A stretch of DNA of 64,000 nucleotides from assembly GCF_000478825.2 (NCBI RefSeq), contig NZ_CP007544.1, positions 39,517 through 103,516 of the forward strand, read 5' to 3'. A program made the translations under genes and the position numbers. This DNA comes from Synechocystis sp. PCC 6714. GTDB lineage: Bacteria > Cyanobacteriota > Cyanobacteriia > Cyanobacteriales > Microcystaceae. Positions 1-64,000 of this stretch are shown here, in pieces. The notes under the pieces were generated by a model, which worked only from the letters and a program-made list of their open reading frames with translations, searched no databases and was not told the origin of the DNA. How positions within the stretch are numbered: position 1 is the stretch's first letter; every line of letters starts with the position of its first letter.

Positions 1-201
1 GAATGGGGTTCACAGTGCGACGACTGGCTCTGGATTTATCGCCGGGACTACAAGTTAGAGATTGACTCGTTTTCGTCGATGGAACTGGAGGTGAAGGGCC
101 CAAGGAAAGCCTATGGTTTGGCCCAGGAAATTTTGTGCCTGTTGCCGCCTTCGGTATTCGTTCAGGTTTTTGAAAGACCTAAGTTGGATCTCACCCGCTG
201 A
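1..201 (+). CDS. Hypothetical protein, 3' part (5' end outside window)
   Basis: The reading frame is open from base 1 to a TGA at 199-201. The 66 residues visible are nearly identical to the C-terminal two thirds of the protein at 34365-34658, which supports that this is real coding sequence cut by the window edge. No domain is recognised; the shared part is rich in W, Y and D/E and ends in RPKLDLTR. The similarity to the second copy runs on for about 80 bases past the stop, so this is a segmental duplication rather than two diverged family members. A third, very short remnant of the same gene start lies at 61914-61994. Function unknown. Confidence 0.7.
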   Translation, partial: EWGSQCDDWLWIYRRDYKLEIDSFSSMELEVKGPRKAYGLAQEILCLLPPSVFVQVFERPKLDLTR

Positions 202-312
202 AGCCCCGATTAATAACCTTTTGGTTAACTATCACAATTTGTTAAGACCTTGCAACGGCTGATCTTATGTTGCGCTAGTATTCCGTCATACAGTAGAAAC
301 CTACCGTCAGTT

Positions 313-516
313 ATGAAAAGTAGGCGATTATCGATCCGGGTTCCAGACCCGTTACTTGGTCGGTTGGAGTCTTATCTTGACCAGCAGGGTTTGACGGTGA
401 CTGAGGGGGTATTAGCGTCCTATGTTGGGCAAAATGAACGGTTACCTTTCCTAGCGTGGATTGGTCGTGTTAAGCAACGCTTGGTAGTCTTGAAAAACAA
501 TATTTTTTTACCCTGA
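313..516 (+). CDS. Small ribbon-helix-helix-like protein
   Basis: A 67-residue protein. The ATG at 313 is preferred over one 63 bases upstream because the protein then begins MKSRRLSIRVPDPLLGRLES, which looks like the beta strand and first helix of a ribbon-helix-helix (CopG/Arc) fold followed by a second helix (VTEGVLASYV). Such proteins are usually antitoxins or small repressors. No partner toxin is next to it: the following gene is the WYL regulator. The stop codon lies in the left arm of a terminator-like hairpin. Assignment to the fold is inferred from pattern alone. Confidence 0.45.
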   Translation: MKSRRLSIRVPDPLLGRLESYLDQQGLTVTEGVLASYVGQNERLPFLAWIGRVKQRLVVLKNNIFLP

Positions 517-556
517 AGATTTTTTGCAGGGGCCGTATTTTAGGCTGTAAGTAATG
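511..556 (+). promoter_or_regulatory. Terminator-like hairpin plus GTAAGTAA half-site before the WYL gene
   Basis: CCCTG (511-515) and CAGGG (527-531) can pair around an AT-rich loop, followed by a short T-rich stretch. Then comes GTAAGTAAT at 547-555, 20 bases before the WYL start. The same block (hairpin, T-rich stretch, TGTAAGTAAT) is duplicated before cas4-1 at 9226-9275, which suggests shared control. Confidence 0.45.
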
Positions 557-574
557 AGTTGAGATGACTAATCA

Positions 575-1579
575 ATGACGGCTCAAAATGTACTTTCCCC
601 TCGACAGCTTGAACGACTACTAGCAATTGATGAATATATTCGCTCACCTATTCGATATACAGCAAAAGTAATTGCTGAAAAGTTAAGTGTAGCGGAAAGA
701 ACGATTCGTCTCGACTTTGCTTTTTTAAGAGATAGATTTAATGCTCCTATTCAATTCAATCAGTCTAAAGGCTACTACTATTCAGATAATACTTGGCGTT
801 TACCAACAATCCCTTTGACCCAAGGGGAATTATTTGCTTTGACGTTGGGTGCAAGGGCATTAGAAGCTTATTCTGGGTCTGCCTATGAAGCAGAATTACA
901 ATCGTCCATTAAGCAGTTAGCAGCTCGTTTACCGCAAAAGATTTGGGTGGATTTAGAACGATTAGTCGATGAGCGGATTCACTTTCAACCAGGGGCAGAA
1001 TTGTTAAATCTTGACCCGGATATTTATCAGGTCTTACATGAGGCTTGGAGGTCGTCACGTTCATTATGGATGCGCTATTACACTGCAGGCAGGAATGAAG
1101 AATCGGAACGTATTGTTGACCCCTATTATTTGGATATTTATCGGGGTAGTAACCCCTATTTAGTTGCTTTTTGTCATAATCGCCAAGCATTTCGGGAGTT
1201 CCGTTTAGACCGTATTCGAGAATATCGAATCTTAGATGAGCATTTTGAACCTGACCCTAGCTTTGACTGGAAAAAGTATAGTCAGAATGCGTTTCAAGTG
1301 GAAAAGGGCGATCGCCTTCATAAAGTAGTGATTGATTTTGCATCGAGGGCTGCTCCCTATATCAGAGAGCGGGAGTGGCATCCCTCCCAAAGGATTGATG
1401 AGCATCCTAACGAGTCTTTGACATTGTATCTGGAAGTGGGAGGACTTCAGGAGGTGAAGCGGTGGGTGTTAGGTTACGGCAAGGATGCTTTGGCCAAGTC
1501 TCCACCGGAACTGGTCAAATTGCTTCAGGAAGAGACTGAGGCAATGGCCCGACAAAACGAAATTGGAGGTTGGGAGTAA
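575..1579 (+). CDS. WYL-domain transcriptional regulator (CRISPR-associated)
   Basis: A 334-residue regulator. The N-terminus (about residues 8-60) is a winged HTH resembling the DeoR/YafY type (AEKLSVAERTIRLDFAFLR). The middle (about 150-230) matches a WYL domain, with conserved stretches around VDPYYLDIYRGSNPYLVAFC and REFRLDRI; the rest is a WCX-like tail. WYL regulators are common next to cas genes in cyanobacteria and usually repress or activate them, probably by sensing nucleic acid or nucleotide ligands. It is co-oriented with the cas genes and separated from them by the crRNA-like element. GTAAGTAA sites before this gene, hicBA and cas4-1 are candidate operators (inference). The stop codon overlaps the promoter of the small RNA element. 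Confidence 0.85.
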   Translation: MTAQNVLSPRQLERLLAIDEYIRSPIRYTAKVIAEKLSVAERTIRLDFAFLRDRFNAPIQFNQSKGYYYSDNTWRLPTIPLTQGELFALTLGARALEAYSGSAYEAELQSSIKQLAARLPQKIWVDLERLVDERIHFQPGAELLNLDPDIYQVLHEAWRSSRSLWMRYYTAGRNEESERIVDPYYLDIYRGSNPYLVAFCHNRQAFREFRLDRIREYRILDEHFEPDPSFDWKKYSQNAFQVEKGDRLHKVVIDFASRAAPYIREREWHPSQRIDEHPNESLTLYLEVGGLQEVKRWVLGYGKDALAKSPPELVKLLQEETEAMARQNEIGGWE

Positions 1580-1598
1580 TGCAAGAGGTTACTATAGC
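1570..1598 (+). promoter_or_regulatory. Promoter-like sequence for the crRNA-like element
   Basis: TTGGGA at 1570-1575 and TATAGC at 1593-1598 are separated by 17 bases, each matching 4 of 6 bases of the sigma-70 boxes. Transcription would start near 1605, only about 7 bases before the first degenerate repeat, as expected for a small stand-alone guide RNA. The promoter lies over the end of the WYL gene. Confidence 0.45.
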
Positions 1599-1604
1599 TA
1601 TAGG

Positions 1605-1720
1605 CAGACCTCCATTGATGCAACTGGTTGGCCCGCAATCAGACTGCGTTGAGCACATAAGTGCGGTATCGGATTACCCTCCTATACTCTCAACCTTTGA
1701 TGCCATAAGGCGTTCCGTGT
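1605..1720 (+). ncRNA. crRNA-like regulatory guide (degenerate repeat - pseudo-spacer - degenerate repeat)
   Basis: Two degenerate copies of the array repeat lie here outside the array. The first (1612-1656) keeps CCATTGATGC and GCGTTGAGCAC exactly, but the 6 bases between them in the normal repeat are replaced by 24 bases that can extend the hairpin (CTGGTT 1624-1629 pairs with AATCAG 1637-1642). It ends with the same TTGAGCAC that would form the 8-nt crRNA handle. The second (1685-1720) matches 21 of 23 bases at 1692-1714, including the GATGCC/GGCGTT stem; its ends are degenerate. Processing by Cas6 at both stems would give a roughly 64-nt RNA (1649-1712) with a pseudo-spacer of about 28 nt, shorter than the 35-37 nt of the real array. 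From its first base the pseudo-spacer matches 15 of 17 bases at 1744-1760. The architecture is that of CreA/CreR-type guides. Confidence 0.75.
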
Positions 1721-1740
1721 CTGCCCTCACAAAAAATCTA

Positions 1741-1777
1741 ATGATAAGAGTGGTATCGGAGAGACTTATGCTAGAAT
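1741..1777 (+). promoter_or_regulatory. Predicted guide-RNA target on the hicBA-cas promoter
   Basis: Bases 1744-1760 match pseudo-spacer positions 1-17 except at positions 6 and 8; position 6 is one that type I crRNAs do not pair. The match is preceded by ATG (1741-1743), a PAM I recall for type I-B Cascades of cyanobacterial transposons. Immediately after it is an extended -10 promoter, TG-C-TAGAAT (1769-1777), pointing to hicBA and the cas genes. A 35-nt footprint would cover the whole promoter. Beyond position 17 the match stops, so binding without full R-loop and Cas3 recruitment is the expected outcome (inference). Confidence 0.65.
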
Positions 1778-1845
1778 GAAGCAACAAAAAGACGACCGCC
1801 GTCCGCATGGGATAGGGTCGCTTTCACAAAACTAATTTGATCATT

Positions 1846-2043
1846 ATGGAAAACCGCCAAAAATTCAAGGATTCAGGCTTATTCCCTTCAATATCTACAT
1901 CTTCTTACCACGACAGGGAATTTGTAGAGCGTTTAATCAGTGAGAATCAGCAACTACGTCAATTGGCTTGTCCGCTATCTGATGACTGTCTTTGCGTTGA
2001 TGACTGGCTACAAAAAGACTACGCCAAAGATAGGGGCTTGTAA
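1846..2043 (+). CDS. Small ORF downstream of the guide-targeted promoter
   Basis: A 65-residue reading frame, the first after the promoter at 1769-1777. It starts MENRQKF and contains a charged, helix-prone middle (REFVERLISENQQLRQLA) and three cysteines near the C-terminus. No ribosome binding site stands out and no family is recognised. Codon use looks like that of neighbouring genes. By position it could be a small regulatory or toxic peptide, but that is only inferred from analogy with CRISPR-repressed toxins. It could also be an untranslated leader that happens to be open. The 5' leader can form a hairpin (CGACC 1793-1797 with GGTCG 1816-1820). Confidence 0.4.
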   Translation: MENRQKFKDSGLFPSISTSSYHDREFVERLISENQQLRQLACPLSDDCLCVDDWLQKDYAKDRGL

Positions 2044-2053
2044 TTGCTTAATG

Positions 2054-2090
2054 ACTTACTCCCTGTCTGACTTTTTGATGGGAAGTAAGT
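2054..2090. promoter_or_regulatory. Inverted repeat with GTAAGTA-type half-sites before hicB
   Basis: ACTTACTCCC (2054-2063) and GGGAAGTAAGT (2080-2090) form an imperfect inverted repeat. The arms resemble the GTAAGTAA/TTACTTAC arms found before cas4-1 and the single arm before the WYL gene. It may be an operator for the WYL protein or an RNA hairpin between the small ORF and hicB. Confidence 0.4.
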
Positions 2091-2134
2091 ATTTGCTAAA
2101 AGTAAACTATACGTTTTATGGAGACTAATACAAA

Positions 2135-2356
2135 ATGCATCAAATTTTGACCATTATTGAAAAGGATGAGTTTGGCTATTATGCTTATTGTCCTGCTTTA
2201 GAGGGTTGTCAAACTCAGGGAGATTCTTTGGAAGAAGTTGAGCAAAATATCAAAGAAGCCATTGCATTATACCTTTCTACGTTGACGAAGGAGGAAAAAC
2301 AAAAACTCTTTGATAAAGAGTTAACTGCAATGATGACAGAGGTTCAAGTTGCCTAA
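2135..2356 (+). CDS. hicB: HicB-family antitoxin
   Basis: A 73-residue protein with the HicB signature: an N-terminal beta strand (ILTIIEKDEFGYYAYCPAL), then EGCQTQGDSLEEVEQNIKEA and an amphipathic helix. HicB binds and blocks the HicA ribonuclease. Many HicB proteins carry an extra C-terminal HTH or RHH domain for autoregulation; here the tail is only about 25 residues, so DNA binding by this protein is doubtful and control may come from elsewhere. It overlaps hicA by 8 bases and lies upstream of cas6 in the same direction. A ribosome binding site (GGAG) lies about 12 bases upstream. Confidence 0.85.
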   Translation: MHQILTIIEKDEFGYYAYCPALEGCQTQGDSLEEVEQNIKEAIALYLSTLTKEEKQKLFDKELTAMMTEVQVA

Positions 2357-2546
2357 AATACCGCGTTTAACTGCAAAACAAGCTGAGAAAATGCTCTTGG
2401 ATGCTGGGTTTGAATTGTTACGAAGTGAAGGTAGCCATCGTATTTATGGCAAACAATCACGCAGAGTTGTAATTCCATTTCATTCTGGCAAAATTTTGCA
2501 TCCAAAAATTGTTAAGCAAGTAATTCAAGCAATTCAAAATGATTAA
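2349..2546 (+). CDS. hicA: HicA-family mRNA interferase toxin
   Basis: A 65-residue protein with a double-stranded-RNA-binding-like fold typical of HicA. The catalytic histidine lies in EGSHRIYGK, followed by the RRVVIPFHSGK strand. HicA cleaves mRNA and stops growth until HicB is in excess. The start is a TTG at 2349 overlapping the end of hicB, giving translational coupling. Its stop codon is 12 bases before the cas6 ATG, so hicBA and the cas genes are very probably one transcript. A toxin in the leading position of a cas operon that appears controlled by a Cascade guide is unusual. The length is normal and the gene looks intact. Confidence 0.85.
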   Translation: MPKIPRLTAKQAEKMLLDAGFELLRSEGSHRIYGKQSRRVVIPFHSGKILHPKIVKQVIQAIQND

Positions 2547-2558
2547 TTGGTGATTATA

Positions 2559-3224
2559 ATGAACTTTATTGATTTGGCCTTTCCTGTAAAAGGTACAGTG
2601 CTTAATGCCGATCACAATTATTATTTGTATTCGGCGATCGCCAAAGAGTTTCCTATCCTTCACGATTTACCCGATTTGGCAGTTAATACTATTTCTGGCA
2701 AGCCAGATCGAGAGGGTAAAATTCTATTAGTGCCAGGTTCTAAACTTTGGATGCGTTTACCGATTGACAACATTACCCACATTTACCAATTGGCAGGTAA
2801 AAAGCTTCGTATTGGTCAATATAGTATTGAGCTGGGTAATCCTAGTTTGCATCCTTTAGAGCCGGTAGAATCACTGAAAGCCCGTATCATTACTATTAAA
2901 GGTCATACCGAACCTATTTCTTTTTTGGAAGCAGTAAAACGGCAACTTTTTGCCCTTGAAATTACTGAAGGGGATGTAGGGATTCCAGCTAATCATGAGG
3001 GGATTCCGAAGCGGTTAACGTTGCAAATTAAAAAACCAGAAAGAACCTATTCTATTGTCGGCTATAGCGTTTTATTATCTAACCTCTCTGCTGAAGATTC
3101 TTTGAAAATTCAACAAGTTGGGATAGGAGGGAAACGTCGGCTTGGCTGTGGTGTGTTTTATCCCGCAGTTAAAAAATCTACTAATTCAGGAAATAAGAAA
3201 AATGTTGAAGCAACTCTTGGCTAA
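2559..3224 (+). CDS. cas6: CRISPR RNA endonuclease Cas6 (MYXAN type)
   Basis: A 221-residue Cas6. It cuts the pre-crRNA inside each repeat, leaving an 8-nt 5' handle. The evidence is the C-terminal glycine-rich loop (GIGGKRRLGCGVF, about residues 187-200), a candidate active-site histidine near the N-terminus (ADHNYYLYSAI) and the position at the head of the cas cluster. The ATG at 2559 is chosen over an upstream GTG because MNFIDLAFPV is a typical Cas6 first strand. It overlaps cas3 by 23 bases. In the array repeat, the small stem TGCC/GGCG ends exactly 8 bases before the repeat end, which fits cleavage at the base of the stem by this enzyme. Confidence 0.85.
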   Translation: MNFIDLAFPVKGTVLNADHNYYLYSAIAKEFPILHDLPDLAVNTISGKPDREGKILLVPGSKLWMRLPIDNITHIYQLAGKKLRIGQYSIELGNPSLHPLEPVESLKARIITIKGHTEPISFLEAVKRQLFALEITEGDVGIPANHEGIPKRLTLQIKKPERTYSIVGYSVLLSNLSAEDSLKIQQVGIGGKRRLGCGVFYPAVKKSTNSGNKKNVEATLG

Positions 3225-5556
3225 GAGTTTACCGACTGATCCACAAAAAAAGCCTTTGTCCCTTGAGCAGCATTTATTGGATACAGAAACAGCGGCTTTA
3301 GTGATTTTCAAAGGTCGTATGCTTGACAATTGGTGTCGTTTTTTTAAGGTTAAAGACCCTGATGAGTTTTTATTGCACTTGCGGGTAGCGGCCTTATTTC
3401 ACGATCTGGGTAAAGCTAATCACGAATTTATAGAAGCTGTTACAGCTAAAGGCTTTGTCCCACAAACGTTACGCCATGAATGGATCAGCGCCTTAGTGCT
3501 TCACTTACCTGAAGTCAGGCAATGGTTGGGAAAAAGTAATCTTAACCTAGAAGTTGTTACAGCGGCGGTGTTATCCCATCACCTAAAAGCAAGTCCTGAT
3601 GGAGATTATAAATGGGATGAACCTCAAAAATCAGGAGATAAGGTTGAGACTAAACTTTATTTTAATCATGAAGAAGTTGACCGTATTCTTAACAAAATTG
3701 CCAATTTATTGGATGTTGACAGCAAACTACCTGAATTGCCTAAAAAGTGGATTAAGGGAGATATTTTTTTGGAAAATATTTATAAAGATGCTAATCAAAT
3801 AGGCAGGAAATTTACTCGTCAAGCCAAAAAAGATGACTCTTTAAAAGGTCTACTTTTAGCGGTTAAAGCGGGACTAATCGCTAGTGATTCTGTTGCTTCT
3901 GGTATTTATCGCACTCAAGATTCAGAGGCGATTGCCAATTGGGTTAACCAAACTCTCCATACAAATTCCATTACACCAGAGGAGATTGAGGAAAAAATTC
4001 TTCATCCCCGTTATCGCCAAGTCGAGAAATCGATTAACGAACCGTTTCAGTTAAAACGCTTCCAAGAAAAAGCAGAAACCTTAAGTTCTCGTTTGTTACT
4101 GATGAGTGGCTGTGGGTCGGGTAAAACGATTTTTGCTTATAAATGGATGCAAGGTGTTCTGAACAAGCATCAGGCAGGCCGTGCTATTTTCCTTTATCCG
4201 ACTCGTGGAACGGCAACGGAAGGATTTAAAGATTATGTTTCCTGGTGTCCTGAAGCTGATGCCAGTCTATTAACCGGAACTGCCACCTATGAATTGCAGG
4301 CGATCGCCAAGAATCCAACGGAAGCAAATGAAGGCAAGGATTATCAAGCTGATGAAAGACTTTATGCTTTGGGTTACTGGGGAAAACGCTTTTTTTCGGC
4401 AACCGTTGACCAGTTTCTCTCATTTTTGACCCACAACTATAAAAGCATTTGTTTATTACCAGTTTTGGCAGATTCCGTGGTGGTAATTGATGAAATCCAT
4501 AGTTTTTCGCCAGAGATGTTTGATAGCCTGGTCTGTTTTCTCAAAACTTTTGACGTTCCGGTTCTTTGTATGACGGCCACGTTACCCCAAACTCGCATTG
4601 AGGATTTAACGATTCAACTTGATAAGGACAAAGACGGGTTAGGGTTAGAGGTTTTTCCCACGTCTGATCGCTCAGAGTTGGCAGAACTTGAAAAGGCGGA
4701 AGGGATGGAGCGGTATCTGATTGCTCACACTAATGAAGAAGCCGCGCTAGACCTTGCCGTTAAAGCCTATCAAGACTCAAAACGAGTGTTATGGGTTGTC
4801 AACACCGTTGATCGCTGTCGAGAGAAGGCACGCAAGCTGGAATGTTTACTGAAAACTGAAGTTTTGACCTATCACAGTCGTTTTAAGCTGGCCGATCGCC
4901 AAAACCGTCACCGAGAGACAGTAGAAGCATTTGCTTTACATCAAGCTCAAGGAGAGAAAAAAGCGGCCATAGCGGTTACAACGCAGGTGTGTGAAATGTC
5001 CTTAGATTTGGACGCAGATGTATTGATCACAGAGCTGGCTCCCATTTCTTCATTAGTACAACGTTTTGGGCGATCTAATCGCGGTGACAAGAACGATAAG
5101 ACTGAACCTTCAAAAATTTATGTTTATAAGCCACCGAAAGATAAACCCTATAAACAAAAAGATGATCTAGATCCTGCTGAAAAATTTATCAATGATGTAT
5201 TGGGTCGAGCAAGCCAAAAGCTATTGGCAGAGAAACTCAAAGAACATTCACCGCCTGGACGATATTCGGATGGTTCAGCCCCTTTTGTTACTCAGGGTTA
5301 TTGGGCAAGCTCCGATGAACCTTTTAGAAAAATTGATGACTTTGCTGTTAATGCGGTTCTGACGGAAGACTTAGGAGAAATTACTCAATACTTGAACAGT
5401 AACCCACCAAAGCCTATTGATGGCTTTATTGTGCCAGTTCCTAAAAAGTATAAGTTCCAGGGTTTTTCACACAGGCCACCACAATTGCCCAAATACCTTG
5501 AAATTGCCGACAGTAAATTTTATTCATCAAAACGAGGGTTTGGAGACGATGCCTAA
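3202..5556 (+). CDS. cas3: Cas3 nuclease-helicase (HD domain plus SF2 helicase)
   Basis: A 784-residue protein that unwinds and shreds target DNA after Cascade binding. The N-terminal HD nuclease shows LFHDLGKANHEF at about residue 66, plus further histidines (SHHLKA). The helicase has Walker A (GCGSGKT, about 305), DEIH (about 428), TATLP (motif III) and QRFGRSNR (motif VI, about 620). The ATG at 3202 is preferred over an earlier in-frame ATG inside cas6 because the HD-domain start follows normally. It overlaps cas6 by 23 bases and cas8 by 8 bases, giving tight coupling. All key residues appear present, so interference should be functional. Confidence 0.9.
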   Translation: MLKQLLAKSLPTDPQKKPLSLEQHLLDTETAALVIFKGRMLDNWCRFFKVKDPDEFLLHLRVAALFHDLGKANHEFIEAVTAKGFVPQTLRHEWISALVLHLPEVRQWLGKSNLNLEVVTAAVLSHHLKASPDGDYKWDEPQKSGDKVETKLYFNHEEVDRILNKIANLLDVDSKLPELPKKWIKGDIFLENIYKDANQIGRKFTRQAKKDDSLKGLLLAVKAGLIASDSVASGIYRTQDSEAIANWVNQTLHTNSITPEEIEEKILHPRYRQVEKSINEPFQLKRFQEKAETLSSRLLLMSGCGSGKTIFAYKWMQGVLNKHQAGRAIFLYPTRGTATEGFKDYVSWCPEADASLLTGTATYELQAIAKNPTEANEGKDYQADERLYALGYWGKRFFSATVDQFLSFLTHNYKSICLLPVLADSVVVIDEIHSFSPEMFDSLVCFLKTFDVPVLCMTATLPQTRIEDLTIQLDKDKDGLGLEVFPTSDRSELAELEKAEGMERYLIAHTNEEAALDLAVKAYQDSKRVLWVVNTVDRCREKARKLECLLKTEVLTYHSRFKLADRQNRHRETVEAFALHQAQGEKKAAIAVTTQVCEMSLDLDADVLITELAPISSLVQRFGRSNRGDKNDKTEPSKIYVYKPPKDKPYKQKDDLDPAEKFINDVLGRASQKLLAEKLKEHSPPGRYSDGSAPFVTQGYWASSDEPFRKIDDFAVNAVLTEDLGEITQYLNSNPPKPIDGFIVPVPKKYKFQGFSHRPPQLPKYLEIADSKFYSSKRGFGDDA

Positions 5557-7204
5557 AACTCAAGCAGAAATCTTAACACTAGACTTTAATTTAGCTGAGT
5601 TACCTTCTGCACAACATCGTGCTGGTTTAGCAGGACTCATTTTAATGATCCGAGAACTGAAAAAATGGCCATGGTTCAAGATTCGCCAAAAAGAAAAAGA
5701 TGTTCTTTTAAGCATTGAAAACCTCGATCAATATGGGGCTAGTATTCAGCTTAATCTGGAAGGCTTAATCGCTCTATTTGATTTGGCTTACTTATCCTTT
5801 ACCGAGGAAAGAAAATCAAAAAGTAAAATCAAGGACTTTAAAAGGGTTGATGAAATTGAAATCGAGGAAAATGGTAAGAATAAAATCCAAAAGTATTATT
5901 TTTATGACGTGATTACTCCCCAAGGAGGCTTTTTGGCAGGATGGGACAAATCTGATGGACAGATTTGGCTTAGAATTTGGCGAGATATGTTCTGGAGCAT
6001 TATCAAGGGTGTTCCTGCTACTCGTAATCCATTCAATAATCGCTGTGGTCTTAATTTAAATGCAGGTGACTCATTTTCTAAAGATGTTGAATCTGTTTGG
6101 AAAAGCTTACAGAATGCAGAAAAGACAACAGGACAATCGGGTGCTTTCTATCTAGGAGCAATGGCGGTTAATGCTGAAAATGTTTCTACTGATGATTTAA
6201 TAAAATGGCAATTTTTACTGCATTTTTGGGCTTTTGTCGCTCAAGTTTACTGTCCTTATATTTTAGATAAAGATGGAAAGCGAAATTTTAATGGCTATGT
6301 TATTGTGATTCCTGATATTGCTAATCTTGAAGATTTTTGCGATATTTTACCTGATGTTTTAAGTAATAGAAATTCTAAGGCTTTTGGTTTTCGTCCTCAA
6401 GAATCAGTTATCGATGTTCCTGAACAAGGAGCATTGGAATTACTTAATTTAATTAAACAGCGGATTGCCAAAAAAGCAGGGTCTGGTCTTTTATCTGACT
6501 TGATTGTAGGAGTTGAAGTTATTCATGCGGAAAAGCAGGGTAATAGCATTAAGTTACATTCTGTTAGCTATCTTCAACCTAATGAAGAAAGCGTCGATGA
6601 TTACAATGCCATCAAAAATTCTTATTATTGTCCCTGGTTTCGTCGTCAACTTTTATTGAACTTAGTGAATCCTAAGTTTGATCTCGCTTCACAGTCTTGG
6701 CTTAAACGTCATCCCTGGTATGGCTTTGGTGATCTACTAAGCCGTATTCCTCAAAGGTGGCTCAAGGAAAACAATAGTTACTTTAGCCATGATGCCCGTC
6801 AATTATTTACTCAAAAAGGAGATTTTGACATGACTGTTGCTACAACTAAAACCCGCGAATATGCTGAAATTGTTTACAAAATTGCCCAAGGATTTGTACT
6901 CAGCAAGCTATCCAGTAAACATGATTTACAATGGAGCAAATGTAAAGGAAATCCTAAGCTAGAGCGGGAATATAACGACAAGAAAGAAAAGGTAGTCAAT
7001 GAAGCTTTTTTGGCAATTCGTTCTCGTACAGAAAAGCAGGCTTTTATTGATTACTTTGTTTCAACGCTCTATCCCCATGTTCGACAAGACGAGTTTGTGG
7101 ACTTTGCCCAAAAACTTTTCCAAGATACGGATGAAATTCGCTCATTAACCCTACTCGCCTTATCTAGTCAATATCCCATCAAAAGACAAGGGGAAACAGA
7201 GTAA
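5549..7204 (+). CDS. cas8: Cascade large subunit Cas8 (Csx13/DevT-like, MYXAN type)
   Basis: A 551-residue protein with little recognisable motif content, as usual for Cas8. It is identified by length, by its position between cas3 and the DevR-type cas7, and by overall resemblance to the Cas8a1/Csx13 (DevT) family of MYXAN loci. In Cascade the large subunit recognises the PAM and helps open the target. The ATG at 5549 has a GGAG four bases upstream; the frame is open further into cas3 but that part is cas3 shadow. It overlaps cas3 by 8 bases. A DevT homologue of Myxococcus has a role in development, but there is no reason to infer that here. Confidence 0.75.
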   Translation: MPKTQAEILTLDFNLAELPSAQHRAGLAGLILMIRELKKWPWFKIRQKEKDVLLSIENLDQYGASIQLNLEGLIALFDLAYLSFTEERKSKSKIKDFKRVDEIEIEENGKNKIQKYYFYDVITPQGGFLAGWDKSDGQIWLRIWRDMFWSIIKGVPATRNPFNNRCGLNLNAGDSFSKDVESVWKSLQNAEKTTGQSGAFYLGAMAVNAENVSTDDLIKWQFLLHFWAFVAQVYCPYILDKDGKRNFNGYVIVIPDIANLEDFCDILPDVLSNRNSKAFGFRPQESVIDVPEQGALELLNLIKQRIAKKAGSGLLSDLIVGVEVIHAEKQGNSIKLHSVSYLQPNEESVDDYNAIKNSYYCPWFRRQLLLNLVNPKFDLASQSWLKRHPWYGFGDLLSRIPQRWLKENNSYFSHDARQLFTQKGDFDMTVATTKTREYAEIVYKIAQGFVLSKLSSKHDLQWSKCKGNPKLEREYNDKKEKVVNEAFLAIRSRTEKQAFIDYFVSTLYPHVRQDEFVDFAQKLFQDTDEIRSLTLLALSSQYPIKRQGETE

Positions 7205-7287
7205 GTTTTCGTTTTGGCAAGATTTTTATCCATTGATGCCCCTAGGCGAGTAATTTTTTACCTTCTTACCATTTGACTTTAAACACC

Positions 7288-8193
7288 ATGAGTAACCTCA
7301 ATCTTTTTGCCACGATTTTAACTTATCCTGCCCCTGCGAGTAATTATCGGGGGGAATCGGAAGAAAATCGCAGTGTGATCCAAAAAATCCTTAAAGATGG
7401 ACAAAAGTATGCCATTATCAGCCCCGAGTCGATGCGGAATGCCCTGCGGGAAATGTTGATTGAGTTGGGTCAACCTAACAATCGCACTCGCTTACACAGT
7501 GAAGATCAGTTAGCGGTTGAATTTAAGGAGTATCCTAACCCCGATAAATTTGCCGATGATTTTTTGTTTGGCTACATGGTTGCCCAAACTAACGATGCCA
7601 AGGAAATGAAAAAGCTGAACCGTCCAGCGAAGCGGGATAGCATTTTTCGGTGCAATATGGCGGTGGCTGTGAATCCCTATAAATACGACACGGTGTTTTA
7701 TCAATCTCCTCTTAATGCTGGGGATAGTGCCTGGAAAAATTCTACCTCTTCGGCCTTACTCCATCGGGAAGTTACCCATACAGCATTTCAATATCCCTTT
7801 GCTTTAGCCGGTAAAGATTGCGCCGCAAAACCAGAGTGGGTCAAAGCCCTATTGCAGGCGATCGCCGAATTAAATGGAGTCGCAGGGGGTCATGCCCGTG
7901 CTTATTATGAATTTGCACCCCGGTCTGTGGTGGCTCGGTTAACGCCAAAATTGGTCGCCGGTTATCAGACCTATGGGTTTGATGCTGAGGGAAATTGGCT
8001 TGAATTGTCTCGTTTAACTGCTACTGATAGTGACAATCTTGATCTACCGGCCAATGAATTTTGGTTAGGAGGTGAACTGGTGCGGAAAATGGATCAAGAA
8101 CAAAAAGCTCAATTAGAAGCGATGGGGGCCCATCTTTATGCCAATCCTGAAAAATTGTTTGCCGACTTAGCAGATAGTTTTCTGGGGGTATAA
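7288..8193 (+). CDS. cas7: Cascade backbone protein Cas7 (DevR family)
   Basis: A 301-residue protein of the DevR/Cas7 autoregulator family. Several copies would line the crRNA and form the Cascade backbone. Family features are the N-terminal FATILTYPAPASNYRGESE, the SVIQKILKDGQKYAIISPES stretch near residues 30-50, and the VTHTAFQYPFALAG segment typical of DevR-like Cas7. The ATG at 7288 is preferred over one 15 bases upstream. An 83-base gap follows cas8, the largest in the cas6-cas5 group, and cas5 begins 3 bases after its stop. In Myxococcus the DevR homologue represses its own operon; a similar feedback would fit the guide-based repression proposed here. Confidence 0.85.
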   Translation: MSNLNLFATILTYPAPASNYRGESEENRSVIQKILKDGQKYAIISPESMRNALREMLIELGQPNNRTRLHSEDQLAVEFKEYPNPDKFADDFLFGYMVAQTNDAKEMKKLNRPAKRDSIFRCNMAVAVNPYKYDTVFYQSPLNAGDSAWKNSTSSALLHREVTHTAFQYPFALAGKDCAAKPEWVKALLQAIAELNGVAGGHARAYYEFAPRSVVARLTPKLVAGYQTYGFDAEGNWLELSRLTATDSDNLDLPANEFWLGGELVRKMDQEQKAQLEAMGAHLYANPEKLFADLADSFLGV

Positions 8194-8196
8194 CCA

Positions 8197-8910
8197 ATGG
8201 CACAGCTAGCATTGGCTTTAGATACAGTTACCCGATATCTCCGGCTTAAAGCTCCCTTTGCGGCTTTCCGACCCTTTCAGTCGGGTTCCTTTCGTTCTAC
8301 CACACCAGTTCCCTCTTTTTCAGCAGTATATGGGCTACTGCTCAATCTAGCGGGGATTGAACAACGACAGGAGGTGGAAGGTAAAGTAACGCTGATTAAA
8401 CCCAAAGCCGAATTACCTAAACTGGCGATCGCCATTGGTCAGGTTAAACCGTCCTCAACTTCCTTAATTAATCAGCAGTTGCATAACTATCCAGTGGGTA
8501 ACTCTGGCAAGGAATTTGCTTCAAGAACTTTTGGTTCTAAATATTGGATTGCTCCGGTGCGACGGGAGGTATTAGTTAATCTTGATTTGATTATTGGACT
8601 ACAATCTCCGGTTGAATTTTGGCAGAAACTTGACCAAGGTTTAAAGGGAGAAACCGTAATTAATCGTTATGGATTGCCGTTTGCTGGGGACAATAATTTT
8701 CTTTTTGATGAGATTTATCCCATTGAAAAGCCAGATTTAGCTAGTTGGTATTGTCCTTTAGAACCAGATACCAGACCGAATCAAGGAGCTTGCCGTCTGA
8801 CTTTATGGATTGACAGAGAGAATAATACTCAAACTACAATCAAAGTATTTTCTCCTAGTGATTTCAGGTTGGAGCCACCCGCAAAGGCTTGGCAACAGTT
8901 ACCAGGGTAA
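8197..8910 (+). CDS. cas5: Cascade subunit Cas5 (DevS-like)
   Basis: A 237-residue RAMP protein. Cas5 caps the 5' handle of the crRNA. It shows the characteristic N-terminal beta strand and FRPFQSGSFRSTTPVPSFSA segment, in which the P-S-F-S-A-VYGLLLNLAG helix matches Cas5 proteins. It starts 3 bases after the cas7 stop, so the two are translationally coupled. Together with cas8 and cas7 it makes the DevTRS trio of MYXAN loci. No irregularity is seen. Confidence 0.85.
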   Translation: MAQLALALDTVTRYLRLKAPFAAFRPFQSGSFRSTTPVPSFSAVYGLLLNLAGIEQRQEVEGKVTLIKPKAELPKLAIAIGQVKPSSTSLINQQLHNYPVGNSGKEFASRTFGSKYWIAPVRREVLVNLDLIIGLQSPVEFWQKLDQGLKGETVINRYGLPFAGDNNFLFDEIYPIEKPDLASWYCPLEPDTRPNQGACRLTLWIDRENNTQTTIKVFSPSDFRLEPPAKAWQQLPG

Positions 8911-8942
8911 ATTGATTATTAAAGAATTATCAGGTGTCAGAC

Positions 8943-9155
8943 ATGATTACTCGTGAACAATTTAAGGCCGAATTAGATGCTGTTGATGATCTAACGATCA
9001 ATATTTTACATGGCGTTATGATTGCCCTTAAGCAAAAAGTATCCACTTCTCCAAATCAAGCTGATTGGTCAACCAACAATCCCCTTAAAAATAGTATTGT
9101 CTATGAAAACGATGTTTTGAGTCCTATCGATGAAAATTGGGATGCAGAACGATGA
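8943..9155 (+). CDS. Antitoxin-like protein of a decayed toxin-antitoxin pair
   Basis: A 70-residue acidic protein beginning MITREQFKAELDAVDDLTIN, with a C-terminus rich in D/E and N (IDENWDAER). It is the kind of small antitoxin that precedes PIN toxins in cyanobacteria. The ATG at 8943 follows AGGTG and is preferred over a GTG nine bases earlier. Its stop overlaps, as ATGA, the start of a PIN-domain toxin that is destroyed by stop codons. It lies 32 bases after cas5 in the same direction, so it belongs to the cas transcript and precedes its terminator. Confidence 0.55.
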   Translation: MITREQFKAELDAVDDLTINILHGVMIALKQKVSTSPNQADWSTNNPLKNSIVYENDVLSPIDENWDAER

Positions 9156-9210
9156 TTGTTTTAGATACTCACGCATGGTTTTGATAGGTAGCAGAATCAC
9201 CTAAAATTTC
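9152..9210 (+). pseudogene. Remnant of a PIN-domain (VapC-like) toxin
   Basis: The frame begins MIVLDTHAWF and would continue VAESPKIS in the same frame, but two successive codons between these parts are TGA and TAG. PIN toxins usually have tryptophans here (MIVLDTHAWLWW), so two TGG codons have apparently become stops, and the rest of the gene has been lost. The first aspartate of the active site is present. It overlaps the upstream antitoxin gene by 4 bases (ATGA). Confidence 0.6.
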
Positions 9211-9225
9211 TCGTATTTATTTTCA

Positions 9226-9257
9226 CCCCTGAAAGATTTTTGCAGGGGTCTTTTTAT
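9226..9257 (+). terminator. Rho-independent terminator after the Cascade genes
   Basis: A perfect 6-bp stem, CCCCTG (9226-9231) with CAGGGG (9243-9248), is followed by TCTTTTTAT. It separates the cas6-cas5 transcript from cas4-1/cas2. The same hairpin in weaker form precedes the WYL gene. Confidence 0.75.
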
Positions 9258-9262
9258 AGAAT

Positions 9263-9285
9263 GTAAGTAATCGAATTTTACTTAC
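9263..9285. promoter_or_regulatory. Palindromic operator before cas4-1
   Basis: GTAAGTAA (9263-9270) and TTACTTAC (9278-9285) form a perfect 8-bp inverted repeat with a 7-base gap, ending 4 bases before the cas4-1 ATG. Related arms occur at 547-554 and 2054-2090. It is probably an operator; the WYL protein is the obvious candidate binder (inference). Confidence 0.6.
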
Positions 9286-9289
9286 TCTT

Positions 9290-10984
9290 ATGTACACATT
9301 AGAACCACAAGAAACTCAACAAATTACGGAAGATACCCTCCGAGTTTGTTCTCTTCATGCTTATGCTTATTGTCCTCGTCTTTTCTACTTAGAAGAAGTC
9401 GAGGAACTTTACACCCAAGATGCGGCGGTTTTTGCCGGACGGCGCTTGCATGAGGAACTTGAAAAAAACGAGGATGAGGAATGGTTAGACCTTTATCTCG
9501 AAGATGAGCTTTTGGGTTTACGGGGACGGGTAGATGCGCTTAAAACCCGCAACGGTGAAACGATTCCCTATGAGCATAAGCGTGGGCGTTGCTACCGGGA
9601 TGAAAATAAGCAGCCCCAAGCCTGGGAAAGTGATCGCCTACAAATTTTGGCCTACTGTTACCTTCTGGAAGTCGCACTAGGTATCACGGTAGCGGAGGGG
9701 CGTATTCGTTACCATGCAGACAATGTTTTAGTTCATATTCCCTTTGACCAAGCAGCAAAATGTTCGGTAGAGACGGCCATTCAAGAAGCTAAAGCTCTGC
9801 GGCGCACCGCGAAGCGGATCTCTGTGAGATCGCCCTATCGTCCAGCCGTAACCAACAACGAACATCTTTGTACCCGTTGTTCTCTGGCAGCGGTGTGTTT
9901 ACCGGAGGAAGCCCGTCTTGCTCACAATAAAGAATGGCATCCGACCCGGTTATTTCCCCAGGATGATGAGCGCGAAGTTATTCATATTTTGGAACCGGGA
10001 ACCCGTGTTGGTCGTACCGGGGAACAACTGAAAATTACACGGCGCGATCAACCAATTGAAAAATTATCGGTGCAACAAGTTAGTCAGGTGGTGCTTCATA
10101 GCTTTTCCCAGCTTTCTACCCAAGCTCTGCATTTTCTTTCTTACAAAGATGTTGGTATCCACTTCATTTCTGGGGGAGGGCGTTATGTGGGTAGTTTAGA
10201 TACTCGTCAAGGCAGTATTCAAAGACGTATTCACCAATATCAGGCGTTAACTCAGCCAGATTTTACTCTCAGTTTGGCAAAAAAATTAGTTTATTGTCGC
10301 GGTGAAAGTCAACGAAAATTTTTGATGCGAGGCAAGCGTAATCGGCAAGAATCGCTTCCAATAGTGGAACAAGCAATCGACCAAATTAAGGCGGTTGTGC
10401 GTCTTGTTCAACATTCTGAATCTCTAGCATCTTTATTGGGGTATGAGGGCAATATGGCCGCGTTATATTTTGCGGCTTTATCGGAACTTCTCTCAGAAGA
10501 TGTTCCCGATAATCTGCGTTTTGCTGGGCGTAATCGTCGCCCTCCCAAGGATCGTTTCAATGCACTACTCAGCTTTGGCTATGCGTTGCTGATCAAGGAT
10601 GTGATGAACGCTATTCTCACCGTGGGTTTGGAGCCAGCACTGGGGTTTTATCACCAACCCCGCACCCAAGCGCCGCCCTTGGCATTGGATTTGATGGAAG
10701 TTTTTCGAGTGCCATTAGTTGACATGACGATTATCAGTTCCCTTAATCGGGGGCAATGGCATGAATCGGAAGATTTTGATATCCGGGGCCAACAAGTTTG
10801 GCTTAGTGAATCGGGACGACGTAAGTTTATTGAAATCTATGAGGCCCGTAAGTCAGAAAAGTGGAAACATCCTGCCACAGGCTATTCCCTAACCTACCGC
10901 CGTTTATTTGAGTTGGAAGTACGTCTACTCGAAAAAGAATGGTCGGGGGAAGCCGGTCTCTTTGGTCGTTTGATTTTACGCTAG
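9290..10984 (+). CDS. cas4-cas1: Cas4-Cas1 fusion (spacer acquisition)
   Basis: A 564-residue fusion. The N-terminal part (about 1-205) is Cas4, a RecB-like FeS nuclease that trims prespacers and checks the PAM. It has a first cysteine in AYAYCPRLFYLEE, nuclease residues in RVDALK and PYEHKRGR, and the cysteine cluster CTRCSLAAVC. The C-terminal part (about 215-564) is Cas1 integrase, with metal-binding glutamate in YEGNMAALYF (about 385), histidine in FYHQPRTQ (about 453) and acidic residue in DLMEVFR (about 468). Cas4-Cas1 fusions are typical of MYXAN and I-G loci. It has its own operator and probably promoter. cas2 follows after 8 bases. Confidence 0.92.
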   Translation: MYTLEPQETQQITEDTLRVCSLHAYAYCPRLFYLEEVEELYTQDAAVFAGRRLHEELEKNEDEEWLDLYLEDELLGLRGRVDALKTRNGETIPYEHKRGRCYRDENKQPQAWESDRLQILAYCYLLEVALGITVAEGRIRYHADNVLVHIPFDQAAKCSVETAIQEAKALRRTAKRISVRSPYRPAVTNNEHLCTRCSLAAVCLPEEARLAHNKEWHPTRLFPQDDEREVIHILEPGTRVGRTGEQLKITRRDQPIEKLSVQQVSQVVLHSFSQLSTQALHFLSYKDVGIHFISGGGRYVGSLDTRQGSIQRRIHQYQALTQPDFTLSLAKKLVYCRGESQRKFLMRGKRNRQESLPIVEQAIDQIKAVVRLVQHSESLASLLGYEGNMAALYFAALSELLSEDVPDNLRFAGRNRRPPKDRFNALLSFGYALLIKDVMNAILTVGLEPALGFYHQPRTQAPPLALDLMEVFRVPLVDMTIISSLNRGQWHESEDFDIRGQQVWLSESGRRKFIEIYEARKSEKWKHPATGYSLTYRRLFELEVRLLEKEWSGEAGLFGRLILR

Positions 10985-10992
10985 GGAAAATT

Positions 10993-11286
10993 ATGGCAGA
11001 ACTCAAAAATTGGTATTTGATTTGTTATGACATCCGTTGTCCTAAACGCTGGCGTAAAGCTTACAAACTACTTGAGGGGTATGGCGATCGCCTACAATAC
11101 TCCATTTTTCGCTGTTGGCTTAGTCAACGAATGCGTGAAAAGTTGCGCTGGGAGTTGGAAAAGATTCTGACTCTTGAGGATGACCTAATTTTAATTAGGC
11201 TGTCAGCTCAATGTGTCAAGGATTTACCAAAATATAATCGCCAAAATACTTGGATATTAGAAGGGGGTGGCTTTCGGGTAATTTGA
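10993..11286 (+). CDS. cas2: Cas2 endoribonuclease-like adaptation protein
   Basis: A 97-residue Cas2. It forms the dimer that bridges Cas1 in the integrase complex. The ferredoxin-like fold begins with YLICYDIRCPKRWRKAYKLL, including the conserved aspartate, followed by RLQYSIFRCWLS. The ATG at 10993 is chosen over an upstream in-frame start inside cas1 because it gives a normal length and follows a GGGAAAA stretch. It is the last cas gene; the leader and array follow. Confidence 0.92.
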   Translation: MAELKNWYLICYDIRCPKRWRKAYKLLEGYGDRLQYSIFRCWLSQRMREKLRWELEKILTLEDDLILIRLSAQCVKDLPKYNRQNTWILEGGGFRVI

Positions 11287-11538
11287 CTAAGCGCAGAGAT
11301 CTGTCTTTGTCTTCTCACGAATTTTGTCCAAGGAGCCTCAATGCTTGATCTGATAAGCAATTGAAGTCTTTCCCCCATCAGTTAGATCCTTGTAAATGCT
11401 GTATCCTTTGTTCTGTCTAAATTGTGAAAATCTCTCATACTCTATTTTCCTTGACTTGTCTTTTTTGAAATTTGAGTTGTTGAGCACCTTGTAAAATCCT
11501 TGTAGAAGGTACGCATGGTAATCTTTTTGAAAGTCGCC
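11287..11538 (+). promoter_or_regulatory. CRISPR leader
   Basis: A 252-base AT-rich non-coding stretch between cas2 and the first repeat. It lies on the side expected for the leader: if the array is transcribed rightwards, the repeat stem lies 8 bases from the repeat's 3' end, as Cas6 needs. No clear promoter boxes were pinned down by eye. Confidence 0.55.
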
Positions 11539-12361
11539 GTGTCCAAACCATTGATGCCGTAAGGCGTTGAGCACTTACAAATGGAACTAACACTTGTTTT
11601 GGATCGAAGTGTGTCCAAACCATTGATGCCGTAAGGCGTTGAGCACACCTGGAATTTGGAGCCACCCAAACCCAGCGGGGGGGTGTCCAAACCATTGATG
11701 CCGTAAGGCGTTGAGCACTTTATCACCGTGTCCCCAATCTGGATATTTTGTGTGTGTCCAAACCATTGATGCCGTAAGGCGTTGAGCACTAACAATTACA
11801 GAAACTTCAAGCGGATTTGCTATAGTGTCCAAACCATTGATGCCGTAAGGCGTTGAGCACACCGTAAGATTGGCAGATATTATCGTCCCTGATATGTGTC
11901 CAAACCATTGATGCCGTAAGGCGTTGAGCACCATACCGTGCATCAGGATAATATCACAATGCTTTCTGGTGTCCAAACCATTGATGCCGTAAGGCGTTGA
12001 GCACGCAGATCTGGACATTGACACGACCAGGGAAACCCTGTGTCCAAACCATTGATGCCATAAGGCGTTGAGCACGGATTTGCTCATGCCAATTGTGGGG
12101 GATTTTGCCCGTGTCCAAACCATTGATGCCGTAAGGCGTTGAGCACGCGTGGCGGGCGGGGCAATTGTTAGTGCGATCGCCGTGTCCAAACCATTGATGC
12201 CGTAAGGCGTTGAGCACTACGTTTTTCCGTCCCAGGCAACATAGCAGGCATGGGTGTCCAAACCATTGATGCCGTAAGGCGTTGAGCACCTTGGTTTGAT
12301 GAGTCCACCGGCTGGGTTAAAGGTAGTGTCCAAACCATTGATGCCGTAAGGCGTTGAGCAC
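11539..12361 (+). CRISPR. CRISPR array, 12 repeats of 36 bp and 11 spacers
   Basis: The repeat starts GTGTCCAAACC, carries the hairpin GATGCC-GTAA-GGCGTT and ends GAGCAC. Repeat starts are 11539, 11611, 11683, 11754, 11825, 11896, 11969, 12040, 12111, 12182, 12254 and 12326. Spacers are 35-37 bp and all differ. All repeats are identical except the eighth (12040), which has A for G in the loop (GCCATAAGG). That same change occurs in the degenerate repeat at 1685-1720. The last repeat is not degenerate. Rightward transcription is inferred from the position of the stem, giving an 8-nt handle TTGAGCAC. Reading frames over the array on the minus strand are artefacts of the repeats. Confidence 0.97.
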
Positions 12362-12546
12362 CTGTTGGCGTGGATACGGTTATTCCCTAGCCGTGAACCT
12401 TATCGTTGGGATTCCCTCACGAGCATTAGGCGATCGCCAGCATAATCTAGTCCCCGCGCAGCTCCGCAGGCAAAGTTAAAATAATGTTAATGAGTGCCCT
12501 GCCCATCTCTACGAGATCGTTCCTTTCCCCACTCCAACCTGCAAAC

Positions 12547-12897
12547 ATGGCCCAAATCACCCTAGACCTCCCCGACGAACTCCTAGAGCAAATAGTACAA
12601 GCAGGAGAAAACCCCTCAGAGTGGTTACGCCATCGCCTACCCGACATTCTCAAACCGGTTCCCCCCTTACCTGCCCACCTCTATCGCCACATTCTGAACT
12701 TCATCGCTAGCAATCCTACTCCCCAACAAATCTCAGACTTCAGACCCACCCCAGAAATGCAGGAACGCTTAAGAAACCTCTTGAATCGAGAAGAAAACCT
12801 GACCCCCTCAGAACAGGCCGAACTTGAGGAGTATGAACGAATCGAACATCTTGTCGTTATGCTCAAAGCAGGCAACCTTAAAAACTTAGTCGGCTAA
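12547..12897 (+). CDS. Small protein paired with an HNH nuclease, antitoxin-like
   Basis: A 116-residue protein starting MAQITLDLPDELLEQIVQAG, which looks like the strand-helix start of an antitoxin or RHH-type protein. The C-terminal half contains an acidic helix (REENLTPSEQAELEEYERIEHLVVMLK). The ATG at 12547 fits the pattern better than one 63 bases earlier. The next gene, an HNH nuclease, starts 2 bases after its stop, so the two form a unit. Such small-protein/HNH pairs are frequent in cyanobacterial accessory regions. Whether the small protein neutralises or assists the nuclease is not known. Confidence 0.6.
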   Translation: MAQITLDLPDELLEQIVQAGENPSEWLRHRLPDILKPVPPLPAHLYRHILNFIASNPTPQQISDFRPTPEMQERLRNLLNREENLTPSEQAELEEYERIEHLVVMLKAGNLKNLVG

Positions 12898-12899
12898 CT

Positions 12900-13424
12900 G
12901 TGAGCAAAACCTATATCTCTCTTGCCCTGCGCCGCCTAGTCACAGAACGAGCAAATGACCAATGTGAATACTGTCGCCTCCCAGCAAACCTTTCCTTTTT
13001 CCCCCATGAACTTGATCACATCATCGCGGAAAAACACGGAGGACAAACCATTTCCGAGAATCTTGCTCTAACCTGTTGGCGTTGTAATCGTCACAAAGGA
13101 AGCGACTTAGGCTCCTTCGATCCTCACACCAACGAATTTTGTTTTCTCTTCAACCCTCGTACCCAGTCCTGGAGTGAGCACTTTAGCCCCAGTCACCATC
13201 ACATTGAAGGACTAACCCCCGAAGGACGCACAACGGTCAAACTTCTGCAACTCAACACCTCAGAACGTATCGCAGAACGCAAACGGCTAAACCCCATAAC
13301 TAGGCGATCGCCGAAGAACTCAGACTATATTAGCCCTGACCGTCTTTATGCAGAGTCTTATACTAAAACTTCAAAAGACCAGGGTTACAAGGCATTCTTC
13401 ATGGTGTCAAATGTACCGAAATGA
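12900..13424 (+). CDS. HNH endonuclease
   Basis: A 174-residue HNH nuclease. Zinc-binding cysteines lie in CEYC (about residue 20) and CWRCNRHK (about 58), with the HNH core in ELDHIIAEKHGGQTISENLAL and the final asparagine/histidine in CNRHKG. The start is a GTG at 12900, 2 bases after the preceding stop. Family members normally end soon after LNTSERIAERKRL; the last 40 residues here look like read-through into neighbouring sequence, so the C-terminus may have been altered when the recombinase fragment downstream came to lie here. Confidence 0.75.
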   Translation: MSKTYISLALRRLVTERANDQCEYCRLPANLSFFPHELDHIIAEKHGGQTISENLALTCWRCNRHKGSDLGSFDPHTNEFCFLFNPRTQSWSEHFSPSHHHIEGLTPEGRTTVKLLQLNTSERIAERKRLNPITRRSPKNSDYISPDRLYAESYTKTSKDQGYKAFFMVSNVPK

Positions 13425-13433
13425 TAGTCCATA

Positions 13434-13697
13434 TCAAAATGAGATTGTAGATAAAGCCTGCTCTTTTTCTTGTTCAGAAACCTCCAGATAATGGGACAAC
13501 ACATTCAAATTCTTGTGACCACTAATCTTTTGAATAACCCGCAAATTAATGCCCTTGCGACACATCATAGTTAACGCAGTGCGGCGGAAAGAATGGGTCG
13601 ATACTCCCCTCACTCCAATCCTATCCGTTGCTGCTTTCAAAATTTTGTGGGCCATGGAAGGGTGAAGATGTGACCCCACCCGTTTGCCCCGAAACAC
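13434..13697 (-). pseudogene. Solitary tyrosine recombinase, N-terminally deleted copy
   Basis: The 87 C-terminal residues of the recombinase at 63385-63951 are present, including HSFRR (HxxR motif), SGHKNLN and the candidate nucleophile tyrosine in LSHYLEV. Upstream of VFRGKR the gene is lost: about 265 bases are deleted, and the sequence jumps to the region just before the normal start codon (TTTTCATTCAAT at 13735-13746). So one internal deletion, not simple truncation, made this copy. Confidence 0.8.
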
Positions 13698-13739
13698 ATG
13701 GGATAATGAAAATTTAAAATATTGTTAGGATTAGTTTTC

Positions 13740-13766
13740 ATTCAATGATTTTGCAAAATATTGAAT
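13740..13766. repeat. Palindrome upstream of recombinase copy
   Basis: ATTCAAT...ATTGAAT with an inner ATTTTGCAAAAT makes a nearly perfect 27-bp palindrome. It is conserved at 63950-63977, overlapping the start codon of the intact recombinase. It may be an operator or recombination site. Confidence 0.6.
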
Positions 13767-13924
13767 GACTCCCACAACCCTAATTCTATCCTAGAATTTT
13801 TCTGATTACCCATAGCTTAATGCAAATTATTGCTAATCTTTATTGCTTCGATGATGAATTGGCGATCGCCACAGGAAACAACTTGGCCCAGAAATAAAAC
13901 TGGCAGTGGTGACAACGAAGAGTT

Positions 13925-14236
13925 TTAAATATTTTTTATTCCGTAGCAAAATTCCAACGATAATTGCCCCGGTGTGATATTGCCCTGTTGCCTGCGGTGA
14001 TAGTGGAGATGGCAAGGAGAGCATAAAGCCATCAGATTGCTAAGGGTATTGTTACCAGGATCATAATCACAGTGGTGAACTGCCATCCTGAGCCGATACC
14101 GTTCTTCCTTTGACAATCCCTTCCCCTCCCCAGGCTTGAGACATTGCACCCCACATCGTTCACAGACCCAACCAACGGACTGCTTTTTGGCAGTGGCAAT
14201 CTGACTCCAATTGAGGGGATAACGGTCATCCTTCAT
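13925..14236 (-). CDS. Small HNH endonuclease
   Basis: A 103-residue protein with two CxxC-type zinc ligands (VCERCGVQC at about residue 23 and CSPCHLHYHRR at about 70) and an HNH core in MAVHHCDYDPGNNTLSNLMALC. It is typical of small HNH proteins in mobile DNA. It is not paired with the HNH gene at 12900, being on the other strand and separated by the recombinase fragment. Two copies of the AAACCCCTAGTAA motif lie directly upstream of its start. Confidence 0.75.
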   Translation of the reverse strand: MKDDRYPLNWSQIATAKKQSVGWVCERCGVQCLKPGEGKGLSKEERYRLRMAVHHCDYDPGNNTLSNLMALCSPCHLHYHRRQQGNITPGQLSLEFCYGIKNI

Positions 14237-14239
14237 GGC

Positions 14240-14288
14240 AAACCCCTAGTAATTTTTTAATCATTCACTCTAAACCCCTAGTAAATTT
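14240..14288 (+). repeat. Two tandem copies of the AAACCCCTAGTAAAATT-like motif
   Basis: AAACCCCTAGTAATTTT at 14240-14256 and AAACCCCTAGTAAATTT at 14272-14288 are direct repeats 32 bases apart in the gap between the HNH gene and the CopG-like gene. The same motif occurs seven more times in the window, always between accessory genes or remnants. Confidence 0.65.
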
Positions 14289-14294
14289 TTTTGG

Positions 14295-14510
14295 CTAGGG
14301 ATGATGCTCAATGTAAAAATCTAGAGCCGCTTCAAACACATCCTTGAGGGAAAGATCATGTTTAGCCGCATACTGTTTGAGCTTGCGACGCATTTCTGAA
14401 GTCACCTTAAAATTCAAATTAACGAATTCGCTACTTCTTGCTTTCGTTATTTCTGGTTCTGGTGTGGATTCCGCCTTTGCCGTGTCGAATACCTTACTGA
14501 GCCGTCCCAT
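14295..14510 (-). CDS. CopG/ParG-like partition or repressor protein
   Basis: A 71-residue protein with a basic, flexible N-terminal half and a C-terminal ribbon-helix-helix (VNLNFKVTSEMRRKLKQYA, then LSLKDVFEAALDFYI). It overlaps the 3' end of parA by 17 bases, in the parA-parG order of small plasmid partition systems, where the RHH protein is centromere-binding protein and repressor. The direct repeats upstream of parA are its likely binding sites. Confidence 0.7.
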   Translation of the reverse strand: MGRLSKVFDTAKAESTPEPEITKARSSEFVNLNFKVTSEMRRKLKQYAAKHDLSLKDVFEAALDFYIEHHP

Positions 14511-15108
14511 TGATAACCTCCATAATTTCCTTGCCGATAGTTTTGTAATCTTGCCAAGGGTAATGATCCCGTCCCTTCATTTCCGCAGTGGTCACCCCCA
14601 TATCAATGGCCTTAACCACCGAGGCTGAGCGTCGGATGAATCCTTTAAAAACTTCAATCCGATTTTCAGCTAGAACAGACCGCAATTCATCGGCTGATTT
14701 ACTCGGATAAGGAGGAGCAATGGTAATCAAAACCCGGTAGATGGCACTTGGGTATAAGTCGTGAAACATCTGGAGCATGGGGTCAAGGCTGATGGCATCT
14801 GGTACGCAGGGCAGAATGGTTAGATGGGCTTCTTGGCTAATTTCTTTAAGTTCATTACTATCAGGGCGAGCTGGGGTGTCCAAAACCAAAAAATCATTCC
14901 CGGCAATATGGGCCGGAGCAGACTTTTCATTTTTGACCTTAAAAAGGGGTTCCTTTTCTGAACGGGCTGCCCATTTCTCCACCGAACGGTTAGGGTCAGA
15001 GTCAATTAACAACACTTTCCCCTGATCGGCCAAGTAACGAGCAATGTGGATTGAGGTGATGGTTTTACCCACTCCTCCCTTATAGCCAGTCACGGCAATT
15101 ATCTTCAT
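14494..15108 (-). CDS. parA: ParA-family partition ATPase
   Basis: A 204-residue deviant Walker ATPase. Walker A is GYKGGVGKTITS at residues 8-19, the Walker A' aspartate lies in VLLIDSDPN and Walker B in FLVLDTPA. There is no N-terminal HTH, so it is of the small plasmid (type Ib) kind in which the partner RHH protein represses the operon. It forms an operon with the CopG-like gene. An orphan partition pair inside chromosomal-looking DNA suggests a former plasmid or integrated element. No replication gene is in the window. Confidence 0.85.
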   Translation of the reverse strand: MKIIAVTGYKGGVGKTITSIHIARYLADQGKVLLIDSDPNRSVEKWAARSEKEPLFKVKNEKSAPAHIAGNDFLVLDTPARPDSNELKEISQEAHLTILPCVPDAISLDPMLQMFHDLYPSAIYRVLITIAPPYPSKSADELRSVLAENRIEVFKGFIRRSASVVKAIDMGVTTAEMKGRDHYPWQDYKTIGKEIMEVINGTAQ

Positions 15109-15197
15109 TTCGTGTTTTCTAGATTTCGTTATTTCTTGCTATGACATTATATTAAGCTATCTGTGCCCATAACAAAATTCTTTATTTCGTGCTTTCT
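15108..15197. promoter_or_regulatory. Direct repeats in the parA promoter
   Basis: Three copies of a 13-bp motif, TTTCGTGTTTTCT (15108-15120), TTTCGTTATTTCT (15124-15136) and TTTCGTGCTTTCT (15185-15197), lie before parA. The second form also occurs inside the CopG gene. They look like binding sites for the RHH partner: an operator and perhaps the centromere. Confidence 0.6.
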
Positions 15198-15304
15198 TCA
15201 TTAATGGTGTTGTCAATGAAAATCTGTTCACAGACTGGTGGCAGTTCAGCCCCTTGACATATCTCCCATACCTAAAGGTAGGAAAGTAGCTTGCTTGAGT
15301 GTGG

Positions 15305-15727
15305 CTAGTTCTTTGGGTTTGCCTTCAATCCACCAATCCGGTCTAAATCTTCTGGGCCAAATGACCAGGGCAATAATTCAGTGATTGATAGTGGCCCGAT
15401 GGGAGTCATGATTTGCAGTTCCCTACCCCCATGCTCTAACAAGACCTGACGACAACGGCCGCAGGGAGCAAGATAATTATCCTGACTATCAACACAGACC
15501 ACTGCCACCAAACATCCCCCACCAGTGGCCATCAAATGGGAGACCAAGCCACACTCCGCACAAAGGGTTAGACCATAGGACGCATTTTCGATATTACAGC
15601 CCACAACAATTCGCCCGTCGTCCACTAGCCCTGCCGCCCCCACTAAAAAATGAGAATAGGGGGCATAGGCATTTTGTCGAACCTCGATAGCAGATCGATG
15701 TAACTGCTCCCAACAAATATCAACCAT
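15305..15727 (-). CDS. cdd: Cytidine deaminase
   Basis: A 140-residue homotetrameric-type cytidine deaminase, which converts cytidine/deoxycytidine to uridine forms in pyrimidine salvage. Zinc-site motifs are ENASYGLTLCAECGLVSHL (the usual CAE motif, about residues 45-65) and APCGRCRQVL (PCxxC, about 87-96). The length is normal. It stands alone, with parA upstream on the same strand and a gene remnant on its other side. Confidence 0.9.
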   Translation of the reverse strand: MVDICWEQLHRSAIEVRQNAYAPYSHFLVGAAGLVDDGRIVVGCNIENASYGLTLCAECGLVSHLMATGGGCLVAVVCVDSQDNYLAPCGRCRQVLLEHGGRELQIMTPIGPLSITELLPWSFGPEDLDRIGGLKANPKN

Positions 15728-15815
15728 TGGTCAAACCTTAATTTTTCAACAATCAGGTAAAAGAATTAGATACCCCAGGCTGCACTGACACAGCGAATAC
15801 CAGCAGAGGAAATTT

Positions 15816-16006
15816 TTAAGGCTTTCTTCTTTTCCGATTAGCTTGCCAAATCTGTTCAAATTCCCCAACCCATTCCGAGTGTGGATCAGTAGTGCTTCCA
15901 ATGACAAAAATCTCTGGATCTTGTTTGCCGTTGAGTTGACATCTACGCAGAATATCAAATTGGTGATTGGGGAGTTTTACCGCATCAAAAATTAGGATAT
16001 TTTAAT
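15816..16006 (-). pseudogene. Gene remnant, C-terminal part of an unknown protein
   Basis: The minus strand has an open frame without a start codon that reads like real protein (ILIFDAVKLPNHQFDILRRC, then PEIFVIGSTTDPHSEWVGEF) and ends RKRRKP at a stop at 15816-15818. It follows an in-frame TAA and has no plausible start, so it is taken as a fragment. An overlapping 70-residue frame in another phase looks less protein-like. No family was recognised. Confidence 0.4.
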
Positions 16007-16092
16007 GGTCTCCTAATCCTTTAAGATGTTAGGCAACGACATTGGAAAGAATCTTTTCAAATCATAATTTAATCCTAATTTGATGATTATAT

Positions 16093-16515
16093 TTAACGGA
16101 ATTTGCGCTCTGATTCCTGAATTGACAAATCATTAATACTGGCTTCCCGTCTTTGCATTAAACCGTTAGAGGCAAACTCCCATTGTTCATTGCCATAGGC
16201 TCGATACCATTTTCCTAAATCGTTGTGATATTCATATTCAAATTTGACAGAAATACGGTTATCGGTAAAGCTCCAAAGTTCTTTTTTGAGCCGATAATCT
16301 AACTCTGTATTCCATTTACGGGTGAGAAATTCTCGAATCTTATCTCGACCTTGAAAAAATTCGGCTCGATTACGCCACACAGAATCTTGGGTATACGCTA
16401 AGATGACTCGTTCCGGGTCACGGGTATTCCAAGCATCTTCAGCTGCTTGCACTTTAGCTTTTGCTGTTTCCAGGGTAAAGGGCGGTAAAGGGGGGCGGGA
16501 AATAAATTCAGTCAT
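16093..16515 (-). CDS. NTF2-like protein (DUF1348 type)
   Basis: A 140-residue protein of the small NTF2-like fold, recognised by [54 protein letters not shown] and [11 protein letters not shown]. Function in the family is not settled; members are often near oxidoreductases. A second copy, about 70% similar by eye, lies at 54077-54544 beside the nitrilase cluster. Here it is the last gene of a group with a PPOX-type protein and a glutathione transferase, all on the minus strand. Confidence 0.8.
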
Positions 16516-16590
16516 GGTTAATTATCTTCAATTAAAAGATTCAGTTAATATTTCCGTTGCTTTTGTGAAAGTAGAAACGAGAGCGTCATC

Positions 16591-17184
16591 TCAAACCATT
16601 TCAGATTTTTCCAACTCAGCAATACGAGCCTGGAGGGGAGCAATCATGGCCGTAACTTCCGCCTCAGAATAACGAATGGGAATATGTTGAGGACAGTTTT
16701 CACTAATCGCTTCAACTTGAAATAAGATTGCCCTTTCTACAGGTGCAGAATAGTCTCTCTGTCGCAATGTTTGCAGTAGCTCCGATTCCCCTTCCAGATA
16801 ATGGGCACGACCCCAAATTTTAATGCGTTTACGGTGGCGATAATCCATCAAAAATAAAAAGGCTTTGTCATTACCGGACAGATTGCCAACGGTGATGTAC
16901 TGCACATTGCCAGAGAAATCCGCAAAGCCCAAGGTTTTTTCATCCAACACTTTAAGAAAGCCTGGAGGGCCGCCGCGAAATTGAATATAGGGATAACCGT
17001 TAGACCCCACTGTTCCCAAATAAAAACCATCCAATTGGGCAATAAAATCGGCAATTTTTGGCGTAATGGTATCGTTACTGTCGCCATTGGCAATATACCG
17101 TTCATAGGTTTGCCGTGAACCCCGATCGCTCTGGGCGGCTTGGACTTCGGGGGTAAAAGCAATCTCACCAAATTTTCGGGGCAT
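16591..17184 (-). CDS. Pyridoxamine 5'-phosphate oxidase-like flavin protein
   Basis: A 197-residue protein of the FMN-binding split-barrel (PPOX-like) family. Characteristic parts are FYLGTVGSNGYPYIQFRGG (about residues 55-73) and FLFLMDYRHRKRIKIWGRAHY (about 108-130). Such proteins bind FMN or F420-like cofactors and reduce varied substrates. It lies between the GST gene (9 bases upstream) and the NTF2-like gene, probably in one transcript controlled by the divergent TetR regulator. The combination suggests detoxification of an electrophile, by inference. Confidence 0.8.
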   Translation of the reverse strand: MPRKFGEIAFTPEVQAAQSDRGSRQTYERYIANGDSNDTITPKIADFIAQLDGFYLGTVGSNGYPYIQFRGGPPGFLKVLDEKTLGFADFSGNVQYITVGNLSGNDKAFLFLMDYRHRKRIKIWGRAHYLEGESELLQTLRQRDYSAPVERAILFQVEAISENCPQHIPIRYSEAEVTAMIAPLQARIAELEKSEMV

Positions 17185-17193
17185 AACCTTCTC

Positions 17194-17811
17194 CTAAGTA
17201 ATAACTAATTCTTCGATGCCGATCATGCCCACAAAACCAGGCAACTTTTTGACCCGTTCAATCCAGGTTAAAACATTGGGATAGGGACGGAGATCAATTT
17301 GCCCATCACCCGCTAAAGCCACATAGGGAAACACTGCTACATCGGCGATCGTGGTTTGTGCCAATGCCAACCAAGTTCGTTCCGTTAAATGTTGATCCAA
17401 TTGAGACAAAATAAAGTCGGCTTTTTGATTAGCTCGTTCTATATCAATGTTGGTTGCGCTGAAGAGATGGTATAAACGGGCGGATTCTGGTCCCTGACGA
17501 ATTTCTCCGGCCGCCGTTGATAGCCAACGCACCACTTGAGCTAGGGGTAAAGGTTCCAATGGCAACCAACGATCGCCGCCGTACTGTCGTGCTAGATAGA
17601 CCAAAATTGCCTGGGCGTCTGCTAGTACCGTCTCACCATCCACCAATGCGGGGAGCTGTCCAAAGGGATTCAACGCTAGAAATTCAGGCCGTTTGTGCGC
17701 TCCTACCATTAAGTCCACTTTAATCCATTCGTAATCCAATGCTAGTAAGGACAGCAGCAACTTGACCTTGTAAGTGTTTCCCGATAATTCATGGCCATAG
17801 AGCTTAATCAT
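17194..17811 (-). CDS. Glutathione S-transferase
   Basis: A 205-residue GST. The N-terminal thioredoxin-like domain (MIKLYGHELSGNTYKVKLLL, with PFGQLPALVDGETVLADAQA carrying the cis-proline and the glutathione-binding region) is followed by an all-helical C-terminal domain with TIADVAVFPYVALA. It conjugates glutathione to electrophiles. It is the first gene of a minus-strand group (GST, PPOX-like, NTF2-like) and is divergent from a TetR regulator, with two matching palindromes in the 100-base gap. Confidence 0.9.
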   Translation of the reverse strand: MIKLYGHELSGNTYKVKLLLSLLALDYEWIKVDLMVGAHKRPEFLALNPFGQLPALVDGETVLADAQAILVYLARQYGGDRWLPLEPLPLAQVVRWLSTAAGEIRQGPESARLYHLFSATNIDIERANQKADFILSQLDQHLTERTWLALAQTTIADVAVFPYVALAGDGQIDLRPYPNVLTWIERVKKLPGFVGMIGIEELVIT

Positions 17812-17832
17812 GGGTTTTTTGTTTTAGTATGA

Positions 17833-17874
17833 ACCGTTCGTTCGGTATAAAGTCAATCCAACCGAACGTTTGGT
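17833..17874. promoter_or_regulatory. Twin TetR operators between GST and tetR
   Basis: ACCGTTCGTTCGGT (17833-17846) and ACCGAACGTTTGGT (17861-17874) are two near-palindromes of consensus ACCGAACGTTCGGT, 28 bases apart start to start, each followed by TAT. They lie between the divergent GST and tetR genes and are very probably the operators for that TetR protein. Confidence 0.75.
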
Positions 17875-17911
17875 ATAGTGTCAAGGGGTAAACACAAAAC
17901 TGTTTGGGGAG

Positions 17912-18466
17912 ATGGGAAAAATGCCGAAGGACAATTATTTACCTTGTTTGCTGCAATTGTTTCGTCAGTATGGTTACGATGGTGCGACCCTTTCCAAAAT
18001 TGCGGCGGCGACGGGCTTGGGTAAGGCGAGTCTTTACCATCATTTTCCAGGGGGTAAGGAGGAGATGATGACTTCGGTGTTAGCCTATGTGGAGGGTTGG
18101 TTAGACAAAAATCTGTTGCCAAGTCTTCAGGGAGATGGAACAGCCCAGCTCAAATTGCAACGCATGGGCGATCGCCTGTTGGAACTGTATGAAGGAGGAG
18201 AACAACCTTGTTTATTTGCGATTTTGTTGTCGGGTTCTGCCCGCGATACTTTTCATGCTCAGGTCCAACGGTTATTTGAAACTTGGATTGTGGCGATCGC
18301 CAAGGTTTTAATGGCAGAAGGAATAGAAGAAAAAGTGGCGAAACAAAAAGCTGAAAAAGCAGTTATTTTGGTGCAAGGTTCCTTGATTTTATCTCAGGGT
18401 TTAAATGATATTAAGATTTTTAAACAGACCATTGATAATCTCCCCACAGAACTATTGCTGAGTTAG
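17912..18466 (+). CDS. TetR/AcrR-family transcriptional regulator
   Basis: A 184-residue repressor. The N-terminal HTH (FRQYGYDGATLSKIAAATGL, then GKASLYHHFPGGKEEM) is typical of TetR proteins; the helical ligand-binding domain follows. The FPGGKEEM motif puts it near the LmrA/YxaF type that controls quinone or electrophile stress genes. It is divergent from the GST gene and probably represses both directions through the twin palindromes in between. Confidence 0.88.
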   Translation: MGKMPKDNYLPCLLQLFRQYGYDGATLSKIAAATGLGKASLYHHFPGGKEEMMTSVLAYVEGWLDKNLLPSLQGDGTAQLKLQRMGDRLLELYEGGEQPCLFAILLSGSARDTFHAQVQRLFETWIVAIAKVLMAEGIEEKVAKQKAEKAVILVQGSLILSQGLNDIKIFKQTIDNLPTELLLS

Positions 18467-18713
18467 AATTATCATCAATAATGGATTGATTGTTTAATGT
18501 TATCAACTCGGATACCATTCAGGTAAATTTTAAGAACTTTAACCTTTTTATTCTCTGAAAGTTAGCTATTTTGAGCAGATGAAATATGTCTACCCACTCT
18601 TTTTTATAGAGCACATACACAAAAGCTTTTTTCTTTTCATTCTTATTTAGCTTGCTAGTTATAGATTGTAATGGAAACTTGTAAACTTTGTAAATGGAAA
18701 AGAGGTGAACCTA

Positions 18714-19135
18714 TGTTCAAAAACGGGTATTTACTAATGGGAGTTTTTTTTGCCGGTTTTTTATACATATCCACGAATGTTTCTGCTGGAACTGATTTTA
18801 ATTCCTTTTGGCAACAATTCAAAATTGCGGTAGTCAACAATGACAAAGCCACCGTTGCCAGGCTGACAAAATTTCCGCTTTCGATGCCATTTGGAGTAGA
18901 AAGTATAAAAACAGAAGCTCAATTTGTGAAAGATTACGACGATATTTTGAATATGGAAGCCGATGCAAAAAGATGTTTTCAAATAACCAAACCGGAGCGA
19001 GAGGGAAAGGGTTATGCCGTTTACTGCACCTTCAAACAGCTACCTGAATCAAGCCAAAACCGTCCAATTAAATATTATTTTGAAAAGACGAAAACAGGTT
19101 GGAAATTTGAGGGTATAGATAATATCAATGAGTAA
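18714..19135 (+). CDS. Secreted protein of unknown function
   Basis: A 140-residue protein with a clear signal peptide (MFKNGYLLMGVFFAGFLYIS, cleavage probably after NVSAG). The mature part begins TDFNSFWQQFKIAVVNNDK and resembles small periplasmic proteins with an NTF2/DUF4440-like beginning: work with FW..FK.AV...D...V..L..FPL. The ATG at 18714 has a strong AGAGGTG 6 bases upstream and is preferred to the in-frame ATG at 18671. It stands alone. No precise function can be given. Confidence 0.7.
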
Positions 19136-19280
19136 GATACAGTGGCAGTTCTACCGTAATACAAGTTTCTGACTCCCCTAAAAAGATGACTGATGACATG
19201 ATCCCAAAGCTAAGATAGGAGATTAATTAGTATATTGGTTTTGACTTGAAGGCGATCGCCGAGTCTCTGAAACTTGGAAT

Positions 19281-19375
19281 TATAGTTGATTTAATTGAAA
19301 GTAAGATACTGACCGGAGCTAAAAGTCTCTTTGGTAAAGACCTTAGCTGTCTCAACCTTACTTTGGTTGATTATA
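19281..19375. mobile_element. MITE-like element, copy 1 (95 bp)
   Basis: It begins TATAGTTGATTTAATTGAAA and ends in the imperfect inverse (about 20-bp terminal inverted repeats). Two further copies of exactly 95 bp occur at 44837-44931 and 58284-58378, in the opposite orientation. It has no coding capacity. It overlaps the last 18 bases of the GNAT gene at 19358 and supplies its stop codon. Confidence 0.75.
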
Positions 19376-19873
19376 CTCTGATATATTCACCTCTGCTAAC
19401 TTCTTTTCCCAAAACAATGCTTTACCCATTTTGGGGTTTAGCTCATAACCACTAAATCCAAATGCTTTGTATGCTGATTGAGCAGCATAATTTCCTTCAA
19501 GTACCTCTAGAGTAAGTTTACAGCAACCCAAATTAACGGCAATATTCTCTGCTTTTTGTAACATCAATTTAGATAATCCCCTTCCACGATAAGGTAAAGA
19601 GACAATTAGATCATGAATATTTAATAATGGCTTACAAGCAAACGTAGAAAATCCTTCAAAGCAAACAATAAGACCAGCGGGTTGAGCATCAACGAAAGCA
19701 AGAATAACATGAGCCGATTTTCTTTTTGCTAGTTCTGCCGGAAGATTTGCTTTAACGTAATCAGGCAAACTTTGACCACTACCCATTGGGTCAAGTGCAT
19801 ACTCGTCCATTAATTTAACTATAGCTTCGGCGTGATTAGATAGACTGGGATCTGCTTTTACAATGTCAATCAT
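19358..19873 (-). CDS. GNAT-family N-acetyltransferase
   Basis: A 171-residue acetyltransferase. The acetyl-CoA site is seen in LIVSLPYRGRGLSKLMLQKAE (motif RGxG, about residues 90-110), followed by CKLTLEVLEGNYAAQSAYKAFGF. The substrate is not predictable. In 6803-type genomes a GNAT of this sort sits near the Slr1339-type gene, as here. The final residues EYNQPK come from a 95-bp repeat element inserted at the 3' end. Confidence 0.88.
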   Translation of the reverse strand: MIDIVKADPSLSNHAEAIVKLMDEYALDPMGSGQSLPDYVKANLPAELAKRKSAHVILAFVDAQPAGLIVCFEGFSTFACKPLLNIHDLIVSLPYRGRGLSKLMLQKAENIAVNLGCCKLTLEVLEGNYAAQSAYKAFGFSGYELNPKMGKALFWEKKLAEVNISEYNQPK

Positions 19874-20095
19874 TTATTTTGTAGTTGTCTTGATTTTTCT
19901 ACAGGTTGGAACAATTGCTAACTAAGCAGTTTAAGAAAAAACCATAGAACTTGCCAGTATAGCGCCGGTGAAAAATAATTGCTCAACGCCGAAGGAACTT
20001 CCCTAAACTTTGCTTGGGGAGAACTCTAGGGTAATTGTCCCTTGGGGGTCGTCTTGGGCTTATCTGTCATGGCGATCGCCAGTGGTTACAATGGT

Positions 20096-20524
20096 CTAGA
20101 TTGACTCATTATTGAGCAGAGCAATGGCTGCCGCTAGAGGGGATGGGTAATGCTTGGCTAAATCTGAAAACCAAAGACCTTCACCTGAAAGGGGATCAAG
20201 TTCATTTAACCACTCTTGAGCTTTTTGGGCGATCAGTTTTTGTTTTCGTTTATTTTTATCATCAACTAAACGTTTTAGTTCTGGATTTAAAGATTGTGTC
20301 TTTTCTTTTTCTACCGATTTAGCTTGATTAGTTGTAGTGCCAAAATAATCAACCTTTAAACCCTCTTTCAATTCACTTAAGATTTTATCTAGGGCAGGAT
20401 GTTCCTGGTCTTCCTTACCTAATACAGAATCTCCCACTAATTTTCCTGATATTTGTTTTGATCCTTCAACATACTTTTGACGCATATCAGCTAAGATCGA
20501 ATCTATGGAGTCAGAGTTACGCAT
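20096..20524 (-). CDS. Slr1339-type (salt-stress annotated) protein
   Basis: A 142-residue, mostly helical, charged protein. The C-terminal part (AQEWLNELDPLSGEGLWFSD, then LAKHYPSPLAAAIALL) is the recognisable feature of the cyanobacterial Slr1339 family, usually annotated as a salt stress protein. The N-terminal part is repetitive in K, E and Q. It starts 16 bases downstream of the VWA-domain gene and forms an operon with it. Biochemical role unknown. Confidence 0.65.
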   Translation of the reverse strand: MRNSDSIDSILADMRQKYVEGSKQISGKLVGDSVLGKEDQEHPALDKILSELKEGLKVDYFGTTTNQAKSVEKEKTQSLNPELKRLVDDKNKRKQKLIAQKAQEWLNELDPLSGEGLWFSDLAKHYPSPLAAAIALLNNESI

Positions 20525-20540
20525 AATGGTGTTTCTATCC

Positions 20541-21143
20541 TCAATCTTGGATAGCGTTTAATAAAATTTCAGTTAAGGTTAAATCTTCCATATCATCAAA
20601 TGTCACCGTATCAACAATATCAAATTTAGCTCCCACTTCCATTAACTGGTCATCAAGGGCTTGGAGAAATTTAGTCGCACCAGGATCATCGCCAATTTGT
20701 ATAAAAGAAATTGCTAGTTCTTCATCTGTATCTATAGATTTACTAGCTTGAATAATTATTTCAAAAACTGATCTACGATCATTAGGTTCTCCATCTGTAA
20801 TAACTACAATAGTTTCACCAACTTTAGCCTTGCTTAACTTTTTCCGTTGGAGAAAATTGTTGATCGCATCTTGTAAAACGGTAGTCAGATTAGTCCCACC
20901 AACAGGTTCATTTTCCTGGAAAATTTGCTCTACTTTAGAAGCATTAACATTATCATAACGACGAAACTTACCAGAAAAAGTGTAGAGTGTGATTCCATCA
21001 GAATCTAGTTGATCACATTTTCTTGCTAGGGCTAAAGTTGACTCTTGAACCAATTCCCATCGGGTTTTTTGACTTTTGGGTTCAATGGCAGACATACTAC
21101 CACTTTTATCGATAATGAGAGTGTAATCGCGTTGGTCTAACAT
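20541..21143 (-). CDS. von Willebrand factor A domain protein
   Basis: A 200-residue stand-alone VWA domain. The metal-ion-dependent adhesion site is complete: DKSGSMS at residues 12-18, the threonine in GGTNLTTVL (about 80), and ITDGEPND (about 112). It is probably cytoplasmic, since no signal peptide or membrane segment is visible. Such proteins mediate metal-dependent protein contacts, for example with AAA ATPases or in TerY-like stress systems. Its only partner here is the Slr1339-type gene downstream. Confidence 0.88.
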   Translation of the reverse strand: MLDQRDYTLIIDKSGSMSAIEPKSQKTRWELVQESTLALARKCDQLDSDGITLYTFSGKFRRYDNVNASKVEQIFQENEPVGGTNLTTVLQDAINNFLQRKKLSKAKVGETIVVITDGEPNDRRSVFEIIIQASKSIDTDEELAISFIQIGDDPGATKFLQALDDQLMEVGAKFDIVDTVTFDDMEDLTLTEILLNAIQD

Positions 21144-21640
21144 TGTGAGCCTGCACTTCCAATAAAATTGTTACCAATTACAAAAATTTTACTCCTCTTA
21201 GTGATGTAGTTAAAGGTTCGGCGTGATTTTTTTGATTTCTATGCGGTCTCTATTAGGTTGATGACAAGGAGGAAAGTATACTCGGCTAAAATCCAGCTTT
21301 CTGTAAGGCCTAAATTTGATGGCACCCTGGATTACCACTGTGCATTGGGGATCTAGGCGATCACCAAAACCATTTATTAGCTAAGGTTTCCCTGACAGTT
21401 GACAACGACGATAGGGGTTGACGGCGCAGTAAAAAGCGAATCTCTCCAAAATCGCTAAAAGACAGGTCAAGCCATATACTGACCAATGACCATTTCGGCC
21501 CTCAATTACTTTGGTTAATTTTGGTTAGCGACAAACCGATTAACCTGTTTAATATCCATATCTAACTCCTCGGCAATTTTGGTAATTGTCAAGCCAATGC
21601 CCCTGGGGGTGGGAGTTTTTAATATTTTGGTACTCTTTCC
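21144..21640. other. Gene-poor stretch with a repeat and a gene remnant
   Basis: No intact gene is seen. Bases 21293-21375 resemble 58474-58555 (shared core around TTTGATGGCACC and GGATTACCAC). On the minus strand, 21515-21610 encodes a fragment ending GLTITKIAEELDMDIKQVNR then FVANQN and a stop, like the C-terminal helix-turn-helix tail of Rpn/PD-(D/E)xK transposase-type proteins; the rest of that gene is missing. Confidence 0.4.
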
Positions 21641-21834
21641 CCTATGACATTGCCCGGGCCGGTCTCATTGGTGAAGCCCACTTTTTACTATATCTAGTTA
21701 CTGTATCTAGCCCAACAATGGAAAATATTTTGCTCAATGTACCATAATCATTCTGACATTTTAAAGACTCGATTAATTTTTTAGATGCACTAATAAATAC
21801 ACCAAATACACCTTTAATTATAGATACAGAAGAG

Positions 21835-22050
21835 TCATAAATATCGGCGCAAAAGTTGGTATACAACTGCGATAATCAATCCTATAAAAGCTCCAACTGG
21901 GCCAAAGAAAAAGATCGAAGTCATTGCTAACTCCAAAGGTTTATCTTGAACATTAGTAGAAAAATTTTTGACGAAGAAGACCCCAGCTATAATGCCAAGA
22001 GCGTAGCCCCCCAATCCAGCAAGTAATGTAATGCCTATAAATTTGAGCAT
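21835..22050 (-). CDS. Small membrane protein
   Basis: A 71-residue protein with two predicted membrane helices (FIGITLLAGLGGYALGIIAG and MTSIFFFGPVGAFIGLIIAV) joined by a short polar loop, and a basic C-terminus (LLRRYL). Gly-rich helices suggest tight packing. No family was recognised. A further 74-residue minus-strand frame (21642-21866, TTG start) overlaps its 3' end by 32 bases and may or may not be a gene. Confidence 0.6.
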   Translation of the reverse strand: MLKFIGITLLAGLGGYALGIIAGVFFVKNFSTNVQDKPLELAMTSIFFFGPVGAFIGLIIAVVYQLLRRYL

Positions 22051-22212
22051 ATTTTTAGTTTTATTTGAGAACGATGGAAAATTAGAAAAGCTAGGTCAGA
22101 AATAAAGTTTGTTTCATCTCCGTTATATTTTTTGAAAACTTTTAAATGGGGTTGTCAATTTCCCCAATTTTACTTACCCTAATTTATTATTAAAATGCTT
22201 TATTTTGGGTGG

Positions 22213-23769
22213 TTAAGGAAAAAGTAAATCACGTAGTATTTGTGCTTGTTGAAAATATTTTTGTGCCTGATCATTTTGTCCTTGGGTGGTATAGAATTTC
22301 ACTAAAGCTTCAAGTATGGGAAGCTTTCCCAGTAAACCTTCTGTTTGCTCTTCTGGATAAAATTTGAGGGCTTCTTGATAGGCCATCAATGCCTGCTCTG
22401 GTTTGTCTTGGGCTTCATAAATTTCCCCAATTTTGCGTAAGCTACGGACAATATTTTCTGTCTGTCCACCATATGCTTGATTACCTTCTTGGTAAGATTT
22501 TAATGCTTGTTGATAAGCAGTTAAAGCTAATTCATGTTTTCCAATGGTTTGATAAATTTCTCCTAGCCCGAAAAACGATGTGGCAGAATTTTCAAATAAG
22601 CCCATTTTTAAAACCCTTTCCATATGGCGTTCTTGGTAGGGCAAAGCTGCTTCAATTTGTTCCTGTTTGCGATAGGTTACTAAAATGCTGTTCAACAGAT
22701 TAAGTTCTGCATAGTCATCTGACATCGGATGAACGATCGCCACCGCTCGATCGAAGTAATCCTTTGCCCGTTCAGGTTGTCCATCTACTAGATAAAACTC
22801 GCCAATATCCTCCAGAAAGTCTGCCCCCCGCTTTAGGCTGGCATCCCCATATTGATCCACCGATGCTTGGGCGATCGCCGTTTTTGCCTGTTGTTCGTAG
22901 GTCTTGGCTTGGTCTATCTGTCCCTGGGATTGATAAAGATTGCTGAGATTTTCTAAAGTTAGGACGAGATCAACAATTTGATACTCTTTCGGTTGATCGG
23001 TCACTGCCACTAATCCCTGCTGATAGGCATTAAGGGCTAACTCAAATTGCCCTTGGGCTTGATAAAGCATACCAATTTTGTTAAAAATTTTTGCTTTAAA
23101 GTAATTGTCATCGGTCTCTTCAGCAAGGAAAAGTCCTTGTTGATAGCTTGCCAATGCTTGTTCAAGATTTCCAGCCAGTCTATGGGCAGTGCCAATATTA
23201 CTTAGGGTTCCTATCCCTTGCCATTGCAACCCAAATTTTTGGTCGATCTCCACAGCTCGTTCATAGGCGATTAAAGCTTGTTCATTTTGTCCCAAGACAA
23301 GATAAATAGAACCAATGACATTGGCGATTTCATTAATATCAAAGGACTGATTTTCAGGATTTAAGGGTATGTCTTCCGATAGATCTAAAGCTCTTTCATA
23401 GTAAGTTAAAGCCCGTTCTAGGTCACCTCGTAATTGGAAACTAGAGGCAATGGCATGCAAAAATTTAGCTTCTTCTTGACGATCGCCGGTTTCTCTAATC
23501 CCTTTTAATAATTGTTCATATAGCGCCATACCTTCCTCGATGAAGCCCAAAGAAATCAATGAATCTGCCTGTAAATAAAGCTGTGCTGTCGGGCTAGTTA
23601 TATCAGGAAAAACTTGGGCGATCGCCGGGGCAATGCCAAAAATAGAAAGGTGATCACAATTCAATACTGGTAAGCCCGTTGTCAAAGGAATGGCGAGGAC
23701 AACAGAGAGAAGTTCAGAAAAATTCATTGGTTTTTCTTGGAAAGAAAAGAATTTAGATAGGTCGACCAT
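22213..23769 (-). CDS. Tetratricopeptide-repeat protein
   Basis: A 518-residue protein almost wholly made of TPR motifs of about 40 residues (repeated units such as ALTYYERALDLSE, ALIAYERAVEIDQ, ALASYQQGLFLAE, ALNAYQQGLVAV, ALTAYQQALKSYQ, ALMAYQEALKFYP). The N-terminus from residue 15 (MNFSELLSVVLAIPLTTGLP) looks like a signal peptide or anchor, so it is probably exported. TPR proteins act as scaffolds; the partner is unknown. No linked gene suggests a role. Confidence 0.85.
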   Translation of the reverse strand: MVDLSKFFSFQEKPMNFSELLSVVLAIPLTTGLPVLNCDHLSIFGIAPAIAQVFPDITSPTAQLYLQADSLISLGFIEEGMALYEQLLKGIRETGDRQEEAKFLHAIASSFQLRGDLERALTYYERALDLSEDIPLNPENQSFDINEIANVIGSIYLVLGQNEQALIAYERAVEIDQKFGLQWQGIGTLSNIGTAHRLAGNLEQALASYQQGLFLAEETDDNYFKAKIFNKIGMLYQAQGQFELALNAYQQGLVAVTDQPKEYQIVDLVLTLENLSNLYQSQGQIDQAKTYEQQAKTAIAQASVDQYGDASLKRGADFLEDIGEFYLVDGQPERAKDYFDRAVAIVHPMSDDYAELNLLNSILVTYRKQEQIEAALPYQERHMERVLKMGLFENSATSFFGLGEIYQTIGKHELALTAYQQALKSYQEGNQAYGGQTENIVRSLRKIGEIYEAQDKPEQALMAYQEALKFYPEEQTEGLLGKLPILEALVKFYTTQGQNDQAQKYFQQAQILRDLLFP

Positions 23770-23820
23770 GGAACTAGCATTCTCCCTGCCGCTCCATAAA
23801 CTACCTTAAATTACCTGACT

Positions 23821-24561
23821 TTAAATTTGATTATAATAGCTCCGAGGAATTCCCCTGGGGCAAATTTCTGGGCGACGGAATTCAAATTCCCCACACCAAC
23901 CAATTTCAGATATAAGGGTTGGTAAAGATGGCTCATCGACCAAGGGGGTTAGATGTACGATATAGGTTAAAAGTTCATCACTTAGCTCCCCAATGTAGCC
24001 TGTAGATTTAAAAGTTTCTAACCATTGAGGTAAAGTTTCTCCCGGTCGAGTTTGATAAAACCATTCTGTTAAGGATTCATTTTCTTCAAAATAAAAGTCA
24101 ACGCTCATACTCGAAACGTAGGCTAATACTTCCACCAAGTAATCCCCCGGCGGTATTTCTAAGATATGAAAATAGTCGGTATAGCCATTGATACCATTCC
24201 CGGAGATTGCCCCTTCAAAATCCTCTGGAGAGCCACCTCCACAAACAAATAATAATTTCCCACAGGGAATTGTTAACTTACTTTGAATTCGTCCAATCCA
24301 TTCTTGCTCTTCAAGGGTAGTTAAATCTCCCACTATAAAAACTGCTCCATCAAAAGCACAGTCACCAGGAAAAAATAATGGTAAACAAATTCCTTTGCTT
24401 AAAAGCTGACTAATGGCTTCTCCATCAGCATTTCGAAGTAATTGTGATAAAGTGTCTGGGGTTAATGAACTACCCCCAAAACTAGAAGAAGTTAGGACGT
24501 AGGACGCCCCATCACAGAAAAAATCCCTTGGTAAAGAGAAATGATAGCGGTTGGAAGTCAT
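23821..24561 (-). CDS. Hypothetical protein
   Basis: A 246-residue soluble protein with no recognised family. It has an N-terminal MTSNRYHFSLPRDFFCDG, a glycine-rich middle (FVCGGGSPEDFEGAISGNGI) and an IPPGDYLVEVLAYVSSMSVD segment, possibly a jelly-roll-like or DUF-type domain seen in immunity-like proteins that handle small-molecule or peptide ligands. It is separate from its neighbours, 50 bases after the TPR gene in the same direction. Length and codon use look normal for the genome. Confidence 0.6.
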   Translation of the reverse strand: MTSNRYHFSLPRDFFCDGASYVLTSSSFGGSSLTPDTLSQLLRNADGEAISQLLSKGICLPLFFPGDCAFDGAVFIVGDLTTLEEQEWIGRIQSKLTIPCGKLLFVCGGGSPEDFEGAISGNGINGYTDYFHILEIPPGDYLVEVLAYVSSMSVDFYFEENESLTEWFYQTRPGETLPQWLETFKSTGYIGELSDELLTYIVHLTPLVDEPSLPTLISEIGWCGEFEFRRPEICPRGIPRSYYNQI

Positions 24562-24679
24562 GGGAAATTATTCACAACTAAAGGGAGTATCAAAATAAGT
24601 AATTGGAGATCGGCAATTTTAAAATCACTGACCGAAAGCCCCGATGTAGGAGTAAAAGACCATAGAGATAACCCTAAAT

Positions 24680-24695
24680 AAATTACTAGGGGTTT
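24680..24695 (-). repeat. AAACCCCTAGTAA motif (reverse orientation)
   Basis: AAATTACTAGGGGTTT on the plus strand, the reverse complement of AAACCCCTAGTAATTT. It lies between the hypothetical gene and the decayed YhaV gene. Confidence 0.6.
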
Positions 24696-24750
24696 ACTGC
24701 CACACTGCGGAGTGATTTTTACGAGATCGCCGATGTGATGGGGGAAGAAA

Positions 24751-25097
24751 TTAAAGCCCAGTTTCAGCGACTTTTTGTGAACGCTTAACTACGTTTTTAG
24801 CCCCTATTAACAAATCATCCCATTTATCAGCAGGATGACCGCTTTCCAACGTTTTCCTGAAGATTTTATAGGTATTTGTATTACTTTTACAAGCTCGTTT
24901 AGAGTTTTTATCATTAACGGAAGCCAGGAAAATGATGTTATTTTCTCGATAAAAGCGAAAAAATAGTCGGTACCGCTGAAAAAAATTAGCCCTAAACCAA
25001 TGCCCATAACCATCTCCTAGGCATACTAATTTATTGATACTCATTGCGAGTTGGATGCTTGGGAATAAGATCAAAAGCTAATTTGGCGATCGCCTAA
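24751..25097 (-). pseudogene. Decayed YhaV-type toxin
   Basis: The sequence matches the C-terminal half of the intact YhaV-type gene at 40638-41135 (HWFRANFFQRYRLFFRFYRE, then SGHPADKWDDLLIGAKNV). DNA similarity continues upstream to about 25097, past a frame change near the apparent start, and then stops; the first half of the toxin and the PrlF antitoxin are missing. The 107-residue frame that can be read is therefore not a full toxin. It is flanked by the CTAGTAA-type motif. Confidence 0.7.
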
Positions 25098-25168
25098 CTG
25101 AGGGAAGAGTTCATTAAAATTAAGTTCACCGTCGCTGTTTTGTCCTTAACACAAACACAACAATCTAT

Positions 25169-26680
25169 ATGGCCATTGGCATTTGGATATTAGGAGATCA
25201 ACTCTGGTCAGGGCAAACGGCATTAAAAAGCCATGCAGCCAATCCCTCGGAAGTGCCAGTTATTCTGATTGAATCTGTGGAATTTGCACGGCAACGTCCT
25301 TACCATCGCCAAAAATTAGTGTTGGTTTGGTCGGCAATGCGACACTTTGCCCAAGAACTGACTGAAAAGGGTTGGTCAGTTACCTATGAAACCACTGAAG
25401 ACTTTCTCACTCCCCTCCAGCATTGGATTAAAACCCAAGGCATTACCCATCTCCAGGTAATGACCCCCGGCGATCGCCCCTTTGAAAACTGGTTACGCTC
25501 TCTGACATTGCCCTGTAAATTGACCCTCTTACCCAACAATCATTTTCTCTGGTCTAAGGATGATTTTTCCACCTGGGCCAATGGTCGTAAGCGTTTACTG
25601 CTCGAAGATTTTTACCGCCAAGGCCGTAAACGGTGGCAAATCTTAATGGCCGACAATCAACCACTCGGGGGTCAATGGAATTTTGACCAAGATAATCGCA
25701 AACCACCGAAAAAGCTTCTAAATCCTCCCGCTCCCATACTTTTTTATCCCGATGCCATTACCCAACAGGTTATCGAACGGGTTGAGCAGTTAAATTTACC
25801 CGGTTATGGACAACTATCTGGATTTCAATGGGGAGTAACTCGCCAAGCCGCTCTGCAGGTACTTGATCAGTTCATTAGCAGGGGTCTAGAGCAATTTGGC
25901 ACCTATCAAGATGCCATGCTAATCCAAGAAAATACCCTCTGGCATAGCCTCATTTCTCCCTATTTAAATTTGGGATTATTGACACCATGGGAAGTTATCA
26001 CAGCCGCAACTAAAGCATTTGCCACTGAAAGTATTTCTTTAAACAATGTTGAGGGATTTATTCGCCAGGTTTTAGGTTGGCGGGAATATACGCAGGGCCT
26101 TTACCAATGGGTGGATGATGACTACGGCCAGAGTAACTGGTTTAACCATGATTTTTCCCTACCTGCATTTTACTGGGATTCTCAACAGACCAAAATGAAC
26201 TGTTTAGGCACCGTGTTAAGACAAGTTGAGCAGACAGGCTATGCCCACCATATTCAGCGATTAATGATCCTCAGCAATTTTGCCTTGATTGTGGGTGTTA
26301 ACCCTCAACAGTTGCTGACATGGTTCCACGCTGTTTTTATTGATGCCTATGATTGGGTAATGCAAACTAATGTTTTGGGAATGGGACAGTTTGCTGACGG
26401 CGGAATATTAGCATCAAAACCCTATGCCTCCTCCGCTAATTACATCAACAAAATGAGTGACTATTGCCAACAATGCCCCTATAACCCTAGACTGCGGACT
26501 GGAGATAATGCTTGCCCTTTCAATTATTTCTACTGGGATTTTCTGAGCCGACATCAAGAAAAACTACAAAAAACTGGCCGTATGGGGCTTATTTTAGCTA
26601 ATTTGAAACGGATTGAGCCTACAGAAATATCCGAAATGCAGTTATTGGCTGAAACATGGCGCACAACCCATTGTCTCTAA
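25169..26680 (+). CDS. FeS photolyase/cryptochrome-like protein (PhrB/CryB type)
   Basis: A 503-residue protein of the photolyase superfamily's FeS-BCP group ('deoxyribodipyrimidine photolyase-related'). It has an N-terminal Rossmann-like domain (GIWILGDQLWSGQTALK) and a helical FAD domain with EGFIRQVLGWREYTQGLYQW. Four cysteines for a [4Fe-4S] cluster are expected, and three lie in CQQCPYNPRLRTGDNACPFN near the C-terminus. Relatives repair (6-4) photoproducts or act as blue-light sensors. Length is typical. It is followed by the large FeS membrane protein in the same direction, 198 bases on. Confidence 0.88.
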   Translation: MAIGIWILGDQLWSGQTALKSHAANPSEVPVILIESVEFARQRPYHRQKLVLVWSAMRHFAQELTEKGWSVTYETTEDFLTPLQHWIKTQGITHLQVMTPGDRPFENWLRSLTLPCKLTLLPNNHFLWSKDDFSTWANGRKRLLLEDFYRQGRKRWQILMADNQPLGGQWNFDQDNRKPPKKLLNPPAPILFYPDAITQQVIERVEQLNLPGYGQLSGFQWGVTRQAALQVLDQFISRGLEQFGTYQDAMLIQENTLWHSLISPYLNLGLLTPWEVITAATKAFATESISLNNVEGFIRQVLGWREYTQGLYQWVDDDYGQSNWFNHDFSLPAFYWDSQQTKMNCLGTVLRQVEQTGYAHHIQRLMILSNFALIVGVNPQQLLTWFHAVFIDAYDWVMQTNVLGMGQFADGGILASKPYASSANYINKMSDYCQQCPYNPRLRTGDNACPFNYFYWDFLSRHQEKLQKTGRMGLILANLKRIEPTEISEMQLLAETWRTTHCL

Positions 26681-26878
26681 AATACGCCTAGCCCCTGTAA
26701 TTGTGGCAGTAAATCCCTGTTCTGGGGAGCCTTGTTCTGCTGCAGTATCTAACGGTGCCGCAACAATATCTGGGCTACCAACACCATTTTGATTTTTAAC
26801 CCAGACTAAAATCAATGGCAAAACGAGTTAGCATTGAGTGAATAATGGATAAAAGCCCAAGCAAAAAAGGATTTGTCT

Positions 26879-29704
26879 ATGTTCGCACAACTGTCAGAGC
26901 GGCGGATGCACTGGATTCGGTGGATATTGACTGGGGGTTGGCTGTTGATCATTGCCTCCCTCTTTTCTGATCCGTGGACGGCGTATCTCACCACTAAGGA
27001 CCATCCCTGGAGTCCCCTGCGGTTGTCAGAGCAATGCATAGAAGTTCAAGGGAAATGTTTAGTAGAGCAAGCCTATCCTTTAGGCACAACCCTTTTTTGG
27101 GGAGCTATTGTACCGGCAGCTATTTTTATTTTGTTGGTCTTTGGCCATGAACTCTGGCGAAGAATTTGTCCCCTTTCTTTTTTGTCCCAGATTCCTCGGG
27201 CGTTGGGTTGGCAACGACAATTCAAACGGGAAAATAAAAAAACTGGCAAAGTACGCTACGAACTGGCCAGAGTGGACCGCAATTCCTGGCTCGGCCGTAA
27301 CTATGCCTATGTTCAATTTGGCTGGTTATTTGCCGGCCTATGTGGGCGCATCCTCTTTTTTAACGGCGATCGCCTGGTACTGGCGGGCTGGCTCTTGTTC
27401 ACCGTGGCAATGGCCATCAGCGTTGGTTACTGGTATGGCGGCAAATCCTGGTGTCAATATTTTTGTCCCATGGCTCCAGTGCAGAGTATTTATAGTGAAC
27501 CGGGGGGATTATTGAGTAGCAAAGCCCACACCAGCGAACAGCTTGTTACCCAATCCATGTGCCGCACAGTCATGCCCGATGGCAAAGAGCAGAGTGCCTG
27601 TGTAGCCTGTCAAAATCCCTGCATTGATATTGACGCTGAGCGGACCTATTGGAACAGTTTAAATCAACCAGAAACGTCATTTCTACGCTATGGTTACGTC
27701 GGTTTAGTAATTGGTTATTTTTCCTATTACTACCTTTATGCTGGCAACTGGAACTATTATTTTTCTGGAGCATGGTTAAGGCAAACGGATCAGCTTGCTT
27801 CCCTATTGGATCCTGGACTTTATCTATTCGGACAAGCCATTAACATTCCCAAATTAGTGGCCGTACCATTGGTGCTAGGGGGATGTACTGCCATTGCCTA
27901 TGGGGCTGGGCGATGGTTGGAAAAAAGAATTAAAGCCCACAATCGGCGACAAAAAAATAACCTAAATATAGATATTATTCGCCATCGCATTTTTATTATT
28001 TGTACGTTTGCTATCTTCAATTTTTTCTTTATCTTTGGAGGTAGACCATTAATACAATTGCTGCCCTTGGCAGTGCAATATCTCTATGACTTAGGCTTAG
28101 TGGCCCTAAGCACCCTTTGGTTATACAAAACTTGGCGGCGTAGTCCTGATTTGTATTCCCGAGAAAACCTAGCCAATCGCTTCCGTAAACAGTTAGAAAA
28201 ATTACAGGTTAATGTCTCAGAATTTTTAGAGGGACGGACGTTAAGCGACCTCAATACCCATGAAGTTTATGTGTTGGCAAAGGTTTTACCCGGCTTTACC
28301 AAAGAAAAACGCCATCAAGCCTATAAAGGTGTAGTCCGTGAAGCTCTAGAAGAAGGTTACGTTAATTACTCCAGTAGTCTAGAAGTTCTACAACAAATGC
28401 GCCAGGAATTAGGTATTACGGGTGACGAACACCGTTTAGTGCTGGAAGAATTAGGCATTGAAGATCCAGAGTTGCTCAATCCTGATCGCCAACGGAGTTT
28501 GGAGAATCAAATTCGCTTGAGTGGCTATCGTAAATCCCTGGAGCGGTTATTGTTGCTACAACGGAAACAGCCGGATCTGGTTTCCTTAGAACAGGTATCA
28601 TTGCAGGATTCCGCCGCCATTCGTTCCCTACGCCGTCAATATTCCATTACCCCCCAAGAAGAAGAATGGATTTTAAACGGTTTTTCCAATAAAGCTAGCA
28701 GTGTTAAAAAAGCAGAATTTTTACTGGCTCAATTACCGGAATTAATTGACTATTACCGTGCCCTCAATCAACCCACAATCCAGAAACATAAAGCCGTATT
28801 AACCCTATTGCGGGAAAACATTAGCCACAAAAAAGAGTTAATTGTCCGCTCTGTTTTACAAACCCTAGAACAACTGCAATCAGCCCCCCCATCCTTACCC
28901 CTAGCCCAATCTTTACAAGAGGCTTCCCCCGCAGTTTTAAGTGAACTTTTAGAGCAGGAACACTGGGGCGATCGTCTACCAGATGAAATACGGAAATGTT
29001 TGACTGAACCGGGAGAAATTCCTGTGTCCTGTTCATTGGAATTTTCCCCAGAAACTACTTTGGCCTATTTAGAAGCCCTGCTCCAGGATAACAATCCCAT
29101 GATTCAGGCTGCCGCCCTTTATATGCTGGCCCAATTGGCTCCAGAACGGTGTCAAACCATTGGCATTAATTATGGTCATCAGTTTAATTCCCATTTAGTG
29201 AAAGACACCCTTAATCACTGCCTTGCTTGGCAAGAAACATCGACGGAAAATCCTCCTTTAACCGAATTCCCTAACCTAGAAAGAGTGGTGTATCTATTTA
29301 ATAGTGATTTTTTCCACCGTATGCAAAGTGAAACCCTCATTGCCCTAGCGGATCGGGCCGAAGTGAGAACCTATAACAAAGGGGATGTGATCACCGAAGC
29401 GGGGGATACCTGTCGAGAATTATTGCTCTTAATTGAGGGTGATGCGAATGTTCACTATCAAACAGAAACTGAAGTTCGAGTTGAGCAATTGCACCCAGGA
29501 CAAACATTGGATGAACTAGAGGTTTTAGCCCACAGCAACTCGGAAAATACCATCATTGCCGATAGCAAAAGTACCCGTATCTTAGCTATTTCTGTGGATG
29601 AATTTGATGATTTACTCGACCATGATCCTGATTTTGCTCGGCGGGTTTTAGAACTAGAAAGCCGTCAGTTACAAAAGTTTGTCCGCTCCGTTCAACCAAT
29701 TTAA
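26879..29704 (+). CDS. Membrane FeS protein with C-terminal cyclic-nucleotide-binding domain
   Basis: A 941-residue protein. The N-terminal half has about six membrane segments and cysteine motifs like NapH/CcoG/NosR electron-transfer proteins: RICPLSFLSQ, CQYFCPMAP and CVACQNPC. A helical region follows (about residues 430-800). The last 130 residues are a cNMP-binding (CAP_ED) domain (FFHRMQSETLIALADRAEV, then LLLIEGDANVHY). The ATG at 26879 follows AGGA; a TTG lies just before it. The architecture suggests an electron carrier whose activity is gated by a nucleotide or by redox state. Function in cyanobacteria is not established. Confidence 0.75.
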   Translation: MFAQLSERRMHWIRWILTGGWLLIIASLFSDPWTAYLTTKDHPWSPLRLSEQCIEVQGKCLVEQAYPLGTTLFWGAIVPAAIFILLVFGHELWRRICPLSFLSQIPRALGWQRQFKRENKKTGKVRYELARVDRNSWLGRNYAYVQFGWLFAGLCGRILFFNGDRLVLAGWLLFTVAMAISVGYWYGGKSWCQYFCPMAPVQSIYSEPGGLLSSKAHTSEQLVTQSMCRTVMPDGKEQSACVACQNPCIDIDAERTYWNSLNQPETSFLRYGYVGLVIGYFSYYYLYAGNWNYYFSGAWLRQTDQLASLLDPGLYLFGQAINIPKLVAVPLVLGGCTAIAYGAGRWLEKRIKAHNRRQKNNLNIDIIRHRIFIICTFAIFNFFFIFGGRPLIQLLPLAVQYLYDLGLVALSTLWLYKTWRRSPDLYSRENLANRFRKQLEKLQVNVSEFLEGRTLSDLNTHEVYVLAKVLPGFTKEKRHQAYKGVVREALEEGYVNYSSSLEVLQQMRQELGITGDEHRLVLEELGIEDPELLNPDRQRSLENQIRLSGYRKSLERLLLLQRKQPDLVSLEQVSLQDSAAIRSLRRQYSITPQEEEWILNGFSNKASSVKKAEFLLAQLPELIDYYRALNQPTIQKHKAVLTLLRENISHKKELIVRSVLQTLEQLQSAPPSLPLAQSLQEASPAVLSELLEQEHWGDRLPDEIRKCLTEPGEIPVSCSLEFSPETTLAYLEALLQDNNPMIQAAALYMLAQLAPERCQTIGINYGHQFNSHLVKDTLNHCLAWQETSTENPPLTEFPNLERVVYLFNSDFFHRMQSETLIALADRAEVRTYNKGDVITEAGDTCRELLLLIEGDANVHYQTETEVRVEQLHPGQTLDELEVLAHSNSENTIIADSKSTRILAISVDEFDDLLDHDPDFARRVLELESRQLQKFVRSVQPI

Positions 29705-29733
29705 TCCCTACAATAAATCAAGATTTAAATCAG

Positions 29734-29872
29734 TTAGCTATAAATTAAATTCCTCGCGGCATTCAACCCGGAAGTCTTGTCTGCCCAGACGTTCACCCCA
29801 TTGCAGAGCTCTATTTCCGTATGCCCTAGGGTATACAGCGAGGCTTTAGACCTCAGTTCTCTGATAAATTTC
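29734..29872 (-). pseudogene. Possible transposase (TnpB-like) remnant
   Basis: The minus strand encodes FIRELRSKASLYTLGHTEIE and then LCNGVNVWADKTSGLNAARN, which resembles the degenerate C-terminus of an IS605-family TnpB (zinc-finger remnant followed by an NAA stretch). Only this tail is present. The assignment is weak. Confidence 0.25.
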
Positions 29873-31261
29873 TCACATAGACTCAACCTTCTGGGGACTA
29901 TGCGGAATTGAATCGATGGTTTCGCGAATTGATTGATATTTATCCGTTCCCTCGAAGCTAATCGGTTCATTATTTGTAAGAGCTTTTAGGCCGTAGAAGA
30001 GATTCATAATGCCACACATCATCATTGCCCCCCCGCGCAAAGTAAATAAAGATCTGCCAATTCGACGAAAAATTGCTTGCAGGCTGAAGGCTGATCTCCA
30101 CAAATCTCGGTGGGCTTTTAAAAGCTCTGCAGGGGTCATTTTACTGGGCATGAATGTGACATTATAGCCATTGTAAAACTCCCACCCTAAATCCGAACGC
30201 AACCGATCCGCATCCATCATCTTCGAGTATGAACGTGTACCTTTGAAGGGAGTAAGAATGCTCAAAAATGGCACATCAACACCAATTTCCTCCAATTGGT
30301 TAGCCATGTCTCGGATGCTTTCTGGGGTATCTCCATCTAAACCGGAAATAAAACCAGCCATTACGCCAATGCCGCGATCGTGCAATTTTTTGATTTTACT
30401 CTGATATTCTGCTACTTTGTTTTGGCGTTTTCCCGCATCCTCTAAGGATTCCTGGCCAAATGACTCAATCCCGAAAAAAATTCCGATGCAACCAGAGTCG
30501 CGCATTAAATCTAACAGCTCGTCATCCTTGGTGATGTCCATGCTTGCTTGGGTCAACCACCATTTTCGCAGGGGTATCATCTGGCGCAGAAGTTCCTTGA
30601 TATAAGGTCTATTTGCTGTCAGATTATCATCCCAGAACCAGACAGTTTTTCGTTGCCACCACCATTTGAATTTGTTGTATCGGATGTCGTTCAGCACCGC
30701 TTCGATAGGACGAGTACGCAAGCCAGGATTGAGGACGGGTACAGTGCAGAATGAGCAGGTAAATGGACATCCCCTAGTGGCTTGGACAACCCGTCGAATG
30801 AAGTACTGTGGAGGTAGAAGATCGTACCGGGGTGTGGGGACATCTGTGAGGGGAATTGCTTCGCCAACATATCGTTGCTGAAGAGTGTTTTGTTCGATAT
30901 CTTGGAAAATCTGGTCCCAGACTGATTCCCCTTCACCAATGACGATACTATCCACAAATCTTAGGGCTTCCTCTGGTGCAAAGGTCACATGGGGACCGCC
31001 CGCGATTGTTATCTTGCCGCGTTTTCGGTACTCCGCTGCTAAGCGATATGCTTCCGGTGCAAAACCACTAAAGAAGGAGAGAACGATTACATCTGCTTCG
31101 CTGTCCAGATTTACCGTCTCAACCTGCTGATGAATAACTCGAACAGTATGTTTTGCTGGGGTCAGTGCAGCAAGATGGATACCAGTCAGCGGAGGGACAA
31201 AATGAACCTCATGTCCCTTTCGATATCGCTGAATGTAGACAATGATGATATCGATTTTCAT
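29873..31261 (-). CDS. B12-binding radical SAM protein
   Basis: A 462-residue protein. The N-terminal part (about 1-140) is a cobalamin-binding Rossmann-type domain ([20 protein letters not shown], then [19 protein letters not shown]). The radical SAM core holds [11 protein letters not shown] (CxxxCxxC for [4Fe-4S], about residue 180). The C-terminal DUF4070-like region follows. Family members methylate or rearrange unreactive carbons, for example in lipid or hopanoid biosynthesis. The start at 31261 ([16 protein letters not shown]) is preferred over an upstream ATG that adds 38 unlikely residues. The substrate cannot be told. Confidence 0.85.
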
Positions 31262-31406
31262 GGCTTGTTTCACAAACTCGTTTGGCTTGTGCTCCATGGT
31301 AGATGGTATTTCAATGTTTGCACCCCAACCCTCTTCCATGGCGACAGTATCAAGCTGGTTATGCGGCATCCTCAATCACGTGGTATTGGCTTTGCACCAA
31401 ACCGTT

Positions 31407-31904
31407 TTAAAACTGTCGTGTCTGCAGATGATGTAATCTGACATCGTGAGGAAGCGAACCAAAAAGTGGAATTCCTTCACCTATGAGGATTGGCACTTTA
31501 GTGATAATTAATTGCTGAATCAAGCCTTCACTGAGAAACCATTGAATTGTCTTTCCGCCATCAATGTATAAATGCTGGAATCCACGCTCTGATAGACGAT
31601 AAACTACTTCGCTTGGAGGCGCGCACATATACTCGACTGTTTTGGCAATTTCGTCAGGAATGTCAATTTTCCGACTACTTAGAACAAATACTGGCTTTTC
31701 ACCATAGGGCCATGAATCGAATGACAGTGCCAACTCATAAGTATTTCGCCCCATGACAAGGGCATCCACTGAATCAATGAATTCTTGATACCCGTAGTCT
31801 TCTCCGCCATCGGTGTCTCCTCCACTAGGCAGCCAATCAATACCACCATTGTTCCGTGCGATGAAGCCATCAACACTTGTTGCAATATATACAGTAGTTT
31901 TCAT
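31407..31904 (-). CDS. Dihydrofolate reductase-like (RibD C-terminal family) protein
   Basis: A 165-residue protein of the YyaP/RibD_C group. It starts MKTTVYIATSVDGFIARNNG, has VDALVMGRNTYELALSF and ends with HLYIDGGKTIQWFLSEGLIQ and VPILIGEGIPLFGSLP, all standard for the fold. It is probably an NADPH-dependent reductase of unknown substrate rather than true folate reductase. It is transcribed in the same direction as the radical SAM gene 145 bases downstream. Confidence 0.88.
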   Translation of the reverse strand: MKTTVYIATSVDGFIARNNGGIDWLPSGGDTDGGEDYGYQEFIDSVDALVMGRNTYELALSFDSWPYGEKPVFVLSSRKIDIPDEIAKTVEYMCAPPSEVVYRLSERGFQHLYIDGGKTIQWFLSEGLIQQLIITKVPILIGEGIPLFGSLPHDVRLHHLQTRQF

Positions 31905-32441
31905 ACCCTTCCCAATTATGTTGTTGCCCCAGAATTATTGATTATACGGAAACTTTCTGTGTAATATTTTCCATAACAATTATATATATAAACCTTGAAC
32001 ATATAACTCCTAAAAGATTATTGAGTGTACTAATGTATTGATAAACAATATTAGTGTAAGTCTAATTTTAGTTTTTCCTCCCTGGTTAATCCGTAACTAA
32101 TCTTAACGAAACTTTAACTCCATCCGATTAAATCCAGCGTCAGGCAATCCTAGTTAATGGGATTATGGCGATCGCCGGGGGAATTCTCGGAGCTAGTTTA
32201 AGAAAAACAAGGGTTTCAGAAAAATGGTTAATCCATCTGGCAGAATAGCAAAAGATAACAAATTGGATGGCACAATTAACAAAACAATTAGTTTTGGCAA
32301 TGGAAACGGAGTAAGAGTTGAGAGCCCTATCCTTACCTTGACCAGTAATAACCCTACGGAACTTCTGGTTTTGATTCGTGATACTGGGTCACAGCTTCCG
32401 GTGCTTAATTTAAAAACTTAACGTAAAAACTTATTATCCCA
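31905..32441. other. Intergenic stretch, no convincing gene
   Basis: An AT-rich stretch with TATATATATA near 31981. Bases 31938-31960 (ATTGATTATACGGAAACTTT) resemble 59116-59140 and, inverted, 42108-42125. A 65-codon plus-strand frame at 32224-32421 has no ribosome binding site or recognisable family and is left as doubtful. Confidence 0.4.
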
Positions 32442-33680
32442 ATGTTTAGTTCTATTCGTCGGCTATTTGGACAATTTTGGAATAAATCCAGAACAGTTAA
32501 AAATGAACCTCTAAACAAGGTCAGCTTAATCGTAATTATTCTTATTGATATCTTTATTCTTGTTAATGTTTTTACCGGAATAGAAGATATTGGGCAATGG
32601 TATCTTGCACCCAACTTAGTCTATCCTTGCCATGCCCCTTGGCAAAATTATCAAAGCCAAACCACTGCTGGCAAAAACCTTCAAATTATTCGAGAAGCTA
32701 TTGCCACTGACCCTATTGATCAATACAATTTGGAGCAGAGTTTCAGAGATTCAGAAAAGGGGCATCTTGGTCAAGTTAGTCAAGTTTGTTTAAGCTATGC
32801 CCAGTATTACGATAAAATTCAAACCACCGACAATCAAACTCTTATTATCAAGATTAACCAAACTGTAGCTCAAATTAATGAGCTTGAGGAATCTAATAAT
32901 ACCATTCGCTCCCAGTATGACTCAACATTATTAGAAAAAATTGCTGGTCAAGGGAAAGAAAACTCAATTAATCAAACTCCTCCAGAAAAAGCCAAGCAAC
33001 AATTAAATCAAAATATTGCTAAAATTGCCAACCTTAAACAGGAAATTACCCGTCTAGAACAACAACTTTTGGCAAAGCCAGAAAGCGTTAATTTTCTTAA
33101 TTTTATTAACCAAAAAGATGTTTGGGAGGAATTAAATCAGAGTTATACCAATGCAGTATTTTGGTATCCTACCATTCGGTTTTTTTTCCAGGCTCTCTTT
33201 TTAATTCCCTTAATTGTAATTGCTCTTTGGATTCATAGCATTGCAGTGAAAAAAGGCTATGGATTAGTGGCTTTGATTAGCTGGCATCTGCTAGTTATTT
33301 TTCTTATTCCGCTAATTTTAAAAGTCTTTGAATTTTTACAATTTGGCCTTATTTTTGATCTCGTCTTAAATTTTGTTCAAGCTGTTTTTGGTGGACTAAT
33401 TTTTGCCATTAGTTACCTATATATTTTGCTTATTCCCCTAGTGGGATTTGGCATTATTAAATTTTTTCAAAGGGTTGTTTTTAATCCCAAAGGTCAAGCA
33501 GCTAAACGGTTTCAAAAATCCAGTTGTGTAAAGTGTGCAAAGCGAATTCGTCCCCAGGATTCCTATTGTCCCCACTGTGGTTATTATCAATATGTTGAAT
33601 GCCCAAGCTGTCATGCCCTTACCTATCAACATTTGCCCCATTGTAAAGAATGTGGTGCAACCCAAGGGCCTAATGAGTAA
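32442..33680 (+). CDS. Membrane protein with double zinc ribbon
   Basis: A 412-residue protein. One membrane helix lies near residue 30 (IVIILIDIFILVNVFTGI). A long coiled-coil stretch follows (about 140-210, QIN.LEE, LKQEITRLEQQLL). Three or more membrane helices occupy about 240-345. The C-terminal tail carries two zinc ribbons (CVKCAKRIRPQDSYCPHCG and CPSCHALTYQHLPHCKECG). Double zinc-ribbon tails often bind proteins or nucleic acids. It is a known cyanobacterial hypothetical type; role unknown. Confidence 0.75.
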   Translation: MFSSIRRLFGQFWNKSRTVKNEPLNKVSLIVIILIDIFILVNVFTGIEDIGQWYLAPNLVYPCHAPWQNYQSQTTAGKNLQIIREAIATDPIDQYNLEQSFRDSEKGHLGQVSQVCLSYAQYYDKIQTTDNQTLIIKINQTVAQINELEESNNTIRSQYDSTLLEKIAGQGKENSINQTPPEKAKQQLNQNIAKIANLKQEITRLEQQLLAKPESVNFLNFINQKDVWEELNQSYTNAVFWYPTIRFFFQALFLIPLIVIALWIHSIAVKKGYGLVALISWHLLVIFLIPLILKVFEFLQFGLIFDLVLNFVQAVFGGLIFAISYLYILLIPLVGFGIIKFFQRVVFNPKGQAAKRFQKSSCVKCAKRIRPQDSYCPHCGYYQYVECPSCHALTYQHLPHCKECGATQGPNE

Positions 33681-33896
33681 TCCTCAGTTATAGTTTATGA
33701 AAAATGACTATGGTAGAAGCAATGACATCTCAAGATTGATGAAAGTTTCCATAGCAATGCTTGATTACCTGTCTGCTAATTAAGCTGTTGTCGATGTTTT
33801 CCCCGATGCCATGGCAACTCTGGTTAGAGTTAGGGAGTCTAAATCTAGTCTGGTTAAATATTCTTTATTTCTGTTTAATAGCCATGATAGAAAACA

Positions 33897-34250
33897 ATGA
33901 TTAAGCAAGCTATTCAATTAGCCCAACTATTTGGTAATCTCCTAACCCAGACAGATTACACTTCGGCCTATGCTTTGTTATCGCCGGAACTACAACAGCA
34001 ATATTCGCCCCAAACGCTGAGGAAAACAGTGGAAGCAATGATTGACTATGGATCTGGGCCAATCCGTAGCGCGATCGTTATGGTGGACTGCCTCTTAACA
34101 GAGTGGCAATATCCTGCCATGGAAGCCAATGACGTGGTCTGGTTATATGTTTCCCTGGAGGGCGAGGACTTTATTGAAGCTGTATCGCTGATTGTTCAAC
34201 ACTGGGAAGGAAAATTAGTAATTCGTTGGCTTGAGTGGGGCAGACCTTGA
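33897..34250 (+). CDS. Small hypothetical protein, NTF2-like
   Basis: A 117-residue protein beginning MIKQAIQLAQLFGNLLTQTD and continuing YTSAYALLSPELQQQYSPQT, typical of DUF3887/DUF4878-like lipid- or ligand-binding NTF2-fold domains in which the substrate pocket is lined by a short helix-strand unit. There is no signal peptide. It lies 114 bases before the duplicated hypothetical gene, in the same direction. Function unknown. Confidence 0.65.
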   Translation: MIKQAIQLAQLFGNLLTQTDYTSAYALLSPELQQQYSPQTLRKTVEAMIDYGSGPIRSAIVMVDCLLTEWQYPAMEANDVVWLYVSLEGEDFIEAVSLIVQHWEGKLVIRWLEWGRP

Positions 34251-34364
34251 ATTCTTTACTTGTAAACTTGTAGCTCTTCAATTTCTTCAATCTGCTCTAA
34301 AAGCTGATCAATGGATATCAGAGAGAGAATAGTTAATATCTATTGACTAACAGTCACAACCAGT

Positions 34365-34658
34365 ATGGATCAAAACGAGTGGGTCATCTTTGCAGAATTA
34401 AGACGTTCAAATTTTGAGTTAATTATCTCAATCTTATCCAGCCACTTCCCCCGCCTGGAATGGGGATCACAGTGTGATGATTGGCTCTGGATTTATGGCC
34501 AGGATTACAAGTTAGAGATTGACTCTTTTTCGTCGATGGAACTGGAGGTGAAGGGGCCAAGGAAAGCCTATGATTTGGCCCATGAAGTTTTGTATCTGCT
34601 GCCGTCTTCGGTATTCGTTCAGGTTTTTGAAAGACCCAAGTTGGATCTGACTCGCTGA
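34365..34658 (+). CDS. Hypothetical protein, full copy of a duplicated gene
   Basis: A 97-residue protein beginning MDQNEWVIFAELRRSNFELI. Its last two thirds are repeated almost exactly at the window start (1-201), and its first 20 residues are matched by the remnant at 61914-61994 (MAQNERVIFEELQRSNFNLI). The conserved pattern across copies (many silent or conservative differences) shows it is protein coding. No family was recognised. It is AT-rich and preceded by a small NTF2-like gene. Confidence 0.65.
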   Translation: MDQNEWVIFAELRRSNFELIISILSSHFPRLEWGSQCDDWLWIYGQDYKLEIDSFSSMELEVKGPRKAYDLAHEVLYLLPSSVFVQVFERPKLDLTR

Positions 34659-34745
34659 AGCCCCGATTAATAACTTTTTGGTTAACTATGGCAATTTATT
34701 AAGACTTTACAACGATTGATTTAGTTCTGGGCTAGTATTCTTTTT
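34457..34745 (+). repeat. Segmental duplication of window positions 1-285
   Basis: The 3' two thirds of the hypothetical gene and about 80 bases beyond its stop match positions 1-285 with few differences (for example AGCCCCGATTAATAAC and TTTTGGTTAACTAT in both). Similarity ends near GCTAGTATTC. Confidence 0.7.
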
Positions 34746-34768
34746 TACTTTTCGTCAATAGAATTTTA

Positions 34769-34860
34769 GCGGCGATCGCCTGACAGTATGGCGTCCCATT
34801 AATTATCTATGACCAAAAAATCTTGAAATATCCCTACTTCAAAACTATTTAGTAAATTCT
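34769..34860 (+). repeat. Dispersed repeat shared with 59251-59342
   Basis: Both stretches contain GGCGATCGCCTGAC, then GTATG, then GACCAAAAAATCTTGAA, then TCAAAAC, in the same order and spacing, over about 90 bases. There is no coding potential in common. The unit lies in the intergenic gap before corA here and before the CAP-domain gene there. Confidence 0.6.
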
Positions 34861-34995
34861 ACCATTGAAATTCCTTTACGGAGCATTATTCTTTGGCTTT
34901 TAATCTTTATGTTGAGTCCCATCAATTTAAAGAATAACGCATTTAACTTAATGAAAGATTTGGGGAAAAATATTTACAAAATTGATAGAGAAACA

Positions 34996-36138
34996 TCATC
35001 TATTTACTTTTTCAAGATTATTAAGATCTTTAAACCAACCCTTACGCCAAAAAAATAAAAGCATTATTACTCCCACTGTTAACATTATTATCAAAATTAC
35101 AGGGTAACCCCAATACCAATTTAACTCTGGCATATTCCAAGGAGATTTATCAGGATTAAAATTCATACCATAAATTCCAGCAATAAAAGTTAGTGGGATA
35201 AAAATACTAGAAATAACCGTTAGTGTTTTCATGATTTCATTCATTCGATTACTAACAGAGGAAAGATAAATATCTGTTAAATTAGATGCTAAATCTCGAT
35301 AGGTTTCTATCATATCTAGGATTTGAATTGTGTGGTCATAACAATCCCGTAAAAATACCCGCACCTCGTCAGAAATTAAATCACTACCATCCCGAAGTAA
35401 AGAGTTGATTGCATCCCGTTGAGGCCAGATGGCACGTCTCATAATTAATAGATCCTGTTGTAATTGATGAATCTTGGCCAATGATCTATTCGTTGGCTGA
35501 GAAATCACCTCACTTTGTAAAGACTGAACCAATTCACCATAGACTTTCATTACGGGAAAAAAGCCATCAATAATGGCATCAATTAAAGCATAAAATAAAT
35601 AATCAACATTTTTTTGTCGAATTATTCCTTTTTTACTACGAATTCTATTTCTAACAGAAGATAAACAATCATATTTTGGTTCTTCTTGAATGGTCAACAA
35701 ATAATGTTTACCTAAAATAAAGCTAATTTGTTCACTAATAAAACTTTGGGATAATTTATCTAGAGTTATCATCCGGGAAATGAAAATTAAATGCTCTTCG
35801 TATTCAACTACTTTTGGGCGTTGGGGAACATTAACAATATCTTCTAGAGCAACGGGATGAAGTTGAAAAACTTCACTTAACTGTTGCCAAGTTGCTTTAT
35901 TGCCCAAACCGTCAATGTTAATCCAGGATACGGATTCAGTATCAACATAAGCCCCACAATTCAAGGGATTTTTTAGTTCTATCTTTGTGGCTTGATTTTG
36001 ATTATAATCAATTAAAGTTATTTTCGGTGGAGGAGCGTTAGGGGAAAGATTTAACGTTCCAGGAATACTTTCTGGTAAATTAAAATAATTGAAATGGGAG
36101 ACAAGATTAGATTGGCAAAATTGAGGCTTATTGGACAT
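34996..36138 (-). CDS. corA: CorA-type magnesium/cobalt transporter
   Basis: A 380-residue protein of the CorA family. A long cytoplasmic N-terminal domain with a coiled-coil (ELVQSLQSEVISQP, IHQLQQDLLIMRRAIWPQRD) precedes two C-terminal membrane helices. The signature YGMNF (about residue 327) ends the first helix, and a basic tail (FFWRKGWFKDL) follows the second. It forms a homopentameric channel for Mg2+ or Co2+. It stands alone; its regulation is not visible. Confidence 0.93.
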   Translation of the reverse strand: MSNKPQFCQSNLVSHFNYFNLPESIPGTLNLSPNAPPPKITLIDYNQNQATKIELKNPLNCGAYVDTESVSWINIDGLGNKATWQQLSEVFQLHPVALEDIVNVPQRPKVVEYEEHLIFISRMITLDKLSQSFISEQISFILGKHYLLTIQEEPKYDCLSSVRNRIRSKKGIIRQKNVDYLFYALIDAIIDGFFPVMKVYGELVQSLQSEVISQPTNRSLAKIHQLQQDLLIMRRAIWPQRDAINSLLRDGSDLISDEVRVFLRDCYDHTIQILDMIETYRDLASNLTDIYLSSVSNRMNEIMKTLTVISSIFIPLTFIAGIYGMNFNPDKSPWNMPELNWYWGYPVILIIMLTVGVIMLLFFWRKGWFKDLNNLEKVNR

Positions 36139-36244
36139 ATTATTAGAATAGTTTTATAAACTTGATATTTTAAGCAATTATAGCAATTATCAATGGGTAA
36201 ATTTTATTAAATAATCATGCAAGATTACGCAATAGTTTTTATCA

Positions 36245-36754
36245 TTAATAATGAATAACTAAAGGAGTTTTTATTTCAGACCATTTGAATAGCCACTCCG
36301 CATGATCAACCGCCAGATTAATGCAACCATGGCTAACTGGTATGCCAAAGCTTTTATGCCAATAGGCTCCATGAATGGCATAGCCGCCACTATAATACTG
36401 GGCATAGGGAACATCATCGATATCGTAATCCGCCCCTCTCATCCTATCAATACGCCTTTTGCTTTGAATGGCAAATATGCCCGGAATTGTTGGGGTATTT
36501 TTCTTTCCCGTAGAAATAATAACGGCATAAACAGGCTTCTTTCCCTCCCAGGCAACTAAACGTTGTGTGGAGAGATTAACTTCAATCCAACGCTGATTAG
36601 ATTTTTTGAGGATAGCCATTTTTTGATTGAGGGTATTCTGATATACCTGGGCAGAAACAGTGGGTATGAATAAATTAATTCCAACCAGTTCCGTAAGACA
36701 TATTCCCGCAATAATTAACCCACTTCCCCAATATCGAACAAGGGGTAATAACAT
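36245..36754 (-). CDS. L,D-transpeptidase (YkuD domain), membrane-anchored
   Basis: A 169-residue protein with an N-terminal signal/anchor (LIIAGICLTELVGINLFIP). The YkuD catalytic motif HGAYWHKSFGIPVSHGCINL (about residues 128-147) includes the active-site histidine and cysteine in SHGCINL. It crosslinks meso-diaminopimelate residues in peptidoglycan or attaches proteins to it. Length is normal. No linked gene. Confidence 0.9.
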   Translation of the reverse strand: MLLPLVRYWGSGLIIAGICLTELVGINLFIPTVSAQVYQNTLNQKMAILKKSNQRWIEVNLSTQRLVAWEGKKPVYAVIISTGKKNTPTIPGIFAIQSKRRIDRMRGADYDIDDVPYAQYYSGGYAIHGAYWHKSFGIPVSHGCINLAVDHAEWLFKWSEIKTPLVIHY

Positions 36755-37124
36755 AAGTAATAATCCTACTACTAATGCGCTTTACTTCTATTTTAAGTCA
36801 ATTTTTATAGCTCTGTCTGAAAAATAGAAATAAATAAACTAACTTTATAATGCGTCATTAACTCCCTAGTAAAGTTTCTGACTTCTGCCAATGATTAATT
36901 ACTTCCCAGACCTTTACTTGATCCCAGAAGACTAAGGTCTAATGTCGAAGAGGCATTATCAACCCTGTGGCCACCCTGCTGTCAAAGTGCTTGAACTCGA
37001 AGGCGATCGCCGTAATAGAGTTTTCACCAGTGAGCAACACCGTGGCCGTCCTCTTGGTCACCATAAACAAGGTGAAGATGGGCATTCATTTCCAGATAAA
37101 TTCTGGACGGGTGCGGGAGTATAA
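36755..37124. other. Intergenic stretch with a CTAGTAA-type motif
   Basis: AACTCCCTAGTAAAGTTT lies at 36859-36876, one of nine such motifs in the window. A 60-codon plus-strand frame (36942-37124) has no homologue I recognise and runs into a convergent small gene; it is not called. Confidence 0.45.
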
Positions 37125-37292
37125 CTAGTCCCCCGCCTTTTTTCTGAAATCCTTGGCTTTGTCAGGGGTGAGGGCAGAAAGAACATCAATTAGTTGGGAG
37201 GTCTTTACTTCCAATACATAGGGGAGCTTGGCCCCAATTGGCACTAGGGGAATGCCTTCAACCTGTCGCTCAGTTCCTGGAATGTCGGTCAT
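37125..37292 (-). CDS. Small hypothetical protein (55 aa)
   Basis: An intact frame on the minus strand, MTDIPGTERQVEGIPLVPIG to FRKKAGD, with normal codon use. The mixture of short hydrophobic runs and charged residues (LEVKTSQLIDVLSALTPDKA) reads like a true small protein. No family is recognised. It lies in the toxin-antitoxin rich region just before the HEPN-like gene. Confidence 0.5.
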   Translation of the reverse strand: MTDIPGTERQVEGIPLVPIGAKLPYVLEVKTSQLIDVLSALTPDKAKDFRKKAGD

Positions 37293-37384
37293 TCAGTTAG
37301 GATAAACCAGGCGTTGTAACTTGTTCAGGATTTATAACCGTAACTTTTAGTTAAAATATATCTGCTAGTCCTGAAAAATAAAAA

Positions 37385-38020
37385 TTATGATTCTTCCCAA
37401 AGATAATCCCACAATTTTTCAAAATTTTCTCTCAATTGGTTTTCATTGGGATCTTTAAGAGCCAAAATGTATTTTTCAAAGTCGCTAATAATACATTCAA
37501 GAAATAATTTTGGATGTATGTTAGTTACCTCTTCTTTAATTTGAATAGCTTTGTCTTGCTCGTATGAAAGATATATTTTTTTTCTTGTAAATCCTGAATG
37601 AAATAATCCACATCTTATTTGTTTGTATATCTTGCAATATACACTGGTTTCTTTCGCTTCATCTGGATAGCCAGGAAATATTCTTCTCAAGCTATTTTTA
37701 CATAATTTATCAGATTTAGGAAAGCTGTTGGGATTTTTAATCAAATCCTTTACAACTTTATTGCCTCTTCTAAACTGCTCAACACCTTCAACATAAGATA
37801 ATGCAATCATGAGTGCTACATAATCACCTGTATTGCTATCATTTGGGGTTAATTGACGCGCAATGTCGAAAAACCAATCAACAACTCTAGCTTCATAGAT
37901 GTTAATCTTTCCTGAAATATTGCCGTAAATTTCTCTGCGTCCTCCTTCATTGATGTAAATAATTTCCTCCTTGTCATCATCATATTTATGTCGTTCTGAA
38001 ACTAAATATTGATTAGGCAT
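37385..38020 (-). CDS. Possible HEPN-like protein
   Basis: A 211-residue, mostly helical protein. It contains YKQIRCGLFHSGFTRK near residue 140, where R-CGLF-H matches the Rx4-6H ribonuclease motif of HEPN domains. It sits on a helix-rich background (ALMIALSYVEGVEQFRRGNK, then LECIISDFEKYILALKD). HEPN proteins are common toxins and phage-defence RNases. No minimal nucleotidyltransferase partner is next to it. The gene is AT-rich compared with its neighbours and lies in an island of toxin genes, near a recombinase fragment. The function is a suggestion from one motif and context. Confidence 0.5.
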   Translation of the reverse strand: MPNQYLVSERHKYDDDKEEIIYINEGGRREIYGNISGKINIYEARVVDWFFDIARQLTPNDSNTGDYVALMIALSYVEGVEQFRRGNKVVKDLIKNPNSFPKSDKLCKNSLRRIFPGYPDEAKETSVYCKIYKQIRCGLFHSGFTRKKIYLSYEQDKAIQIKEEVTNIHPKLFLECIISDFEKYILALKDPNENQLRENFEKLWDYLWEES

Positions 38021-38175
38021 TTTTGGGCTAAATTTAATGATTTTGTATTAGTTATGTCTAAATTTTACCAAAAATTACGGTCACTGCAAAAAATAGTTGT
38101 GAAATTGTTCGCTTACATGGGATCACGACAGAAAAGGAAAAACAGACGCTAAGCTTAAATACCTAATTGCTAGTT

Positions 38176-38190
38176 AATCCCTAGTAAAAT
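38176..38190 (+). repeat. CTAGTAA-type motif at the end of a recombinase copy
   Basis: AATCCCTAGTAAAAT lies 8 bases from the broken 3' end of the recombinase gene. Together with eight more copies it is a candidate recombination site for this enzyme family. Confidence 0.5.
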
Positions 38191-38197
38191 CCATTGA

Positions 38198-38704
38198 TTA
38201 ATCTGATGGGCGTAGGCCGGAATAGAAACTAATCTTTTGAATAACCCGGAGATTAATGCCCTTCCTGCACATCATAGTTAACGCAGTGCGGCGGAAAGAA
38301 TGGGTAGAAACTCCCCTCACTCCAATCCTATCCGTTGCCGCTTTCAAAATCTTGTGGGCCATGGAAGGATGAAGGTGTGACCCCACCTGTTTGCCCCGAA
38401 ACACATAGGACGATGAAAACCTAAAGCATTGTTGTTGCCGATATTCATCAAATAAAGCTTGCAAGGCCGGGGAAATGGCCACAGTCCGACTGGATTTAGT
38501 CTTGGTTTTTTCAATGCGGAAAGTCATGGCATCAGTAGTTACATCAGCCCAGGCCAAAGAACAGGCCTCTCCAATGCGGCAACCAGTGTAAAGACAAATG
38601 CCAAACAACAGGCGATCTCTGGGAGTCAATAACCCAATAGTGAACAGGTCATGTAATTCCTGCTCTGTTAATACTTTTGCCTGCCCCTGGCGGTTAATTT
38701 TCAT
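38198..38704 (-). pseudogene. Solitary tyrosine recombinase, C-terminally replaced copy
   Basis: The first 154 residues agree with the intact recombinase at 63385-63951, including the catalytic arginine in YTGCRIGEACSLAW and HSFRR. After VIQKIS the sequence diverges to FYSGLRPSD and stops, so the SGHKN motif and the nucleophilic tyrosine (LSHYLEV) are missing. It is therefore inactive. The break lies 8 bases from a CTAGTAAAAT motif. Its start is 74 bases from the divergent Phd antitoxin gene. Confidence 0.85.
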
Positions 38705-38778
38705 TCAATAAAGTGGAAATAAATACGAACGTGGAGAATTTTAGGCTAGAATCTGACTAGGTATAGTCAGGTAAGGAA

Positions 38779-39066
38779 ATGACTAATTCAGCAACCCAAG
38801 GTTTGGACACTTTTCAAACTTGGAAATTAGAAGATGCCAAAGCTCGTTTTAGCGAATTGGTACGCTTAGCCCAGGCAGAGAATCCCCAGCTTGTCACAGT
38901 GCGGGGTAAAGATGCTGTGGTGGTTCTTTCTGCTGATCAATTTGCTAAACTTTTGCCCTTGATGGCCCAACCCAATATCCACGAATTTCTTTCCCAGTCG
39001 CCCCTGAATCGCCTGGATTTTGAGCAGTCCAGCGTCATAAGTCCCGTCAGAGCAGTGGAGCTATGA
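38779..39066 (+). CDS. Phd/YefM-family antitoxin
   Basis: A 95-residue protein with the Phd signature: TWKLEDAKARFSELVRLAQ, then PQLVTVRGKDAVVVLSADQF. It binds the DNA of its own promoter and neutralises the downstream PIN toxin. Its stop overlaps the toxin start by 4 bases (ATGA), the usual coupling. It is divergent from the recombinase fragment; the gap holds the probable operator but no clear palindrome was noted. Confidence 0.88.
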   Translation: MTNSATQGLDTFQTWKLEDAKARFSELVRLAQAENPQLVTVRGKDAVVVLSADQFAKLLPLMAQPNIHEFLSQSPLNRLDFEQSSVISPVRAVEL

Positions 39067-39494
39067 AGGGTTGGCTATTGGATACCAACGTAATTTCAGA
39101 ACTTTGCAAGAAGAATTGCAATCCAGCAGTAAAAGCCTGGGCCGATCGCCAATCTCCCACCTCCTTTTATATCAGCACCATCACCATGGCGGAAATCCGT
39201 TTTGGCATAGAAAGGACTGAAGACAAGGTATTTCGCCAGGAATTAAACCAATGGCTAGATCAAGTTTTGCGTCCCTGGTTTGGCGATCGCCTTTTGGGGG
39301 TGAATGAAGATGTAATTTTGCAGTGGCGATGGTTAGTGGAAAAAGGACGAAAGCAGAACTATACTTTCAGTCAACCGGATTTATTTATTGCGGCGATTGC
39401 CGTTGTCCATGATCTGTGCGTCGTAACCCGAAATGTAGGGGACTTTGAAAAATCAGGGGTTCCCGTCTTTAATCCATTCCTTTTTTCTCAATAA
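39063..39494 (+). CDS. vapC: VapC/FitB-type PIN-domain toxin
   Basis: A 143-residue PIN ribonuclease. Acidic active-site residues are present in LLDTNVISEL (D8), MAEIRFGIER, SQPDLFIAAIA and TRNVGDFEKSG. FitB-type toxins paired with Phd-type antitoxins cut tRNA or mRNA. It looks intact. A 90-base remnant of the 3' end of the same gene (FEKSGVPVFNPFLF) is found at 44644-44735, so this module or a relative has been copied and lost elsewhere in the window. Confidence 0.88.
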   Translation: MKGWLLDTNVISELCKKNCNPAVKAWADRQSPTSFYISTITMAEIRFGIERTEDKVFRQELNQWLDQVLRPWFGDRLLGVNEDVILQWRWLVEKGRKQNYTFSQPDLFIAAIAVVHDLCVVTRNVGDFEKSGVPVFNPFLFSQ

Positions 39495-39560
39495 AATTTT
39501 TCTTGATGGTGATTGCCTAATCTCCTTTGCATTGGCAGAGGGGGCATAAATTATCAACCC

Positions 39561-39589
39561 AAATAAAAACCCCGACTTGAGCCAGGGTT
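39561..39589 (-). terminator. Rho-independent terminator (minus strand)
   Basis: Read on the minus strand, AACCC and GGGTT (39568-39572 with 39585-39589) form a stem followed by TTTTATTT. It lies just beyond the stop of the coiled-coil gene at 39619. Confidence 0.5.
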
Positions 39590-39618
39590 GTAATAATCTA
39601 ATACCGATCAGGGGAATC

Positions 39619-39870
39619 TTAGGGGTTGGGGGTTGTTCGGTTAAGGATCTCCGTCAGTTTGTCCTCAATTCTTTGTAGATGATCTAGGTAATCCGATTGG
39701 GATTCATAAAAATCGGCTTGGGCGGCCGCTAATCGTGCCATCCATTCAAAGACGTGGGCCCGGTCTTTGCGATAAAGGGAACTATCCTGATTAGCTTTGA
39801 TTGTTAATGCTTCAATGCTCTTGGCGTTGGATTCAATCAGGGCCTCAATGCGATCTAGTCGGTCTGACAT
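39619..39870 (-). CDS. Small coiled-coil protein
   Basis: An 83-residue helical protein (DRLDRIEALIESNAKSIEAL, then DYLDHLQRIEDKLTEILNRT) that should form a coiled coil. Similar small proteins are widespread in cyanobacteria, often annotated as hypothetical. It is followed by a terminator. Upstream lies the CTAGTAA motif at 40010. Function unknown. Confidence 0.65.
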   Translation of the reverse strand: MSDRLDRIEALIESNAKSIEALTIKANQDSSLYRKDRAHVFEWMARLAAAQADFYESQSDYLDHLQRIEDKLTEILNRTTPNP

Positions 39871-40259
39871 ACGTTAAACTTCCTATTAGATTTGTGTAAT
39901 GGATTGGGAGAGTTCGCGGCTCTCCCTTTCTGTTTTTAGGGTAGCGGATCAGAGTCAAAGAAAGACAGTTGGAATTTGTTCAAGGCATGTTTTGAGATCG
40001 CCAACTTTGAAACCCCTAGTAAAAATTATTGGGATCAACTCCTATGGCTAAATTTGTTTGCTTTCATTGGTAAATATTCCTATATTTAAGAATTTATTTG
40101 AACAGCATTTCCAACAATCAACTCAGCAGTTAACTAGGATTGTCAGAGCGTTAGTGGACAAATTAAGGAAACTTTAAAGAAAGTTAAATTTTCTAATCTT
40201 TGTGGTTATTTTTCTTTAGCTATTGGACAATATAAACTATTAATTTTAAGGAGTTCATT
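39871..40259. other. Intergenic stretch with CTAGTAA-type motif
   Basis: AAACCCCTAGTAAAAATT lies at 40010-40027. The rest is AT-rich with no gene visible. With the inverted copy at 41828-41844 it brackets a 1.8-kb unit that contains the HTH remnant and the PrlF/YhaV module. Confidence 0.45.
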
Positions 40260-40559
40260 ATGGAATTTAACTCCCACGACTGGCCTACCCACAAACAAAG
40301 TGAAGTTGTCCGTCAACTAATACTGGATGCGTTGGACAGTCCAAAGACCAAGGAAGAATTGTCCAGTTTGTGCAATAAGAGCGTTAGACAAATCACTAGA
40401 CATTTGCAACGTTTGTCCAGCGAAAACAAGATTTTGTCGTCCAAACCACTAACCCCGTGCCCGTTCTCATTGGGGCGATCGCCAAGCGGGATAAGCAACG
40501 CCTCGAAATTGCTAGGGTCTCCTACCGCTTTGGGGAGGGGGATAGTGAAAGATATTTAG
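40260..40559 (+). pseudogene. HTH-like gene, probably broken
   Basis: The frame starts MEFNSHDWPTHKQSEVVRQL and has a helix-turn-helix-like part (SPKTKEELSSLCNKSVRQIT, then RHLQRLSSENKILS). After residue 62 it becomes low-quality (proline/serine rich) while another frame (40457-40637, IGAIAKRDKQRLEIARVSYR) becomes protein-like. A frameshift or a junction of two fragments near 40440 is likely. A further remnant of this gene start, with a stop in place of tryptophan, lies at 46374-46406. Confidence 0.45.
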
Positions 40560-40637
40560 CCCAACTAAGCAGCTACGACCGCCAAAAAGCCGCAACTTTT
40601 CGGGAATGGTCACGGCTCAGCAGTCAGGTTATTAAGG
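40457..40637 (+). pseudogene. Gene fragment upstream of the YhaV module
   Basis: The frame PVLIGAIAKRDKQRLEIARV continues YLAQLSSYDRQKAATFREWS and reads like real protein but ends where the convergent YhaV gene begins. It looks like a fragment cut off by insertion of the PrlF/YhaV unit. No family recognised. Confidence 0.35.
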
Positions 40638-41135
40638 TTAAAATTCAACTTCAACAATCTTTTGTAAACGATCGCCAACACTTTTAGCTTCTATTAATAA
40701 ATCATTCCAATCATTGGGAGAATGACCGTTTTCAAGCATTTTTCTAAAGACTTTATAAGCATCGGTACTGCTTTCATAGGCTCGTTTAGAATTTTCATCA
40801 TTAACCCAAGCCAGGAGAATTATTTTGCTTTCTTGGTGATAGCGAAAAAATAATCGATGCTGCTGAAAAAACTTAGCCCTAAACCAATGTTTATAACTAT
40901 TCCCAAGCGTACTCCCTTGTTGATATTCATTACGGGTTGGATCTTGGGGAATAATATCAAAGGCTAATTTGGCGATCGCCGCCAGTCGCTTAGTAGCTTT
41001 TTTCTTTTTATATTCTTTTGGATTCTTTTGTCGCAAATGTTCAACCTGAGCCACAAGTTCTTCAACTTGCTCAAGAAATAAGGGATGGGCAAATATTTTC
41101 CATCCATTAATTACTAAAGACTCATCTATTGACAA
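40638..41135 (-). CDS. yhaV: YhaV-type ribonuclease toxin
   Basis: A 165-residue protein of the YhaV family, RelE-like ribosome-independent RNases. Identifying parts are NGWKIFAHPLFLEQVEELVA, the DPTRNEYQQGSTLG segment, HWFRAKFFQQHRLFFRYHQE (the catalytic basic/aromatic core) and KIILLAWVNDENSKRAYESS. The antitoxin gene lies 2 bases upstream. It is intact, unlike the half copy at 24751. Converges with the gene fragment at 40457. Confidence 0.85.
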   Translation of the reverse strand: MSIDESLVINGWKIFAHPLFLEQVEELVAQVEHLRQKNPKEYKKKKATKRLAAIAKLAFDIIPQDPTRNEYQQGSTLGNSYKHWFRAKFFQQHRLFFRYHQESKIILLAWVNDENSKRAYESSTDAYKVFRKMLENGHSPNDWNDLLIEAKSVGDRLQKIVEVEF

Positions 41136-41137
41136 AC

Positions 41138-41470
41138 CTATTCGTCCTCATCCAACAGGGGAGCATCGAGATCCACATCAACGCCCGATACTAGGGACTG
41201 CACACGACCAACAAGCTCAGAACTAATTGCCTGGATATGTTGGGGGTTTTTGTCCATATCTTGTGCCAGAAAATCCAGAAATTTTCCCAGCACTGGATCA
41301 TTTTCTTCCTGGTCAACCCTGGAAATCCACACTTTGCCGTCGGGTTCGATGGTGTAGCAAATTTTATCTCGCTTATTTAACCCCAAGGCTTTGCGAACCG
41401 GATCGGGCACTGTGGTCTGATAGCGATCCGTAAGGGTGGATTCTGGGCATGGGGCCAATATTCCAGCCAT
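41138..41470 (-). CDS. prlF: PrlF-type antitoxin (AbrB/SpoVT fold)
   Basis: A 110-residue protein with an N-terminal swapped-hairpin AbrB-like domain (ESTLTDRYQTTVPDPVRKAL, then RDKICYTIEPDGKVWIS) and an acidic C-terminal tail (VDLDAPLLDEDE) that probably covers the toxin. It pairs with YhaV, whose gene starts 2 bases downstream. It should bind its own promoter. The pair is a standard type II toxin-antitoxin unit. Confidence 0.85.
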   Translation of the reverse strand: MAGILAPCPESTLTDRYQTTVPDPVRKALGLNKRDKICYTIEPDGKVWISRVDQEENDPVLGKFLDFLAQDMDKNPQHIQAISSELVGRVQSLVSGVDVDLDAPLLDEDE

Positions 41471-41574
41471 AGCAACCTCTTAACCTGTAAAATCATATGC
41501 TTATGGTAATGCGATTGCATTGTCTTGTCAATGCTAGGCTCATTCACCTAGTTATTGGCTCGCCAGTAAAGCCG

Positions 41575-41635
41575 GAGTTTGGTCTAATGGCAATGCAGAA
41601 CTCCCTTAGGATTAGAGAAAGAGGGATAAATGAAG
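41575..41635 (+). repeat. Dispersed repeat shared with 56093-56153
   Basis: GGTCTAATGGCAATGCAGAAC is matched at 56098-56120, followed in both by a similar GGATT...GGATAAAT/GGAATAAAT stretch. It marks the left side of two related intergenic blocks that precede the unrelated genes at 42150 and 56490. Confidence 0.55.
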
Positions 41636-41827
41636 TTTGTTTTTTCCCCGGAACAGTTGGAAGCGGCCCATCAGTGATTGATGGATTGTACATGGCGGAA
41701 TGTTAACCCTGACAATATTGAAACCATGCCAAACTTAACCATCATTACGGCAACTAATCAACACTTTTACGGGGGTATTCAGGGGGTTTTATTCTCTTAT
41801 TATTGAAAGATCTTCATCAAAAAACGG

Positions 41828-41844
41828 AATTTTACTAGGGGTTT
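41828..41844 (-). repeat. AAACCCCTAGTAAAATT motif (reverse)
   Basis: AATTTTACTAGGGGTTT, the exact reverse complement of the consensus. It is the right-hand partner, in inverse orientation, of the copy at 40010-40027. Confidence 0.6.
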
Positions 41845-41869
41845 AAATGATGATCTTGGTCAAAATGGA

Positions 41870-42130
41870 AAGTAGGTGGAATATTTATTACAGGTTGATC
41901 TGAGACAAAAAATTAGAGCTAAATTTATAGCATGATTATTCGTTAACACGAAAAGACGATTACTATCAATACTTTTTTCAGTGTCCTAATCTGCCTAACA
42001 CGCTTTTGAAAGTCATATACCGAACTTTTCTTACGACATCGCCTAAATGGAGTGATATGCTGAAGGTTTACACATATCATTACTGTGGAGACTATTGTAC
42101 GGAAATTTGCCATATAATCAATAGTTAGGC
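41870..42130 (+). repeat. Intergenic block related to 56200-56430
   Basis: Shared stretches in the same order include ACAGGTTGATC / ACGGGTTGATC, CTGCCTAACACGCTTTT / CTGCCTAATGCGCTTTT, and GATATGC followed by ACATATCATTAC / ATATATCATTAC. Each block stands directly before an unrelated accessory gene. Confidence 0.6.
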
Positions 42131-42149
42131 ATCGTAAGGAAGCCAAATC

Positions 42150-42707
42150 ATGTTCTCGAATTTGATGTCGCTATTCAGACGAATCACCGGATTCTCGACG
42201 CCCGTCTGCGGATTGCAATGGCAGCCACCAGCTGAATCGCTGTCAATTCCGAAGTTTGAAGGAGTAGTTGCTATCACCGGCGATGAAAACACCGCGGTTA
42301 TTGAGTTTTTAGAAGCGAACGTCGGGAACATCGTCTTCATAGACTGCGTAATTGATGCTTGCCTTGCTACATCAAGGCACTACGAAGTAGTAGAACAAGA
42401 AAACGTCGACCTACATGCAATAACACGAGGCGAGCTGTCCGGAAGGCGCTTTCCCTTACTCAATTCAAGTAAGTTGCTTCGGTTTTTAGAAGTAGCACTT
42501 CTGCCCACCCATCCAGTGAATGTGTCATTTGGAGGCACCGGTGTAATTCAAACCTCACTTCAGGGGTTCTTTGATGTGTCAGCTACAGCACACGGTGGCC
42601 CAACGATTGTCTTCTATCTTGCCGAGCGTGCTGCGTCGGTCGAATTGATGCTAAAGGTTAGACCCAATAAGCCCAGAAGCACACCCGATGACTCACGCAG
42701 GCGTTAG
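42150..42707 (+). CDS. Hypothetical accessory protein
   Basis: A 185-residue protein with no recognised family. It starts MFSNLMSLFRRITGFSTPVC, has a hydrophobic stretch (NIVFIDCVIDACLATSRHY) and a region FGGTGVIQTSLQGFFDVSAT. It ends in a basic, disordered tail (KPRSTPDDSRRR). GC content is visibly higher than in the flanks (CGACGCCCGTCTGCGG near its start), which suggests acquisition from another genome. It could be an immunity or regulatory protein, but nothing shows it. The preceding 260 bases are duplicated before 56490. Confidence 0.55.
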   Translation: MFSNLMSLFRRITGFSTPVCGLQWQPPAESLSIPKFEGVVAITGDENTAVIEFLEANVGNIVFIDCVIDACLATSRHYEVVEQENVDLHAITRGELSGRRFPLLNSSKLLRFLEVALLPTHPVNVSFGGTGVIQTSLQGFFDVSATAHGGPTIVFYLAERAASVELMLKVRPNKPRSTPDDSRRR

Positions 42708-43139
42708 CTATCCATTGCCTACAAATCTTGCTAATTTTTTTGTTCTTCTGAGGCTCTGCATGAATTAAGATACAACGGTTACGCCTTCCATCTGGCACAC
42801 CAAAGTCTTTGTCAAACAGTGATTACAGGCATTTTAGATATACCTAACTGATACATTATCCGCTGTAGTAAACAATATATTTGATAAAATTTAGGAAAAA
42901 GATGTCGAAGCTTTTAACTGACAGGGGTTTTGGGAAATCTTGAGTGTGTCTAAGAAGCTCAGATGAAGAGGCATTAAAGTGAGCTACCCGTAAGAGCTTG
43001 ACATAATAAGGGATTTAAGGACTTAGATATCCGTCAGACGGGTGATTACTAAAAATATGGATACTCTAACCAGCGGTAATGAGAGAGATTGAATAAACCT
43101 AACTGCTTAGGTTATTCTGGGTTTATCCATCGATTGATT
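42708..43139. other. Intergenic stretch, no gene seen
   Basis: No protein-like frame was found. It contains a TTGACA-like box near 43000 that could belong to a promoter for the DUF4160 gene. Confidence 0.4.
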
Positions 43140-43412
43140 ATGCCTAAAATCTTTGAAGACCCTAGGAATGGGCTGACGGTTTTCATCTATACCAACGACC
43201 ATGTCCCTGCCCATGTTCATATCTTTCAGGGTCGTAAAAGTTCCCGCAATCAACCGGGGATTAAGATCAATCTCGGTTCAGAGGATCAACCGCCCTCGTT
43301 AGTGACCGTTGACCCCAGTATCAGTAATCGGGATGCTATCAAAGCATTAAAGCTAGTGGCTGAACACCAAGAATTATTTTTGCAGGAGTGGAACCGTATT
43401 CATGGCACGTAA
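43140..43412 (+). CDS. DUF4160 protein, toxin-antitoxin-like pair member
   Basis: A 90-residue protein typical of DUF4160: MPKIFEDPRNGLTVFIYTND, HVPAHVHIFQGRKSS and a C-terminal helix (NRDAIKALKLVAEHQELFLQ, EWNRIHG). The HxPxHVHI stretch is the hallmark. DUF4160 genes regularly precede DUF2442 genes and the pair is suspected to be a toxin-antitoxin unit; activity is not established. The ATG at 43140 is chosen because the family begins there. It overlaps the next gene by 11 bases. Confidence 0.8.
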   Translation: MPKIFEDPRNGLTVFIYTNDHVPAHVHIFQGRKSSRNQPGIKINLGSEDQPPSLVTVDPSISNRDAIKALKLVAEHQELFLQEWNRIHGT

Positions 43413-43854
43413 TTGGACGATAGATTTTAGCGAGGAAGCCCTTGCCGACCAAATAGCCCAGGCAAAAGAAACGGCGATCGCCGACGAAAATGCTGGCCCC
43501 TGTGCCCGCCAGGTTGAATATGACCATCAACGGAATTTAATTGTCTTTTATTTCGCCAATGGTTCACAGTTTGCCGTACCGCCAGATTTGATTCAGGGCT
43601 TGCAAGGGGCAACAGTGGAGCAATTAAATGATGTTTGGTTGGATCGGGCGGGGTTAAGTGTGCACTGGCCAAGTCTAGATGCAGATTTTAGTATTCTCAG
43701 CTTAGTTCAAGGAGTTTTTGGCACAAAGGCTTGGATGGCAGAGATTGGTCGTCAAGGAGGAAAACAGACTTCTGAAGCTAAACGGCGATCATCTCGTGAA
43801 AATGGCAAAAAGGGAGGGCGGCCAAAAGGCCCTGTAAAGGCAGTCAAAATTTAG
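43402..43854 (+). CDS. DUF2442 protein with AT-hook-like tail
   Basis: A 150-residue protein. The middle (IVFYFANGSQFAVPPDLIQG, then LDDVWL-like and AGLSVHWPSLDADFSILSLV) is a DUF2442 domain. The tail (RENGKKGGRPKGPVKA) is AT-hook-like, seen in many such antitoxins, and should bind DNA. It overlaps the DUF4160 gene and forms a unit with it. The domain is normal; the tail suggests autoregulation. Confidence 0.8.
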   Translation: MARNWTIDFSEEALADQIAQAKETAIADENAGPCARQVEYDHQRNLIVFYFANGSQFAVPPDLIQGLQGATVEQLNDVWLDRAGLSVHWPSLDADFSILSLVQGVFGTKAWMAEIGRQGGKQTSEAKRRSSRENGKKGGRPKGPVKAVKI

Positions 43855-43928
43855 GTTTGTTTTGCTCTAAGGACAAAAAACTAACGTAGTGCTTCAGGAT
43901 CAAAATGACATTCCCCAACTGTCACCAG

Positions 43929-43944
43929 ACTTTACTAGGGTTTT
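43929..43944 (-). repeat. CTAGTAA-type motif (reverse)
   Basis: ACTTTACTAGGGTTTT, with three rather than four G residues. It overlaps the stop codon of the RHH gene, separating the DUF2442 pair from the RHH/PIN pair. Confidence 0.5.
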
Positions 43945-44158
43945 AACTTAATCCATCTAACTTATCCAAAAGCTTTAAACCCTCTATGACGTTACCCCGG
44001 GCCGCCATTAACCGAAAACGATTATAAGCATCAAATTCAGTCAGAGCAATGGTTGAAAGCTCCTCAACTAGCTTATTCACACTAATTCCCCTAGACTCCG
44101 CAAGCTGTTTAAGTCTGGAGTGTTTATCATCCGGCATCCGTATCGTTAAAGTACCCAT
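43943..44158 (-). CDS. Ribbon-helix-helix antitoxin
   Basis: A 71-residue protein that begins with a strand and two helices of the Arc/CopG kind (MGTLTIRMPDDKHSRLKQLA, then ESRGISVNKLVEELSTIALT). The C-terminal third (FRLMAARGNVIEGLKLLDKL) probably wraps the toxin. It lies 3 bases downstream of the PIN toxin gene, the reverse of the usual order but common for this subgroup. Confidence 0.8.
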   Translation of the reverse strand: MGTLTIRMPDDKHSRLKQLAESRGISVNKLVEELSTIALTEFDAYNRFRLMAARGNVIEGLKLLDKLDGLS

Positions 44159-44161
44159 GGT

Positions 44162-44584
44162 TTAGCCTCTTAGTAAATGCTCTGGTTTCAAAATTGACAA
44201 GCGAGGGAAAATTAACTCTGTTCCTTGAAAATCTTTGACATTGTTGGTTGCAATATAGTGGGCATTACCAGAGATTGCTAACTCAATCAAATGATTATCT
44301 CCCTCATCCCTTAAATTGGGTCGCCACAGATAGTAAATATTAACCCACTCACAAACCGACATCAAAGCCTCTAGTAAACTAACAACCTCAGTCTGGCTCA
44401 AAACACATTGGTCAATAATCTCCTTACGTCCCATTACAGCTTCATACTCGGCAAATAAAGCATTTCCTATCAGTGGTTGATACTGCCCCAACAAACAATA
44501 CCTAATCAGTTTCCGACTCGGCCCATCAGCACCAATCAGGGCACTCACAAAAACGCTGGTGTCAATGACAATTCGATTATTCAC
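44162..44584 (-). CDS. PIN-domain toxin (PIN_3 / COG1569 type)
   Basis: A 140-residue putative ribonuclease. The PIN residues are D8 in IVIDTSVFVSAL, E in FAEYEAVMGR, and the acidic cluster LRDEGDNHLIELAI with ATNNVKDFQG. This is the COG1569 subgroup, usually with a downstream RHH antitoxin as here. It appears intact. Confidence 0.85.
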   Translation of the reverse strand: MNNRIVIDTSVFVSALIGADGPSRKLIRYCLLGQYQPLIGNALFAEYEAVMGRKEIIDQCVLSQTEVVSLLEALMSVCEWVNIYYLWRPNLRDEGDNHLIELAISGNAHYIATNNVKDFQGTELIFPRLSILKPEHLLRG

Positions 44585-44643
44585 AAAGCCAATGATAGCA
44601 TATACACTGTCATTGTTGAATTTTTTTATCCAGCCATTGGGAG

Positions 44644-44735
44644 GCGATCGCCGTTGTTCATGATCTGTGTGTTGCGACGCGCAATGGAGGAGACTTTGAA
44701 AAATCAGGGGTTCCCGTCTTTAATCCATTCCTTTT
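44644..44735 (+). pseudogene. Remnant of a VapC 3' end
   Basis: About 90 bases match the last part of the vapC gene at 39396-39487 (shared run GACTTTGAAAAATCAGGGGT and the following TTCCCGTCTTTAATCC). No start or upstream part remains. Confidence 0.75.
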
Positions 44736-44836
44736 TAGTAACCGCTGAAATCCTGAAAAATCCCCAACATTGATGGGTGGATCTCCAAGCCTAGGTGGAG
44801 CAGTTCAAGGTGGCTGTCTCCCCAAAGCCCCAGAAA

Positions 44837-44931
44837 TATAGCCAATTCAAATAAGATTGAGATGACTAAAGTCTTTACCAAAGATGCTTTTAGCTTTAGT
44901 CGGTGTCTTACTTTCAATTAAATCAACTATA
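44837..44931. mobile_element. MITE-like element, copy 2 (95 bp)
   Basis: It runs from TATAGCCAATTCAAATAAGA to TTTCAATTAAATCAACTATA, with imperfect terminal inverted repeats. It is the same length as the copies at 19281 and 58284. The interior can fold (GACTAAAG...CTTTAGTC, 44862-44869 with 44894-44901). Confidence 0.75.
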
Positions 44932-45051
44932 GTTAGTGATAGTTTCCTAGTGGTTCAGCGTTAATCAGGCGGTGTTGATTTTCGTTGAGGTTGAGAACCT
45001 GCTGTTGGAGACATGGACAATTTCTCCAAAATATATTTTTCTGAAACACGA

Positions 45052-45477
45052 TTATTGGAAGCTTTCTAAAAATTGCTTGAGTTGAGGTTGCTCTTGGTTA
45101 ATACCTAATTGTTCAGCTTTTGCCAAAACAGCTTCCCGACTTAACTTCTGTTGGGTAGCAAATGCGATCAAAGCTGAGGCACTGGCTCGTCCTCCTGCGC
45201 CACAATGGAAATAGATGGGAGTTGGCAATTTCTCTACTTCAGAAAGAACGGTTGCAGTTAATTCAGCTTTGGCTTCTGTAGATTGGAGTGGCACATTTAC
45301 ATAGTGTAGTCCTTCTCCCTCTGCAAGTTGCTGTTCATCTGCTAATACTCCAGCTTCATCTGGTAATCGTAGATTCACCACTGACTTAAACCCTTCAGCG
45401 GCAAGCTGCTTCAAATCTTCCGGGGTGGGCTGTCCACCTGCCAAAAATTCATCACTTACCTTTTTGATATCAACCAT
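45052..45477 (-). CDS. DUF442 / beta-lactamase-hydrolase-like phosphatase fold protein
   Basis: A 141-residue protein with a tyrosine-phosphatase-like fold. The catalytic loop is YFHCGAGGRASASALI (HCxxGxRA, about residues 88-103). The N-terminus (VDIKKVSDEFLAGGQPTPED, then GFKSVVNLRLPDEAG) is characteristic of DUF442/BLH. Such domains accompany sulphide oxidation enzymes or act as phosphatases. The ATG at 45477 follows AAGGAG and is preferred over one 45 bases upstream. It stands alone. Confidence 0.85.
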   Translation of the reverse strand: MVDIKKVSDEFLAGGQPTPEDLKQLAAEGFKSVVNLRLPDEAGVLADEQQLAEGEGLHYVNVPLQSTEAKAELTATVLSEVEKLPTPIYFHCGAGGRASASALIAFATQQKLSREAVLAKAEQLGINQEQPQLKQFLESFQ

Positions 45478-45790
45478 ACAATTCTCCTTAAGAGTGACTG
45501 GTTTGCCAAGCCTACTGTCCAACAGAATAGCAACAAAAATTTTCTTTCAAATATAAATCTTCTTTATCGAAATCTACAGGCGATCGCCGGGTTCAGCCTG
45601 ATGTCGGCTAGACATATCAAATGTAGCCTAACAAGTCAGCGCAATAAAGCGGCTGATCCTGCCCACTGGCCTTAGAACATGTTTGGAAAGCTTAGCTTTT
45701 CAGAAGTAAAATAATTTTTATATAATCAGAGTATTGACCTCAAATTAGGAAGTTTGTTGACATGATCACTGACCCCCCAAAAAACTGCTT

Positions 45791-46039
45791 ATGATCTCTA
45801 ACAACACCGATTCTAACCAGCACTCACCTACTAAAAATATCTATCCCTTTTTTGGCGGTGCTCTACTTGGTGTAATTATACTTATTATCCCTGCTACATA
45901 TGGACAATTTAATGACTTTGGACTAGTTCAATTAGGTTTTGGATTCGTGTTAGTTATATCTTGTGGTTTACTGTCAATTCTTTGGGGAGAAAAGTTTATT
46001 GATGCAGTAACGCGAATTCTGAATAGCACTGGTCTATAA
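45791..46039 (+). CDS. Small two-helix membrane protein
   Basis: An 82-residue protein with two hydrophobic helices (FFGGALLGVIILIIPATYG and LVQLGFGFVLVISCGLLSIL) and polar ends. Two-membrane-helix proteins of this size are frequent in cyanobacterial genomes. No family was recognised, and no neighbour suggests a role. Confidence 0.55.
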   Translation: MISNNTDSNQHSPTKNIYPFFGGALLGVIILIIPATYGQFNDFGLVQLGFGFVLVISCGLLSILWGEKFIDAVTRILNSTGL

Positions 46040-46451
46040 GCAAGTATAGTAATTTCAAATAATTTCGAGACTGCTTAAGTCTTTATTAACAAGCTTTTCG
46101 GTGAATTTGACTGCCTCAGTCTTACTAGAAACGACTATAAACCATATTTTTATCGTAAGGCAAATCCTCTCTCAATAAACTCTTGTCCCTTACAAAAGTC
46201 GCATAAAACATAATACAAGCTAATATTCAGATGTGGCAAATTGACCAAAGTCACTTGGATTGGATGCAAAAAACATGGCGACCGCTGACCCCAACCGTTA
46301 TGGCTGATCTGAATAAAATTTAGACAGTAGCAATTTCTACAAAGTTTGTATTAAATTTATTCAAAAAGAGCACTATGAATTTTAACACCGGTGACTAGCC
46401 TACCCACTTTTACTTCCTCTAATTTTCGACTCTTTGGACGTGTCCACTTTT
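46040..46451. other. Gene fragments before the nitrilase cluster
   Basis: Two fragments are visible on the plus strand. Bases 46231-46323 form a clean 30-codon frame (MWQIDQSHLDWMQKTWRPLT) that ends early and reads like the start of a lost gene. Bases 46374-46406 repeat the start of the HTH gene at 40260, but with a TAG in place of a tryptophan codon. Confidence 0.45.
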
Positions 46452-46742
46452 TCAGTCATAGTCAATATTTTGGATAGTGACTTTGGGATCGGGATTGCGA
46501 CTAAAACACTCTGCCTTTGTTTCAATTTTTTTGAGTTGGGCGATCGCCATCGAGCAGGGTCTGCCATAGACTTGCCGCACCCGTTCACTGGCAAGGGTTA
46601 GAGATTTCTGCGATCGCCGCACAAAATCTGCCAATTCGTAGGTTTGACCGGACTGAAAATATTGATTGACCACTGTGGAGGGCGAATAAAACTGATCCTC
46701 TGAACCATCGGGCCAAACGATATCAAATATAACTTCGGGCAT
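46452..46742 (-). CDS. MSMEG_0570-family protein of the Nit1C cluster
   Basis: A 96-residue protein beginning MPEVIFDIVWPDGSEDQFYS, the signature of the MSMEG_0570 family ('nitrogen starvation response protein'), which occurs almost only in Nit1C clusters. The middle (YFQSGQTYELADFVRRSQKS) is conserved. Its chemistry is unknown. It is the last gene of the minus-strand unit and starts 3 bases after the AIR-synthase-like gene. Confidence 0.8.
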   Translation of the reverse strand: MPEVIFDIVWPDGSEDQFYSPSTVVNQYFQSGQTYELADFVRRSQKSLTLASERVRQVYGRPCSMAIAQLKKIETKAECFSRNPDPKVTIQNIDYD

Positions 46743-46745
46743 TGT

Positions 46746-47714
46746 TTATGAATCTCCTGTAAAGCCAGTGAGGGGGTTTTGCTGCAAATCCCAAAATAGT
46801 TGGGACTCTGAACCTAGTTTAAGGGTGAGATTATGACCTGGTTGTATCGTGGCGATCGCCTCTGCCACTAAACCTTCAGCCTGAAAACAAGCCCTGACCG
46901 TTTCGACTAGCTGAGGACGCACGCTCAGCAGAAAACCATAACTCGGAAAACTAAGTAGCCATTGCCTAAAATCTAGACCTGCCGGATGGGGAATGGCATC
47001 AAGGTCGAGGATTGCGCCACATTTTGATGTTTCCAAAAGCATTAATGCTGTACCAATAATGCCGCCCATACTGACATCTTTCCCCGCCTTACATAGCCCA
47101 TTTTCAGAAAGATAGGGCAACAGATCCCAGTGTTTTTGCAAAGTTTCTGTCTCTGCCATCGTTGCCGCATCCCAGCAATAGGGAGCATTGGGTCGCGGTT
47201 TGCCTTGAAAATTGCTTACAAGAATCAGGCGATCGCCCACCTGAGCATCAAAGCTCGTGATTAAAGACTTTGCCCGACCTAAAATCGCCACCCCCAACGC
47301 ATCATAATCACTGTGGGTATTGGTATGACCGCCAACAATGGGCACATTAAATCGAGCCGAAGCGGCTTGCATCCCTGCCCAAATTTGCTGAGCTTGGTGG
47401 GAAGACTTACTCCATAGGGCATCCACCACGGCGATCGGTCTGCCCCCCATGGCATAAATATCACTGACATTTACCAAAACACTGCACCACCCAGCAAACC
47501 AAGGATCTTGGGTAATTAAACTGGGAGCCATCCCCTCAGCGGCAAGGAGTAGATAGCCATTCTCATCTGGAATTGCAGCACAATCATCGCCCAATCGAAT
47601 CGCCTCACCATCCCCGAGCAATCGCAGTTGACCTTGACGGGATGCCAATTGAATATCCTGCTTGTGCAAAATGCCGAGGGTTTGCCGCAGTTCAATAATT
47701 AAGTCAGTTAACAT
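46746..47714 (-). CDS. Sll0787-family AIR synthase-like protein
   Basis: A 322-residue protein related to PurM/SelD/HypE ATP-binding enzymes. It shows LGDDCAAIPDENGYLLLAAE near residue 38, VNVSDIYAMGGRPIAVVDAL (about 85) and GKDVSMGGIIGTALMLLETS (about 205). The Sll0787 family is restricted to Nit1C clusters; ATP-dependent activation of an amide or carboxyl group is a reasonable guess. The ATG at 47714 is preferred over a TTG two codons earlier. It starts 9 bases after the GNAT gene ends. Confidence 0.88.
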   Translation of the reverse strand: MLTDLIIELRQTLGILHKQDIQLASRQGQLRLLGDGEAIRLGDDCAAIPDENGYLLLAAEGMAPSLITQDPWFAGWCSVLVNVSDIYAMGGRPIAVVDALWSKSSHQAQQIWAGMQAASARFNVPIVGGHTNTHSDYDALGVAILGRAKSLITSFDAQVGDRLILVSNFQGKPRPNAPYCWDAATMAETETLQKHWDLLPYLSENGLCKAGKDVSMGGIIGTALMLLETSKCGAILDLDAIPHPAGLDFRQWLLSFPSYGFLLSVRPQLVETVRACFQAEGLVAEAIATIQPGHNLTLKLGSESQLFWDLQQNPLTGFTGDS

Positions 47715-47723
47715 AACCAAAAT

Positions 47724-48242
47724 CTAAGAAACCTGCAATAAAGCAAGATCGAGCTTCGGTCGGGCATAGACCACGGGGGGATAAAAATCTAAATCCGCTT
47801 CCATTAAATGGTGGGGGCGATCGCAGATCTCAATTTCCTCAAGCGAATGCCAATGTTGCCGCTGAAAAAAACGCACATTTTGCAATTGCACCGTTGCCAA
47901 AAACTTAGTACAACCCCAACCATGGGCCGCAGTAACAGCCTTATAAATCAAACCCTTGCCAATGCGACCCACTCGCCGATAATTTTGATGTACCCCTAGC
48001 CGACCGCCGTACCAGACATTTGGTTCATTTTCATAAATCCGCACCACACCTGCCACCGTAGGTTTCCCAGGAGTCTCCGTATCGAGGGCAACAATTGGAT
48101 AGGCAAATTGATCAATTTCATCAAAATCATGTCCCGAAAAAATACCCTGTTCCTCACAAAAAATTGCCCTGCGTAGGGCAAAATACCCTTGAATTTTCGC
48201 CGCAGATTCTGCCAATTCAAACTGAAAACGATTGTTTGACAT
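47724..48242 (-). CDS. MSMEG_0567-type GNAT acyltransferase of the Nit1C cluster
   Basis: A 172-residue acyltransferase. The acyl-CoA site is in YGGRLGVHQNYRRVGRIGKG (about residues 83-102). AIFCEEQGIFSGHDFDEIDQ near the N-terminus resembles LuxI/GNAT hybrids of the Nit1C type. The ATG at 48242 is chosen because the 20 residues before it are the end of the preceding gene. The substrate is presumably a product of the nitrilase or radical SAM enzyme. It starts 13 bases after the radical SAM stop. Confidence 0.85.
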   Translation of the reverse strand: MSNNRFQFELAESAAKIQGYFALRRAIFCEEQGIFSGHDFDEIDQFAYPIVALDTETPGKPTVAGVVRIYENEPNVWYGGRLGVHQNYRRVGRIGKGLIYKAVTAAHGWGCTKFLATVQLQNVRFFQRQHWHSLEEIEICDRPHHLMEADLDFYPPVVYARPKLDLALLQVS

Positions 48243-48255
48243 CGTAAAAAGCTCT

Positions 48256-49344
48256 CTATTTTTCAAATGTTGATAATGCTGAACAAGCACCACATTTCGC
48301 ACAGCCTGCCTTCATATCTGCTGAAGAAATCTGTGATTGCTTAATGATTGTGCCGACCCTCTGATACAGGGCAAACATAAAATCACTGTCCGGCGCGGGG
48401 TGATTGGCTAAAGGTGTTTCGGAAATGGGTACGAAGGGAACAACAAAAGGGTAAACACCCATATTGACCAGCTTTTCCGAGGCTTCTACTAAGGTTTCAA
48501 AGCTATCTCCTAGTCCTGCTAAGAGATAGGTGCTGACCTGTCCCCAACCGAAAACTTTAACGGCGGCTTCATAAGCTTCGTAATAATAGGAAACTGGAAC
48601 CTCGGCTTTTCCGGGCATAATTTTGGCACGAACATCTGGATCAACCGCTTCGAGATGCATTCCCAAACTATCGACACCAGCGGCTTTCATGCGCTCGAAC
48701 CAAATAAAATCATCGGGGGGTTCACACTGGGCCTGAATGGGAATATTGACCCGCGCTTTAATGGCTGCTGCACATTTTGTCAGGTAGGCTGCACCACGAT
48801 CGCCGGAATTGGGCGTCCCCGTTGTCATGATCACCTGTTCGATACCGTCTAACCGGACTGCGGCTTCTGTGACCTCGGCTAACTGTTCCGGTAATTTACG
48901 GGTGATCGTGCGACCTGCATCAAGGGATTTTTCTATGGCGCAAAATTGACAAACCGTGGACTCGTCGCGATAACGTATACAGGTTTGCTGAACCGTCGTC
49001 GCTAAAACGTTGTTGCTGTGCAGTAGCGCAATGTGCGAATAGGGAATACCATCTGCCGTCTTCAAATCATAGAATTTGGGTTGATGGGGCAGGGCGATCG
49101 CCGCAATTTCTTTGTCCCCTTTGCTCAAAACCGTCTTTGGGGGCATGGATGCAAGGTTGATACTGTAGGGTGATGCCGCAGCGGTGGAAGTATAGATTGG
49201 CACCATCACCGTCGTCCCATCCACCGTCACTGCCCGATGATCTGAAGGCCCTGCACCGCCTTTACGCCCAAGATCTTTGGCGTTTGGATCGACCAGTCGC
49301 AACCCTTTGGATTGCAGTTCTGTGATGAGACGTTGCTTATTCAT
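48256..49344 (-). CDS. MSMEG_0568-type radical SAM protein of the Nit1C cluster
   Basis: A 362-residue radical SAM enzyme, with a lipoyl synthase/biotin synthase-like core. The cluster-binding motif is CIRYRDESTVCQFCAIEKSL (about residues 118-137), an unusual spacing with an extra long first gap. Three C-terminal cysteines (AGCAKCGACSAL) probably bind a second cluster. It belongs to the MSMEG_0568 family found in Nit1C clusters. It is 30 bases downstream of the nitrilase gene. The reaction is unknown. Confidence 0.88.
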   Translation of the reverse strand: MNKQRLITELQSKGLRLVDPNAKDLGRKGGAGPSDHRAVTVDGTTVMVPIYTSTAAASPYSINLASMPPKTVLSKGDKEIAAIALPHQPKFYDLKTADGIPYSHIALLHSNNVLATTVQQTCIRYRDESTVCQFCAIEKSLDAGRTITRKLPEQLAEVTEAAVRLDGIEQVIMTTGTPNSGDRGAAYLTKCAAAIKARVNIPIQAQCEPPDDFIWFERMKAAGVDSLGMHLEAVDPDVRAKIMPGKAEVPVSYYYEAYEAAVKVFGWGQVSTYLLAGLGDSFETLVEASEKLVNMGVYPFVVPFVPISETPLANHPAPDSDFMFALYQRVGTIIKQSQISSADMKAGCAKCGACSALSTFEK

Positions 49345-49374
49345 GTCGCTGGGATAATCCTTAAATTTTTGTAC

Positions 49375-50400
49375 TTAATGGCTAAAAATCGGATTGTGGG
49401 GCAATGCCTCGATGGTTTCCGGTAGCTCTGGATCCCTTACTGCCGCAATAGCATTTGGCGTAACCGGGTTGGCTTCTAGGGTTGACCAAGGCTGATTGTT
49501 GAGGGTTAGTTGTAATAGATCAGGTCGGGCATAATGTCCCACCGAATCCATCATGCGTTTGCGTTTAGTGATGAGCGAAAAATCTAAATCGGCGATCGCC
49601 AACCCTTCTCCCTCAGCAATTGGTTCACAGAGATGTTTCCCTTCGGGGCTAATAATTGCCGTATAACAACCACCACTTAAGGCTTGATGCATTTTTTCGT
49701 CGGTGGTAATTTGTAACTTTTGCTCCGCTGTCAACCAACCCGTTGCATTAATCACAAAACAACCGGATTCCAAAGCATGATGCCGCATGGTCACTTCCAT
49801 TTGATCCGCGAAAATCTGACCCACCATCGAGCCGGGGAATTGCCCACAGTGGATTTGTTCATGTTGCGCCATGAGCGCATAACGGGCTAGGGGATTGTAA
49901 TGTTCCCAACATGCCAAGGCTCCCAAGCGTCCAACCGTAGTATCTACCGTTCTCAGACCTGCACCATCCCCTTGCCCCCAAACCATCCGTTCATGGTAGG
50001 TCGGCGTGATTTTGCGACGTTTTAGCACCAGCGCACCATCTGCATCAAAAATTAGTTGTGTGTTGTACAGCGAGCCTTCTTCGCGCTCATTAACCCCTAA
50101 CACCACGACCATTCCATGGGTTTTAGCGGCTTGGGCGATCGCCTGGGTGACTTTCCCCGGCACAGTAACAGCTTCTTGATAAAGCTTTAGATGACTTTTC
50201 CCCATTAAAACCGGCGGTTCGATAAAGGAAAAATAAGGGTAATAGGGCACAAAAGTTTCAGGAAAAATAATTAGTTCTACCCCTTCTTTTGCGGCATTAG
50301 CCATCGCATCCAGAACTTTTTCCATAGTTCCTTGTTGACTAAAAAGAACAGGACTAATCTGTGCCGCTGCCGCCCGAATATTTTTTGTATAATTCAGCAT
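49375..50400 (-). CDS. Nitrilase (Nit1 type, Sll0784-like)
   Basis: A 341-residue nitrilase. The catalytic triad is visible: Glu in [14 protein letters not shown] (about residue 47), Lys in [20 protein letters not shown] (about 130) and Cys in [18 protein letters not shown] (about 165). It turns nitriles into acids plus ammonia; Nit1C clusters have been linked with cyanide or nitrile nitrogen use. The ATG at 50400 has GGGA upstream; the frame extends a few codons further. The enzyme of Synechocystis 6803 hydrolyses arylaliphatic nitriles. It follows the Sll0783-type gene in the same unit. Confidence 0.92.
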
Positions 50401-50552
50401 GATTTTTCCCAGCACAACGACTGGAATAGTTTCAGAAATAAAAAATGATTTGAAAACAAGTGATTGATATGTCAGACCTAAAAAATCAAAAACAAAATTT
50501 TCAAATCATCCCTCCCATCAATAATTGACCAAACATTTAATCAAGTAGGTTT

Positions 50553-51035
50553 TTACATTGTCCAAGTATCAAGAATAAACGCACCATCCTTACGGTGCAT
50601 CAAGATTAAATCCATCACGTCTAGGGGATTGATCGGACGAATACCGGGGATTAGAGAAGGCTCGCCATGGCCATAAAGTGCTTGCAGTGCAAAGCGACAA
50701 GCATAAACCTTACCACCTGTTTCCATGATTTTTACAATACGTTCATTCATCGTCAGGTGACCCGGAAAACCTTCATCCCCAAGCTTAGGAAAACCCCTTT
50801 GTACACCGAGGGTAACACCGGGACCATAGAGCAAAACAGACGTTTCAAAGCCTTTTTTGATTAAGCGGCTAGCTTGCATTAAATTTACTAAGCCAATGGA
50901 GCCTTCAAACGCCACTGTATGAAAAGTAATGAGTGCTTTTTCACCGGGTTCAGCTTGGACATCAGGAAAAACTTTTTCCTCGTAATCTACTAAGAAATCA
51001 CCTGTTTGGTGAGCTGGCTTAGTTACCTCTGGCAT
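50553..51035 (-). CDS. Sll0783-family protein (MSMEG_0572)
   Basis: A 160-residue protein, first gene of the minus-strand Nit1C unit. It has a DsrE-like fold ([40 protein letters not shown]), then [20 protein letters not shown]. In Synechocystis 6803 the homologue is among the genes most strongly induced by nitrogen starvation and affects polyhydroxybutyrate levels. The upstream region carries an NtcA-like box at the right distance from a -10 box. It is divergent from the flavoprotein gene. Confidence 0.9.
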
Positions 51036-51089
51036 GGTTGTAGTTCCTTAAATTCAAATTCTGATTTGACTTGAGATTAGTCACGTATC

Positions 51090-51131
51090 AATGTAGAAGC
51101 GAAGTTTCCTTATTCTTGTATCATTTGTCAC
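51090..51131 (-). promoter_or_regulatory. NtcA class II-type promoter of the nitrilase unit
   Basis: Read on the minus strand, GTG-N8-TAC (51131-51118) is followed after exactly 22 bases by TACATT (51095-51090), which fits GTAN8TAC-N22-TAN3T with one change in the first triplet. It lies 55 bases before the Sll0783-type start. Confidence 0.65.
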
Positions 51132-51415
51132 AAAAGATTAGTTTTAATTGAAAGTCATAGGTTTAACCATTCTTGATTTTTTATATGAAGATGATCTTTT
51201 TCTAATAATCCTAGCCAGAAAAAATGCTTCTTATCTAGATACAGTAAGAGTTTTAAGACTTAGAATCTTCCTGGAAATGGGTTTGTGTTCAGTATGTCTG
51301 CCCAAGATTTAGATGATTAGACACCTATCTAAATCAACAGGTCTGTCTCTGTAAAGCCTATAAATGCAAGACTATTTCGATGTTTCCTGTTAATAGAATT
51401 AGAAATCATTAGTTT

Positions 51416-51457
51416 GTAGCCAAATATACAAGTGGTAAAAATTTCCAGGCTTACAGT
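51416..51457 (+). promoter_or_regulatory. NtcA class II-type promoter of the flavoprotein gene
   Basis: GTA-N8-TAC at 51416-51429 is a perfect NtcA box. Exactly 22 bases later comes TACAGT (51452-51457), matching TAN3T. It lies 29 bases upstream of the flavoprotein start. The two divergent Nit1C units thus both carry NtcA-type activation signals. Confidence 0.75.
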
Positions 51458-51485
51458 TGATGATTATCAAGAAAGATAGAGTTCA

Positions 51486-52751
51486 ATGCAGGTAGATAAT
51501 ATGAAAAAAAATCACTATTCCGTCATTATTGTTGGTGGAGGACAGGCGGGCTTAGCGATTAGTTATCTCCTAAAACAAGAAAGTATTGACCACATTATTT
51601 TCGAGAAAAATCAAATTGGCTATGCTTGGCGTAATCAACGTTGGGATTCTTTTTGTTTAGTTACGCCCAATTGGCAATGTCGGTTACCCGGTTTTCCCTA
51701 TGCAGGGGGTGATGATCAGGGTTTTATGGTGAAGGACGAAATTGTCCAATATCTTGAGGATTATGCGGCATCTTTCCGAGCTCCTATCCTTGAGGGGGTA
51801 GGGGTTTCTAAGCTTAGTCAACGGGCTGATGCTTTTGAGGTGATTACCAGCCAAGGAACTTACACCGCCGATCAAGTGGTGGTTGCCACTGGGGGCTACC
51901 ATACACCAAAAATTGCGGCGATCGCCAAAAAACTACCTCCCCATATTGTCCAGTTACATTCGGTAGACTACAAAAATCCAGAAACCTTGCCAGATAACGT
52001 TTTATTAATTGGCACAGGTCAATCGGGCTGTCAAATTGCTGAAGACTTACACTTAGCGGGCAAAACCGTCCACCTTGCCACCGGCAGCGCACCCCGTTCA
52101 CCCCGCCGCTACCGAGGGAGAGATGTGGTCGAGTGGTTAGAGTTGATGGGCTATTATGATCTACCCATTGATGAGCATCCCCAAAAGGAAATGGTACGCC
52201 ACAAAACAAACCACTATTTAACAGGTCGTGATGGTGGCAGAGAAATTGATCTGCGTCAATTCGCCCTTGAGGGTATGCATCTCTACGGACGGCTCAAGGA
52301 TATTGATGTAAATCAAATTCTATTTGCCGATAATCTCAAGGAAAATCTCGATCAAGCAGACGCAACAGCCGCCAGAATTAAACAAAATATTGATGAATAT
52401 ATTGCCAAAAATCAGCTTGATGCTCCCATCGAAGCACCCTATCAGCCCGTTTGGGAACCAACTTCCACACCCCTTGCCCTAAATATCGATGAAATTGAGG
52501 CGGTTGTTTGGTCCACTGGTTTTAATTTTAATTATGCTTGGGTCGATGTTCCCGTATTTAATTCGATGGGGGAACCGCTACATGATCGGGGCGTGACTAA
52601 TGTGGCAGGGCTATATTTCTTGGGTTTACCTTGGTTATATACCTGGGGTTCTGGGCGATTCTCAGGGGTTGCCCGTGATGCGGAATATTTAGCGGAGAAA
52701 ATTAGAGAAACACTGCCCGCCGGTCAAATAAATCCTTGTACGGTGGCTTGA
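51486..52751 (+). CDS. MSMEG_0569-type flavin-dependent oxidoreductase of the Nit1C cluster
   Basis: A 421-residue flavoprotein. The FAD-binding motif is SVIIVGGGQAGLAISYLL (about residues 12-29); the second Rossmann motif is LLIGTGQSGCQIAEDL (about 175-190), for NAD(P)H. Between them lies FCLVTPNWQCRLPGFPYAGG, like flavin-containing monooxygenases. It belongs to the Nit1C set as the single plus-strand gene. Oxygenation of a nitrile precursor is a plausible role. Alternative starts differ by five codons (51486 or 51501). Its end overlaps the convergent regulator by 28 bases. Confidence 0.9.
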   Translation: MQVDNMKKNHYSVIIVGGGQAGLAISYLLKQESIDHIIFEKNQIGYAWRNQRWDSFCLVTPNWQCRLPGFPYAGGDDQGFMVKDEIVQYLEDYAASFRAPILEGVGVSKLSQRADAFEVITSQGTYTADQVVVATGGYHTPKIAAIAKKLPPHIVQLHSVDYKNPETLPDNVLLIGTGQSGCQIAEDLHLAGKTVHLATGSAPRSPRRYRGRDVVEWLELMGYYDLPIDEHPQKEMVRHKTNHYLTGRDGGREIDLRQFALEGMHLYGRLKDIDVNQILFADNLKENLDQADATAARIKQNIDEYIAKNQLDAPIEAPYQPVWEPTSTPLALNIDEIEAVVWSTGFNFNYAWVDVPVFNSMGEPLHDRGVTNVAGLYFLGLPWLYTWGSGRFSGVARDAEYLAEKIRETLPAGQINPCTVA

Positions 52752-53833
52752 TAAATGGCTTGGTAGCGATTTTTGGCGTTGAGTTTATGGAGGGTGCCAT
52801 TAAGATGAAACTTAACGGTACTCTCGCTGATGTGAAGTTCCTCGGCGATATCGCGATCGCGTAAACCTTGGGCTAATAAGCTGATGATTTCCTTTTCCCG
52901 TTCCGAGAGGAGATGTTTGTTAAGCTCGATGTTTTGGAACCCGTCATAGGGGAGTTGCAGCGAAATTTGCAGGATAGATTTATTTGCACTACTTTGACTC
53001 CTAAATTCACCGCCAATATGGTGGGCTAAAAATTCTATTTCTTTAAAAGGCGATCGCCCATCTGTGTTGAATACTTCTGGTAAGGATGTTTCGACAATGG
53101 CTTCGATGGTGACCGAAATCTCGGCATAGATAAGACGGCAATAATTACAGGAGAGTTGATTAAAAATTTCTGTGGTTCTGATCAATAGATATGCAAGGGT
53201 GGGAGAGAGTTTTTTTTCTGTGCCGATCAGGGTGAGCTTTGTCCGAGATAACAGCCTGGCCAAAACGTCCGGTAAAGGAATTTGATCGCCTAAAAATTGG
53301 GTTGTATTAATCGTATTTGTTTCGTTCTGGAGTTGTCGGACGGCATCAATGGCGATCGCCACTGCCATACAGAGAACTTGTAAAACTTCCAGAAATTCTG
53401 CGACAAAGGGAGCATCACTAAAGACAGCCAAGACACCAATCACACGGTCATGGCCTACCAATGGATAACCGGCGAAACCACGAATATTATTGGCGATCGC
53501 CCAGTCACGATCCTTTACCCAAGTTTCATTGGCGAGATGATTGCTTAAAAAAGGAATACAGCTTTGGGCAATTTTGCCGACCTTATAGGCCCCCATTGGC
53601 ACACGGGCAAAACTACCATTCGTACTGGTATGTAACCCTGATGAAGCAACCAGTTTTAAACTCGCACCATCAGGCTCTGTTAACCAAATGCGTGCAAACA
53701 CGCAATGAAAATCATGGATTAATGCTTCGGTGATTTCTTTGGTGATCGCCGTTGTGTCAAGGCAACCAGAAATGCGCTTGCTAGTTGTATTTACCTTTTG
53801 GAGATCAAAAATTAGCTGGGCAGAATCTAACAC
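52724..53833 (-). CDS. GAF-domain LuxR-type regulator
   Basis: A 369-residue regulator. The N-terminal half (about 20-165) is a GAF domain (FARIWLTEPDGASLKLVASS, then RGFAGYPLVGHDRVIGVLAV). The C-terminus is a LuxR/NarL HTH (LSEREKEIISLLAQGLRDRD, then ISESTVKFHLNGTLHKLNAK). It should sense a small molecule or redox state and control transcription. It is convergent and overlapping with the Nit1C flavoprotein gene and is a natural candidate to control that cluster, along with NtcA (inference). Confidence 0.85.
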   Translation of the reverse strand: MLDSAQLIFDLQKVNTTSKRISGCLDTTAITKEITEALIHDFHCVFARIWLTEPDGASLKLVASSGLHTSTNGSFARVPMGAYKVGKIAQSCIPFLSNHLANETWVKDRDWAIANNIRGFAGYPLVGHDRVIGVLAVFSDAPFVAEFLEVLQVLCMAVAIAIDAVRQLQNETNTINTTQFLGDQIPLPDVLARLLSRTKLTLIGTEKKLSPTLAYLLIRTTEIFNQLSCNYCRLIYAEISVTIEAIVETSLPEVFNTDGRSPFKEIEFLAHHIGGEFRSQSSANKSILQISLQLPYDGFQNIELNKHLLSEREKEIISLLAQGLRDRDIAEELHISESTVKFHLNGTLHKLNAKNRYQAIYQATVQGFI

Positions 53834-54076
53834 GAGCAGCTCAGAACACTATCAAATCCACGCTATCAAAGGACGCTATCTTGAAAAGTGCTGCAAGCAA
53901 CATTATGGACACCGAACCATGGGATGAATTTTTGCCATGATCCCCGGGTTTATTGATAGTTCAAAACCGCTGCGACTCAAAATTTGAAGTCATTATATGG
54001 ACGAGGCGCAGACATTTTATCCCTATCTCAAGAATCATGGCCTTAGATTACATAGACTACATTTTGGGCTGTGGCA

Positions 54077-54544
54077 TTATTCTGGAGTATTGATCAAACC
54101 AGGGTGATCTAATGGGCGATCGCCGGGGGCATCCCAGAAGAAACGACGCTCGGATTCAGCAATGGGTTTGTCGTTAATACTCGCTTCCCGACGACGCATT
54201 AAACCCGCTTCATCAAATTCCCAATTTTCATTGCCATAGGCGCGATACCATTGACCCCCATCATCCTGCCATTCGTACTGAAAACGTACTGCGATCCGAT
54301 TTTCGCCAAACGCCCACAGCTCTTTCACCAGACGATAATTTAACTCTTTATCCCACTTGCGACGCAAAAACTCACGGATTTTTTCCCGACCTTGGAATAC
54401 TTCCGCCCGATTACGCCAAAAACTATCCTCGGTATAAGCCATACAGACTTTATCCGGGTTGCGACCATTCCATGCATTTTCTGCCATCCGTACTTTGGCG
54501 ATCGCAATTTCCTTAGTGAAGGGAGGAACTAAAGATGTTGTCAT
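54077..54544 (-). CDS. NTF2-like protein (DUF1348 type), second copy
   Basis: A 155-residue protein of the same family as 16093-16515: [40 protein letters not shown] and [20 protein letters not shown] are shared. It has an extra C-terminal tail ([20 protein letters not shown]). It lies next to the LuxR-type regulator of the Nit1C region on the same strand, 243 bases downstream. Family members often accompany oxidoreductase genes; function unsettled. Confidence 0.82.
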
Positions 54545-54974
54545 GATTAAAATTTCCCAATAATTTCAGAAGAGACGGCGGCTTACGAATTTGTTCACTC
54601 TCATTGTTGATGCAGGCAAAACCTACGAATTCACCTATGGTCGTTGACCCAATAGTGACAGAAGAAGTGTCCGAAAGACCACTAATGGCGAGAACTCCGC
54701 ATTTGGTGACAGTGACATCTTTAACAGAGGAAACCCTCGCATAATCAGACAATACCTTTTGACTAGGGCTTAGTTTTAGCGGTGGAAAATTTTTGGTCGC
54801 TCATCTAAACTGTCTCATTTACGATTTTTGGCTTTACGAGTCTGTCTAACGAGAAATTAAAAAGTCCCACCGATCGCCAGAAATATTTATTGATTACTGA
54901 TGGCGACGCTACACTGCTCCAAGCTTAGTGTTTAGAAAGAAAAAATGTTCAGGTTATTTTTTCTAGACTCCAAA
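54545..54974. other. Intergenic stretch, no convincing gene
   Basis: A 79-codon minus-strand frame (54513-54752) overlaps the NTF2-like gene and shows no family, so it is not called. No repeat or terminator stood out. Confidence 0.35.
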
Positions 54975-55917
54975 TTAACGTGCATTCACACGGCGCAAGT
55001 CCCAAGACACATTGAGAACCACTGAACCGTGATTCACTGTCATCTTATCCTTCAAGTGATTAATGTTCGTGAACTTTCTTAGATGAGAATAATCAGCTTT
55101 GTAAGCTGGATTCAATTTCCTTTCTGACTCAGGATTCAGGGTGGGAGCTTTATCCTCATCGGGCAGAATGCCCTGTCGCCGTAACCGTTCTACCCTTGCT
55201 AAAATCTCCTCTGCACTGGGCTGCCTCCCCGTCCGTCTAAACGTTGCTTCGTCCTGGGCAATCATTTTTTCGAGTTCCTGTTGCAGTCTCGGATCATCTA
55301 CCATTGCTTGTCCTGCCTGGGTTACTCGATCTAACTCTGCTTGCTCCGTAGGTGAAAGTCTCGCTGAACGATTGACTGCGCCTCCCACTTGAGCTAGTTG
55401 ATCAGAGCTATTAAATCGAACCTGCATCGTTTCATATTCTCGTTGAATCGAGCGACCATTGGCGTCAACACAACGAGGTAGGCGAACAAACTGTGCAATG
55501 ACGAATTCATAACTGTTTTTGGGCATCTGTTCATCATTGGTGTAGATCGACATCAGCGAATCAGCAATACCTACTGGAACCGGACTAGCAGCTGTACAGG
55601 TGGCAAAGACCTTACCGGACTGGGAAATCACATAAGGTGTTGTCACTGTGATCGAACCTCGCATCTCATATTGAAATGCAGTCAGATTTGGATCGTAGAT
55701 ATTGGTGGGTTTCTGCTGCAATTCTACGTCTGCGATCGCCGTGTAAGTTTGAGCTCCAGAACTCCAAATCTGGATTGTGCCGACGTAATCTGGCACCCAA
55801 TATGCAGAACTACCGCGATATTTTCCGGGTTGGGGTTGCGCAAGCGCTCGTTATTCCAATCGTCAGTGCAGCAGCTAAACTCCCTGTACGACCCAGCACT
55901 TTCCAAAGCACTTTCAT
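54975..55917 (-). pseudogene. Frameshifted lipoprotein gene
   Basis: An ATG at 55917 opens a lipoprotein signal peptide (GSLAAALTIGITSACATP, lipobox-like TSAC). The frame ends at a TAG near 55823. The neighbouring frame then continues PGKYRGSSAYWVPDYVGTIQ and runs to 54975 through a 270-residue protein with a helical, charged middle. A one-base loss or gain in the runs around 55830 (CCCC or AAAA) would join the two. It is therefore either a recent pseudogene, a sequencing error, or programmed slippage. The mature protein has no recognised family. Confidence 0.7.
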
Positions 55918-56092
55918 AATCGCTAAACAGAAGAAATTTTTGGCTTTCAGTATAGTGACTATATTGTCTTCACCGCCAATATCAAAGATTTTGAACAAAT
56001 TGCTAGGGCAACAGAAATTCACCCAGGTATTATCTTTATCTGTGATGGGGAGTTACAATCGCAGTCAAACATAGGCGATCGCCAAGAAAACT

Positions 56093-56153
56093 GGGGTTTG
56101 GGCTAATGGCAATGCAGAACGCACTTGGGATTGGCGGAGACGGAATAAATAAG
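56093..56153 (+). repeat. Dispersed repeat shared with 41575-41635
   Basis: GGGCTAATGGCAATGCAGAAC and the following GGGATTGGC...GGAATAAATAAG correspond to the copy at 41575. It lies about 400 bases before the 586-residue protein gene. Confidence 0.55.
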
Positions 56154-56199
56154 GGTTGGTGGGCAATCAGCTAACACAACGCTAAATTCACTCGGATGG

Positions 56200-56430
56200 A
56201 GTTACACTTTCATGAATGATAGTTACGGGTTGATCCTGGAGGGAAAAGTAAAGGTAAATTGATGGCAACATCGTCTGTCAAGACTGAAAGACAATTGTTA
56301 TTAGTTCTTTTTGAAGTACCTTAACCTGCCTAATGCGCTTTTAGGAGTGATATGCCGAAAATTTTCATATATCATTACCCTAGAGATTATTATGCAGAGT
56401 GTTTGTGTATGTTCAATAATTAGCTCAGGG
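56200..56430 (+). repeat. Intergenic block related to 41870-42130
   Basis: It shares short conserved stretches in the same order (GGGTTGATC, CTGCCTAATGCGCTTTT, GATATGCCGAA, ATATATCATTACC) with the block before 42150. In both places the block ends 20-60 bases before the start of an unrelated accessory gene. Confidence 0.6.
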
Positions 56431-56489
56431 ATTACTTGCACGGCTATACATTAAAATTACTTAAAAGCTGCTATGACCCATGAAGTAGA

Positions 56490-58250
56490 ATGACAGACCA
56501 ATCTTTAAATATTCAGATCAAGGAAAGACCTAAAATTTGTGCGATCGATTTAGAAGAGGAGATTATTGAAGCCTTACAAAACAAAGGTTTATACTGCTAC
56601 TCTGGTACCTTGGGGCCTCAAGTCAAAGTGCCAAATTCAGGCAGACACGATAGACATCAATGCCTGCTAAACTTGGATTTTCCGCCCAATCTACACGAGT
56701 ACGACATTGTAATCGTAGATCTCCAAAAGCAAAAGCCGATTGAATATCTAGAATCTGAGCACACTCAGACTTTCGTCAAAGGAAGTGTACAACCTGTCTT
56801 ATTAAGTAGCTATCCTGAAACAGTTTTTGATCCACGCCCACTATCTTCAAGTATTTTGAGAAGAAATTTAGAAGAATTCTTCTCTCGTCAAACTCTTGTT
56901 ATTGTCTTTTGTTCCGCACAAGAAGTAACTGAGTACCATTTTGCAAGGGTAACTCGTAATGGTGTTTGTGAAGATAAGCTAGTGGAACATCGCTTATACG
57001 AGTTTATTCCACAGTTGCAATCAACATATAATAAGATAGGAAGAAATGTAACAGTTTCGGATTTTGAAGAGAGCATAAAAAGTTTTCTTCAAAAGCATAG
57101 TAAAAATTTTATTTATGAAATTGTATTTCAACATCCCAGAAAGTGGCTACAGGATGAGCGGAGGTATGTTGAGAGCAGTGAATTTATTCCTTTATTGCTG
57201 AATTCAAATAATGAAATTATAGGATTCGTTGACTTTCGTTTAAGGACATCAGCAATCTTTGCTTTCCCTCAATTGAAATATGATGTAAAGAAAAGTTTTT
57301 TGCTTGAGCTTATTGATGAAATATTGCCCGGATTATTTCCTGAAATCTTTCCTTATTCTGAGCGGTTTTCTTGGCTAAAATCAAGGGAATATTTCCTTCC
57401 AAATCAAGCAAATCTTTTGACAAAAAAAGCAAAGCTAGAAGATGAATACAGATTGGCTGTGACAGAAATCGAAAGCGAAATTAAAAAAAATCAGTCTAAG
57501 TATAAATTTTTACATAATTTACTCACTGAAACAGGAAATCCACTGGTTAAATCTGTTGAATATTTTCTTGCCTGGATTGGCTTCGAGAATATTGTCAATA
57601 TGGATGAAACTAATCCAGAAATCAAGGAAGAAGACCTCCAGATTCCTTTGGAGAAGGGTTTATTGGTTGTGGAAGTTAAAGGCATTGGTGGTACTTCCAA
57701 AGATAGTGAATGCTCACAAATAAGTAAGATTAAGTATCGAAGAGCGAAAGAGCGAAAGAGTTGTGATGTTTTTGCTCTATATATAGTCAATCATCAAAGA
57801 TATCTTCCTCCCCTGAGAAGAAGAAATCCTCCCTTTAGTGAACAACAAATCAATGATGCTCAATCTGATGAAAGAGGCCTGCTGACTACATACGAACTGT
57901 TCAAACTATACAACAATATTGAACAAGGTTTTATAACAAAGGAAGATGCTAAAATCTCCTTATTAGGATTTGGAGTTGTGCAGTTCAAACCATCGAATTC
58001 TTACTGGCTTGGACATCCTTTAGAAATTCATCATAAGGGACATGTTGTAATTCTTAGTATCTCTAATATAACTATTAATAAGGGAGATTCAATTATTGTT
58101 TGTAATGAACAATCCTGGTTTAAAACCAAAATTCTAGATATTCAGTTAAATAACGAAGCAATTATAACTGTGTCTGAAGGCGAAATAGGCATAAAACTCA
58201 GCCATAGCGTTCTTAAGACCTCTGAATTATGGTTGGAAAATAATTGTTGA
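56490..58250 (+). CDS. Large accessory protein with nuclease-like features
   Basis: A 586-residue, AT-rich gene. The N-terminal 110 residues include a receiver- or Rossmann-like core (ICAIDLEEEIIEALQNKGLY, HEYDIVIVDLQKQKP). The centre has a coiled-coil stretch (about 310-345). Around residues 365-405, VEYFLAWIGFENIVNMDETN and then LLVVEVKGIGGTSKDSECSQ has the D/E...ExK arrangement of a PD-(D/E)xK nuclease with a following Q. The C-terminus (VILSISNITINKGDSIIVC) resembles a beta-barrel. No family is recognised. Size, base composition, lack of operon partners and the duplicated block before it suggest a stand-alone acquired gene, perhaps defence-related (inference). Confidence 0.55.
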   Translation: MTDQSLNIQIKERPKICAIDLEEEIIEALQNKGLYCYSGTLGPQVKVPNSGRHDRHQCLLNLDFPPNLHEYDIVIVDLQKQKPIEYLESEHTQTFVKGSVQPVLLSSYPETVFDPRPLSSSILRRNLEEFFSRQTLVIVFCSAQEVTEYHFARVTRNGVCEDKLVEHRLYEFIPQLQSTYNKIGRNVTVSDFEESIKSFLQKHSKNFIYEIVFQHPRKWLQDERRYVESSEFIPLLLNSNNEIIGFVDFRLRTSAIFAFPQLKYDVKKSFLLELIDEILPGLFPEIFPYSERFSWLKSREYFLPNQANLLTKKAKLEDEYRLAVTEIESEIKKNQSKYKFLHNLLTETGNPLVKSVEYFLAWIGFENIVNMDETNPEIKEEDLQIPLEKGLLVVEVKGIGGTSKDSECSQISKIKYRRAKERKSCDVFALYIVNHQRYLPPLRRRNPPFSEQQINDAQSDERGLLTTYELFKLYNNIEQGFITKEDAKISLLGFGVVQFKPSNSYWLGHPLEIHHKGHVVILSISNITINKGDSIIVCNEQSWFKTKILDIQLNNEAIITVSEGEIGIKLSHSVLKTSELWLENNC

Positions 58251-58283
58251 TGCCAATCTAATAATCTTGTTGAAGCACATAAA

Positions 58284-58378
58284 TATAGTCAATCAAATTA
58301 AGATTGAGACGGCTAAGGCCTTTATCAAACAGCTTTTTAGCTCCGGTCAGTATCTTAGTTTCAATTAAATCAACTATA
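58284..58378. mobile_element. MITE-like element, copy 3 (95 bp)
   Basis: It runs from TATAGTCAATCAAATTAAGA to TTTCAATTAAATCAACTATA, with imperfect terminal inverted repeats, and is exactly as long as the copies at 19281 and 44837. Its sequence is closest in the ends. It lies 33 bases after the stop of the 586-residue gene. Confidence 0.75.
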
Positions 58379-58473
58379 ACAAGTATTGCTATGTCGCCAA
58401 GGCTATCCGTAGTTAATCATTATCAAAAAAATCAGCAGGGCCGTCCAAACTTACCTAAACTACATAAAAAGCT

Positions 58474-58564
58474 CCACTTTCTGTGGGGTCTGTATTTGAT
58501 GGCACCGTGGATTACCACCATATATTGAGGATGTAGGCGATCGCCAAATTCTACTAGGAGTTTA
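58474..58564 (+). repeat. Dispersed repeat shared with 21293-21375, ending in a CTAGTAA-type motif
   Basis: TTTGATGGCACC, GGATTACCAC and TAGGCGATC occur in the same order and spacing as at 21293-21375. The stretch ends with AAATTCTACTAGGAGTTTAA (58547-58566), a variant of the reverse CTAGTAA motif. Confidence 0.55.
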
Positions 58565-58669
58565 ACGGCGATCGAGATTTTAACAGCTGAATTGAGCGGC
58601 AGAAACTATCTTTTACCCACTATCAAAATGTCATAATTCTGCCCATTCTAATGATGTGTTATGCCGCAA

Positions 58670-58960
58670 TTAGGCGGGTTCAAGTCGAAGATAATGTTTT
58701 TCGGGGCTAGTCACTGAGATTGCATTTTCTTCAGTTACAATTCCACACGCTTCAATAAAATCACCTAATCTAACATCTGCAAAATAAGGCTGCGGTCTTC
58801 TTCCTCCAACTAAATGAAGAATTATTTCACTATGGTTTGTAGTTAATACAGTTACTTTTCCATCTCCGCACCAACTCATAGGTTCAAGGTTTAGACATAC
58901 AATGGTTCCTCTAATGACAACATCTTCGTTTTTAATAAGCAGATTTGATGTATTTTTCAT
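58670..58960 (-). CDS. Hypothetical protein
   Basis: A 96-residue protein rich in beta strands (DVVIRGTIVCLNLEPMSWCG, DGKVTVLTTNHSEIILHLVG, DVRLGDFIEACGIVTEENAI). The strand pattern suggests an OB-fold-like barrel, which is only an impression. It stands alone after the MITE/repeat stretch. No recognised family. Confidence 0.55.
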   Translation of the reverse strand: MKNTSNLLIKNEDVVIRGTIVCLNLEPMSWCGDGKVTVLTTNHSEIILHLVGGRRPQPYFADVRLGDFIEACGIVTEENAISVTSPEKHYLRLEPA

Positions 58961-59364
58961 AAGACCCTAATAATATCTCTAAAATGATGAAACTCTCTTA
59001 CGGTCATTAGATTTTTTTAATCCATTTAACAAATCTGCTCTTTTAGGGCACTTACATGATTTCAAATATTTTTTTCATAATCTCTAAACATTTCCTATGG
59101 TCAGTTTAGGCATAACTATTGATTATAAGGAAAGTTTCTGTATATCACCACCAAATAGAGTGATCGCCGACTAATCAGTTTTTAGAATACTACCAACTGT
59201 CAAACATTAAGGAACAAAAATATGAAACTTTTTATAAAAGCCTCAAGTCGCAGGCGATCGCCTGACGGTATGACATCCCGCTGATTACTTGTGACCAAAA
59301 AATCTTGAATTATTCCCATGTCAAAACCATTTGGTAAAATTAGGCACTTAGTCGGTGAAAACTA
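58961..59364. other. Intergenic stretch with two repeats
   Basis: Bases 59110-59150 (AACTATTGATTATAAGGAAA) resemble 31938-31960 and, inverted, 42105-42130. Bases 59251-59342 correspond to the repeat at 34769-34860. No gene is visible. Confidence 0.45.
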
Positions 59365-59949
59365 ATGGGACGTTATCGATCGCCAAAGTCCAAACAGCTA
59401 ACCACAGGGATTTTTGTAGTAGTAGCCATGATTTTGTTTCAGGGCAAGGATTCACTCTACTATCACAATGGCAATGGTGGCGATAACTGGAAAATTGGCT
59501 CGCCCCAGACCCATATATTCAATGCCCATCAGACTCGTTCCTTGGCCGACCTTCAAACCCAAGCCCTTACTCTGGTCAACCGAGATCGCCAGTTAAACAA
59601 TCTTTCGCCTCTGGTGGCAGACCCCTTGATTACCAAAACAGCTCAGGGTCACGCGGAGGATATGGCCAAACGGAATTTTTATGGTCACGATACCCCTGAA
59701 GGGAAGTCCCCCACCGACCGTTATCAAGCTCTGGGTGGAAAGGGTGGAGTCGGTGAAAATATTGTGGTCTTACCCCGCTCTCCCTATTTCTCTCTCAACT
59801 ACGGACTGGTAGAACGGTTTCAGAAAAGTTGGATGTATTCGGAAGGACATCGCAAAAACCTATTGACTCCCAACTACACTAAGTTTGGCTATGGCATTGC
59901 CACTAATCCTAAAACGGCTAAAGTCTATGCTGTTCAAAATTTTCAATGA
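59365..59949 (+). CDS. Secreted CAP (SCP/PR-1) domain protein
   Basis: A 194-residue protein. An N-terminal anchor (TTGIFVVVAMILFQGKDSLY) precedes a CAP domain: LQTQALTLVNRDRQLNNLSP, then ITKTAQGHAEDMAKRNFYGH and VGENIVV. The conserved His/Glu pairs of bacterial CAP proteins (GHAEDMA, and WMYSEGHRKNLL) are visible. These domains are extracytoplasmic with unclear activity. The C-terminus is close to the usual end. A recombinase fragment follows 29 bases later on the other strand. Confidence 0.88.
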   Translation: MGRYRSPKSKQLTTGIFVVVAMILFQGKDSLYYHNGNGGDNWKIGSPQTHIFNAHQTRSLADLQTQALTLVNRDRQLNNLSPLVADPLITKTAQGHAEDMAKRNFYGHDTPEGKSPTDRYQALGGKGGVGENIVVLPRSPYFSLNYGLVERFQKSWMYSEGHRKNLLTPNYTKFGYGIATNPKTAKVYAVQNFQ

Positions 59950-59977
59950 CTGGTGTGGGCCAAAAACTAATCTAACT

Positions 59978-60150
59978 TTAAAACGAGATTGTAGATAAAG
60001 CCTGCTCCTTCTCCTGTTCAGAAACCTCCAGATGGTGGAACAACTCATTCAAATTCTTGTGGCCGCTAATCTTTTGAATCACCCGGAGATTAATGCCCTT
60101 GCGGCACATCATTGTTAACGCACTGCGAGGTAATGAATGGGTAGATTAGG
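59978..60150 (-). pseudogene. Solitary tyrosine recombinase, short C-terminal fragment
   Basis: About 57 residues at the C-terminus of the recombinase at 63385 remain (LRVIQKISGHKNLNELFHHL, then EVSEQEKEQALSTISF). Here the nucleophilic tyrosine is replaced by histidine (HHLEV for HYLEV) and HSFRRTAL has become HSLPRSAL, so it is both truncated and mutated. Just beyond, the transporter gene begins at 60195. Confidence 0.8.
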
Positions 60151-60194
60151 GGCTTGTCGTTCAGTTAGACTAAGTTTCCCCGTCTTCTAAACCA

Positions 60195-61736
60195 ATGACC
60201 TCATTAGCCAATCTTTGGCCCCAACTGTTAACCCACACCCAAGAACATATTCAACTAGTGGCGATCGCCATGACGGTGGCGGTTTTAATCGGTATTCCGT
60301 TGGGGGTGGTGATTAGTCGAGTACCCCGTCTAGCCCAGCCGATTTTGATTTTTGCCAATGCGGCCCAGACTATCCCTTGTTTGGCCATGTTTGGTTTTTT
60401 GATTACGGTGCCATTTTTGGGAGGCATTGGCCCTACCCCGGCGATCGTGGCGTTGATGCTCTATGCCCTGTTGCCCTTGATTCGCAACACATACACGGGG
60501 CTAAAATCCGTTGATCCCGAATTAAAAGAAGCGGCCCTCGCTTTAGGCATGACCCCTCAACAGGTCTTGATTTATATCGAATTACCCTTAGCATTAACAA
60601 TCATTTTGGCCGGTGTGCGGGTGGCGACGGTAACTTGTGTGGGTATTGCCACCATTGCGGCGGCGATCGGTGGAGGGGGGTTGGGAGTGTTTATTTTTCA
60701 GGGTATTTCCTTGGTCAATGACCAACTGATCCTAGCCGGAGCCATTCCAGCCGCGTTGATTGCTTTAATCGCTGATTGGGGCATTGGCTTAATCGAAAAA
60801 CAACTGTCCCGCCATGGCCCCCGGTTATCCCGTTGGCAACGCAATTTGCGCTGGGGAACGGTCGGTTTAGGGGGATTTCTGGGATTATCATTTTTGATTC
60901 ATGCTCTCTGGTTTGGCAACCCGGCAAATATTACCATTGGCGCAAAAAATTTTACTGAGCAATACGTGTTGGGAGAACTGCTTGCCCAACAAATTGAAAA
61001 TAAAACTAATTTGACAGTCAATCGCCGTTTTAATTTGGGGGGTACCAATATTGCCCATGAAGCGGTCAAATCCGGGGCGATCGCTGGTTATGTGGAATAT
61101 ACAGGCACTGCTTACACAGTTATTTTGAAACAACAACCTATTTCTAATGCAGAAGAAGTTTACGAGACAGTTAAAAGAGATTATGCCAGAAAATTTCAGT
61201 TAACCGTTTTTCCCTCTTTGGGGTTTGAAAACACTTTTGCGCTCGTTGTGCGTCCCACCGATGCCCAACGCTATGGTCTTAAAAAGATTAGTGATTTAGT
61301 GCCTTTAGAAAATGAATGGCAGGCAGGGTTTGGTTATGAATTTCTTAACCGTCCTGATGGTTACCCCGGTCTGAGTCGTACCTATAGTTTGAAATTTACT
61401 AAACCTCCGATTGCCATGGATTTAGGTTTAATTTATACAGCATTAATAACAAACCAAGTTGATTTGGTGGCAGGTAATTCCACCGATGGGCAAATTTTTA
61501 AAAATAAACTGATTGTCTTGGAAGATAATAAACGCTATTTTCCACCCTATTACGCCGTACCTATTTTCAATGATAAAATCTTAAAAACCTATCCTCAAAT
61601 CCGACCAGCGATCAATGAATTAGCCGAGATCTTGACCGCCACAGAAATTCAACAACTCAACTTGCAAATGGATGAGGGCAATACTGATGTGAAAAAGTTG
61701 GTACAAGCCTTTTTGCAGACCAAGGGGTTAATTTAA
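60195..61736 (+). CDS. Glycine betaine/choline-type ABC transporter, fused permease and binding protein
   Basis: A 513-residue fusion. The first 215 residues are an OpuBB/ProW-type permease (EHIQLVAIAMTVAVLIGIPL, the EAA loop KEAALALGMTPQQVLIYIEL). Residues 240-513 are an OpuBC-type binding domain facing the periplasm (NITIGAKNFTEQYVLGELLA, VEYTGTAYTVILK, DLGLIYTALITNQVDLVAGN). It imports compatible solutes such as glycine betaine or choline. No ATPase gene is adjacent in this window; it may lie elsewhere. Confidence 0.9.
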   Translation: MTSLANLWPQLLTHTQEHIQLVAIAMTVAVLIGIPLGVVISRVPRLAQPILIFANAAQTIPCLAMFGFLITVPFLGGIGPTPAIVALMLYALLPLIRNTYTGLKSVDPELKEAALALGMTPQQVLIYIELPLALTIILAGVRVATVTCVGIATIAAAIGGGGLGVFIFQGISLVNDQLILAGAIPAALIALIADWGIGLIEKQLSRHGPRLSRWQRNLRWGTVGLGGFLGLSFLIHALWFGNPANITIGAKNFTEQYVLGELLAQQIENKTNLTVNRRFNLGGTNIAHEAVKSGAIAGYVEYTGTAYTVILKQQPISNAEEVYETVKRDYARKFQLTVFPSLGFENTFALVVRPTDAQRYGLKKISDLVPLENEWQAGFGYEFLNRPDGYPGLSRTYSLKFTKPPIAMDLGLIYTALITNQVDLVAGNSTDGQIFKNKLIVLEDNKRYFPPYYAVPIFNDKILKTYPQIRPAINELAEILTATEIQQLNLQMDEGNTDVKKLVQAFLQTKGLI

Positions 61737-61913
61737 GTGACCCAGAATGTCGATCGCCCTTGCATCTGCTTAATAGACAGTGGATTCTCTATGACTTTTA
61801 CTGCCTATTAATCACTCTACCCCTAGCGCTTCAAGCCATAACTTTTTGTTTGAATGTAACTGCTAGTTCTAGTAATAAACTGAATTTGCTGTAGCTGAAG
61901 AATTGTAGCCAAT

Positions 61914-61994
61914 ATGGCTCAAAATGAGCGAGTTATTTTTGAAGAACTACAACGATCAAATTTTAATTTGATTGTTTGCCTAGAATTATTTTAG
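61914..61994 (+). pseudogene. Remnant of the duplicated hypothetical gene
   Basis: The frame MAQNERVIFEELQRSNFNLI ends after 26 residues. It matches the start of the protein at 34365 (MDQNEWVIFAELRRSNFELI) and stops where similarity ends. Its last bases overlap the convergent CYP120 gene by 9 bases. Confidence 0.7.
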
Positions 61995-63320
61995 TGAATG
62001 TAGCTTTACTTGTAAATTATCCTTAGGTCGAGGACTAGGAGTAACAACCAGCTCTAAATTTTGTCCAGGTAATAATGTCCAATCAAATTGCTGGATTAAT
62101 CGGGTGGCAAATAATTTCATTTCCAGCCTAGCAAATTCCTTACCTAAACATTCCCGTAGTCCACCACCAAAGGGAACATGGGCAAAGGGGGGATTGTGAG
62201 TTGCACTACCATTAGAGGCAAACCGTTCTGGATCAAACTTTTCGGGATTGGGATATAAATCAGGATCGGCGTGGGTTTGGCTAATTTGATAAGAAACTAA
62301 CCAACCCTTGGGAAAATGAAAACCCTGAAATTGACAGCCTTGGATTAATTCCCGAAAACCACCACCCACAGGAGGGATTAACCGTAATACTTCCTGCAAC
62401 ACTTGATCTAAATAGGGCATTTTTTTAAGAGTTTCTGCTGTCAGTTTTTGCCCTAATTGTAATTTATTTTGTTCCTGTCTTACCTTTTCTCGAATGTCGG
62501 AATGCTGTCCTAACAATAGACAAAAAGAAGATAATGCCGAAGTTAAAGTTTCATGCCCCGCAAACAAAAGTAACAAAATTTGATCCTTCAGCTCTGACAA
62601 AGATAACGGTTGATTATTATCATCTCGGGCGGTTAATAATATGCCCAACGCATCTTCTTCCTTGGGAGGCTGTTGTTGTCGAGTTTTGATGATTTGTTCA
62701 AGCTCGGCCAATAACAAAGCCCTTGCTCGTTGGGATTTACCAAATAAGGTATTAGGCAAAGGAATTGGTAGACTAAATAATCCTTGAATATAAATTTCAA
62801 ACCAAGAAAATAAATGAGGATTTTGGCCTGCTCCTTCTCCCATAAATAACGTTGCCGCCACATCGAAAGTCATTCGTCTTAATTGAGGATACCAAATCAC
62901 CTCATCAGCTTTTTCCCATTGCTCCAAATATCCCTGAATAATGCCATCCATTTTCGGTAAATAACCGTCCAATGCCCTGGGCAAAAAGGCTTGGTATAGA
63001 ATTTTACGGCGTGAGCGATGTATTTCCCCCATTTGAGTTGCTAACGCATTAGGCCCTAGCAAAATTCTGGTGCTGAGGGGCCAAGTTGCTTGAAAAGTTT
63101 CCTGTTCCTTAGTGAATAAAAAGCGATTTGCTAATGCCCCAGAAACAAAAATGACATTTTTACCAAATAAACGGGTTTTAAAAATTGGCCCAAATTGTTG
63201 TTGCCGCTTTTTGCTGAAGTCTCCATCATTAAGAAAATTCAGGGTTTCTCCTAACCACGGTAAACCAAAGTTACCAGGGGGAATGGGTAAAGAATCTAAA
63301 TTTGCAGGAGAAGTTGTCAT
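61986..63320 (-). CDS. cyp120A1: Cytochrome P450, CYP120 family
   Basis: A 444-residue P450. It has the heme ligand in PFGGGLRECLGKEFARLE (about residue 391), the I-helix oxygen-activation motif LFAGHETLTSALSSF (about 245) and the K-helix EVLRLIPP with the ExxR pair. The sequence matches CYP120A1 of Synechocystis, which hydroxylates retinoic acid and similar retinoids. It is soluble, with no membrane anchor. Its electron donors are not in the window. A recombinase gene lies 65 bases before its start on the same strand. Confidence 0.93.
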   Translation of the reverse strand: MTTSPANLDSLPIPPGNFGLPWLGETLNFLNDGDFSKKRQQQFGPIFKTRLFGKNVIFVSGALANRFLFTKEQETFQATWPLSTRILLGPNALATQMGEIHRSRRKILYQAFLPRALDGYLPKMDGIIQGYLEQWEKADEVIWYPQLRRMTFDVAATLFMGEGAGQNPHLFSWFEIYIQGLFSLPIPLPNTLFGKSQRARALLLAELEQIIKTRQQQPPKEEDALGILLTARDDNNQPLSLSELKDQILLLLFAGHETLTSALSSFCLLLGQHSDIREKVRQEQNKLQLGQKLTAETLKKMPYLDQVLQEVLRLIPPVGGGFRELIQGCQFQGFHFPKGWLVSYQISQTHADPDLYPNPEKFDPERFASNGSATHNPPFAHVPFGGGLRECLGKEFARLEMKLFATRLIQQFDWTLLPGQNLELVVTPSPRPKDNLQVKLHSLK

Positions 63321-63384
63321 GGAAAAAAATAGGGTAGTTCGTTCAAGATTAATATTTACAAAGTCACCGTTCTATCAATCAATT

Positions 63385-63951
63385 TTAAAACGAAATTGTA
63401 GATAAAGCTTGCTCCTTCTCCTGCTCAGAAACCTCCAAATAGTGGGACAACACATTCAAATTCTTATGACCACTAATCTTTTGAATAACCCGCAAGTTAA
63501 TGCCCTTGCGACACATCATGGTTAACGCAGTCCTGCGGAAAGAATGGGTAGAAACTCCCTTCACTCCAATCCTATCCGTTGCCGCCTTCAAAATCTTGTG
63601 GGCCATGGAAGGATGAAGGTGTGACCCCACCCGTTTGCCCCGAAACACATAGGCAGAGGGAAATCTAACAAATTGTTGGCCTTGCCGGTACTGATCAAAA
63701 AGAGCTTGCAATGCTGGGGTAATGGCCACAGTGCGACTGGATTTAGTCTTCGTCTTTTCAATGCGGAAAGTCATGGCATCAGCGGTGACATCATCCCAAG
63801 CCAGAGAACAGGCTTCCCCAATACGGCAACCAGTGTAAAGACAAATGCCAAACAGAAGGCGATCGCGGGGAGTGAGCAACCCAATAGTGAACAGGTTATG
63901 TAATTCCTGCTCAGTTAATACTTTTGCTTGCCCCTGACGGTTAATTTTCAT
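63385..63951 (-). CDS. Solitary tyrosine recombinase (catalytic domain only), intact copy
   Basis: A 188-residue phage-integrase-type recombinase. It consists almost only of the catalytic domain: arginine in YTGCRIGEACSLAW (about residue 42), HSFRR (HxxR, about 142), SGHKNLN (about 163) and the nucleophile tyrosine in LSHYLEV (about 170). There is no core-binding arm, like FimB/FimE but shorter at the N-terminus. Partial copies lie at 13434, 38198 and 59978. The start codon overlaps a 28-bp palindrome. It lies directly upstream of CYP120. Confidence 0.9.
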   Translation of the reverse strand: MKINRQGQAKVLTEQELHNLFTIGLLTPRDRLLFGICLYTGCRIGEACSLAWDDVTADAMTFRIEKTKTKSSRTVAITPALQALFDQYRQGQQFVRFPSAYVFRGKRVGSHLHPSMAHKILKAATDRIGVKGVSTHSFRRTALTMMCRKGINLRVIQKISGHKNLNVLSHYLEVSEQEKEQALSTISF

Positions 63952-63977
63952 TCAATAATTTGTGGAAAATATTGAAT
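63950..63977. repeat. Palindrome at the recombinase start
   Basis: ATTCAATAATTT...AAAATATTGAAT, with a 4-base centre, is a near-perfect palindrome overlapping the recombinase ATG. A version of it is kept at 13740-13766 next to the deleted copy. A further variant with broken symmetry lies at 38703. Confidence 0.6.
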
Positions 63978-64000
63978 AGCTTCCACAAACCTAATTCTAT

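Follow-up and report, generated by a model that had tools for sequence, protein, structure and literature searches.

A predicted CreR-type guide RNA at the type I-B MYXAN cas operon of Synechocystis sp. PCC 6714 and its relatives

The window analysed here is a stretch of 64,000 nucleotides from a 103.5-kb replicon of Synechocystis sp. PCC 6714 (genome, 3.74 Mb). Judged from its sequence, the segment at 1612-1720 is a two-repeat mini-CRISPR located between a WYL regulator gene and a hicBA-cas operon, and it very probably encodes a CreR-type RNA for the autorepression of cas; Cas6 processing of this RNA and its loading into Cascade are predicted. A guide-target pair of this kind is present in 21 of the 48 type I-B MYXAN loci examined, four of the 21 being weaker. 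Since the same arrangement recurs in many relatives, with guides that mostly differ and yet match their own site, it suggests a conserved and likely self-regulating circuit.

The locus reads on the plus strand in the order WYL regulator, mini-CRISPR, 65-aa ORF, hicB, hicA, cas6, cas3, cas8b, cas7, cas5, cas4-cas1, cas2-like ORF and CRISPR array, with the following features.

575..1579, plus strand: gene for a WYL/WCX-domain HTH regulator (Pfam WYL 2.5e-20, WCX 7e-17)
1612..1656, plus strand: psiR1, degenerate CRISPR repeat 1 with an enlarged hairpin; its last 8 bases, TTGAGCAC, are the 5' handle
1649..1712, plus strand: predicted mature CreR RNA of ~64 nt, assuming Cas6 cleavage at both pseudo-repeats as the repeat geometry suggests
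1657..1673, plus strand: stretch of the guide (pseudo-spacer) that matches the target, 15/17
1685..1720, plus strand: psiR2, degenerate CRISPR repeat 2, with the hairpin stem retained and the handle end degenerate or lost
1741..1743, plus strand: ATG, the PAM by its sequence; AYG is the best PAM reported for this Cascade (PMC11096372)
1744..1760, plus strand: guide target, covering what should be the -35/spacer region of the predicted hicBA-cas promoter
1769..1777, plus strand: predicted extended -10 (TG-C-TAGAAT); it begins 25 nt past the start of the target, and its hexamer begins at 28 nt
1846..2043, plus strand: small ORF of 65 aa with no Pfam or NCBIfam domain
2135..2356, plus strand: hicB antitoxin gene (Pfam HicB_lk_antitox 1.2e-7)
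2349..2546, plus strand: hicA toxin gene (Pfam HicA_toxin 1.2e-12)
2559..3224, plus strand: cas6 (Cmx6; TIGR02807 5e-61)
3202..5556, plus strand: cas3 (TIGR01587 5e-50; start codon provisional)
5549..7204, plus strand: cas8b (Cmx8), Cas11b included (TIGR04413 6e-168)
7288..8910, plus strand: cas7 (DevR) and cas5 (DevS)
9290..11286, plus strand: cas4-cas1 fusion and a cas2-like ORF, the latter assigned by position and sequence only
11539..12361, plus strand: CRISPR array of 12 repeats, repeat GTGTCCAAACCATTGATGCCGTAAGGCGTTGAGCAC

Residues 428-551 of the encoded Cas8b match Cas11b, and all 551 residues of the protein align with PDB entries 8ip0 and 8h67 at a bit score equal to that of a self-match; both entries are described as the Cas8b of Synechocystis sp. 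PCC 6714 (PMC11096372). No match to this Cas8 was found in the four other Synechocystis genomes searched, nor were MYXAN relatives found in the viral contigs searched. Across the whole genome, matches to the array repeat at E <= 0.001 are confined to 11539-12361. The WYL regulator gene has 86% DNA identity to a copy on plasmid pSYSM of PCC 6803. A 52-bp direct repeat (504-555 and 9220-9271 of the window, 77% identical) precedes the WYL gene and cas4-cas1, and it also stands ahead of the WYL gene on pSYSM; it is perhaps shared promoter or operator DNA.

The element has the build of a crRNA-like gene with degenerate repeats, outside the array and at the cas locus, as expected of a CreR gene. psiR1 shares CCATTGATGC and GCGTTGAGCAC with the array repeat, the two flanking an enlarged loop, and folds at -14.5 kcal/mol (z -1.7), a modest gain over shuffled sequence. 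In psiR2, the core at 1692-1714 has 91% identity to 11 array copies and 96% to one. The initial annotation of this DNA was thus right to describe two degenerate repeats outside the array, the first with its left and right parts and its handle exact and with a larger hairpin that still folds. Its further claim, that a promoter-like sequence stands ahead of the guide gene, fared less well: TATAAT-like boxes occur upstream of the guide in 8 of the 21 positive loci against 10.0 expected, which is no enrichment. The case for a dedicated guide promoter is weak, without support from the locus comparison.

The guide at 1657-1673 agrees with 1744-1760 in 15 of 17 bases and ATG directly precedes the target. 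This match had been noted before with a single mismatch, at position 6; a second mismatch is present at position 8, inside a paired segment. The preceding ATG was also correctly recognised, and it is the optimal PAM published for the same Cascade, which is reported to bind best at AYG PAMs and to carry a crRNA of ~71 nt (PMC11096372). The guide is therefore partially complementary to the predicted cas promoter next to a PAM reported as functional in that source, as a CreR guide would be. The target adjoins the extended -10 at 1769-1777, as the initial annotation had read it, and transcription of hicBA-cas is expected to start near 1784; transcription start sites of PCC 6714 have been mapped (PMC5386190). 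The sigma-70 scan did not list this -10, presumably because it has no -35. A second pair in the window (handle at 2004, target at 1779, 13/17 with mismatches at 1, 2, 5 and 16) was dropped as chance.

One alternative is that the element is a stranded or decaying piece of the array whose promoter match arose by chance. Repeats outside the array do occur in L018 and L051 with no promoter match found for them. However, only 7 of 400,000 random 17-mers of matched base composition reached at least 15/17 at any of the 160 AYR sites within 700 nt on both strands, a chance of about 2 in 100,000 for the window alone. Together with the recurrence of the pair and the distribution of its mismatches across loci, described below, this makes the alternative very improbable. 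In the whole genome, a degenerate pattern of the site has one mismatch-free match, at 1744-1760, and one other match with two mismatches; the reversed pattern, used as control, gave 6.

Scanning genome contigs with an alignment of Cas8 yielded 49 related loci, 43 of them with sequence upstream of cas6; L032, L037, L040, L054, L062 and L065 were left out as having no usable stretch there, and the stretches of L025, L033, L035, L036, L039, L045 and L066 were shortened. With the window these made 44 regions, and four later loci (two plasmids and two genome stretches) brought the set to 48. As had been suggested, these relatives, including the cyanobacterial ones, were searched for the degenerate repeat pair and a target. 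The positive loci are the window, L019, L020, L021, L023, L024, L025, L027, L029, L030, L033, L035, L041, L042, L057, L060, L061, L066, L068, L069 and L070, and no pair was found in the other 27 of the 48. The weaker members are L021 (12/17), L041 (9/10 seed bases, 9/17), L068 (10/10 seed bases, 11/17) and L070 (14/17, handle with 2 mismatches). L022, scored as lacking the pair, holds what appears by eye to be a decayed copy without an AYG PAM.

The pair is far more frequent in these loci than in shuffled sequence. In a joint search, the 9-base handle could depart from one of three consensus forms at no more than 1 base, the PAM was AYR, all 17 positions had equal weight and the target lay within 700 nt. 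At a threshold of at least 13/17, this search scored 18/48 loci against 13/2400 shuffled regions, and at least 14/17 was reached in 13/48 loci against 2/2400. One of the 18 joint-search sites, at 4222 in L068, was rejected, as it differs from the guide site. A triple search, which adds the second repeat, an AYG PAM and 9/10 seed bases, scored 15/48 loci against 0/1200 shuffled regions, missing L019, L021, L027, L029, L066 and L068. An earlier strict search scored 15/44 regions against 0/440 shuffled; it disregarded positions 6, 12 and 18 and is therefore unusable for the mismatch test below. Two looser settings, both with up to 3 mismatches in the 9 handle bases, were rejected: 208/880 shuffled regions scored when the second repeat and at least 11/17 were required, and 274/880 at 13/17 or better with no second repeat. 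Of the three later loci counted as positive, one, L069, passes the first threshold, and L070, mismatched at 6, 12 and 17, is found by the triple search.

The positive loci are from cyanobacteria and from records titled Candidatus Obscuribacterales (L042), Acidobacteria (L057) and Sandaracinaceae (L066). This spread bears on whether the element could be an RNA anti-CRISPR of phage origin, in which a single Racr-like repeat captures Cas6 or Cascade. Having repeat-like sequence away from the array would suit that origin, yet here two repeats enclose a guide, the target is flanked by a PAM and the whole lies beside the cas operon, unlike a solitary repeat with no promoter-directed guide; the recurrence across cyanobacteria and the Acidobacteria and Sandaracinaceae records also speaks against it, and we consider such an origin hardly credible. 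Among the loci that lack a pair, L018 carries a non-degenerate two-repeat mini-array on its minus strand (6629-6736), upstream of cas6 and adjoining a WYL fragment, and no promoter match was found for it.

Guide and target change together between lineages. For 17 loci (all positives except L041 and L068-L070), each guide was scored on its own upstream region and on those of the other 16. Scores on the own region were 12-16 of 17, whereas cross-region scores were 8-12 in 264 of 272 cases. The remaining 8 cases reached at least 13; six of them pair the Nostoc loci L023, L024 and L061 with one another, their guides being nearly alike, and the other two, both 13, are the guide of L025 on L035 and that of L042 on L027. 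In a control with 826 ordinary array spacers, taken from 29 loci and scored against their own upstream regions, the maximum was 13, in 5/826. Co-variation in orthologous loci, set beforehand by the initial annotation as one of the results on which its reading would stand or fall, was thus observed: the guides mostly differ between lineages, and they fit their own upstream region better than those of other loci. Of the loci added later, one agrees at the same threshold, and two more do so at a weaker one.

A positional profile was built from 16 loci, taking one pair per locus with at least 13/17 and 0-1 handle mismatches, and the better of two tandem targets in L024 and L061. Matches at positions 1-5 number 16, 16, 14, 16 and 15, those at 7-11 number 16, 13, 14, 16 and 15, and those at 13-17 number 16, 16, 14, 14 and 14. 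Positions 6 and 12 match in only 4 of the 16 loci each, which is the chance level. Conservation of pairing fades by about position 20 (8, 8 and 7 matches at 18-20, and 0-8 beyond, with 4 expected). In total, 24 of 39 mismatches in the 16 loci fall at positions 6 and 12 against 4.6 expected, and none of 200,000 permutations was as extreme; without the close Nostoc relatives L024 and L061, the count is 20/32. The conservation of segment 13-17 holds for the 16-locus profile, not for the later L068 and L069. Cas7 of the PCC 6714 Cascade is reported to flip out every sixth base (PMC11096372). The match pattern that leaves 6 and 12 free is the footprint expected when a type I Cascade reads the guide, and on account of this footprint the element is most likely a CreR-type cas autorepressor.

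Targets are found on either strand. The target is on the opposite strand in L029, L030 and L066, and both guide and target are on the minus strand in L057. Among the 13 loci with the target on the plus strand, 9 have a TANNNT box beginning 26-29 nt past the start of the target, against a background of 2.6% per position, an offset range that was picked after inspection, in a set containing the close relatives L024 and L061 and the weak member L021; in those loci an R-loop would therefore cover the -35 region. In the Nostoc loci L024 (6469 and 6489) and L061 (6481 and 6501), two tandem copies of the target, each flanked by ATG, lie 20 nt apart.

The match between guide and target might instead result from DNA duplication, leaving two operator copies for the WYL regulator. 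A WYL gene is located upstream of the guide in most positive loci, and the repeats could be operators. Duplication is nevertheless at odds with the concentration of mismatches at 6 and 12 of the guide register, with a copy that starts exactly at the handle end and after ATG (ATA in L019), and with sites that lie on either strand and differ between lineages, and we regard it as most improbable.

The presence of the pair follows the length of the gap between the WYL gene and cas6. In a table of 29 loci with a WYL match, compiled by hand, the pair is held by 15 of the 17 loci with a gap of more than 250 nt and by 0 of the 12 with a shorter gap (Fisher P = 2e-6); L021 was entered as holding and L041 and L049 as lacking, and L018 was left out (a WYL fragment 118 nt before cas6, a short gap, no pair). 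L060, entered as lacking, bears a guide upstream of its WYL gene. The later long-gap loci L068, L069 and L070 bear a pair, and none was found in L071, where cas6 follows WYL closely (83-nt gap). On pSYSM of PCC 6803, the WYL gene stands directly ahead of a truncated cas6 start, and the guide and hicBA are absent. An ORF there (L067:5077-5286) is annotated as a recombinase family protein and begins with about 28 residues of a Cmx6-type Cas6, which marks it as the remnant of a MYXAN cas locus in PCC 6803. By this arrangement, the WYL-cas6 segment of about 980 nt in PCC 6714 is extra relative to the relic. These comparisons suggest that the guide accompanies a separate cas promoter and that, where the guide is lacking, cas may be read from WYL.

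In PCC 6714, the targeted promoter precedes the small ORF, hicBA and cas6, with hicA paired with hicB in the predicted operon. This position raises the speculative role of a toxin guard, in which the RNA would act mainly as an antitoxin-like guard of hicBA in the manner of CrePA or CreTA, and a cell that lost Cascade would be poisoned by derepressed hicBA, so that CRISPR is kept. In its favour, hicBA occupies the interval from the targeted promoter to cas6 and has the same orientation, 12 nt separate the end of hicA from cas6, and no plus-strand terminator-like site was found in 1480-2600. However, HicB would be derepressed along with HicA, and the guide-target pair recurs in relatives where hicBA was not found: hicA and hicB were detected in none of the 53 other loci by tblastn (E <= 1e-3; the 49 and the four later ones), and by eye no hicBA is among the ORFs listed between target and cas6 in other loci. 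The other positive loci have, by eye, different small ORFs or none before cas6. Because hicBA is found in this locus only, it is unlikely to be the reason the circuit evolved, and a guard function is improbable. The shared role of the guide is most likely control of cas, with hicBA probably a passenger or a local addition.

A composite circuit, in which one Cascade-bound guide meters cas and at the same time holds down hicBA in the cas leader, is somewhat less improbable than a pure guard, though still doubtful. If it existed, cas and HicA would go up together whenever an anti-CRISPR acts or Cascade is lost, and one promoter would combine self-tuning with an abortive or addiction response. Small ORFs between target and cas6 in L020, L021, L025, L033 and L069 share, by eye, an LHKGRNSWRVI-like end motif, and those of the window and L060 have a CVEDxLQxEY-like end instead; these ORFs may encode accessory regulators or toxins.

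Under the preferred reading, autorepression of cas, a transcript through 1605-1720 would be cut by Cas6 at both hairpins, releasing a roughly 64-nt RNA that carries the TTGAGCAC handle. This RNA would join the type I-B Cascade and bind 1744-1760 through three 5-nt segments, and the bound complex would keep RNA polymerase from the -35/-10 region. The roughly 17 nt of pairing would suffice for binding and would end too early for Cas3-driven cutting. Successful competition by ordinary crRNAs, or loss or blockage of Cascade, would open the promoter, and the output of cas and hicBA would rise. The initial proposal that Cascade with this RNA represses hicBA and cas is supported as a prediction by the co-variation and the published PAM, and by analogy with published CreR work the circuit might sense the loss of Cascade or anti-CRISPRs.

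Over distant lineages, evolution has retained the bases that Cascade reads (1-5, 7-11 and 13-17) and has let the flipped-out positions 6 and 12 drift, and this natural footprint bounds the amount of pairing that a regulatory guide retains. For this strain, solved type I-B structures and a measured PAM of its own Cascade are at hand, which makes the native autorepression model testable at once. For users of this cas operon or promoter, repression by Cascade is likely.

In comparison with known systems, the element is closest to CreR. Liu et al. (2023, Cell Host Microbe) reportedly described CreR as cas-regulating RNAs of types I-B, I-E and V-A. Like these, the PCC 6714 element would yield a crRNA-like RNA from a mini-CRISPR with partial complementarity to a cas promoter. 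CreR is thus already known for type I-B; the MYXAN loci add distinct features, and the work of Liu et al. may list some of them. Among the literature matches listed, no CreR is named in a cyanobacterial or MYXAN locus, in line with the earlier statement that no such description was known for a MYXAN/DevRST-type locus with hicBA. In the sources as available, CreR RNAs of types I-B, I-E and V-A autorepress cas through partial promoter pairing (PMC13131331, PMC12948488, PMC12737573). Release of autorepression by crRNA competition or by anti-CRISPRs is described there as demonstrated for CreR, and it is predicted in PCC 6714.

CreA of the CreTA module (Haloarcula type I-B; PMC8501985, PMC9458426) likewise has two degenerate repeats around the guide and is reported to repress via Cascade with partial pairing, as predicted in PCC 6714. 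In mutational work, halobacterial CreA is described as requiring positions 1-5 and 7-11 and tolerating changes at 6 and 12 (PMC8501985), the same two positions that are free in the MYXAN guides. As reported, CreA keeps a toxic RNA repressed by pairing at 1-5 and 7-11, whereas the MYXAN guides also conserve 13-17 and their target precedes cas. CrePA (PMC12737573) resembles the present element in Cascade-guided repression of a promoter, and the PCC 6714 promoter also precedes a protein toxin gene, hicA; in contrast to CrePA as described in that source, no KilA-N toxin is seen at this locus, and hicBA includes its own antitoxin and was not found in the relatives examined. Racrs, reported as solitary repeats in viral genomes (PMC10651486), share the production of a repeat-like RNA outside the array, whereas PCC 6714 has two repeats around a promoter-directed guide. 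Since CreR is known in type I-B, the PCC 6714 element joins CreR with features of its own: the locus is a MYXAN-type I-B system (Cmx8), pairing is conserved over three 5-nt segments (~17 nt), targets occur on either strand within the group, and in PCC 6714 the first hairpin is enlarged and hicBA lies inside the predicted operon.
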